A stretch of DNA of 36,898 bases, from NCBI GenBank assembly GCA_030651065.1, contig JAUSCU010000025.1, positions 1 through 36,898 of the forward strand, written 5' to 3'. This stretch comes from Candidatus Omnitrophota bacterium (GTDB lineage: Bacteria > Omnitrophota > Gorgyraeia > 1-14-0-20-64-10). The notes beneath the pieces are model-generated. The model searched no databases. It was not told the DNA's origin and was given only the letters and a program-made list of their open reading frames with translations. The position numbers were made by a program, and so were the translations under genes. Below, piece after piece: positions 1-36,898 of this stretch. The stretch's first letter is position 1; every line of letters starts with the position of its first letter.

Positions 1-348
1 CTTCTCGTAAAAGCGCTGGGTGCGGACCAGGTGGTCCTTGTGAAAGAAGCGGGAATCCTCCCGGCTGAAGATGCGGGGACCTAAGTGGTAGCCGATCGCG
101 TAACCGGTGCTGTCGCCGGCGATGGCGGCCACGCAGAGCAGACCGATCAGCGGCAGGATGTTCAGGGGACCGCCGGGCGCCGCGGCGATGAGACCGGCAG
201 TCACCAGCAGGGAGTCGCCCGGAAGGAAGAAACCGGCCAGCAGCCCGGTCTCGGCGAAGACGATGATAAACAGCGCCGTGTAGCCGCCGGCCCGGATCAG
301 CTCGTCAAAATGGTAAAGGTTGGAGAGAATTTCCAGCATGGCGCTCAT
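1..348 (-). CDS. DedA/VTT-family membrane protein, partial (3' end outside window)
   Basis: Reverse-strand translation MSAMLEILSNLYHFDELIRAGGYTALFIIVFAETGLLAGFFLPGDSLLVTAGLIAAAPGG...; the FxE-xxxxxFFLPGDSLL motif is typical of DedA proteins. Not in the ORF track because it runs off the edge. Confidence 0.85.
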   Translation of the reverse strand, partial: MSAMLEILSNLYHFDELIRAGGYTALFIIVFAETGLLAGFFLPGDSLLVTAGLIAAAPGGPLNILPLIGLLCVAAIAGDSTGYAIGYHLGPRIFSREDSRFFHKDHLVRTQRFYEK

Positions 349-371
349 CTTAGCATGATAGGATCAGACCG

Positions 372-968
372 ATGATGAACTCTCTGAGGCGCTATTTCGT
401 GGCGGGGCTGGCGACCCTCTTCCCGGTCGCGGTCACCCTCCTCGTGGTGATCAAACTGTTCCAGTTCTCCGAGGGCTGGGCCCACCGCCTCTTCGGTTTC
501 ACGGTCCCAGGGCTTGGGCTGCTGATCACCGTTTCCATCATCCTGGCGGTCGGTTTTCTCTCCACACACGTGATCGGCCGGCTGATCTTCCCCACCCTGG
601 ACACCCTGTTAGGCCGGATCCCTCTGATCAAGAGCATCTACCCGGCCCTTAAGCAGCTGACACAATTTCTGTTCCAGCAAGGCCAGGGAGCCTCCATGCT
701 GCGGCAAGTGGTGCTGGTGGAGTATCCCAAGACCGGGATCTACTCGCCGGCTTTTGTCACGAACGAGATCCCGGCCCCGGCACTCGGAGGGAAAACGATG
801 CTGGCCCTGCTCATCCCCACGCCCCCCTCCCCGTTTAGCGGGCCGATGATCTTCGTTCCGAAAGAGTCGGTGATCCCGCTGGCTCTCTCGGTAGAGGAAG
901 CGCTGAAGATGGTGGTGTCGGGAGGGGTACTCTCTCTGCCGCTTAATTCCCCGCGAGGTGGTGCTTGA
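372..968 (+). CDS. DUF502-family membrane protein
   Basis: MMNSLRRYFVAGLATLFPVAVTLLVVIKLF... IPLIKSIYPALKQLTQFLF; DUF502-like pattern with two N-terminal TM segments. Confidence 0.8.
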   Translation: MMNSLRRYFVAGLATLFPVAVTLLVVIKLFQFSEGWAHRLFGFTVPGLGLLITVSIILAVGFLSTHVIGRLIFPTLDTLLGRIPLIKSIYPALKQLTQFLFQQGQGASMLRQVVLVEYPKTGIYSPAFVTNEIPAPALGGKTMLALLIPTPPSPFSGPMIFVPKESVIPLALSVEEALKMVVSGGVLSLPLNSPRGGA

Positions 969-1605
969 TCGTGGTGCCTTTGACCAGGTAGTAGACGTCC
1001 TCGGCAATGTTGGTGGCATGGTCGGCCACCCGCTCCAGGTGCCGGCCGATCAGGATCAGGTCCATCGCCCGCGTGATCGTTTTCGGGTCCTGCGCCATGT
1101 AGACCAACAGCTCGTGGTAGACTTCGTCGTTCAGGTGATCCACCTCGTCGTCCCGCCGGCAGACCTCCCGCGCTAGCTCCGCGTTCTGGTTCACGAAAGC
1201 ATCCAGCGAATCCTTGAGCATCTGCTGCGCGAGCACCGCCATCTTCGGGATGTCGATCAGGGGCTTGAGCAGCGGTTCCTTCAGTAAATCCAGCGTCCGC
1301 TCGCTGATGTTGACCGCCTGGTCCCCCACCCGCTCCAAATCGCTGACGATCTTGAAGATCATCGCCACCATCCTCAAATCCTTCGCCTCCGGCTGGTAGC
1401 GGGCCATGAGGCTCAGGCAGCTCTCCTCGATCTCCACCTCCAGCTGGTTGATGGCGGCGTCGTCGTTCCTCAAGAAACCGGCCAGTTTAGGATCCCGGTC
1501 CACCAGCGCCTTCACCGATTTCCCGACCGCCTGCTCGGCCAGCCCCGCCATGCTGAGCAGCCGTTCCTTGAGTGTTTTAAGCTCCTCGTCAAAGCGCCTC
1601 TGCAT
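943..1605 (-). CDS. phoU: Phosphate transport system regulatory protein PhoU (start trimmed to MQRRFDEEL)
   Basis: [38 protein letters not shown]... LERVGDQAVNISER ... HLERVADHATNIAEDVYYLVKG; two PhoU repeats; last gene after pstB. Confidence 0.95.
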   Translation of the reverse strand: MQRRFDEELKTLKERLLSMAGLAEQAVGKSVKALVDRDPKLAGFLRNDDAAINQLEVEIEESCLSLMARYQPEAKDLRMVAMIFKIVSDLERVGDQAVNISERTLDLLKEPLLKPLIDIPKMAVLAQQMLKDSLDAFVNQNAELAREVCRRDDEVDHLNDEVYHELLVYMAQDPKTITRAMDLILIGRHLERVADHATNIAEDVYYLVKGTTIKHHLAGN

Positions 1606-2393
1606 CAGCCAAACCTCCCCGTAATGTAAGCTTCCGTGCGGGAATTGGTGGGGTTGGTAAAAATCTTGGCCGTCAAAGCAAACTCCACCAACTCCCCCAG
1701 CAGCATGAAACCGGTATAGTCGGAGGCGCGGGCTGCCTGCTGCATGTTGTGGGTCACCAGCACCACCGTGTAGCTCTTCTTCAAATCCATCAAAAGCTCT
1801 TCGATCTTTGCGGTGGCGATCGGGTCCAGCGCCGAGCAAGGCTCGTCCAGCAGCAGCACCTCCGGGCCCACCGCCAACGTCCGCGCGATGCAGAGCCGCT
1901 GCTGCTGCCCTCCGGAAAGGGCCAGCGCGCTCTGCTTGAGCTTCTCCTTCACTTCGCCCCAGAGAGCGGCCTTGCGCAGGCTCTCCTCGACGATGGCATC
2001 CAGCTTGGAGCGGTCCTTCTCCCCGCAGAGGCGGGGTCCGAACGCGACGTTATCGTAGATGGATTTCGGGAACGGGTTTGGTTTCTGGAAGACCATGCCG
2101 ATCTGCAGCCGGACCTGGATCGGGTCCAGCGCCGGATCGTACAGGTTTTGTCCCTTGAAAGCGATCTGGCCCTCCACCCGGAAACCGGGGATCAGGTCGT
2201 TGATCCGGTTCAGGCAGCGGATCAGCGTGCTCTTGCCGCAACCGGAAGGGCCGATGATGGCGGTCACCCGTTTTTCGGGGATGGTCATGGAGACCCCCTT
2301 GAGGGCGTGGAAGGAGCCGTACCAGCTGTTCAGCCCCTGGATGGCGAACGCCTGGGTCAGTTCCTCTTGGGTCTCAACTGTTGCCGGGGTCAC
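1605..2393 (-). CDS. pstB: Phosphate ABC transporter ATP-binding protein
   Basis: Walker [10 protein letters not shown], signature [17 protein letters not shown], Walker [17 protein letters not shown]; between pstA and phoU. Confidence 0.97.
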
Positions 2394-3271
2394 AGAGTCA
2401 TTCTCCTTTGGGTGCGGTGGCGCAGGAAGACAGCTACCGCGTTCATCGCCAGCAGGATCGCCAGCATCACCAGAATAGCAGCGGCAGCGCAGTTAAGGAA
2501 GGCCTTCTGAGGCCGGGAGACCCAGTTGAAGATCTGGATCGGAATAACGGTGAAGGGAGAGGTGAGGCCATCCGGCAGGAAAGCAATGTAGGTCAGCGCC
2601 CCAAGGGTGATCAGAGGAGAGGCCTCCCCAATGGCCCGGGAAAAGGCCAGGATGGAGCCGGTGAGCATCCCAGGGAAAGCCACCGGAAGGACCTGGTGCC
2701 AGACCGTCTGCCAGCGGCTGGCCCCCAGCGCGTAGGAGGCTTCCCGGATCGGGTTCGGCACGGTCCGGATCGCCTCTCGCGCCGCGATGATGATGATCGG
2801 CAGGACCAGCAGGGCCATCGTCAAGGCGCCGGCGATCAGCGACCTCCCCAACCCCATCGTCCGGACGAACAGCTCCAGCCCCAAAAGACCGTAGATCACA
2901 GAGGGAACACCGGCCAGGTTGGCGATGTTCACCTCCACGATGCGGGAGAACCAGTGCTTCTTGGCGTACTCTTCCAGGTAAATGGCCGCCCCCACTCCGA
3001 GAGGGAACGCGATCAGGATCGTCAGGATCATGAGATAAAAGGTGCCGGCCAGCGCGGAGAGGATGCCGGCCTGCTCCGGCTTGCGGGAGGGAAAATGGGT
3101 TAGGAAATCCCAATCCAGCCACCCGAGCCCGTCCCGCAGAACATCAAGCAGCAGCACCCCGAGGGTGCCGAGCGCGAAGAGCAGCGCTCCGCTCGCGGCG
3201 ATCTTGAAGATCCATTCCGCCCGCCGCCGTCTCGCGAGCAAATTCCGAAGAACTGCCCCCTCCAGCTTCAT
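2390..3271 (-). CDS. pstA: Phosphate ABC transporter permease PstA
   Basis: Multi-TM permease, EAA-like loop ([41 protein letters not shown]); 4-bp overlap with pstB. Confidence 0.95.
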
Positions 3272-4176
3272 CCGTATTTCTCCGAAAACCGCTCGCGCAG
3301 GCCGTGGCTGAGCAGGTTCAAAACGAGCGTCGCCAGGAAAAGGGCCATGCCCACAGCGAAGATCGTCTTGTACTCGATGGTGCCGGTCGGCGTGTCGCCC
3401 AGGCTTACCTGAACGATGTAGGCGGTCATCGTTTCGACCGGATGCGTCGGATCCAGCGTCAGCCTCGGCTGCTGGCCGGCCGCGATCGCCACGATCATCG
3501 TCTCGCCGATCGCTCGGGAGACCGCCAACAGGAAGGAGGCCGCGATCCCGGAAAAGGCCGAGGGCACCACGACGCCGAACGCGGTCTGCAGGCGGGAAGC
3601 GCCCAGCGCTTGGGCCGCCTCCCTCAGATTTTGCGGCACCGCGTACATGGCATCCTCGCTCAAGGAGGAAATCATCGGGATGATCATGATCCCCATCACG
3701 ATGCCGGGGCTCAAGGCGTTGAAGCCGGCCATGCCGGGGATAAACCTCTGGAGCAACGGCGTCACGAACAAGAGCGCGAAATAGCCGTAGACGACTGTTG
3801 GGATGCCGGCCAGGATCTCCAGCACCGGCTTGACCGTCCCGCGTAGTCTGTCCCCCGCGTACTCGCTCAAAAAGACGGCGGTCAGGAGGCCGACCGGCAT
3901 CGCCACCGCGATGGCGATCGCGGCCGTGAGGAAGGTGCCGCAGGCCAAGGGCAGGATGCCGAAATGTTTATCGGAAAAAAGGGGCGTCCATTGGGTGTCG
4001 GTCAGGAAGCTCCACAGAGGGACCTCCCTGAAGAACTCGATCGTCTCGAACAGGAGGACCCCGACGATCCCCAGCGTGGTAAAGACGGAGACCGCCGCGC
4101 AAAAGAACAGGACAGCCTGCACCAGCCGTTCCTGCGTCTTCCGCCGCGGCGGCCGTTTTCGAATGGTTTCCGTCAA
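3268..4176 (-). CDS. pstC: Phosphate ABC transporter permease PstC
   Basis: [52 protein letters not shown]; 4-bp overlap with pstA. Confidence 0.95.
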
Positions 4177-4241
4177 GGCACCCCTTTTCTCAAAAAACGC
4201 GAGCCCCCCTTCTCCGGAGGGAGGGAGAAGGAGGGTCTCGC

Positions 4242-5243
4242 TTACTTCAACAGATCGGCTAGAGTCGTTCCCGGCTTCGGCTTCTTGGCGAAAACAGTCC
4301 CGGTCTTCCGGCTTCCAAACCGGTCCATCGCCAGCTGGTACACCTGGGAGGGAAGCGAGATGTACCCTACTTCCTTCACCAGCTCCGGCGCGTTGTCCAG
4401 ATAGAAGCGGACGAATTCATCCACCTCCGGCCGGTCCGCCGCTTTCGCGCTGACATAGATGAAAATCGGCCGGGCCAGCGGCTGGTAAGTCCCCCCTTCC
4501 ACCGTCTCCGTGGAGGGCAGGATCGGCCCCGCGCCGTTGGAGGAATCCTGATCGTCAACCGCCACCAGCTTGAGCCGGTCCTTGTTGTGCTCGTAGTAGG
4601 CCAGCCCGAAATATCCCAGCGCCAAGGGATCGCTGGCGATCCCCTGCACCAGGACGTTGTCGTCCTCGCTGGAGGTGAAGTCGCCCCGGCTGGACTGCGA
4701 CTTTCCGCAGATCACCTCGGTGAAGTAGTCGAACGTGCCGGAATCGGTGCCGGGCCCGAACAGGTGGATCTCATCCGACGGCCAGCCCGCCCGGATGTCG
4801 CTCCAGCGCATGATCTTCCCCTGCGCCGCCGGCTCCCAGAGCTTCTTGAGTTCTTTCACCGTGATGCTCTCGGCCCACGTGTTGCTCGGATGCACCAACA
4901 CGGCCAGCCCGTCGAAGGCGACCGGCAGCTCGATGTAATCGATCTTGTTTTTTACGGCCGCCGCATCCTCGGAGCTCTTGATCGGCCGGGAGGCGTCGGA
5001 GATGTCGGTCTCGCCGCGCGTGAACTTCTTGAACCCGCCGCCGGTGCCGGAGATGCCGACCGTCACCCGCACATCGGAGTTCTTGATCTGGAACTCCTCG
5101 GCCACCGCCTCGGTGATCGGATAGACCGTGCTCGACCCATCCACAGTGACACGGCCCTTCAGGTTCGCCGCGAAGGCAGGGACGACCGCCACCACTACTG
5201 CCAAGCCCGCCATCGCAATCTTTCGGATCGTTCTCTCGTTCAT
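4242..5243 (-). CDS. pstS: Phosphate ABC transporter substrate-binding protein PstS
   Basis: Signal peptide followed by [28 protein letters not shown]... [26 protein letters not shown]; first gene of the pst block. Confidence 0.95.
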
Positions 5244-5290
5244 CTTTTTCTTTCTCCTGTTCGAAGCCTACAGCACCCGGATGTGGAACT

Positions 5291-5318
5291 TATAGAGGTC
5301 CTGTAAGGTTTTTGTAAG
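5291..5318 (-). promoter_or_regulatory. Candidate Pho box upstream of pstS
   Basis: Reverse strand CTTACAaaaacCTTACAggaccTCTATA; TTACA half-sites repeated with an 11-bp period, about 50-75 nt upstream of pstS. Confidence 0.65.
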
Positions 5319-5323
5319 GCGCC

Positions 5324-6628
5324 TCAGAACTTCATCTGCAGGTCGGCCTGGAACGTGTCGTGGTGCGCCTGGGACCCCTCGATCTCGTCGGTCCGGAAGT
5401 ACTTCAGGCCGACGCTGGCCCACTCGTTGAGGCCCATCGAAGCGTACAGGATGTGCCCCTTGTGGTTGGTGCCACCGGTCCCGAAGTCGGAATCAGAGAT
5501 GGCGCCGAACGCGGCGTCCGACTCCAGCCGCTTGTAGGAGTACCCGGTTTGCCAGCTCCCGAACTTCTCGGTCACCTTGCCCACGTCCAGTCCGGCCATC
5601 CAGCCGCCGTTGTCGTCCTTGGCGCCGGTGTTGTGGACGTAATCCCCGCGGAGCGACACCGGCTGGCCGAGGATTTTCGGAAGTGACAGGTGATTCGTGA
5701 ACGTCACCATGTCGTAGTCGTCCCGGAAGTACCCACGCTCGACCGTGTTCCGGGTGGAGGCGGCGGTGATGTCGGAAGTCTGCTTGCCCTCGACGCCGGT
5801 CATCTCGTGGTAGGCGCCCGCGGTCTTCAGCTTCATCTTCATCGGAAGGGCGATCTCCGCGCCGCCCTGGAACACGAACAGGCCCGGGTCTCCGTAGTCG
5901 CCCGAGAGCTCTGAAAACGCGTAAGCGCCGGCGGTCAGAAACGGCTTGACCGACAGGATCCGGTCCAGACCGGGGACCGGGTCCGGGGCTTTCAGTTGCA
6001 CCGCGACTCCTTCCGGCGTCACGTCGCCGTCCCAGACCATCCCCTCCGAAACGGTGAAGAGGGGGTTTTCCATCTTTCCGCCGATCAGGCTCAAGCCCGA
6101 AAAGAGCCCGGAGCCGCCTTCCCAGGGAGTGTACTTGCCGTACGCCTGGTCTATGAAAATCGCCTTCTTGTCGAACGAGCTGCTGAAACTCTGGTTCGTG
6201 GAGGTGGGGTCTCCCGAGGCGCCGGAAGCCAGCTGCACACCAACTTCGAGCGTATCCACCGGAGTGGCGACGAACCCGAACCGGAGCCGGAACCGCTGCC
6301 GATTCCGATCCACCGCCGGTTCCCTCTTCTGGGTCTCATGCCTCAACCGAAGGTCCCCCTTCCACTTGACCTTGTCGAGCCAGGCGCCGCCCTTCATCCC
6401 CTTGGCAGTGTCCTTGACCTCTTCCGCCCGGGCCTTGGTCATCCGGGCCGATTCCTCCGCCACTTCCTGTTTGATCTCCCGCGCGTCCTCCCGGGAAAGA
6501 ACACCCTTCTTCACCAGCTTGTGGATCAGGATGTCCATCATTTCGTTCTCGCCCGCCCAGGCGGGAGTGGATCCCGCGGTCAGAACGCAGCCAAGGATAA
6601 AGGCTGTGAAGCGTGCAACCCGTTTCAT
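5324..6628 (-). CDS. Putative outer-membrane porin (Porin_5-like), probably phosphate-starvation induced
   Basis: MKRVARFTAFILGCVLTAGSTPAWAGENEMMDILIHKLVKKGVLSREDAREIKQE...; signal peptide, coiled-coil N-terminus, amphipathic strands, terminal ...TFQADLQMKF ending in Phe. Between phoR and pstS. Start trimmed from the ORF-track start. Confidence 0.75.
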   Translation of the reverse strand: MKRVARFTAFILGCVLTAGSTPAWAGENEMMDILIHKLVKKGVLSREDAREIKQEVAEESARMTKARAEEVKDTAKGMKGGAWLDKVKWKGDLRLRHETQKREPAVDRNRQRFRLRFGFVATPVDTLEVGVQLASGASGDPTSTNQSFSSSFDKKAIFIDQAYGKYTPWEGGSGLFSGLSLIGGKMENPLFTVSEGMVWDGDVTPEGVAVQLKAPDPVPGLDRILSVKPFLTAGAYAFSELSGDYGDPGLFVFQGGAEIALPMKMKLKTAGAYHEMTGVEGKQTSDITAASTRNTVERGYFRDDYDMVTFTNHLSLPKILGQPVSLRGDYVHNTGAKDDNGGWMAGLDVGKVTEKFGSWQTGYSYKRLESDAAFGAISDSDFGTGGTNHKGHILYASMGLNEWASVGLKYFRTDEIEGSQAHHDTFQADLQMKF

Positions 6629-6846
6629 CGAATCTCCCCTCCTTGATTTAAAAGTCTCGGATCCAACGCGTCCAACCGGCCGCGGCTGGTTTCGATCAGT
6701 TCCCGCGCGACCCTCCGCAGCGTGCTCCGGCAATAGGTCAGATCCTCTTCGGACCAACTCCCCTGGCTTTCCAGGTAATGAAGCAGCGCTTGAAGGACCT
6801 GCAGCTGGCTCCGGATTTCCTGGATCAGTTTCTCTGCTTCGTGCAT
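6625..6846 (-). CDS. Small helical hypothetical protein (73 aa), translationally coupled to porin
   Basis: MHEAEKLIQEIRSQLQVLQALLHYLESQGSWSEEDLTYCRSTLRRVARELIETSRGRLDALDPRLLNQGGEIR; stop overlaps the porin ATG (ATGA). Confidence 0.65.
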   Translation of the reverse strand: MHEAEKLIQEIRSQLQVLQALLHYLESQGSWSEEDLTYCRSTLRRVARELIETSRGRLDALDPRLLNQGGEIR

Positions 6847-6909
6847 TCGCTCTCTCCTTTTCTCTTTTTTTGGATTCAGGGAGAGTGTATGCGCGGGGCG
6901 TCAGGGAGC

Positions 6910-6937
6910 GGTGAGGAAGATGTAAAGATGCTGTAAG
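6910..6937 (-). promoter_or_regulatory. Candidate Pho box upstream of the small ORF/porin
   Basis: Reverse strand CTTACAgcatcTTTACAtcttcCTCACC; same 11-bp-period TTACA architecture as the pstS box. Confidence 0.65.
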
Positions 6938-6950
6938 TTACGAAAGGGGG

Positions 6951-8075
6951 CTATGCGAGAGGGAACATGAGCGTGAAGCGGGAGCCGAGCCCAAGCCGGC
7001 TCTCGACTTCGACGGAGCCGCCGTGCGCCTCCGCGATGTGCTTGATGATCGAAAGCCCGAGGCCGGTGCCGCCGGTTTCGCGGGAACGGCCCTTGTCCAC
7101 CCGGTAGAACCGCTCGAAGATGCGCGCGAGGTCTTCCGGCGGAATCCCGATGCCGGTGTCCTCCACCTCGATCCGGCAAACACCCGAATCAGAAAAGGCC
7201 TTGAGCGTCACCCGCCCGCCGGGCCGGTTGTACTGGATCGCGTTGTCCAGAAGGTTGCCCACCGCTTGCGCAAGATGTTCGCGGTCGGCAGGCAGGGCCA
7301 ACCCGGGAGGAACCGGCTCCAAATTCAGGGAAACCGCGCGGGACCGCGCGGCGGGCTGGTGCCGTGCCACCTCTTTTTCCAAAAAGGCCTGGAGCGCTAT
7401 TGTCTCCGGCCGGATCTCCTCTTGCTTGGATTCGACCTGGGCCAGCGTCAGCAGGTCATCCACCAGCCGGCGCAGGCGGCCCGACTCCTCGGCGATGGAC
7501 TCCACGAACGGCTTGCCCCGGTCGGCGTCTTTGAGCGCCCCACCCAGCAGCGTTTCCACCGCGCCCTGGATGGCGGTCAGCGGGGTTTTCAGTTCATGCG
7601 AAACGTTGGCGACAAAATCCCGGCGGAGGTTCTCGAGGCGCTTCAAATCGGTGATGTCATGGAAGACCAGCAAAACGGCCGGGCCCGCAGGGGACCGGCA
7701 GATGTCCCCCCGCACCCGAAGATGGCGCTCCGAGGGGGAATAGAGCGTGAGGTCTCTGGAGCGGGGACGGCCCCCGGCCCGAACCTGTTCGATCATCTCC
7801 TGGAGCACCGGGTGCCGGATCAGGTCGCCGGAGCGGGTGCCGGGGGGAACCTCCCCTTCTAGTCCCAAGATGTTCCGGGCGGCCGGGTTGATTGCCAGGA
7901 TGGCTCCGTCGGGCCCTTCTACCAAAACCCCTTCGGTCATCCCTTCCAGGATCCCCTCCAGCTGGCTGCGCTGCGCCTCTAAGTCCCGGATCTGCGCTTG
8001 CAGCTGGACCGCCATGGAATTGAGCGTTTCGGCCAGCTTCTCCGTTTTTCTTTTACGCCGCAGAAATTCGAACAA
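6951..8075 (-). CDS. phoR: Phosphate-regulon sensor histidine kinase PhoR-like (no N-terminal TM visible)
   Basis: PAS-like region, H-box FVANVSHELKTPLTAIQGAVETLL, N-box AVGNLLDNAIQY, G boxes VEDTGIGIPPEDLARIFERFYRVDKGRSRETGGTGLGLSIIKHI. Confidence 0.9.
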   Translation of the reverse strand: MFEFLRRKRKTEKLAETLNSMAVQLQAQIRDLEAQRSQLEGILEGMTEGVLVEGPDGAILAINPAARNILGLEGEVPPGTRSGDLIRHPVLQEMIEQVRAGGRPRSRDLTLYSPSERHLRVRGDICRSPAGPAVLLVFHDITDLKRLENLRRDFVANVSHELKTPLTAIQGAVETLLGGALKDADRGKPFVESIAEESGRLRRLVDDLLTLAQVESKQEEIRPETIALQAFLEKEVARHQPAARSRAVSLNLEPVPPGLALPADREHLAQAVGNLLDNAIQYNRPGGRVTLKAFSDSGVCRIEVEDTGIGIPPEDLARIFERFYRVDKGRSRETGGTGLGLSIIKHIAEAHGGSVEVESRLGLGSRFTLMFPLA

Positions 8076-8077
8076 CC

Positions 8078-8779
8078 CTATTCCTCGTCCGGCATCCGGA
8101 ACCGGTAGCCGGCGCCGGTGACGGTGAGGATCTGCTTCCCGGGTGTGCCCAATTTCTGGCGGAGCTGGCTGATGTGCAGATCTACCGTCCGGCTCTGGAT
8201 CTCCGAGGCCTGATCGTACCCCCAGACCTTCTCCAGCAGCATCTCCCGGGAAAGGACGCGGCCGGAGGCCTCCACGAGCACCTTGAGCAGCTCGAATTCT
8301 TTCGGCGTCAGCTCCACCAGTTTTTTCTTGGACTTAACCTTGCGCCGATCCCAATCCACCTCGATCTCCCATCCCTTCCAGAGGGTAGGCGCCTCCGAGG
8401 ATTGGCCCCGCCTCAACACCGCCTTCACGCGGGCCGCCAGCTCCCGAACGCTGAACGGTTTGGCAACGTAGTCGTCCGCCCCCATCTCCAGGCCGACCAC
8501 CCGGTCCGCTTCCTGCGTCTTGGCGGTCAGCATGATGATGGGGATGCGGGCCGTCTTGGGGTCCGATTTCAACTGGCGGCAGACCTCCAGCCCGTCTGTT
8601 TTGGGGAGCATCAGGTCGAGGATGACGAGGTCGGGAAGTTCTTTGCGGGCTTTCGCGAGCCCCTCTTCCCCATCCCGGGCGGTGATCACCTGGTACCCTT
8701 CCCGCTCCAGGTTGTAGAGAACCACCTTGGCGATGTTCTTCTCGTCTTCGACGAGGAGGATCTTATGGCGAGGTTTCAT
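8078..8779 (-). CDS. phoB: Phosphate-regulon response regulator PhoB-like (OmpR family)
   Basis: MKPRHKILLVEDEKNIAKVVLYNLEREGYQV... DLVILDLMLPKTDG... C-terminal winged helix (LTPKEFELLKVLVEASGRVLSREMLLEKVWG). Start trimmed. Confidence 0.93.
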   Translation of the reverse strand: MKPRHKILLVEDEKNIAKVVLYNLEREGYQVITARDGEEGLAKARKELPDLVILDLMLPKTDGLEVCRQLKSDPKTARIPIIMLTAKTQEADRVVGLEMGADDYVAKPFSVRELAARVKAVLRRGQSSEAPTLWKGWEIEVDWDRRKVKSKKKLVELTPKEFELLKVLVEASGRVLSREMLLEKVWGYDQASEIQSRTVDLHISQLRQKLGTPGKQILTVTGAGYRFRMPDEE

Positions 8780-8780
8780 T

Positions 8781-10415
8781 TTAGATTGGGCAGACCGTGT
8801 GCCCAAGCTGTTCGGTGAGACGGACGTGTTCCTGCTTATCGATGGGGATCTCAATCACGCTGGGAACCTTCAGCGCCAACGCCTCTTTAAGAACCTTCCG
8901 GAAGTCACGGGCTGATTCGATCCGCCAGCCCCGGGCGCCGAACGATTCGGCGAATTTGACGAAATCCGGGTTTCCGAATTCCACCCCGAAGGACCGCCCG
9001 AACTTGGCTTTCTGTTTGGCCTGGATCAGCCCGAACCCATTGTCGTTGAATAGGATGATCACCGGGTTCACCTTGAGCCGCACCGCCGTCTCCAGCTCGT
9101 GCGAGTTCATTAGGAACCCGCCGTCGCCGCAGACCGCCACGACCGGGCGGGCCGGGTCAATCAGCTTGGCCGCGATCGCCCCCGGCAGCGCGATCCCCAT
9201 CGAGGCGAACCCGTTGGAGATGATCACCGTGTTCGGCTCGGTGGGCAGGAACATCCGGGCGATCCAGAGCTTGTGGGCGCCGACATCGCTGATCACCAGG
9301 TCGTTGCGGCCCAACACGTCGCGGAGGTCCCGCAGGATCCGCTGCGGCTTGATCGGGGAGGAATCGTCCCGCGCGCAGCGCTCCAGATCGGCGAGGATGT
9401 ACTCCCGCAGCTTCTTCGGAAAGGAAAGTTGCTTCCGCTCACCGATCAGCGGGCTCAGCAGCTCGAGCGTCTCCCGGATGTCGGCTGCGATCTCGACGCT
9501 GGGCTGGTAGGCGGCGTCCACCTCGCTCGTCGTGAAATCAATGTGGATGATTTTTTTGTCCCGCTTCGGGTTCCAGAGGGAGGGGGCGTACTCCACGAAA
9601 TCGTAGCCGACGGCGATCACCAGGTCCGCCTGGTCGAAGCCGCAGTTCACATAGTCGTGCGCTTGAAGCCCGATCGCCAGCAGCGAGAGGTCGTACTCCC
9701 AGGGAACCACCCCTTTCCCCATGAAGGTATTGGCGACCGGGATTCCGGTCGCTTTTGAGAATCTCAGGAGCTCCTCCGAAGCGCGGCCGCGGATCACGCC
9801 ATTGCCGGCCAGAAGGATCGGGCGGGCGGCCGCCCGAATCAGTTCCGCGGCACTCTGCAGCGAGGGGCGATCCGGCGAGGGGCGGCGCGCCCGCTCCGGC
9901 TCGAGCGGCTGTCCCTCCACCTCCGAGCCGGCGACATCCTCCGGAAGTTCGATGTGGCAGGGCCCCGGCTTCTCGGTCTGTGCCACCTTGAAGGCCTTGC
10001 GGACAATCTCGGGGATGGCGCTGCCTCGGTCCACCTGCGCGTTCCACTTCGTGATGGTCCGGAACATCCCCACCACGTCGATCGCCTGATGGGATTCTTT
10101 GTGGAGGCGGCCCAAGCCGGCCTGCGCCGTAATGGCCACCAGAGGGGCCCGGTCGAGGAAAGCGTCGGCCACGCCGGTGACCAGGTTAGTGGCCCCCGGC
10201 CCCAGCGTGCTCAGACAAACACCTGCCCGGCCGGTGATTCGCCCGTAGACGTCGGCCATGAAAGCAGCCGCCTGCTCGTGGCGGACCGGGATGAATCGAA
10301 TGTGGGATTCGGAGAGAGCGTCCAGGAATTCCAAGTTCTCCTCCCCGGCAAGTCCGAAGATGAACTCCACCCCTTCGGCTTCCAGACAGCGGACGAACAG
10401 CGAGGCGGCTTTCAT
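8781..10415 (-). CDS. Thiamine-pyrophosphate enzyme, acetolactate synthase large-subunit-like
   Basis: FGLAGEENLEFLDAL... HEQAAAFMADVYGRITGRAGVCLSTLGPGATNLVTG ... GDGGFLMNSHELETAVRLKVNPVIILFNDNGFGLI (TPP motif). Confidence 0.9.
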   Translation of the reverse strand: MKAASLFVRCLEAEGVEFIFGLAGEENLEFLDALSESHIRFIPVRHEQAAAFMADVYGRITGRAGVCLSTLGPGATNLVTGVADAFLDRAPLVAITAQAGLGRLHKESHQAIDVVGMFRTITKWNAQVDRGSAIPEIVRKAFKVAQTEKPGPCHIELPEDVAGSEVEGQPLEPERARRPSPDRPSLQSAAELIRAAARPILLAGNGVIRGRASEELLRFSKATGIPVANTFMGKGVVPWEYDLSLLAIGLQAHDYVNCGFDQADLVIAVGYDFVEYAPSLWNPKRDKKIIHIDFTTSEVDAAYQPSVEIAADIRETLELLSPLIGERKQLSFPKKLREYILADLERCARDDSSPIKPQRILRDLRDVLGRNDLVISDVGAHKLWIARMFLPTEPNTVIISNGFASMGIALPGAIAAKLIDPARPVVAVCGDGGFLMNSHELETAVRLKVNPVIILFNDNGFGLIQAKQKAKFGRSFGVEFGNPDFVKFAESFGARGWRIESARDFRKVLKEALALKVPSVIEIPIDKQEHVRLTEQLGHTVCPI

Positions 10416-10432
10416 AGGACTCCTAGCTTAGC
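10411..10432. repeat. 22-bp leader repeat, copy A (RBS plus start codon of the ALS-like gene)
   Basis: TTCATAGGACTCCTAGCTTAGC, identical to 11847-11868. Confidence 0.9.
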
Positions 10433-10438
10433 CGGAAA

Positions 10439-11851
10439 CTATCCTTTAAGCCAGCGGACGCGGCGGTCCGACTCCCGGCGCGCCAGGAAGCGCTCCCATT
10501 GAGCCAAACGGAGCGGTTCCTCCGGCATCGGAAACCGGGCGTGGATCTTCTCTTTCAAGTCGGGATGAAACCGGAAGTAGACCCCCAGGTCATAAGGATA
10601 GGAGGCCTCATCGACTCCGATGAAATCGCCCTGGAGGCGGGCCTTGCGAAGGATCGACCTCCATTCTTGAATGGAGGTCTGGCCCATCCCCAGCACGGAG
10701 TTCGCGAAGAGGGTCAGGTAGACCTCGTTGAACGGTCCCCGCCGCCGGATATACCGCTCCAGTTCCCGGGCCGATCTGCCCGTGTTGAAGACCATCCAGA
10801 AAGGGATCGATCCCGTCCGCAGGCACCACCAGGGATCCAGGAGAAGGAAGTCTTCCGCCAAAATCCGGCTGGAACGAATCCCACGCTTCCGGTACCAGTC
10901 CCGGTACAAGTCGGCCACCAATGGGCTGACATCGGCCGGATCTTCGAAGACGAGGCGGCGCACGCGCCACCCCTGGCGCTTGGCCAGCCGCCGGAGATCT
11001 TCCAACAGCTCCGGCTCGAACCCCCATTCCGCCTCCGGGCGGTTCGCGTCCGGCTTCGGGATATCCCAGCGCCGGAAACGGGATCCCTGTTCTTTCAGAA
11101 AACGGGCCACCCTGGGGCCGCCGGAAAGGTACCCCTTCGCCTCCAGCCCTCCGTACCCGCCCACCTGAAAATAGTGCCGGGGGCCCAGCTGGCTCATCGG
11201 CCACGAATAGCGGCATTCGGCCACCATCAGCGTTCCGCCGCGGGGAAGGCTCTTTTTCAAGAAGCGTTCGTACGTTTCGTCCAGCCGCAAGTACTTGATC
11301 CGGAAATATCCCATCTGCCGGATCATCAGCCGGTCTTGGACAGGATCGCGCATCTGGTTGATCTGCATCCCGGGGTTCCGCTCCAGGAAACGGGCGGCAG
11401 GCTCCTTGAACGATTCCATGTCCTTTCTCACCGCGTCCGGATCCAGCCGGGAGCGGCGGCGCACCGGGACCAGGACCGTTTGCGGCAGCCACGGAATCCC
11501 CAGCGCCGCGCACAAATGGATCAGCGCCCCCCCGGAAGAACCGATCATCACCGCAGGGTAAGTCCTCTTCCTGGGGTACTTCTGGACCACCCACTGGGAG
11601 ATGTTCTTGGAACTCAGCCGCGCGATCTCTTTGGGGAGAACCGCTTCGCGGCGCCCGCCGAAGATATAGATGAGTTTACGAAATAACTTGGGCGGCGCGT
11701 TCACCCACGCCGCCATCGCGCGGCTGGGCGGCACGAACCCCATTCCGGATATGTCTTTCCCGCGCAGGTAGTTCGCCGTCGCCAGCAGCATCGTCGAAGA
11801 AGAATCAATCTTGGCGATGCAGCGGTCCGCCAGCGATACCGGTTTCTTCAT
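10439..11851 (-). CDS. Conserved-looking protein of unknown function (470 aa)
   Basis: Long ORF with good RBS (CTAGGAGTCCTATG); no family recognised; AVMIGSSGGALIHLCAALGIPWLPQT segment. Confidence 0.75.
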   Translation of the reverse strand: MKKPVSLADRCIAKIDSSSTMLLATANYLRGKDISGMGFVPPSRAMAAWVNAPPKLFRKLIYIFGGRREAVLPKEIARLSSKNISQWVVQKYPRKRTYPAVMIGSSGGALIHLCAALGIPWLPQTVLVPVRRRSRLDPDAVRKDMESFKEPAARFLERNPGMQINQMRDPVQDRLMIRQMGYFRIKYLRLDETYERFLKKSLPRGGTLMVAECRYSWPMSQLGPRHYFQVGGYGGLEAKGYLSGGPRVARFLKEQGSRFRRWDIPKPDANRPEAEWGFEPELLEDLRRLAKRQGWRVRRLVFEDPADVSPLVADLYRDWYRKRGIRSSRILAEDFLLLDPWWCLRTGSIPFWMVFNTGRSARELERYIRRRGPFNEVYLTLFANSVLGMGQTSIQEWRSILRKARLQGDFIGVDEASYPYDLGVYFRFHPDLKEKIHARFPMPEEPLRLAQWERFLARRESDRRVRWLKG

Positions 11852-11868
11852 AGGACTCCTAGCTTAGC
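11847..11868. repeat. 22-bp leader repeat, copy B
   Basis: TTCATAGGACTCCTAGCTTAGC, identical to 10411-10432. Confidence 0.9.
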
Positions 11869-11983
11869 ACAGAGGCATTTCCCTGATGGAAGATCGAGAG
11901 GTTGCCCTGATTGCCCGGTTCCGGCCTCAGGTTTTACACTGTTCTTAGATGAAGAACGGTGCTTAAACGAGGAGGGAACTGCG

Positions 11984-12190
11984 ATGGAACGATCCGTTTC
12001 TGTGGTGTTATTGGTGGTGGGCGCGGCGCTGTTCTTTTATGGGCTTCAAGCCGCCGATTCGATGAGTTCCGCTCTTTCGGAGCTGTTCAGCGGCGCTCCC
12101 AGCAACAAGGCAATTTGGCTGACTGTCGTCGGCGCGATCGTGGCAGGCCTGGGCCTGACAGGATTATTGCGCGGAAGATCGTCGGTTTAA
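11984..12190 (+). CDS. Small membrane protein, DUF3185-like
   Basis: MERSVSVVLLVVGAALFFYGLQAADSMSSALSELFSGAPSNKAIWLTVVGAIVAGLGLTGLLRGRSSV; RBS GAGGAGGGAACTGCGATG. Confidence 0.8.
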   Translation: MERSVSVVLLVVGAALFFYGLQAADSMSSALSELFSGAPSNKAIWLTVVGAIVAGLGLTGLLRGRSSV

Positions 12191-12208
12191 ACTAAGAAAC
12201 GGAACAGC

Positions 12209-12241
12209 GTCACGGGGGGCCTCTACGGCCCTTCCCGTGAC
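12209..12241. other. Strong stem-loop, possible terminator or leader structure
   Basis: GTCACGGG-GGGCC-TCTAC-GGCCC-tt-CCCGTGAC; 13 paired positions with a 2-nt bulge; no T-tract follows. Confidence 0.7.
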
Positions 12242-12257
12242 CTGATACACTGTCTCC

Positions 12258-14474
12258 ATGTGGATGAGATGGCTGCCGTGGAGGATGTTCATTAGCATCT
12301 CGGCCAAGCGGAACGGTTTTCTGGATCCGATCCAGCTGCTCTCGCGGCTGCAGCGGTTCTCTCAGCCGGCCTCCGTGCTGGCCCCCACCGAACTGCTCCG
12401 CTCAGGCGCCATCCTCCACGCCCGCGGCCTGGTGAACAGCCATGCGATCCAGAACAACATGGACTGGGTCTGGCCCTACTGGGTGGCCCGCCAGTTCAAT
12501 CCCCATGACGAATCTTTCATCCCCCGCGCCTTCGCGCTGACCCACATCAACATGACTCACCGGAATTGGACCGCCGTGGGGTTGCCGGATCTGGACGCGT
12601 TCCCCATCGTGGATGAGCGCGGTCTGCTCACCCCCCTGCTGGACGGCTGGTCGCTGGATGCCTGGGTGATCTGCCCGGGCAAGCAAGCGCTGATCCCGGC
12701 CCGGCTGGCCGGGGCCCGGCAGAGTATGCATTTCAACGGAGGGCTGGCGGTGATCACCGAGGCGGTGGGGGACTGGGCTTCCCTCAATCTGCACGCCGAG
12801 GTGGTCAAGGAAGGAGACCGGGCGGTCTGCCGCCTTCGGATCAGCGCGCAGGCCGACCGTCGGGCCTGGCTGGCACTCGCGCTGCGGCCTTACAACCCGG
12901 AGGGGATTAGTTTCATCCACGACATTGAGCTGCTGCCCGGCCGGACCGGCTGGAAAGTGAACGGCCGGGAGGAAGTCCATTTCGACGCGGTTCCCGACCT
13001 GCACGCGTTCTCCCATTACCGGCTCGGGGACGTGTTCCACCTGCTGCCGCTGGACGATCCGGCTCCTAAGGTCCGGTCCCATGTCGGGATGGCAACCGCC
13101 GCAGCGCTGTTCGCGCTGGAGCCGGACAAGCGGCGCGAGATCAGCGCGGGGGTGCCGCTGGCCCCCGCCGAACAGGCCGGTGACTGGGATCGGGTCACCC
13201 TGGAACACGGACGCGTGCGGTTGCCGGACGCGCGCGCGCAGTACGTCTGGGACACCGCGGTACGGGCGCTCATTCTCCACAGCCCCGGACCGGTCTACCC
13301 CGGCCCTTACACCTATAAACGGTTCTGGTTCCGTGACGCGGCGTTCATCGTGCAGGCATTGCTCTGCACGGGCCAGGCGGAGCGGGCGGAGCGGGCGCTG
13401 GACCTGTTCCCTTCCAAACAGACGGCGTTCGGCTATTTTCTTTCACAGGAAGGAGAGTGGGACTCCAACGGGCAGGCGCTCTGGGCGTTCCAGCAGTTCT
13501 GCCAGCTGACCGGCCGGCCCGTCAAGCCGGCCTGGTGGCCCTGCATTCTGCGGGGCGCGCAATGGATCATCCGGAAACGGCTTCCGGACGGCGATCTTGC
13601 CCATTCCGGCCTTCTGCCGGCCGGGTTCAGCGCGGAGCACTTCGGACCGAATGATTATTATTACTGGGACGATTTCTGGGCGGTGGCCGGGTTGAGAGCG
13701 GCGGCTTTCCTGGCCGACTCTTTCGGGAACCAAGCCACCGCCCGGCAATTTCGCGAGGAGGCCGCGGATCTGCTTGTCTGCATCGAGCGCAGCCTCGAGC
13801 GATGCGCGCAGCGGCTGGGACAGCCGGCCATGCCGGCCTCTCCGTACCGGCGCCTGGATGCCGGCGCGATCGGCTTGTTGACCTCCGGATACCCGCTGGA
13901 GATCTTCGACAGGCAGGATCTCCGGCTCCTGAAGACTGCCGAGTACCTCTACGATCATTGCCTCGTGAACCGGGCTTTCTTCCAGGAGATCAGCCACTCC
14001 GGCATGAACCCGTATCTGACGCTTCACTTGGCCCAAGTCTTCCTGCGCGCCGGCGATCCCCGCTGTTTCGAGCTGATCGATGGGGTGCTGGATCTGGCCT
14101 CCTCAACCGGTCAGTGGCCGGAGGCCGTTCACCCCCGCACGGGGGGCGGCTGCATGGGGGATGGGCAGCACATCTGGGCTTCGGCGGAATGGCTGATGAT
14201 GATCCGCAACTGCTTCGCGCGGGAAGAAGGGGACCGGCTGGTTCTGGGATCGGGGCTGTTGCCCCGATGGTTGGCCAGCGGGGAGCCGATGTCGATCCAG
14301 CAGGCCCCCACCCGTTTCGGGACCGTCTCGGTCACCGTAAAGCCGGGCCCGCGCGGCGCCCATGTCCATTGGAGCGGCGTGTGGCACGGGTCACAGCCGG
14401 CCATCGAGCTCCGTCTGCCGGGTCACTCTCCGCTGTTGGCGGACCCGGATCAGAATTCAGCAGAACTGCCTTGA
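12258..14474 (+). CDS. Glycogen-debranching / (alpha/alpha)6-barrel glycoside-hydrolase-like protein
   Basis: YTYKRFWFRDAAFIVQALLCTGQAERAERAL...EGEWDSNGQALWAFQQF...NDYYYWDDFWAVAGLRAAA...WPEAVHPRTGGGCMGDGQHIWASAEWLMM. Confidence 0.75.
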   Translation: MWMRWLPWRMFISISAKRNGFLDPIQLLSRLQRFSQPASVLAPTELLRSGAILHARGLVNSHAIQNNMDWVWPYWVARQFNPHDESFIPRAFALTHINMTHRNWTAVGLPDLDAFPIVDERGLLTPLLDGWSLDAWVICPGKQALIPARLAGARQSMHFNGGLAVITEAVGDWASLNLHAEVVKEGDRAVCRLRISAQADRRAWLALALRPYNPEGISFIHDIELLPGRTGWKVNGREEVHFDAVPDLHAFSHYRLGDVFHLLPLDDPAPKVRSHVGMATAAALFALEPDKRREISAGVPLAPAEQAGDWDRVTLEHGRVRLPDARAQYVWDTAVRALILHSPGPVYPGPYTYKRFWFRDAAFIVQALLCTGQAERAERALDLFPSKQTAFGYFLSQEGEWDSNGQALWAFQQFCQLTGRPVKPAWWPCILRGAQWIIRKRLPDGDLAHSGLLPAGFSAEHFGPNDYYYWDDFWAVAGLRAAAFLADSFGNQATARQFREEAADLLVCIERSLERCAQRLGQPAMPASPYRRLDAGAIGLLTSGYPLEIFDRQDLRLLKTAEYLYDHCLVNRAFFQEISHSGMNPYLTLHLAQVFLRAGDPRCFELIDGVLDLASSTGQWPEAVHPRTGGGCMGDGQHIWASAEWLMMIRNCFAREEGDRLVLGSGLLPRWLASGEPMSIQQAPTRFGTVSVTVKPGPRGAHVHWSGVWHGSQPAIELRLPGHSPLLADPDQNSAELP

Positions 14475-14495
14475 TCTCCGAGACATTGGAAACGG

Positions 14496-16790
14496 ATGCT
14501 GGACCGGATTGAGGTTTTTCTCCGAAGGTTTCACCGGAGTTTCAACCGGGCCAAGTGGGCCGTCCGGCTCCTCCGGCTGAAGCAGCTCCCTCCGGGCAAT
14601 AACGCGCCCGGCCTTCTGCTGATCCAAATCGACGGGCTGGCCTTCCCCCAATTCCAACAGGCTTTGAAGGACGGGCGCCTGCCATTCCTTCACCGCCTGA
14701 TTCAACGCCAGGGCTACCGTCTCCACTCCCTTTATTCCGGCCTTCCCTCCGCCACGCCGGGCGTGCAGGGGGAACTTTTTTACGGCGTGAAGGGCTGCGT
14801 GCCCTCTTTCAGCTTTCTGGTCCGGAAGGACGGCCGGATCCGGAAGATGTACGACCCCCGCTCCGTCCAAGAGGTGGAGAAGAGCCTGGCGAAGCAGGGA
14901 CAGCCGCTGTTGGAAGGGGGCAGCGCCTACTGCGACATCTTCTCCGGCGGAGCCGCGGAGTGCCATTACAGCGCCGCCAAACGGGGCTGGGACGGTATTC
15001 TGAGGGTGGCCAACCCGTTGATATTTCCTTTTTTCCTTCTACTGTTCGCGAATGTCGTGGTCCGGATAGCCAGGCTGTTGATTTGGGAGTTCGCGGTGGC
15101 TCTGTTCGAAGCGCTGCGCGGAGCGCTGAAAGGATTTTCGCTGATTCAGGAGTTGGAGTTCATCTCCATCCGCCTGAGCGTGTGCGTCTTCCTGAGGGAG
15201 ATGCTGGCCGCCGCCGTCCCGCTGGACATCGCGCGGGGCCTGCCGGTGATCCACCTGAACTTCTTCGGCTACGATGAGACCTCTCACCGCCGCGGGCCCG
15301 GCTCGAAATTCGCGCACTGGGCCCTGCCCGGAATTGACGCGGCGGCGGCCCGCATCTGGCGGGCCGCGCGGCAGACCGGGCACCGAAGCTACGACCTCTG
15401 GGTTTATTCCGACCACGGGCAGGAAGAAACGGTCCCCTACTCGCTGGGGCATTCCAAAACACTGGAGCAGGCCGTCTCGGAGATCCTGCGCCGGGATCTG
15501 CCGGACGTCCGGCTGGAGACCGTCGCCGGCATGGGGCCGATCGCGCACCTCTACCTTTCCCGCCCGCTGAATGAATCGGAGCGGGAGCGGCTGGCCCGCG
15601 CGCTGGTGGAGTCGGCGGGGATCCCGACAATCTTGGCGCCGGCCGGACCCGGCAAGGCCGCCGCTTGGAATGGGACCGGGACCTTATCTCTTCCGGAGGA
15701 CGCCGCAAGAGTATTGGGCCCAGAGCACCCGTTCTTGGCGGAGGCGGCGCAAGACCTCGTTTCCCTCTGCCATCACGCCCGTGCCGGGACCCTGCTGGCG
15801 CTGGGCTGGCGCCCGGGACAGCCCGCGAAAACCTTCCCGATGGAAAACGGGTCCCACGCGGGTCCCGGTTCCCAGGAGACGCATGCTTTCGCACTGCTGC
15901 CGCCCGACGCGCCGGTCGACCCGGACAAACCTTACCTGCGTCCCCTGGATTTGCGCCGGGCGGCTCTGCGGTTCCTGGGACGGCTGGAAGACCCGGAAAA
16001 ACAGGTGGTTTCCCTGCCGGGCCCCGCGCCCGCGGCGCGCCCAAAACTCCGGATCATGACTTACAACGTCCACAACTGTTTCGGACTGGACGGGAAGCTC
16101 TCCCCGGAACGGATCGCCCGGGTGATCGCCCGGCACCAGCCGGACGCCGTGGCGCTCCAGGAGCTGGATGTGAACCGGCTGCGAACCGGCCGCGTGGACC
16201 AGGCGGAGCAGATCGCGAAGAAACTCCGGATGACGTTCCACTTCCACACCTCGTTCCGGCTAGCGGACGAGCAGTACGGCAACGCGATTTTTAGCCGCTT
16301 TCCGATGCGGCTGATCCGGGCCGGCGGCTTGCCCCGCTTACCCGGCTCCCCCGTCGGCGAGCCGCGGAGCGCGCTCTGGGTGGAGCTGGATGTGCATGGA
16401 TCAGCAGTCCATCTGATCAACACGCACTTGAGTCTCTGGCCCGCCGAACGGCTGCTTCAGGCGGAAGCGTTGCTGGGGCCGGAGTGGGTCGGCAGCCGGG
16501 AGGCGCTGGGGCCTTTCCTTCTCTGTGGCGATTTTAACTCCACGCCCGGATCGGCCGTCTACCGGCGCCTCACGCGGTCATTCCGGGACGCCCAGCTGGC
16601 CCTGAAGAAACACTCACCCCGAGGGACTTGGTTCGGCCGCCACCCGTTCAGCCGGATCGACCACATCCTGATCAGCCCGGGCATTGAAGTGCTGGAGGTG
16701 GTTGTTTCGGACACGGAGTTGGATCAGGCGGCATCGGATCATCTCCCCCTGCTGGCGGAGCTTCGCATTCTGCTCCGCCGAAAACCTTAG
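14496..16790 (+). CDS. Fusion: type I phosphodiesterase/alkaline-phosphatase-like domain plus endonuclease/exonuclease/phosphatase (EEP) domain
   Basis: N-term LLLIQIDGLAFPQFQQAL...YSDHGQEETVPY...; C-term LRIMTYNVHNCFGLDGKLSPERIARVIARHQPDAVALQELD...LLCGDFNSTPGSAVYRRL...RIDHILISPG...ASDHLPLLAEL. Confidence 0.85.
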   Translation: MLDRIEVFLRRFHRSFNRAKWAVRLLRLKQLPPGNNAPGLLLIQIDGLAFPQFQQALKDGRLPFLHRLIQRQGYRLHSLYSGLPSATPGVQGELFYGVKGCVPSFSFLVRKDGRIRKMYDPRSVQEVEKSLAKQGQPLLEGGSAYCDIFSGGAAECHYSAAKRGWDGILRVANPLIFPFFLLLFANVVVRIARLLIWEFAVALFEALRGALKGFSLIQELEFISIRLSVCVFLREMLAAAVPLDIARGLPVIHLNFFGYDETSHRRGPGSKFAHWALPGIDAAAARIWRAARQTGHRSYDLWVYSDHGQEETVPYSLGHSKTLEQAVSEILRRDLPDVRLETVAGMGPIAHLYLSRPLNESERERLARALVESAGIPTILAPAGPGKAAAWNGTGTLSLPEDAARVLGPEHPFLAEAAQDLVSLCHHARAGTLLALGWRPGQPAKTFPMENGSHAGPGSQETHAFALLPPDAPVDPDKPYLRPLDLRRAALRFLGRLEDPEKQVVSLPGPAPAARPKLRIMTYNVHNCFGLDGKLSPERIARVIARHQPDAVALQELDVNRLRTGRVDQAEQIAKKLRMTFHFHTSFRLADEQYGNAIFSRFPMRLIRAGGLPRLPGSPVGEPRSALWVELDVHGSAVHLINTHLSLWPAERLLQAEALLGPEWVGSREALGPFLLCGDFNSTPGSAVYRRLTRSFRDAQLALKKHSPRGTWFGRHPFSRIDHILISPGIEVLEVVVSDTELDQAASDHLPLLAELRILLRRKP

Positions 16791-16814
16791 ACCGGCTCCC
16801 TTAGGGCGGCCGGG

Positions 16815-18026
16815 CTACCGTCTCCCGCGGCCGGAATGCCCGTGAGAGGACCTTCTCGGGGGAGAGCTCCGGTCGGCCTTCCGGTAATCGAAACGGGGCA
16901 GCGTCACGCGCGGCAGCGTGCGGCCCAACGTCTGCTCGATCTCCTGCACTAGGGATTCCTCTTCTTTGTCCATCAGCGTGAAGGCGTCGCCGGTGGCCGC
17001 CGCTCGCGCGGTCCGGCCGATCCGGTGAACGTAATCGTCGGGACTGTGAGGCACATCGAAGTTGATCACGTGGCTGATCTGCTCAATGTCGATGCCGCGC
17101 GCCGCGACGTCGGTGGCCACCATCACCTGCGAGTCCCCATCGCGGAACCGCTCCAGCGCGAACATCCGCTGCTCCTGGGTGCGGTCTCCGTGCAGCACCG
17201 ACACGTGGACGCCCCGCCTCATCAGGTCGTGGGCCAACCGATCAGCCGAGCGCTTGGTACGGGTGAAGACCAGCACCGACTCCATCTCCTTCCCGCGCAG
17301 TAGCTCGTCCAGCAGGTCAGTTTTCAGGTGGTTCGGCACCGGATAGATCGCCTGCCGGATGCCGACCGCCGGCGACGAGCGCTGGCCGATCTGGACCGTC
17401 ACCGGATCGCGGAGAATATCGCGGGTCAGCCTCAGAATCTCCGGCGGCATCGTCGCGGAGAAGAGCAGGCTCTGCCGCTTGGGCGGCAAGAGGCGGAGGA
17501 TATTTTCGATGTCCGGAAGGAAACCCATGTCCAGCATCCGGTCCGCTTCGTCCAGCACGAGCACTTCCAGGTCCACGAAGTCGATCCGCCCGGAGTAGAT
17601 GTGGTCCAGAAGCCGGCCCGGCGTAGCGGAGAGGATGTCCACCCCCTTCTCCAGCGCCGAGATCTGCGGCGGCATCGGCGACCCGCCAAAAACGGCCAAT
17701 CCTTTCAGATGGACATAGCGGGAGAGAGACTTCAGGTGGTCCATGGACTGGTCGGCCAACTCACGGGTAGGGGCGATGATCAGGGCCCGGACGTGCTTGC
17801 CGCTCTTGCCCTGCAACAGCCGGTGCAGGATCGGAAGCACGAAGGCGGCCGTCTTGCCGGTCCCGGTCTGGGCGCAGCCGATTAGGTCGCGGCCCGCCAG
17901 AATGTGGGGGATCGCCTGCGCCTGGATCGGCGTGGGGTGCAGGAACCCCAAGTCGTGGATCCCTTTTAGGAGGTTCGAGTCGAGGCCAAGACCCTCAAAC
18001 GTGAGCCCCTCCGCGGGCGCGTTCAT
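16815..18026 (-). CDS. DEAD-box RNA helicase (RhlE-like)
   Basis: AQTGTGKTAAFVLPIL, VLDEADRMLDMGF, LLFSATMP, HRIGRTARA motifs; basic C-terminus. Confidence 0.95.
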   Translation of the reverse strand: MNAPAEGLTFEGLGLDSNLLKGIHDLGFLHPTPIQAQAIPHILAGRDLIGCAQTGTGKTAAFVLPILHRLLQGKSGKHVRALIIAPTRELADQSMDHLKSLSRYVHLKGLAVFGGSPMPPQISALEKGVDILSATPGRLLDHIYSGRIDFVDLEVLVLDEADRMLDMGFLPDIENILRLLPPKRQSLLFSATMPPEILRLTRDILRDPVTVQIGQRSSPAVGIRQAIYPVPNHLKTDLLDELLRGKEMESVLVFTRTKRSADRLAHDLMRRGVHVSVLHGDRTQEQRMFALERFRDGDSQVMVATDVAARGIDIEQISHVINFDVPHSPDDYVHRIGRTARAAATGDAFTLMDKEEESLVQEIEQTLGRTLPRVTLPRFDYRKADRSSPPRRSSHGHSGRGRR

Positions 18027-18430
18027 GAAGCGGTGGTCTGCAGGGCGACCCGCTCAATTCCCAGTTTTCGCATTTCATCCAGCGCCTTTACCACGTTACC
18101 GAAATCGGAACCGGCGTCCCCCTGCAGGATCACCTTCAGGCCCGGATCTTTCCGCTGAAGCGCCTGGAGCTGGCGGCGCAGCGCCTCAAAGCTCACCGCC
18201 TGCTTGTTGAGGTAGAAAGCCCCTTGCTTTGAGACGGAGACCGTCGCCGGAGCGTCCGCCAGGTTAGGCTTGCCCGTCGCGGCGACCGGAAGCCGGACCG
18301 GGATCCCCTGGTTCTTCACCATCGAGAGGGAGACCATCAGAAAAGAGGCCAACAGAAAGAAGATGACATCGATCAGCGGGATGATTTCAATTCGAGGACG
18401 GCGTTGGAGAGAATCGAAGGGTACTTTCAT
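18023..18430 (-). CDS. Biopolymer transport protein ExbD/TolR family
   Basis: RRPRIEIIPLIDVIFFLLASFLMVSLSMVKNQGIPVRLPVA...VILQGDAGSDFGNVVKALDEMRKLGIERVALQT. Confidence 0.92.
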   Translation of the reverse strand: MKVPFDSLQRRPRIEIIPLIDVIFFLLASFLMVSLSMVKNQGIPVRLPVAATGKPNLADAPATVSVSKQGAFYLNKQAVSFEALRRQLQALQRKDPGLKVILQGDAGSDFGNVVKALDEMRKLGIERVALQTTAS

Positions 18431-18989
18431 AGGGGACCCCTAATGTTTCCAACTCCGTGGCGGCCTGCTCGATCCGCCGCTTGGTCTTGGAAAAGGTGGC
18501 ATTCAGGACGTTCAGAGGCACCAGCGCCAGGATCGCGATCATCAGGCCGAACCCGGTGGCGATCAGCGCCTCGGCGATGCCGCCGGTGATCGCCGCGGAG
18601 GCCTCCAGCTCCCGGCCGCCCAGCATCCCAAAGGCCCGGACCATGCCGGTCACGGTCCCCAGCAGACCCAGGAGGGGTGCCAGCGTCACGATCGTATCCA
18701 GCGTGGAGATCCAGCGGCTGTAAGACTCCAATTCCTCGGAGGCGGACCGCAGTAAAGCGGCGGACAGGAACCGGTCCCGGTTCACGAGCCCGTGCACCAG
18801 CACTCTCACCACCGGGTCCTGGCTGCGCCGCCCTTTCTTCAACGCCTCTTCCGTTTCCCCCGCCTCTACGTGCAGCAGCATCTCCCGTGCCAGATGGGGC
18901 TCCACTGTCTCGAGGTGGCGCAAAAGAAAGAGGCCCCGCTCGATCGCGACGGCGAGGCCCACGATAGAGACGATCAGTAGCGGCCACAT
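18387..18989 (-). CDS. MotA/TolQ/ExbB proton channel family protein (true start probably upstream)
   Basis: MWPLLIVSIVGLAVAIERGLFLLRHLE...LGLLGTVTGMVRAFGMLGG...GGIAEALIATGFGLMIAILALVPLNVL. Confidence 0.92.
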   Translation of the reverse strand: MWPLLIVSIVGLAVAIERGLFLLRHLETVEPHLAREMLLHVEAGETEEALKKGRRSQDPVVRVLVHGLVNRDRFLSAALLRSASEELESYSRWISTLDTIVTLAPLLGLLGTVTGMVRAFGMLGGRELEASAAITGGIAEALIATGFGLMIAILALVPLNVLNATFSKTKRRIEQAATELETLGVPYESTLRFSPTPSSN

Positions 18990-19024
18990 GACCGGGCCGC
19001 CTTTGAGGAACAGGGTGTAGAGGT

Positions 19025-19399
19025 TCAGGTGAGTGCCTTCTCCATGACCACTTCAAGATCGCTTAAGGGGGTGCCCTTCCGGAAAACTGCCGAGATTCCA
19101 AGGTCCTCCGCCTGCTGGATCATCTCGTCGGAGGTGTGCGCGGTAACCACGATGACCGGCAGCTCTTTCTTGATCCGCCGGATTCGCCTCAAGGTCTCAA
19201 TGCCGTCCACGCCGGGCATCCGCAGATCGAGGAAGACGACGTCCAGCGGGACCGTCTTGATAAGGTTCAGCCCCGTCTCGCAGTTGAGGGCGGTCATCAC
19301 CTTGTGGCCCCGCTTGCCGAACTGGAGGGAGGCCAGCGCGAGAAAACCTTCCTCGTCGTCGATGACCAGGATGCGCCGCGGAACAAACTTTTCGTCCAA
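19025..19399 (-). CDS. Single-domain response regulator receiver protein
   Basis: RRILVIDDEEGFLALASLQFGKRGHKV...VPLDVVFLDLRMPGVDGIETLRRIR...LPVIVVTAHTSDEMIQQAEDLGISAVFRKGTPL. Confidence 0.92.
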   Translation of the reverse strand: MDEKFVPRRILVIDDEEGFLALASLQFGKRGHKVMTALNCETGLNLIKTVPLDVVFLDLRMPGVDGIETLRRIRRIKKELPVIVVTAHTSDEMIQQAEDLGISAVFRKGTPLSDLEVVMEKALT

Positions 19400-19463
19400 A
19401 CAAGAGCCCCCTTATCCTTTGACTATACCCGAAACGCCCCGGGAACTGCAAATCCCGGCGGGG

Positions 19464-20477
19464 CTACGCGCGGGGACCGACGAGGTTGGCGGGCCGGTTC
19501 TCAAGGAAGCCGCGGAGGTTGAAGACGGTCGTCTCCAGGATCCTCTGGAGCGCTTCCCTGCTGTCGAACGCGATGTGCGGTGTGATCACCACATTCTCCC
19601 GGTGGAGCAGAATGTGGTTCTTGAGCAGCGTGATGAGCCGTTCCTTCGGGAAATCCTTCTCCAGGAGCTGCCTCTCCTCCTTGACCAGCTCCTCCCCCTC
19701 CAGCACGTCGAGCCCCGCGCCGCCGACCTTTCCCTGGTCGAGCGCCCACACCAGGGCATCGGTATCCACCAGCCCGCCCCGGGCGGTGTTGATGAGCAGG
19801 GCGCCCCGCTTCATCAGTGAGAAGGTTTTCCGGTTCATCAGGTGACGGGATTCGGCCGAGTAGGGCAGGTGCAGTGTGACGATGTCGGAGCGGCTCAGCA
19901 GCTCCGGCAGCTCGGCGTACCGGAAATCCAATACCTCGGCAAGAAACGGGTTTTTCTTCGAGTCGCAGGCCAGCACCTCCATGCCGAATCCCCGCGCCAT
20001 CTTGATCACGTGCAGGCCGATCTTGCCGGCCCCCACAACGCCGATCGTCTTGCCCTTCAGATCAAACCCCTGAAGCCCCTCCAGAGAGAAATCTCCCCGG
20101 ACCGTCCGCACGTAGGCCTTGTGCAGGTTGCGGGAGAGGGCCAGGATCAGAGCGAAGGTGTGCTCGGCGACGGTGTTCTCGCCGTAGGACGGGACGTTCG
20201 CCACCCGGATCTTCCGGGCACGGCAGGCTTTCAGGTCGATGTGGTCGAACCCGGTGGAGCGGGTGGCGATCAGCCGGGCTTTTCGGAGCTTAGCCAGTAG
20301 AGGGCGGGTCAGCCGGGAATAGATGAAGACCGACAGGATTTCAGCATCACGGGCGGACGGCAGCGTCCGCTCAGTGAGCGGTTCCGGAACGAACTGGACC
20401 TTCAGCCCCAGCGGTTTCAGCGCCCGGGCTAAGAACCTTTTTTCCCACGGTTCCGTCTCGAAAAAGACCGCTTTCAT
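19464..20477 (-). CDS. D-2-hydroxyacid dehydrogenase, NAD-dependent
   Basis: GKTIGVVGAGKIGLHVIKMARGFGMEVLACD...HLPYSAESRHLMNRKTFSLMKRGALLINTARGGLVDTDALVWAL. Confidence 0.93.
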   Translation of the reverse strand: MKAVFFETEPWEKRFLARALKPLGLKVQFVPEPLTERTLPSARDAEILSVFIYSRLTRPLLAKLRKARLIATRSTGFDHIDLKACRARKIRVANVPSYGENTVAEHTFALILALSRNLHKAYVRTVRGDFSLEGLQGFDLKGKTIGVVGAGKIGLHVIKMARGFGMEVLACDSKKNPFLAEVLDFRYAELPELLSRSDIVTLHLPYSAESRHLMNRKTFSLMKRGALLINTARGGLVDTDALVWALDQGKVGGAGLDVLEGEELVKEERQLLEKDFPKERLITLLKNHILLHRENVVITPHIAFDSREALQRILETTVFNLRGFLENRPANLVGPRA

Positions 20478-20481
20478 CTTT

Positions 20482-22599
20482 CTATTCCTTCCTTAACAGG
20501 ATCCGGACGTCCGCGGCGGCCGCCCCCTTCCCTTCAGCATAAGCGATCAGCGGGTTGATATCCAATTCCTCGATCTCCTCCAAATCCACCGCCAGCTGCG
20601 ACACCCGCTCGATGCACTCGATGAGTTTCGGGAGATCCGCCGGAGGCTGGCCGCGGAATCCCTGCAGGATCCGGAAGGACCGGAGGGACTTCACCATCCG
20701 TTCCGCCCCCAACTCCCGAACCGGCGCCAGGCGGAACGTCACATCCTTGAACACCTCCACATAGATGCCGCCCAGCCCGAATAGGAGCAGCGGCCCGAAT
20801 TGACGGTCCCGTTTGAGCCCCAGAATCATCTCGGTTCCCGGCGGCACCATCTTCTGGATGAGCACCCCATCGAGCCGGGCATCCGGTTGGCGAAGGCGCA
20901 CCGTGTCCAGGATTTCGCTGAATGTTTTCTCCGCCGCCGCCGTGTCCGGGATCCCCAGCCGCACGCCGCCCACATCCACCTTGTGCAGAACATCGGGGGA
21001 AAGGATCTTCATCGCCAGAGGGAACCCGGTCTTCTCCGCCGCGCGCCGGACCTCCTCCGGCGAGCGGGCGATGGCGAACGGAGGGACCGGCAAGCCGTAG
21101 GCTTCCATCATCGCGAGAGATTCAGCCTGGTCCAGCCAGACCCTCCCTTCCAACCGGGCCTTGCGGATCAGGACTTTGGCTGCCGCCTCGTCTACCCGGA
21201 ACCGCTTGACCATAGTGCGGGGCCGCTCAAGCCACTCCCGGTACTGGCTCATCCGGGCCAGCGCCCGGACGGCCGCCTCCGGAAACCGGTAATGCGGGAC
21301 CCGCTCCTCCCGGAGGATCCGGCTGCCGTTGGAAACGTCGGTCACCCCCATGAAGCAGGCCAGCACCGGCTTACGCGTCCCTTTCGCCGCCTGACCAATC
21401 ACCCGGGCGATCGCCTCCAGGTCGGTCATCGCCTGCGGGGTCGCCAGCGCGATGAGGCTGTCCACGTTGGGGTCCTCAAGGACCGCTCCAAGCGACGCCG
21501 CGTAGCGGTCTTCCCGCGCGTCTCCGACCAGATCCACCGGGTTGCGCGTCGACGCCGTGGGGGGAAGCGCCGTTTTTAACTTGGCGACGGTGCCGGCCTC
21601 CAGCGCCGGAAGCGTCAGCCCCTGCCGGATGCAGGAATCGGTCGCCATGATCCCGGGCCCTCCGGCGTTGGTCACGATCGCCACCCGCCGCCCAGCCGGC
21701 AGCGGCTGTTCGGAAAACGCCCGCGCGGTGGCGAACAGCTCCTCCACGGAATCCACTCGCATCACGCCGGCCTGCGCGAAGAGGGCGTCGTAGACCTCGT
21801 CGCTGCCGGCCAGCGAGCCGGTGTGGGAGGAGACCGCCTTGGCCCCCTCCGGGGTCCGGCCTGATTTGATCGCCAGCACCGGCTTGCCCTTCTTTTCATC
21901 CCCGGTAATCTCACGCGCTACCTCGATGAAGCGCCGGCCGTCGGCCAGATCCTCCAGGTACAGCAAAATCACTTTGGTTTGAGGGTCGTCCCTCAGCCCG
22001 ATCAGCAGGTCCACTTCGTCCAGACCGGCCTTGTTCCCCATGCTGATGATCTTAGAGAAACCGATCCCCTCGGACTTGGCGTACTCCAAAACCGCGGTGC
22101 AGAGGGCGCCGCTCTGCGAGAGAAACGCGATCGAGCCGGCCGCCGGCATCTCCTTGGCGAACGTGGCGTTCATGCGGACCGCCGGGTCGGTGTTCAGGAT
22201 CCCGAGGCAGTTCGGGCCGATCAACGGCAGGTTGTGCAGCCGAGCCTGCCGCTTCACCGCCTCCTCCAGCAGGCGGCCTTCCTCCCCGGTCTCTTTGAAC
22301 CCGGAGGAGATGACGACGATCCCTTTCACCCCTTTCTGCCCGCACTGGTCCACCACCTCCGGGACCAGCGGGGCTTTCACGATCACCACCGCCAGATCCA
22401 CCGGCCCGGGTATTGCGGCAAGGCTGGGATGGCAGATCATCCCCTCGATCTCTCGCGCCTTCGGGTTGACCGGGTAGATCTTCCCCTTGAAACCACCCAG
22501 GAAGAGGTTTTTCAAGACGGCGTGCCCCACGCTCGCTTCATCGCGAGAAGCACCGATCACCGCGACCGATTTAGGGGAAAACAAGGGGTCCAGATTCAT
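20482..22599 (-). CDS. Acetate--CoA ligase (ADP-forming)/acyl-CoA synthetase family, fused CoA-binding plus ATP-grasp (start at MNLDPLF)
   Basis: MNLDPLFSPKSVAVIGASRDEASVGHAVLKNLFLGGFKGKIYPVNPKAREIEGM...GPNCLGILNT...FLSQSGALCTAVLEYAKSEGIGFSKIISMGNKAGLDEVDLL. Confidence 0.92.
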   Translation of the reverse strand: MNLDPLFSPKSVAVIGASRDEASVGHAVLKNLFLGGFKGKIYPVNPKAREIEGMICHPSLAAIPGPVDLAVVIVKAPLVPEVVDQCGQKGVKGIVVISSGFKETGEEGRLLEEAVKRQARLHNLPLIGPNCLGILNTDPAVRMNATFAKEMPAAGSIAFLSQSGALCTAVLEYAKSEGIGFSKIISMGNKAGLDEVDLLIGLRDDPQTKVILLYLEDLADGRRFIEVAREITGDEKKGKPVLAIKSGRTPEGAKAVSSHTGSLAGSDEVYDALFAQAGVMRVDSVEELFATARAFSEQPLPAGRRVAIVTNAGGPGIMATDSCIRQGLTLPALEAGTVAKLKTALPPTASTRNPVDLVGDAREDRYAASLGAVLEDPNVDSLIALATPQAMTDLEAIARVIGQAAKGTRKPVLACFMGVTDVSNGSRILREERVPHYRFPEAAVRALARMSQYREWLERPRTMVKRFRVDEAAAKVLIRKARLEGRVWLDQAESLAMMEAYGLPVPPFAIARSPEEVRRAAEKTGFPLAMKILSPDVLHKVDVGGVRLGIPDTAAAEKTFSEILDTVRLRQPDARLDGVLIQKMVPPGTEMILGLKRDRQFGPLLLFGLGGIYVEVFKDVTFRLAPVRELGAERMVKSLRSFRILQGFRGQPPADLPKLIECIERVSQLAVDLEEIEELDINPLIAYAEGKGAAAADVRILLRKE

Positions 22600-22700
22600 A
22601 CCTCTATTGTACGGGGTTTTTCGTCCGGGTTTTATGACCTGGCTCATAGATTCAGCCGGACAAGCAAGGTATGCTGTTAGATGCAAGGAGGACGCCGACC

Positions 22701-23108
22701 ATGAAGATCAAGGAATGGATCACGCGGGAGATTGTCACCATCAAGCCGGAAGCGTCGGTGAAAGAGGCTTTCATGCTCTTGAAATCCATGGGGATCCGCC
22801 ACTTGCCGGTGGTCAAGAACGGCGTCCTGAAAGGAATCGTCACCGACCGGGACCTGCGCCGCCCGAAACTCTCGGACGTTTTCAAGAGCTGGGACCAGCT
22901 CTACCGGATCAACGACGAGATCCAGGTGGAAGACATCATGGCCAGCCCGGCCCTGACGATCTCGGAAGAGGCCACCATTCAGGAAGCGGCCAAGATCATG
23001 GCCAAGAACCGGATCGGGGCCCTCCCGGTCACCGACAAGAAAGGGAAGCTGGACGGCATCATCACGGAATCGGATATCCTCCGGGCCTTTGCCGCCGGTA
23101 AGAAATAG
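22701..23108 (+). CDS. Tandem CBS-domain protein
   Basis: MKIKEWITREIVTIKPEASVKEAFMLLKSMGIRHLPVVKNGVLKGIVTDRDLRRP...DIMASPALTISEEATIQEAAKIMAKNRIGALPVTDKKGKLDGIITESDILRAF; RBS GCAAGGAGG. Confidence 0.93.
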   Translation: MKIKEWITREIVTIKPEASVKEAFMLLKSMGIRHLPVVKNGVLKGIVTDRDLRRPKLSDVFKSWDQLYRINDEIQVEDIMASPALTISEEATIQEAAKIMAKNRIGALPVTDKKGKLDGIITESDILRAFAAGKK

Positions 23109-25530
23109 CGAAGAAAAGCTGACGGGCCTCTCCGCGCAGGAAGCCGCCCGCCGGCTCAAAATCGAAGGCCGCAATGAGCTGCCTTCCGGGAAATCCCGCA
23201 CGCCGCTCCGGCTAGCCTGGGAGCTCGTTCGGGAACCAATGATCCTGCTTCTGCTCGCCTGCGGGATCATCTATCTTTTCCTCGGGGACTTCCGCGAAGC
23301 CCTCCTGCTGGCCGCCTCCATCGGCTTGATCCTCGGGATCAGCCTTGTTCAGCAGGGCCGAACCGAGCGGGCGCTCCAAGCCCTCAAAGACCTCTCCGCT
23401 CCGCGCGCGCTGGTGATCCGGAACGGTAAGCGGACGCGGGTCTCCGCCCGGGAGCTGGTGCGGGAAGATCTCGTCGTGCTGATCGAGGGGGACCGGGTCC
23501 CGGCCGACGCGCGGGTGATCTCCTGCGCCCACCTCTCGGTGGATGAGTCCCTGCTGACCGGCGAATCGGCGCCGGTCCGGAAATCGGCCTCACCGGACCC
23601 CCTGCCTCCCCCGCGTCCCGGCGGGGAGGACCTCCCTTTTGTTTTCGCCGGCACCCTGGTTATCCAGGGAGACGGTCTCGGTGAGATTCACGCCACCGGC
23701 CTCCGCACCGAGATGGGAAAAATCGGAAAATCCCTGCAAGCCATCGGACGGGAGGAGACCCGCCTGCAAGGGGAGGTCCGGCGGATCGTCCGGATCTTTG
23801 CCGCGGCGGGACTTTCCGTCTGCGCGGGGGTGGCTCTCCTGCACGGGCTGCACAGCGGCAACTGGCTCCAGGGGTTCCTGGCGGGACTAACGCTGGCGAT
23901 CTCGCTGGTACCGGAGGAGTTCCCCGTCGTGCTGACCGTCTTCCTGGCGCTGGGGGCCTGGAGAATCTCCCGCCGCGGGGTGCTTACCCGCCGGGTGCCG
24001 GCCATCGAGATGCTGGGGGCCGCCACTGTTCTCTGCACCGACAAGACAGGCACCCTCACGCTCAACCGGATGCGGGTTCAGCGCCTGATGGCGGACAGCT
24101 CCGTATTTAACCTTCCCTCCGGGGAGATCGTCTCTGTGCCGGAGGGGTTCCGCGCAATGGTCTCCCGCGCCGCGCTGGCCAGCCATCCGGAAGCGTTCGA
24201 CCCGATGGAGCTGGCGATCCACGCCCTCTCAAAGCAGGCCCTGCCAGACGCGCGGCCGGAGAACTGGAAACTGGTACGCCGCTATCCCCTTTCCAAGGAG
24301 CTGATGGCGATGTCCCAAGTTTGGCAGCAGGAGAGCGGTCCCCTCCGGGTTGCTTCCAAGGGAGCGCCCGAAGCGATCGCGGATCTGTGCCGGATGCCGG
24401 AGGCCGCTCGCCGGCTTCTGCTGGAGGCGGCCCACGCGATGGCCCGGGATGGTTTGAGGGTCATAGGTGTGGCCGAGGGAACGGCCGCTTCCGGTCCCCT
24501 GCCGGAGCGGCAGGACCGGTTTTCCTTTTCCTTCCTCGGACTGATCGGCCTTTCCGACCCGATCCGGCCGGCGGTGCCCGCGGCGATCCGTGAATGCCGC
24601 GGGGCCGGCATCCGGGTCGTGATGATCACTGGTGACTATCCGGAGACCGCCCGCCAGATCGCCCGGCAGATTGGGCTGGAACCGCTGGATCAAGTTTTAA
24701 CGGGGCGGGAGATGGAGGCCCTGGACGACGCGGGACTGCGGGAGAAAGCCAAACAAGTCAGTATCTTCGCGAGGATCGTTCCGGAACAGAAGCTGCGGCT
24801 GGTCAACGCCTTCAAAGCGGACGGCGAGATCGTCGCGATGACCGGCGACGGCGTCAACGACGCGCCGGCCCTCAAGACGGCCCACATCGGCATCGCCATG
24901 GGCGGGCGCGGCACCGACGTCGCGCGGGAGGCAGCGTCGCTGGTGCTGCTCAACGACGATTTTTCATCCATCGTCCGGGCGATCCGGCTCGGCCGGCGCG
25001 TGTTCGACAATCTGCGCCGGGCGATGTCCTATCTCTTCGCGATCCACGTGCCGATCGCCGGCATGGCGCTGATCCCAGTTCTGCTGAGGGGGCCCCTGGT
25101 GCTGCTGCCGGTACACATCGTTTTCCTGGAAATTATCATCGACCCGGCCTGCTCGATCGTTTTCGAAGCGGAACCTGCGGAGAAGGATGTAATGAACCGG
25201 CCGCCGAGGAACCCGAAGGAGCCCCTATTTAACCGGAGCCGGGTAGCCAGAAGCCTTCTGCAGGGGGCAGCCATGCTGGGAATCGCGCTGGGGGTCTATC
25301 TCGCCGCGTGGGCACTCGGAAAACCGGAGTGGGAGATCCGGTCCCTGACCTTCACCTCGATGATCCTCGCCAACTTGGGGCTCATTCTGGTGAACCGCTC
25401 CGGAGGCGGGCTCACCGCGCTGCGTTCGCCCAACCCGGCCCTCTGGTGGGTGATGGGGAGCGCGCTGGCGGTGCTGGGTCTCGTTCTTACCGTGCCGTTC
25501 CTGCGGGAGATCTTCCGCTTCGCCCCTTAA
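23089..25530 (+). CDS. Cation-translocating P-type ATPase (P2-like)
   Basis: LTGES, CTDKTGTLTLNRM, MTGDGVNDAPALKTAHIGIAMGGRGTDVAREAASLVLLNDDF; PEEFP in TM4. Confidence 0.93.
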   Translation: MPPVRNSEEKLTGLSAQEAARRLKIEGRNELPSGKSRTPLRLAWELVREPMILLLLACGIIYLFLGDFREALLLAASIGLILGISLVQQGRTERALQALKDLSAPRALVIRNGKRTRVSARELVREDLVVLIEGDRVPADARVISCAHLSVDESLLTGESAPVRKSASPDPLPPPRPGGEDLPFVFAGTLVIQGDGLGEIHATGLRTEMGKIGKSLQAIGREETRLQGEVRRIVRIFAAAGLSVCAGVALLHGLHSGNWLQGFLAGLTLAISLVPEEFPVVLTVFLALGAWRISRRGVLTRRVPAIEMLGAATVLCTDKTGTLTLNRMRVQRLMADSSVFNLPSGEIVSVPEGFRAMVSRAALASHPEAFDPMELAIHALSKQALPDARPENWKLVRRYPLSKELMAMSQVWQQESGPLRVASKGAPEAIADLCRMPEAARRLLLEAAHAMARDGLRVIGVAEGTAASGPLPERQDRFSFSFLGLIGLSDPIRPAVPAAIRECRGAGIRVVMITGDYPETARQIARQIGLEPLDQVLTGREMEALDDAGLREKAKQVSIFARIVPEQKLRLVNAFKADGEIVAMTGDGVNDAPALKTAHIGIAMGGRGTDVAREAASLVLLNDDFSSIVRAIRLGRRVFDNLRRAMSYLFAIHVPIAGMALIPVLLRGPLVLLPVHIVFLEIIIDPACSIVFEAEPAEKDVMNRPPRNPKEPLFNRSRVARSLLQGAAMLGIALGVYLAAWALGKPEWEIRSLTFTSMILANLGLILVNRSGGGLTALRSPNPALWWVMGSALAVLGLVLTVPFLREIFRFAP

Positions 25531-25837
25531 GAAGCTTCCGGGTTTTTTCCGCGCGGCTCCACCCTTTGATCTCGGCTTCCCGCTTCAAGGCGGAACTTCG
25601 GGTGGACTGCGCTTCCCGGAAAACCAGCCGGACCGGTTTCCGGGAGCGAGTGTAGGCGCCCCCCTTTCCGGCGTTGTGGGTTTTGATCCGGCGGCCCAAA
25701 TCGGTCGTGATGCCGGTGTAAATCGATCCGTCGCGGCACCGGACCGCGTAAACGAACCAACGGGAAGGGGCTGCTTTTTTAAGCTTCAAGGGAGTGAAAC
25801 GGGCCAAACTGTCGAGAGTATTGTACCAACCGCGCAT
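25487..25837 (-). CDS. GIY-YIG nuclease-family protein (UPF0213-like)
   Basis: RWFVYAVRCRDGSIYTGITTDLGRRIKTHNAGKGGAYTRSRKPVRLVFREAQSTRSSALKREAEIKGWSRAEK. Start trimmed; 3' end overlaps the ATPase 3' end. Confidence 0.9.
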   Translation of the reverse strand: MRGWYNTLDSLARFTPLKLKKAAPSRWFVYAVRCRDGSIYTGITTDLGRRIKTHNAGKGGAYTRSRKPVRLVFREAQSTRSSALKREAEIKGWSRAEKTRKLLKGRSGRSPAGTAR

Positions 25838-25853
25838 GCTAAAATAAAAACGA

Positions 25854-26129
25854 ATGAATGGAAAACCTAAAAAAATAGGCCGGTCGCCGAACATAAGCTC
25901 CCATGAAACCCCCGGAGGATCGGTTATCCTCTCTCATGAAACGGGTAATCTCTTTTCACTCAATGTCACTGGAACGGAGATTTGGGATCACTGCAGAGAA
26001 GAGCGCTCTATCGATGAGATCGTATCGTTTATGAGCCAAAAATATGGCCTCCAAACAGAGGCTTTCCGGACCGAAATCTTGTCTTACGTGGAACAGCTGC
26101 AGCAGGCGGGTTTCTTCAGAATGCTCTGA
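25854..26129 (+). CDS. PqqD-like (RRE) protein, copy A
   Basis: GGSVILSHETGNLFSLNVTGTEIWDHCREERSIDEIVSFMSQKYGLQTEAFRTEILSYVEQLQQAGFFRML; typical PqqD winged-helix pattern. Confidence 0.85.
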   Translation: MNGKPKKIGRSPNISSHETPGGSVILSHETGNLFSLNVTGTEIWDHCREERSIDEIVSFMSQKYGLQTEAFRTEILSYVEQLQQAGFFRML

Positions 26130-26133
26130 GTCG

Positions 26134-27189
26134 ATGGACGCGAACCCCGTTATCCCAAAGTTGATTCGAGCCGCCCTTGAGAAGGAACCTTGCCTGAAGA
26201 TTTCCTCCACCGGCACAAGCATGCTGCCCACGATCCGCCCCGGCCAGACAATCTGGATTGCTCGAGTTCGGCCCGAAGAAATCCGGCCCGGAGATATCAT
26301 TTTGATCCAGAGCTCTTCGTCCTTGGTCCTCCACCGGCTCCACCGTATCGAAAAAAGAGAGGGCGCTTCGCCTGTTTTTATCACGAGCGGGGACGCCTCG
26401 GGAAAGCTGGATACCCCCTGCCGAGCCGAATCCATTCTGGCAAAAGTCATCAAGATTCAGGAGGATTCGGGAAGCGGTTTCCTGGATAAATTTTCCAATG
26501 GGTTTATCCGTTCTTACGAAAACCTCTTCGCTTTTCCATACCGGACCTATCAACGGTGTGTAGGAAAACAATGGTACGGCCTCCTTCACCGCACCGTCCG
26601 AAAAGTGTCGGGCGGACGTCCGGTGGCAGCCCCGCTGATGGCCCTTTTCCCAATGGGTTCCCGAGCCATGGCGTTGGTTCCCCTAAGGAGGGCCCTTCGA
26701 AGGAAAGCGGCTTCGCTCCATCGTTTTCTGCCGGGAGGAACCGTTGAAAAACGGGGAACGCCGGACTCCGTCGAGCCGATCCTCGAACTGTGGAACCGCT
26801 CCGTTCCCCATCCCTCCGGCGAAAGCGCAGACAACCTGAAAAAGGAGTTCCTTGCGGCTGATCTTCCCGGGCAAAACTCATTCTGTTTTACTTTTACACG
26901 GCACGGAAAGACGCTGGGATTCCTGTCGGGATACGGGAGTTCTATTCAAGCCATTGCCGTGGATCCTGATTTTCGAAGAAAAGGCATCGGCTCCGCATTG
27001 CTGGAGGCGCTGTTGAAAGAGGCCCGGCGGCGAGGGGTTCGACAACTGGTCGTCTCGAGAAATCAGGGTATTTTCCCTAAGGTGGAGTTTTCAAAGTATG
27101 AGTCTGTGGTGCTTTTCTTTTCACGATGGGGATTCTCCGTTGAAACGACCTGGGAGGGACAGCTTGTCTGCCTGAGGTTTGCGTTATGA
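26134..27189 (+). CDS. Fusion: S26 signal-peptidase-like domain plus GNAT acetyltransferase domain
   Basis: ISSTGTSMLPTIRPGQTIWIARVRPEEIRPGDIILIQSSSSLVLHRLHRIE...FITSGDASGKLD (Ser/His type); C-term IQAIAVDPDFRRKGIGSALLEALLKEARRRG. Start chosen at MDANPV after the PqqD stop. Confidence 0.85.
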   Translation: MDANPVIPKLIRAALEKEPCLKISSTGTSMLPTIRPGQTIWIARVRPEEIRPGDIILIQSSSSLVLHRLHRIEKREGASPVFITSGDASGKLDTPCRAESILAKVIKIQEDSGSGFLDKFSNGFIRSYENLFAFPYRTYQRCVGKQWYGLLHRTVRKVSGGRPVAAPLMALFPMGSRAMALVPLRRALRRKAASLHRFLPGGTVEKRGTPDSVEPILELWNRSVPHPSGESADNLKKEFLAADLPGQNSFCFTFTRHGKTLGFLSGYGSSIQAIAVDPDFRRKGIGSALLEALLKEARRRGVRQLVVSRNQGIFPKVEFSKYESVVLFFSRWGFSVETTWEGQLVCLRFAL

Positions 27190-28406
27190 AACTGCCGCTC
27201 TCCCTCCTCGTTCTTACGCTGAATGAGGCCAAAACGCTTCCCTTCTGTCTCGCGCCGCTGAAAGACCATGTTTCGGAGATCCTGGTCTGCGACACCGGAT
27301 CGGCGGACGGGACCCCTCGCATTGCAAAGCGGCATGGCGCAACCGTTTTTTTTCGACCGCCCGTGAAAGACGGCCGGCTGGACAGGGCGAGGAATTTCCT
27401 GATTGAGAAGGCCGCGCAGCCGTGGATTTTGTTTATTGACGCGGATGAGCAAATCGCTCGAAAGAGCATCCCCTTGCTCAGAGCTCTGATCCTGCGTCCA
27501 AAAGCGGACACCTATTATTTTCCGAGAAGAAATTATTCCGATACCCTTCCCGTTTTGTATGAATGGCATCCCTGCCGCCGGGAATATCCGCGGGAAGAGC
27601 GATTTTCCCGTTGTCACGGTTATTATGAAACGCCCCGGATCTGCCTTTTCAGAAATCAACCCCGGCTTCGCTATGAAGTTCCGGTTCATGATTCGCTCCT
27701 GCCTGCCATACAACGCCACGGCATTTGCATTCAACCGGCCGATCTGCCGATTCACCATTTTGAGTTTCACAAAGGAATGGGGCATCACATCGAGAAACAC
27801 CGGTTCTACGCGAAAATCCTCAAAAGGCTCATCCGCCGCGTCCCCGCATACACCCCCGCCTATTTTTCCGTTGTTCGCGATCTGATAGCCAGCGGCTCCA
27901 ATCCCAAGGAAACACTCCGCTTCGCGCAGCGCCTGACGGCGAAAGCTTCGCACTCGGACGACGCCTGGACATTACGGGGGGTCGTCGAAATGGAAGCTGG
28001 GCGATACCTGGAAGCGGAAGCTCATTTTAAAAAAGCCATCCGGCTTGAAAAATCCGCCCGGAACCTGTGCTTACTCGGCTGGCTTTATCTGAAAAAGGGG
28101 GATTATTCGTTATCCGAGAAAATCCTGAAGGAATCGCTTGGAAAATCGCCTCTCCAACCGCTCACCTTGAATCTGTTGGGAATCGCGCGGGAAAGGACGG
28201 GGGAAATAAAAAAAGCGCTCCGCTCTTTTTCAGAAGCCGGCAGGATCCATCCCGGCTACGCCGAGAGCTTTTATAATCAGGCCGTGATCCGGGGGCGTTT
28301 AGGGGACCTGCGCGGGTCGAGAAAGAATTACGAGAGGTCGCGTCAGCTCTTTTCGGCGATGAGGATGTGGCGCATCGAGTCGGGCGTCGGCGGATCGGCA
28401 TCGTAG
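27186..28406 (+). CDS. GT2 glycosyltransferase with C-terminal TPR repeats, copy 1
   Basis: LSLLVLTLNEAKTLPFCLAPLKDHVSEILVCDTGSADGTPRIAKRHGATVFF...LFIDADEQI; C-terminal TPR-like helices (MEAGRYLEAEAHFKKAIRLEKSARNLCLLGWLYLKKGDYSLSEKILKESL). Confidence 0.88.
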   Translation: MKLPLSLLVLTLNEAKTLPFCLAPLKDHVSEILVCDTGSADGTPRIAKRHGATVFFRPPVKDGRLDRARNFLIEKAAQPWILFIDADEQIARKSIPLLRALILRPKADTYYFPRRNYSDTLPVLYEWHPCRREYPREERFSRCHGYYETPRICLFRNQPRLRYEVPVHDSLLPAIQRHGICIQPADLPIHHFEFHKGMGHHIEKHRFYAKILKRLIRRVPAYTPAYFSVVRDLIASGSNPKETLRFAQRLTAKASHSDDAWTLRGVVEMEAGRYLEAEAHFKKAIRLEKSARNLCLLGWLYLKKGDYSLSEKILKESLGKSPLQPLTLNLLGIARERTGEIKKALRSFSEAGRIHPGYAESFYNQAVIRGRLGDLRGSRKNYERSRQLFSAMRMWRIESGVGGSAS

Positions 28407-29158
28407 TTTCCGCAGACCTGCTTGAGCGCGAGGCCAGCTTTTCGAAACATCGCTTCAAGTTCTTCAACGGCGTAGATTCGAATAGAAAACGAGAACTCCT
28501 TGCGTTTCCCGTTCTTTAAAATTCTAATTCTCTTCTGGACGTTGCGCCCCGTGGCGGGGTCAAATTGTCTTTCCACGAGGACCGCCGAACCATCGGAAAA
28601 TTGCTGCCAGTCCTTTACCTTCTCGCGGTAGGTACGGGCGATGTAGTCCCGGTTCATGATGTCGAGCACGAACCTGCCACCCCGCTTCAACGCCTTCGCT
28701 GTTTGATCAAGGGTTTTTTGATCTTCTTCATCGCTTTCCAGGCAACCGAAAGCACTAAAGAGGTTCAGCGCGACATCGAACGTGTCCTCGAAAGGAATCT
28801 CGCGCATGTCTCCCCTGACCCAACGCACAGAAACCTCGGCACGGTTTGCCGCTTTTTTCGCTTCGTCGAGGAAAAACGAGTTAAGGTCCTGTCCGGTGAC
28901 ATGGTAGCTGCGGCGCGCCAACTCGATCGAATGGCGCCCGTGGCCGCAGGGGCAATCCAAGATTTCATCGCCTCGCTTGAGCGCGAGCGTCTTTTCAAGA
29001 AAATCAATCTCCGCGAGAGTTCTCTCCGGCGTGAGATCGTATACGTACTCTTTCAGATAATGGGGGCCGAAAAATCCGGCCTTTTCACTGTACCAGGGGG
29101 CTTGAAACGGATGAACACGCGCAATCGCAGACCTAACAGCTTGCCGCAGGGGCAACAA
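28343..29158 (-). CDS. Class I SAM-dependent methyltransferase, copy 1
   Basis: EILDCPCGHGRHSIELARRSYHVTGQDLNSFFLDEAKKAA...VRWVRGDMREIPFEDTFDVALNLFSAFGCLE; probable TTG start. Confidence 0.88.
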   Translation of the reverse strand: MLPLRQAVRSAIARVHPFQAPWYSEKAGFFGPHYLKEYVYDLTPERTLAEIDFLEKTLALKRGDEILDCPCGHGRHSIELARRSYHVTGQDLNSFFLDEAKKAANRAEVSVRWVRGDMREIPFEDTFDVALNLFSAFGCLESDEEDQKTLDQTAKALKRGGRFVLDIMNRDYIARTYREKVKDWQQFSDGSAVLVERQFDPATGRNVQKRIRILKNGKRKEFSFSIRIYAVEELEAMFRKAGLALKQVCGNYDADPPTPDSMRHILIAEKS

Positions 29159-29179
29159 GAACCCTTTTGGGCCGCTCTC

Positions 29180-29293
29180 TTAGGTGGCTGAAGAAACCAT
29201 GAAACGGATATTCCCCTCGCGAGTCGCCTTGGGCGGCTCGTAGACCGCTTTCTTATCCGAACCGGATTGTTTTGAGGCTTTCTTGTTCTTCAT
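29180..29293 (-). CDS. Candidate RiPP/leader-type peptide 1 (37 aa), not in ORF track
   Basis: ATG with RBS AAGGAGGGACTCC; MKNKKASKQSGSDKKAVYEPPKATREGNIRFMVSSAT; shares YEPP-x-x-T-x-EGNIR-x-M with peptide 2. Confidence 0.75.
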   Translation of the reverse strand: MKNKKASKQSGSDKKAVYEPPKATREGNIRFMVSSAT

Positions 29294-29329
29294 GGAGTCC
29301 CTCCTTTTTATCCTTCAACGTTTTACAGC

Positions 29330-29460
29330 GCTACTCTATAAAAGATATCATAGATATGACACTCTGGGAAAATTAACTGACCTTTTTCTTGGAGCTGGTT
29401 TTTATTCTTCACGCTTTTGCACAGCTTTCATAATATAGGGCATCCTGGGAGGGACAGCTC
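29330..29460 (-). pseudogene. Relic of hprK 3' end and pqqD 5' end joined to a GNAT-gene 3'-end fragment
   Basis: Reverse strand GTCCCTCCCAGGATGCCCTATATTATGAAAGCTGTGCAAAAGCGTGAAGAATAAAAACC aligns with GGTCCCTCCGGAATACCGGATATGGTAAAGGCGGTAGAAAAAGCGTGAAAAACAAGAGACC (hprK-fusion end/pqqD start near 31960-32015). Confidence 0.7.
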
Positions 29461-29480
29461 GTCTGTCTGAGGTTTGCGTT

Positions 29481-30692
29481 GTGAAACTGCCGCTCTCCCT
29501 CCTCGTTCTTACGCTGAATGAGGCCAAAACGCTTCCCTCCTGTCTCGCGCCGCTGAAAGACCATGTTTCGGAGATCCTGGTCTGCGACACCGGATCCACG
29601 GATGGAACCCCTCGAATCGCGAAACAGCTCGGCGCGACCGTTTACTTTAAACCACCCCTAAAGAACGGGCAGTTCCATCAGATCAGAAACTTTTTGCTAA
29701 AAAAAGCCGCGCACCCCTGGATTCTGTTTATTGACGCGGATGAGCGAATTGCCCAAAAAGACATTCCTTCTCTCAAAGAACTAATCTTGCGTCCAAAAGC
29801 GGATGTCTATTCCTTTACAAGACGAAATTACTCCAATCTGCTTCCCTTCCTGTATGAATGGCATCCGTGCCGCGGAGAATACCGAAAGGAAGAGCTGTTT
29901 TCCCGCTGCCACGGTTATTATGAAACATCCCGGATATGCCTTTTCAGGAACATCCCTCAACTCCGTTACGAACTTCCAATCCACGAAACGCTAGCGCTTT
30001 CCATACAACACACCGGCATTCGCATTCAATCGGCCGCTTTCCGAATTCACCATTTTGAATTTCGTAAAGGGGTGGCGCATCACCTTAAAAAACACCGTTT
30101 CTACGCGAAAATCCTTAAGAAGTCGGCTCATCGTTTGCCCGAATACACGCCGGCCTATCTTTCCCTGGTCAGCGATTTGATGGCCTGCGGCGGCTCGGCC
30201 AAAGAAACAATCCATTTCGCCCGGCGGTTGACTACACAAGTTCCATGGTCGGACACCGCTTGGAACCTAAGGGGCGTCGCAGAAATGGAAGCCGGCCGGC
30301 ATAGGGAATCGGAATTGCATTTCAAAAAAGCGATCCAACTAAAAAAATCGGCCCGAAACCTGTGCTTGCTTGGTTGGCTCTACCTGAAGAAAAGAGATTA
30401 TTCATTATCTAAAAAAATGCTGAAAGAATCTCTCGGAAAATCGCCTTCCCAGCCCCTTACTTTGAACCTGCTGGGGATCGCTCACGAAAGGACCGGGGTG
30501 ATGCGCGAAGCTCTTCGTTTTTTCTCGGAAGCCGGACGGATCCATCCCGGCTACGCCGAGAGTTTTTACAATCAAGCGGTGGTCCAGGGACGTTTAGGAG
30601 ACCTGCGCCGCTCAAAACAAAATTTCAACCGAGCGCGCCGGCTTATGTCAGCTTTTATCGGCGACGACGATGCAGCGCAGAGAGTCCGCTGA
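29481..30692 (+). CDS. GT2 glycosyltransferase with C-terminal TPR repeats, copy 2 (GTG start)
   Basis: Full-length paralog of 27186-28406, near-identical over the first ~117 nt. Confidence 0.87.
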   Translation: MKLPLSLLVLTLNEAKTLPSCLAPLKDHVSEILVCDTGSTDGTPRIAKQLGATVYFKPPLKNGQFHQIRNFLLKKAAHPWILFIDADERIAQKDIPSLKELILRPKADVYSFTRRNYSNLLPFLYEWHPCRGEYRKEELFSRCHGYYETSRICLFRNIPQLRYELPIHETLALSIQHTGIRIQSAAFRIHHFEFRKGVAHHLKKHRFYAKILKKSAHRLPEYTPAYLSLVSDLMACGGSAKETIHFARRLTTQVPWSDTAWNLRGVAEMEAGRHRESELHFKKAIQLKKSARNLCLLGWLYLKKRDYSLSKKMLKESLGKSPSQPLTLNLLGIAHERTGVMREALRFFSEAGRIHPGYAESFYNQAVVQGRLGDLRRSKQNFNRARRLMSAFIGDDDAAQRVR

Positions 30693-31472
30693 GAGGGGAT
30701 CGGCATTGTGGCTTCCATACATCTTCTTAATCGTCAGCCCGGCTTTGCGCAACATTCCCGCAAGCTCCTCAACGGTATAGACGCGAATGAATAACGAGAA
30801 TTCTTCGCGATGGCCGTCTTTGCGAATCCTGATTCGCCTCTGAAGATTGCGTCCGGTCGCGCGGTCAAACTGCCTTTCAACCATAACCGCTGAGCCGTCG
30901 GAAAACTGTTACCAGTCCTTCACTTTCTCACCGTAGGCGCGGACAACATATTCCCGGTTCATGGTGTCGAGCATGAATTTGCCGCTGCGTTTCAGCGCCT
31001 TTCCTACTCGATCGAGAGCATTCTGATCCTCCTCGTCGTTCTCCAAGCAGCCAAAAGTGCTGAAGAGGTTCAGCGCAATATCGAACTTGTCCTCGAAAGG
31101 AATTTCGCGCATATCGCGCTTGATCCAACGCACCGAAACCTGAGCGCGCTGGGCGGCATTCCGCGCTTCGCGAAGAAAAAACGAGCTAATGTCCTGTCCG
31201 GTGACCTGATAGCCGCGCCGCGCTAATTCAATCGAGTGGCGCCCGTGACCGCAGGGGCAATCCAAAATCTCAGCGCCCGGTTTGAGCGCGAGCGCCTTTT
31301 CGAGAAAATCAATCTCTGCCAGAGTTTTTTTGGGCGCGATATCGTACGCGAATTCTTTCAGATAGTCCGGGCTGTAAAAACCGGCTTTTTCGCTGTACCA
31401 CGGAACTTGAAGGGATTCCTGCCTTGCAGCATAAATGAGGGCGCGCATCCGGGTAACGACAGGCCTAACCAC
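30648..31472 (-). pseudogene. Class I SAM-dependent methyltransferase, copy 2, interrupted by in-frame TAA
   Basis: 30909-31472 ends ...GEKVKDW*; the same frame continues QFSDGSAVMVERQFDRATGRNLQRRIRIRKDG... to 30648. Copy 1 has Gln at the stop position (KVKDWQQFSDGSAV). Confidence 0.85.
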
Positions 31473-31516
31473 CCGTTTGGCAATGCCGATAATTCCTTTA
31501 ATGGGAGAGACTGCTA

Positions 31517-31651
31517 TTAATAAATAGCTGCAATCATCTGGCGGATGTTTCCCTCCAGGGTCATGCGGGGAGGTTCATAGGAAGCTTGCTTGCCTGAATC
31601 CGCCGGGCGATCTGAAACCGATTTACCCTGAAGTTTTCTCTTTTTGTTCAT
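31517..31651 (-). CDS. Candidate RiPP/leader-type peptide 2 (44 aa), not in ORF track
   Basis: ATG with RBS CGGAGGGATGCGAAT; MNKKRKLQGKSVSDRPADSGKQASYEPPRMTLEGNIRQMIAAIY; same motif and gene position as peptide 1. Confidence 0.77.
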   Translation of the reverse strand: MNKKRKLQGKSVSDRPADSGKQASYEPPRMTLEGNIRQMIAAIY

Positions 31652-31705
31652 ATTCGCATCCCTCCGTCTTCTAGTGAATTATGCCATAAAAATTCCCCAG
31701 GCTAT

Positions 31706-31975
31706 TCAAAGGAATCGAACGAATCTCTCTCTCCGAAGTTCTTCAAAATATTGCTCGACATCCATGGCGGCTTGCTCGCGAGGAATTCCATATTTTTCAG
31801 AAAAACGACCGGCGATCTCGCTGAGCAATCTTTTTCCGTCCATTTCCTTCCATAGATACCCACCGGCTTTGTTCAAAAAACGATAGTTGCCATTTTCAAC
31901 ATCCAGAATGATCCCCTCTTTCCATTTGGACTTAAAAAGAACGCCTTTGGCTGGTGCCGGTCTCTTGTTTTTCAC
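31706..31975 (-). CDS. PqqD-like (RRE) protein, copy B (GTG start overlapping upstream stop)
   Basis: GVLFKSKWKEGIILDVENGNYRFLNKAGGYLWKEMDGKRLLSEIAGRFSEKYGIPREQAAMDVEQYFEELRRERFVRFL. Confidence 0.87.
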   Translation of the reverse strand: MKNKRPAPAKGVLFKSKWKEGIILDVENGNYRFLNKAGGYLWKEMDGKRLLSEIAGRFSEKYGIPREQAAMDVEQYFEELRRERFVRFL

Positions 31976-33633
31976 GCTTTTTCTACCGCCTTTACCATAT
32001 CCGGTATTCCGGAGGGACCATAGGTCAGCTCAAATCCCCGCGCCTCATGCGCCAGACGATTTAGAATGGCGCCGTGCGTTCGCCACAATAGGTCCCGCTG
32101 TCCATAACCGCAGTTCATCTTGTAATAATCATCGGACTTCAACCTATCAAGCGTTTGAGCGACAGACAACGGCTTCAGCGTCAACCCCCCGTTTTCCCGA
32201 AACTTGGGGAAAATGAGTTTTCTCACGCGGCAAACACTCCCTAATGGACCATCCCAAACGGCCTGAGGATGAATGCAGTGCTTGCCAACCGATCTTTCAT
32301 AATGGAATTTCTTTCGAGCCCCCGGAAAATTGCGCAAAGATACCGCCGGCAACGCTATCCGGTTTGGAAAACTTTTTCCGACCACTCCAGTTCCATCCAT
32401 TTGGATAATAGGATGCTCATCGGAATAATAACGGTATCCGGACCGCAAAAAGACCACGGATAAGGTGCTTTTCCCTGCCCCGCTTTGCCCCATGAACAGT
32501 ATCCCGTTATTTTGTTTTGAGACCAAAGCCCCATGCACCAACGTGGCTCCGCTTCTTAACAGCAAAAAGGATACCGGGAAGAGGAGGATGTTGTGATACA
32601 ACGCGTTTTCAGGGAGCGCTTGCCCCGTTTTCAAAAGAATCAGCGCCTCGGCATGGCGGGACGAAAAAGAGCATCCGATGCCGTCTTCCCACCATCGGCG
32701 CAGAGCGCACGCTTCGAGATCGCTGCCGGGATAGAATACCCCGGAACTTTTGTGACGCATATTGAGAAGCAGATCGGATGGGCCAAATTTCGCCGGAACG
32801 CTCCAAGGCCGGACGGGACAACAGAGATTTTTTCTGAGCAGAGAAAAACATTCCGGATCCGCCGAAAGAAGCCGGATCTTCCAGCCATGAAGCTGAAAGC
32901 TGACGCCGCGCGAAGCCTGCGGCAGATCGATCGCGTCCCGGGTGAGCACATTCGCGCTGCCGTCCCACCGGACAAGCCGATCCGTTAAACTGCCGGAACG
33001 CAACCGCTGAACATAGACGCAACGATCGATAAAATAAAACCGGGTCTTGCCCCAAAGACGCATAAGAAGATTCGTATCATGAGCGACCTTCAATCCAGGA
33101 TGATAACCGCCTGCGGCCCGGAGAACCGATTTCCTGAACATCACGCCTCCGTGAAAAGTGTGCCAGGGAAAACGCTGAAGGAGGCCGCTCTTCATCGGAA
33201 AACGGTTCGATTTATTTCCAAGAGGACTCGCCCACCCGAGTATTTCTTCTCGATCCCTTTTAAAAACAATGGCGTTCCCTAACACAACTCCAACTTGGGG
33301 GTATTGGTCAAAAATGCGCGCCCCCTCCGCGAGCCTTCCCGCCAGCATGATATCGTCGGAATCGTGAGGCGCTATGTACCTCCCGCGGGCATGCTTGCGG
33401 ATGTGGTTATGCCCGTATGAAGCGCCGCGATTCCGCTTGACCCGAAAAATCCGGACCCGGGCATCCTTCGCGTAAGACTGTGCTATCGCAAAAGTTCGAT
33501 CGGTTGAGCCGTCGTCATAAATGATGAGTTCGAAAGAGATTCCCTTCTGCTTCAGAACGCTTTCGATGGACGCGGCGAGAAATCGTTCGGCATTGTAGGC
33601 GGGCATTGCCACGGTGACCTTGGGATTTTTCAT
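31972..33633 (-). CDS. Fusion: GT2 glycosyltransferase plus HprK-like kinase domain
   Basis: N-term KVTVAMPAYNAERFLAASIESVLKQKGISFELIIYDDGSTDRT...PHDSDDIM; C-term GILFMGQSGAGKSTLSVVFLRSGYRYYSDEHPII (HprK-type P-loop). Start trimmed to MKNPKV. Confidence 0.88.
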   Translation of the reverse strand: MKNPKVTVAMPAYNAERFLAASIESVLKQKGISFELIIYDDGSTDRTFAIAQSYAKDARVRIFRVKRNRGASYGHNHIRKHARGRYIAPHDSDDIMLAGRLAEGARIFDQYPQVGVVLGNAIVFKRDREEILGWASPLGNKSNRFPMKSGLLQRFPWHTFHGGVMFRKSVLRAAGGYHPGLKVAHDTNLLMRLWGKTRFYFIDRCVYVQRLRSGSLTDRLVRWDGSANVLTRDAIDLPQASRGVSFQLHGWKIRLLSADPECFSLLRKNLCCPVRPWSVPAKFGPSDLLLNMRHKSSGVFYPGSDLEACALRRWWEDGIGCSFSSRHAEALILLKTGQALPENALYHNILLFPVSFLLLRSGATLVHGALVSKQNNGILFMGQSGAGKSTLSVVFLRSGYRYYSDEHPIIQMDGTGVVGKSFPNRIALPAVSLRNFPGARKKFHYERSVGKHCIHPQAVWDGPLGSVCRVRKLIFPKFRENGGLTLKPLSVAQTLDRLKSDDYYKMNCGYGQRDLLWRTHGAILNRLAHEARGFELTYGPSGIPDMVKAVEKA

Positions 33634-33634
33634 C

Positions 33635-34879
33635 CTAGCCCTTGGCCTTTCCATGGATCACGCGCGACAAGATGCCGATCATTCGCATGGGAAGAACACC
33701 GATCCTCTTCATGAAGTACAAGGGCCTGCTCGAAAGATATTCCGAAGAGGCCCGGGCCCTTTGCCGTTCAAATGAAATCCACCATTCCAGGAAAACACCC
33801 CAACCAAAGGCAAGCGCAGGACAATTCAGCAGCGACATCCGGATCTCCTCCGCCCCGGAAATTCCTTGCTCGATCTCCTGCGGGCGCCGCAAGACGTTCG
33901 GAACCTGGAGATCGGAACCTAAGGCCAGGGAAAGGACCGTTTTTCTGTAGCGGACCGGGAGACGGATCCCCCGGAAACGCTCTACCAGACCCAGAGACAC
34001 TGCCATCGCTGTCGTCAGTCCGGTACGGTGTGCGATTCCGAAAACATCCTCCCAGTCGATTTCTGTTCCATGTCGCTCGATAAGACAAGCCATGTCATTC
34101 ACAAGGTAGATTTGCGGCTTTCCGTCTTTCAGCAAATTAATACTTAAATAGATTATATGCCCCGCAGGGGACAACCCGGGGCAAGAGTGTGCGGTTTGGG
34201 TCCGGTAAGAATTCCACGGAACGGGACGGCATTGCCCTCGGAGCCACTGCAGAAGACGGCCGGCGGAATCCCCCTTTAGATGAAAATTGGAAGGCGTTCG
34301 GAGGAGCTCGAGAGCGATGGGGTTTTCCTCTACGCCGGTTTTTATGAACGGGAGGTCGTGATCTATTTTCCAGTGCTCTTGCCAAGTAAGCGGAAACCGG
34401 GGTTGGAACCTAAAATCCAAGGATTCGACAATGCGTACAGCGTCCGAAAGCTGCTTCTCTTCTCCGAATATCAGCACATCCAGATCGGCGCTTCCTCTGG
34501 AAATGGGAATTTCCCCATAAATCCAGCGGTGCGAGAGAGGACCCTTGACCGCGGCGAACGGGAGATCGGAATCGGACAAGGCGGAGCACAGCTGCTCAAG
34601 AGCAGCTCCTTGAATAAAATCCTTTCCCATCGCCCAAGAGTACTCCGCAGTCATCTTGCGGTTGATTTCAGCCGGCAGTTCTTTCGAAATCGGCTCCAGA
34701 TGAAACCAGAGGTAGCCGTTCAAATGGTGCGCGTTCATGAGAGAGAAAATGCGCGGCCAATCCGTTGGGCGAAGAACCCGAAGCTTGTTTAAGTACTCTT
34801 CTTTGGGATGACGGTGATAAGAGGAGCAGAGGAAGACGAACTCTTCGCAAGCCGTAAGGGGATCGGAGCTATCGCTCAT
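33635..34879 (-). CDS. Nucleotidyltransferase family protein (NTP_transf_5-like)
   Basis: LPFAAVKGPLSHRWIYGEIPISRGSADLDVLIFGEEKQLSDAVRIVESLDF; start trimmed to MSDSSDPLTACEEF. Confidence 0.85.
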   Translation of the reverse strand: MSDSSDPLTACEEFVFLCSSYHRHPKEEYLNKLRVLRPTDWPRIFSLMNAHHLNGYLWFHLEPISKELPAEINRKMTAEYSWAMGKDFIQGAALEQLCSALSDSDLPFAAVKGPLSHRWIYGEIPISRGSADLDVLIFGEEKQLSDAVRIVESLDFRFQPRFPLTWQEHWKIDHDLPFIKTGVEENPIALELLRTPSNFHLKGDSAGRLLQWLRGQCRPVPWNSYRTQTAHSCPGLSPAGHIIYLSINLLKDGKPQIYLVNDMACLIERHGTEIDWEDVFGIAHRTGLTTAMAVSLGLVERFRGIRLPVRYRKTVLSLALGSDLQVPNVLRRPQEIEQGISGAEEIRMSLLNCPALAFGWGVFLEWWISFERQRARASSEYLSSRPLYFMKRIGVLPMRMIGILSRVIHGKAKG

Positions 34880-34927
34880 AACCCTATTGTCCCTTCCTTG
34901 CGTCTGGTTCGTCTGGTACCAAAATGG

Positions 34928-34945
34928 TTGCCCCGCTAGGATTCG
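34928..34945. repeat. 18-bp direct repeat of the tRNA-Gln 3' end, distal copy
   Basis: ttgccccgctaggattcg, identical to 35121-35138. Confidence 0.9.
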
Positions 34946-34948
34946 GCG

Positions 34949-34985
34949 CCGAGCCCGGCCGCTCCGCGGCCACGGTGCTCGGTCG
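34949..34985. other. GC-rich compound hairpin
   Basis: CCGAGC-cc-GGCCGC-tcc-GCGGCC-acggt-GCTCGG nested inverted repeats. Confidence 0.75.
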
Positions 34986-35079
34986 CCACTCGGCCTCGGT
35001 GGAGTCCCGTGCTCCTGCACGTCGCACGGCCTGCATAAAAGAAGCTCGGCCTCACTTCGAATCCCAGAGGGAAACCTGA

Positions 35080-35115
35080 TGAAGCCGTTCGAACCAAAAG
35101 GTTCAGCCGGCTTCA
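35080..35115. other. Hairpin adjacent to tRNA 3' end
   Basis: ATGAAGCCG-ttc-GAACC-aaaa-GGTTC-agc-CGGCTTCAT perfect nested arms. Confidence 0.75.
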
Positions 35116-35120
35116 TAAAA

Positions 35121-35191
35121 TTGCCCCGCTAGGATTCGAACCTAGACAAGCAGATCCAGAATCTGCTGTGCTACCGTTACACCACAGGGCA
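35121..35191 (-). tRNA. tRNA-Gln (anticodon CUG)
   Basis: Reverse strand TGCCCTGTGGTGTAACGGTAGCACAGCAGATTCTGGATCTGCTTGTCTAGGTTCGAATCCTAGCGGGGCAA; 7-bp acceptor, anticodon stem GCAGA/TCTGC with loop TTCTGGA, T-arm CTAGG-TTCGAAT-CCTAG. Confidence 0.92.
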
Positions 35192-35236
35192 AGAGAAACA
35201 GTCTTTGATTATATAATACCGGGGGAGGGGACGGGG

Positions 35237-35632
35237 ATGGAACGGGTGATCTTCTTCGATGGGGTTTGCGATTTCTGCTCCTTCTGGGTCAAGTTCGTGA
35301 TCCGGCGGGACCCCCAGGGTAAATTCCGTTTCGCGCCGCTGCAGTCTCCGATGGGCCGGGAGGTCTGCCGGACGCTGAATCTCCCAGAGGATCCGCCTCA
35401 ATCGGTCATCCTGAAAGAAAACAACCGGACCTTCACCCAATCCGCGGCGTCGCTTAGGATCCTTAAGGAACTCACCGGCCTTTGGCCTCTCCTGTACGCC
35501 CTCATCGCCGTTCCCGCCCCGCTGCGGAATTTGGTCTACCGGTTCATCGCGACTAACCGGTACCGGTGGTTTGGAAAAGAGGAGTCCTGCTTTGTGCCGG
35601 CACCGGAGATCCGGAGCCGGTTCCTCAGTTAG
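35237..35632 (+). CDS. Thiol-disulfide oxidoreductase DCC family (DUF393)
   Basis: MERVIFFDGVCDFCSFWVKFVIRRDPQGKFRFAPLQS...; DGxCxxC motif. Start trimmed downstream of the tRNA. Confidence 0.9.
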   Translation: MERVIFFDGVCDFCSFWVKFVIRRDPQGKFRFAPLQSPMGREVCRTLNLPEDPPQSVILKENNRTFTQSAASLRILKELTGLWPLLYALIAVPAPLRNLVYRFIATNRYRWFGKEESCFVPAPEIRSRFLS

Positions 35633-36474
35633 ACCGTCTTAGAGTGGACCGCGGCGCGCAAGAGTTCTTCGTCGAACCCTTCCGGCGTTTTCTTGTAGCG
35701 AGCGTATACATACAGGGCCGTCTGAAATACCGTCGTCAAGGTATCGTACAAAGCCTGCGCCAGGATCAGGTAGGCGACGCCACAGGTCTTGAACATCCAT
35801 CCGGGTGTGAAAAGGAGCCCAACACCCGGCAGCATCAACACCCCGAAGATCGCCCCGAAGCTGATCTGCCCTACGAGCTGCTTGCCCCATGTCTCGCGAA
35901 GCAACTCCGCGGACCTGGCCAGCGCTTTCAGCGGAGGTTTTCCCTCAATGATGATCACGGGAACCGCGAAAAAACTTAGCAGGTTGAAGGCGATGTTCGA
36001 GACGTCCGCGACAATCTTTTCAATCCTCGTTCGGCCCAGCAATCCAAGGAGGAACCTCAACCCTGTCACCACCGCAGCCCAGCCAAGCAACGCGGGCAAA
36101 CGCTTGAACGCCATCCGGAAGCCTGTCTCCAACGTGGGGTCTTCCCCGATAAACCGGGTAATCACGCAACCCACGATCGCAGCTGTGGAAAAATAAATCG
36201 CCGCGTTGGCAGCCAGCATCCAAAGGAACAGGGCCACGAAAGGTTTGATGCCGAAATAAAACAGGTTGGACTGAAACTTGTCTCCGGCGCCGGCCAGAAT
36301 GCCGGCCCGTCCGCCCATGATCGAGTAGATCGCGATCATAAAAAGACCGAACGAAGAGAGGATCAGGACCCACTCGAGTAAGGAGAACAAGATCATCTCC
36401 TTGTCTTTTCGATAGACGTTCCACGAAGCGGCCATCAATTCCCAGGCGTGCGGATCTCCCGTCATGGGTCTCAA
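35629..36474 (-). CDS. Multi-TM membrane protein, DUF6159-like
   Basis: ELMAASWNVYRKDKEMILFSLLEWVLILSSFGLFMIAIYSIMGG...; several TM helices. Confidence 0.65.
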   Translation of the reverse strand: MRPMTGDPHAWELMAASWNVYRKDKEMILFSLLEWVLILSSFGLFMIAIYSIMGGRAGILAGAGDKFQSNLFYFGIKPFVALFLWMLAANAAIYFSTAAIVGCVITRFIGEDPTLETGFRMAFKRLPALLGWAAVVTGLRFLLGLLGRTRIEKIVADVSNIAFNLLSFFAVPVIIIEGKPPLKALARSAELLRETWGKQLVGQISFGAIFGVLMLPGVGLLFTPGWMFKTCGVAYLILAQALYDTLTTVFQTALYVYARYKKTPEGFDEELLRAAVHSKTV

Positions 36475-36898
36475 GAAGAGCAGAGGGTCTCGGCGGCTTT
36501 GCGCAGGCGCGGGATCACGCGCCCCTTGCCGGCCACTTGCAGAACGTGGAACAGGCTGGGCCCGACCGAACGGCCGGTGACGGCGACACGGGTCGGGTGG
36601 ATGAGATCCGCCGCTTTGAGTTTCAGCTCCTGCGCCAACGCGCGGCAGGCTGCTTCCGCTCCGGCGGCGTCCCAGGTCTCCAGCTTTTCCAGCCGGTCGG
36701 CGTAAGCGGTAAGATTCGCCCCAACTCCTGGCTGCTTCAGCCGGGAATTAACCGCCTCCTCATCGAACGGGATCTCCTCCGTAAAGAGCCCCTGGGTCTG
36801 CCGGACAAGGTCCTCTACTGTTTCGGCGCGGCTCTTGTAGAGCTCCACCACCTCGGAGAGCCAGGGGCCGTCGGTCACCGTCCAGTTTCTCTCCCGGA
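36471..36898 (-). CDS. gltX: Glutamyl-tRNA synthetase, C-terminal part (5' end outside window)
   Basis: LSEVVELYKSRAETVEDLVRQTQGLFTEE...AADLIHPTRVAVTGRSVGPSLFHVLQVAGKGRVIPRLRKA; frame stays open to the window edge. Confidence 0.88.
   Translation of the reverse strand, partial: RERNWTVTDGPWLSEVVELYKSRAETVEDLVRQTQGLFTEEIPFDEEAVNSRLKQPGVGANLTAYADRLEKLETWDAAGAEAACRALAQELKLKAADLIHPTRVAVTGRSVGPSLFHVLQVAGKGRVIPRLRKAAETLCSS

Follow-up and report, generated by a model that had tools for sequence, protein, structure and literature searches.

Two paralogous mini-peptide genes in an Omnitrophota locus as candidate precursors related to linear polyphosphorylated peptides

The stretch of DNA analysed here (the window; 36,898 nucleotides, contig JAUSCU010000025.1, from a Candidatus Omnitrophota bacterium) encodes two paralogous small peptides, A and B, that are probably precursors of ribosomally synthesized and post-translationally modified peptides (RiPPs) resembling those of the linear polyphosphorylated peptides (LPPs). 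They would have a minimal core and belong to a linear, cyclase-free sister group of the phosphorylated lasso peptides, being bound by a RiPP recognition element (RRE), trimmed by an S26 peptidase and modified by enzymes of the locus. Judging from the sequence, coding, conservation, the gene set, the duplication, the fusions and the absence of B2 from the genome as assembled are established, and from these we infer RRE binding, the cleavage site, the assignment of enzymes to modifications and the product.

Peptides A and B and their relatives

Peptide A (37 aa; 29180..29293, minus strand) translates as MKNKKASKQSGSDKKAVYEPPKATREGNIRFMVSSAT and consists of a Lys-rich N-terminus, the leader block YEPPKATREGNIRFM and the tail V-SSAT. 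The sequence-only reading of this DNA had described a 37-aa ORF with a strong ribosome-binding site, and this is confirmed, the Shine-Dalgarno sequence AAGGAGGG ending 5 nt before the ATG. It had also noted a lasso-leader-type motif, YEPPKATREG, with Ala at the Leu position, which falls within the published lasso RRE motif [Y/W]xxPx[L/V/I/F/A] (PMC13381572). Its remark that the leader leaves no space for a lasso core is borne out too, as 10 residues follow the Gly and the tail has 4-5 residues. What it overlooked is peptide B, the tandem duplication, the neighbouring S26 peptidase and the GT2/methyltransferase units. Peptide B (44 aa; 31517..31651, minus strand), a paralogue of A with the leader block YEPPRMTLEGNIRQM and the tail I-AAIY, is flanked by the PqqD-B and MTase2 genes, all on one strand, and ends in MIAAIY, which has neither Ser nor Thr. 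The two peptides are 51% identical (19 of the 37 aligned residues in common), and 11 of these 19 residues are encoded by different, synonymous codons. Over the 37 aligned codons there are 14, 12 and 23 differences at positions 1, 2 and 3, respectively, and within the leader block amino acids stay the same while third codon positions drift. These codon patterns indicate that purifying selection acts between A and B.

By itself the leader motif is weak evidence for a gene. When windows were dinucleotide-shuffled (n = 200), small ATG ORFs matching [YW]xxPx[LVIFAM]xxxG occurred at a rate of 0.47 per shuffled window, and 13 of the 200 shuffles had at least two. An ORF that arose by chance could therefore be argued from the motif alone, which turns up about once in every two windows, but the conservation of the peptide in B and in related genomes contradicts this. 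We consider a chance ORF highly improbable and take the 37-aa ORF to be a real, coding gene because it is conserved in peptide B and in relatives of three other genera.

These relatives were found by collecting PqqD neighbourhoods and then re-profiling. A two-sequence profile of A and B gave confident matches only to the window copies among 59 related genomes, and the motif pattern found only the same two copies in 293 genomes of the class, the pattern being too strict for the relatives that profiles found. Re-profiling of the PqqD neighbourhoods yielded the peptide MSEKKDQKKTKSTKYQKPVLKHLGNLRQVTFLSGE in genome G005; the peptide in G004 is MKNDRKKKQQAKRSKSEGEKPTLKPLGNLRQITSFSSY, with Gly at the place of the Tyr, and a later class-wide profile yielded MKQADSKKKKTKAPYQRPTLKPLGNLRQITLLGGS in G002. 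All three are 35-38 aa long, adjoin PqqD genes, come from three further genera of the same family and end 4-5 residues past Tyr+15. The tails of G004 (T|SFS) and G005 (T|FLS) follow the LPP rule T(-1)|xxS(+3). The sequence-only reading had named a lack of conservation in relatives beforehand as a result that would refute it, and the ORF withstands this test: peptides of the same type do stand beside PqqD genes in the three other genera. The class-wide profile was built from short-tailed, Lys-rich members, and precursors of the radical-SAM type were not recovered with it. A scan for leader-like ORFs, in which a polar, K/R-rich N-terminus was required, covered the window, 40 regions with PqqD or NTase and 198 kb of control DNA. 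The window and the 40 regions together gave 24 ORFs (22 plausible and 2 clearly unrelated) and the control DNA gave 2, of which the one plausible ORF was located in a PqqD region. In other families, looser relatives whose tails are short or longer adjoin PqqD genes, and G043 and G068 each have several peptides in tandem whose longer tails are related. Longer and often Cys-rich precursors with a similar leader were seen at L088, L094, L102, L105 and L112, where the loci have radical SAM genes.

Enzymes of the locus

The genes for NTase, GT2-HprK, PqqD-B, peptide B and MTase2 form, in this order, a same-strand run. The discrete RRE PqqD-B (31706..31975, minus strand; Pfam PF05402, E 1.3e-15) retains, in alignments, residues corresponding to N33 and D70 of LppB. 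These two contribute to holding the proline and tyrosine of the leader in place, D70 as the hydrogen-bond partner of the Tyr (PMC13381572). A second discrete RRE, PqqD-A (25854..26129, plus strand; PF05402, E 4.4e-15), has Glu at the LppB D70 position. The PqqD profile matches lasso TbiB1 and the RRE structures of the LPP paper; the PqqD tree is poorly resolved, and PqqD-B is a long branch without placement in it, which counts against the LPP-like reading. Next to PqqD-A lies an archaeal-type signal peptidase (S26) fused to a GNAT domain (26134..27189, plus strand; TIGR02228, E 2e-12, just under the cutoff, and Acetyltransf_1), whose Ser/His/Asp triad is intact in an S26 alignment and which we propose as the leader peptidase. 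The GT2 fused to an HprK-like kinase (31972..33654, minus strand) has an intact P-loop, GQSGAGKST, and SDE in place of the usual DD, a replacement also present after the P-loop at L098, L126 and L089. Since the DD is important in BsfK (PMC10368454), DE in its place counts against the LPP-like reading, a point softened by the presence of this E in G002 and G004 too. The LppN/BsfN-like nucleotidyltransferase is NTP_transf_5 (33635..35116, minus strand; PF14907, E 1.6e-24). Elsewhere, at L107:4650-6608, a sulfotransferase domain is fused to an NTase.

The tandem repeat has two copies of a unit in which a GT2-TPR gene faces a methyltransferase gene and a peptide gene on the opposite strand, one peptide in each. 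Copy 1 of the GT2-TPR glycosyltransferase (27186..28406, plus strand) has GmaR and SunS as the nearest solved GT domains, and copy 2 (29481..30692, plus strand) is 73% identical to it. The first SAM methyltransferase (28343..29158, minus strand; PF13649) lies just downstream of peptide A and matches the daptide-type methyltransferase model with E 3e-17, below the cutoff. Its second copy, MTase2 (30648..31472, minus strand), has a single in-frame TAA at 30909-30911 and in the remainder aligns at ~69-70% to copy 1; this broken gene counts against the LPP-like explanation. GT2-TPR proteins are widespread in ordinary glycan loci, which counts against tying them to the peptide, so what links them to it is co-duplication, together with fusions in other loci. 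The AlphaFold model of the GT2-TPR protein, made from a 2-sequence alignment, is poor (pLDDT 51). Among the fusions, Pfam confirmed PqqD-GT2 proteins in G040 and G043 that adjoin mini-peptides, and in G004 the C-terminus of a PqqD protein (L108:8061-8456) is itself the leader motif KKSYEPPAFEKYLEIRRGRSVA, an RRE-leader fusion that stops 3 residues past Tyr+15. Taken as read from the gene sequences, the fusions PqqD-GT2, GT2-HprK and PqqD-leader tie these domains together. As a separate observation, L091 and L092 (G040:C9) have nine PqqD domains in ~25 kb; several of these domains are fused to GT2, and short leader-like peptides lie beside them.

In the mechanism that we propose, the YxxPx[A/M] block would bind a PqqD/RRE protein, for which PqqD-B is the best candidate, and the RRE would then bring the C-terminal tail within reach of the modifying enzymes encoded at the locus. 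The tail would be modified by the GT2-TPR glycosyltransferase and the methyltransferase that are duplicated alongside each peptide, and the GT2-HprK fusion and the NTase would possibly add phosphate or a nucleotide. The S26-GNAT protein probably cuts ~15 residues past the Tyr, by which a modified peptide of 4-5 residues would be freed. The main rival to this is that the mini-peptide stays uncleaved and acts in trans as a leader on the RRE, activating or recruiting GT2, HprK and NTase for another substrate, for example a glycan. The very short and variable tail, the RRE-leader fusion of G004 that ends so soon after Tyr+15 and a neighbourhood rich in GT2 would suit such an adaptor, but the signal-peptidase triad is intact at the locus, G004 and G005 keep the T(-1)|xxS(+3) signature of cleavage and phosphorylation, and the tandem peptides of G043 and G068 are typical of precursors. 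We therefore regard the adaptor as unlikely, though it deserves to be kept in mind, and the LPP-like reading as the better account. The same signature in G004 and G005 supports the LPP-like reading, and so does the finding that none of the fetched loci has both S26 and B2. Further support comes from the place of B between PqqD-B and MTase2, from the fusions, from the PqqD profile matches to TbiB1 and the LPP-paper RRE structures, and from GmaR and SunS, the nearest GT domains, being glycosyltransferases of proteins or peptides.

The lasso peptide question

The family also has lasso-type clusters. In G001 (L106 5934-11978) the cluster comprises NTase, PqqD, B2, a lasso-type asparagine synthase (the cyclase), a precursor and HprK, and the precursor has a longer core, with the core region GKNPGPSDDFNACVPIS. 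In G006 there are PqqD, B2, an asparagine synthase, a longer precursor, HprK and a GT2-NTase fusion. B2 (PF13471) scored above the cutoff only in G001 and G006, both with longer lasso-like precursors; it had no match in G004, G005 or the window genome (G000) as assembled, and G002 has one weak match, under the cutoff and on a different contig. As the window genome is 89% complete, the absence of B2 from it is not absolute. No lasso-type macrolactam cyclase is present in the window locus. That A and B are true lasso precursors with an unusual core could be argued from the leader motif, HprK and NTase, which accompany the paeninodin and Bsf lasso peptides too, but apart from the lack of B2 and of a cyclase C beside the precursor, a tail of 4-5 residues is too short for a lasso ring, which takes 7-9. 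Lasso peptide identity was therefore rejected, and we give it next to no weight. Another explanation is that A and B are relics, that is, lasso precursors that degenerated after loss of the cyclase and B2. The lasso-type clusters with longer cores in the same family and the stop codon in MTase2 would fit a relic, but the divergence between A and B is biased to synonymous changes, the tail length is near-constant across four genera, and RRE, peptidase triad, kinase P-loop and NTase are all intact, which makes decay improbable.

Comparison with known systems

The LPP system, lpp of Paenibacillus alginolyticus (Popov et al. 2026), has been described as restricted to Bacillota and its final product is not known (PMC13381572). 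All four members of the LPP core set, SpI, RRE, HprK and NTase, are in the window. Both systems have an SpI-like peptidase with Ser/His/Asp, a discrete RRE, an HprK-like kinase, an NTase, no cyclase, a YxxP leader, a variable C-terminus and a glycosyltransferase-rich setting, and LPP precursors are 35-200 aa long. They differ in that the characterised LPP core has 45 aa with phospho-Ser3 whereas the tail in the window has 4-5 aa without Ser3. Unlike in LPP loci, GT2 and GNAT domains are fused to the kinase and the peptidase, respectively, and the peptide has been duplicated together with GT2-TPR and methyltransferase. The window shows no MsbA-like exporter; its sole ABC-ATPase match (1605-2393) lies outside the cluster, next to a PBP-like protein and the permease of a transporter. 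Of the Bacillota LPP consensus YxxPxVLxHQxIxFETxxS, A and B have YxxP and the hydrophobic residue at -5 but neither T(-1) nor S(+3). Both the lack of an exporter in the window and this partial match count against the LPP-like reading. A putative porin (PF16930) is also encoded in the window; this hints at an outer membrane and speaks against the host being a typical member of the Bacillota.

Characterised kinases modify core residue 3. LppK accepts only Ser, neither Thr nor Tyr (PMC13381572), and BsfK accepts Ser and Thr but not Tyr (PMC10368454). In the LPP register, the third core residue of A is Ala and that of B is Ile. In the Bsf lasso register, which places the leader Tyr at -17, they are Thr and Tyr, respectively, and position -2 is Val in A and Ile in B, a known variant. 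Because LppK refuses Thr and Tyr and BsfK takes Thr, phosphorylation by the known rules appears plausible at best for A and unlikely for B. The tail expected from the kinase rule fits in G004 and G005, as far as their sequences tell, and not clearly in the window. The suggestion of the sequence-only reading that a kinase could target the Ser/Ser/Ala/Thr tail thus suits A and does not hold in general; a Ser/Thr tail as the general kinase target was rejected for B, whose tail lacks both residues.

Tentatively, we propose that tiny ribosomal glycopeptides of 3-5 residues may be made in a lineage not known for LPPs, by way of a leader, an RRE and a signal peptidase of the LPP type, and be modified by GT2-TPR and methyltransferase co-duplicated with the precursor. 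If this is true, cores of 3-5 residues would be the smallest known in the lasso/LPP group, and with cores so short the finished molecule should be relatively simple to predict and to search for. The locus suggests that the LPP-type set of peptidase, RRE, kinase and NTase occurs in a lineage other than Bacillota, and the natural fusions PqqD-GT2, GT2-HprK and RRE-leader point to a linked glycosylation step.

The phosphorylated lasso peptides Bsf and paeninodin (PMC10368454) resemble the window system in the YxxPx[L] leader, the RRE-assisted HprK-like kinase and the nucleotidyltransferase, and in the Bsf register also in Ile/Val at -2, and are unlike it in having B2, a cyclase and a ring-forming core. 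SunS, the glycocin S-glycosyltransferase, and GmaR, the flagellin glycosyltransferase, resemble the window copies, which have a GT2 plus TPR layout, in the GT2 domain; the similarity spans ~90 residues of the GT domain. Finally, while the window locus is without a radical SAM enzyme, it has in common with the mycofactocin and PQQ systems a PqqD-type RRE and a small peptide precursor with a very short effective core.
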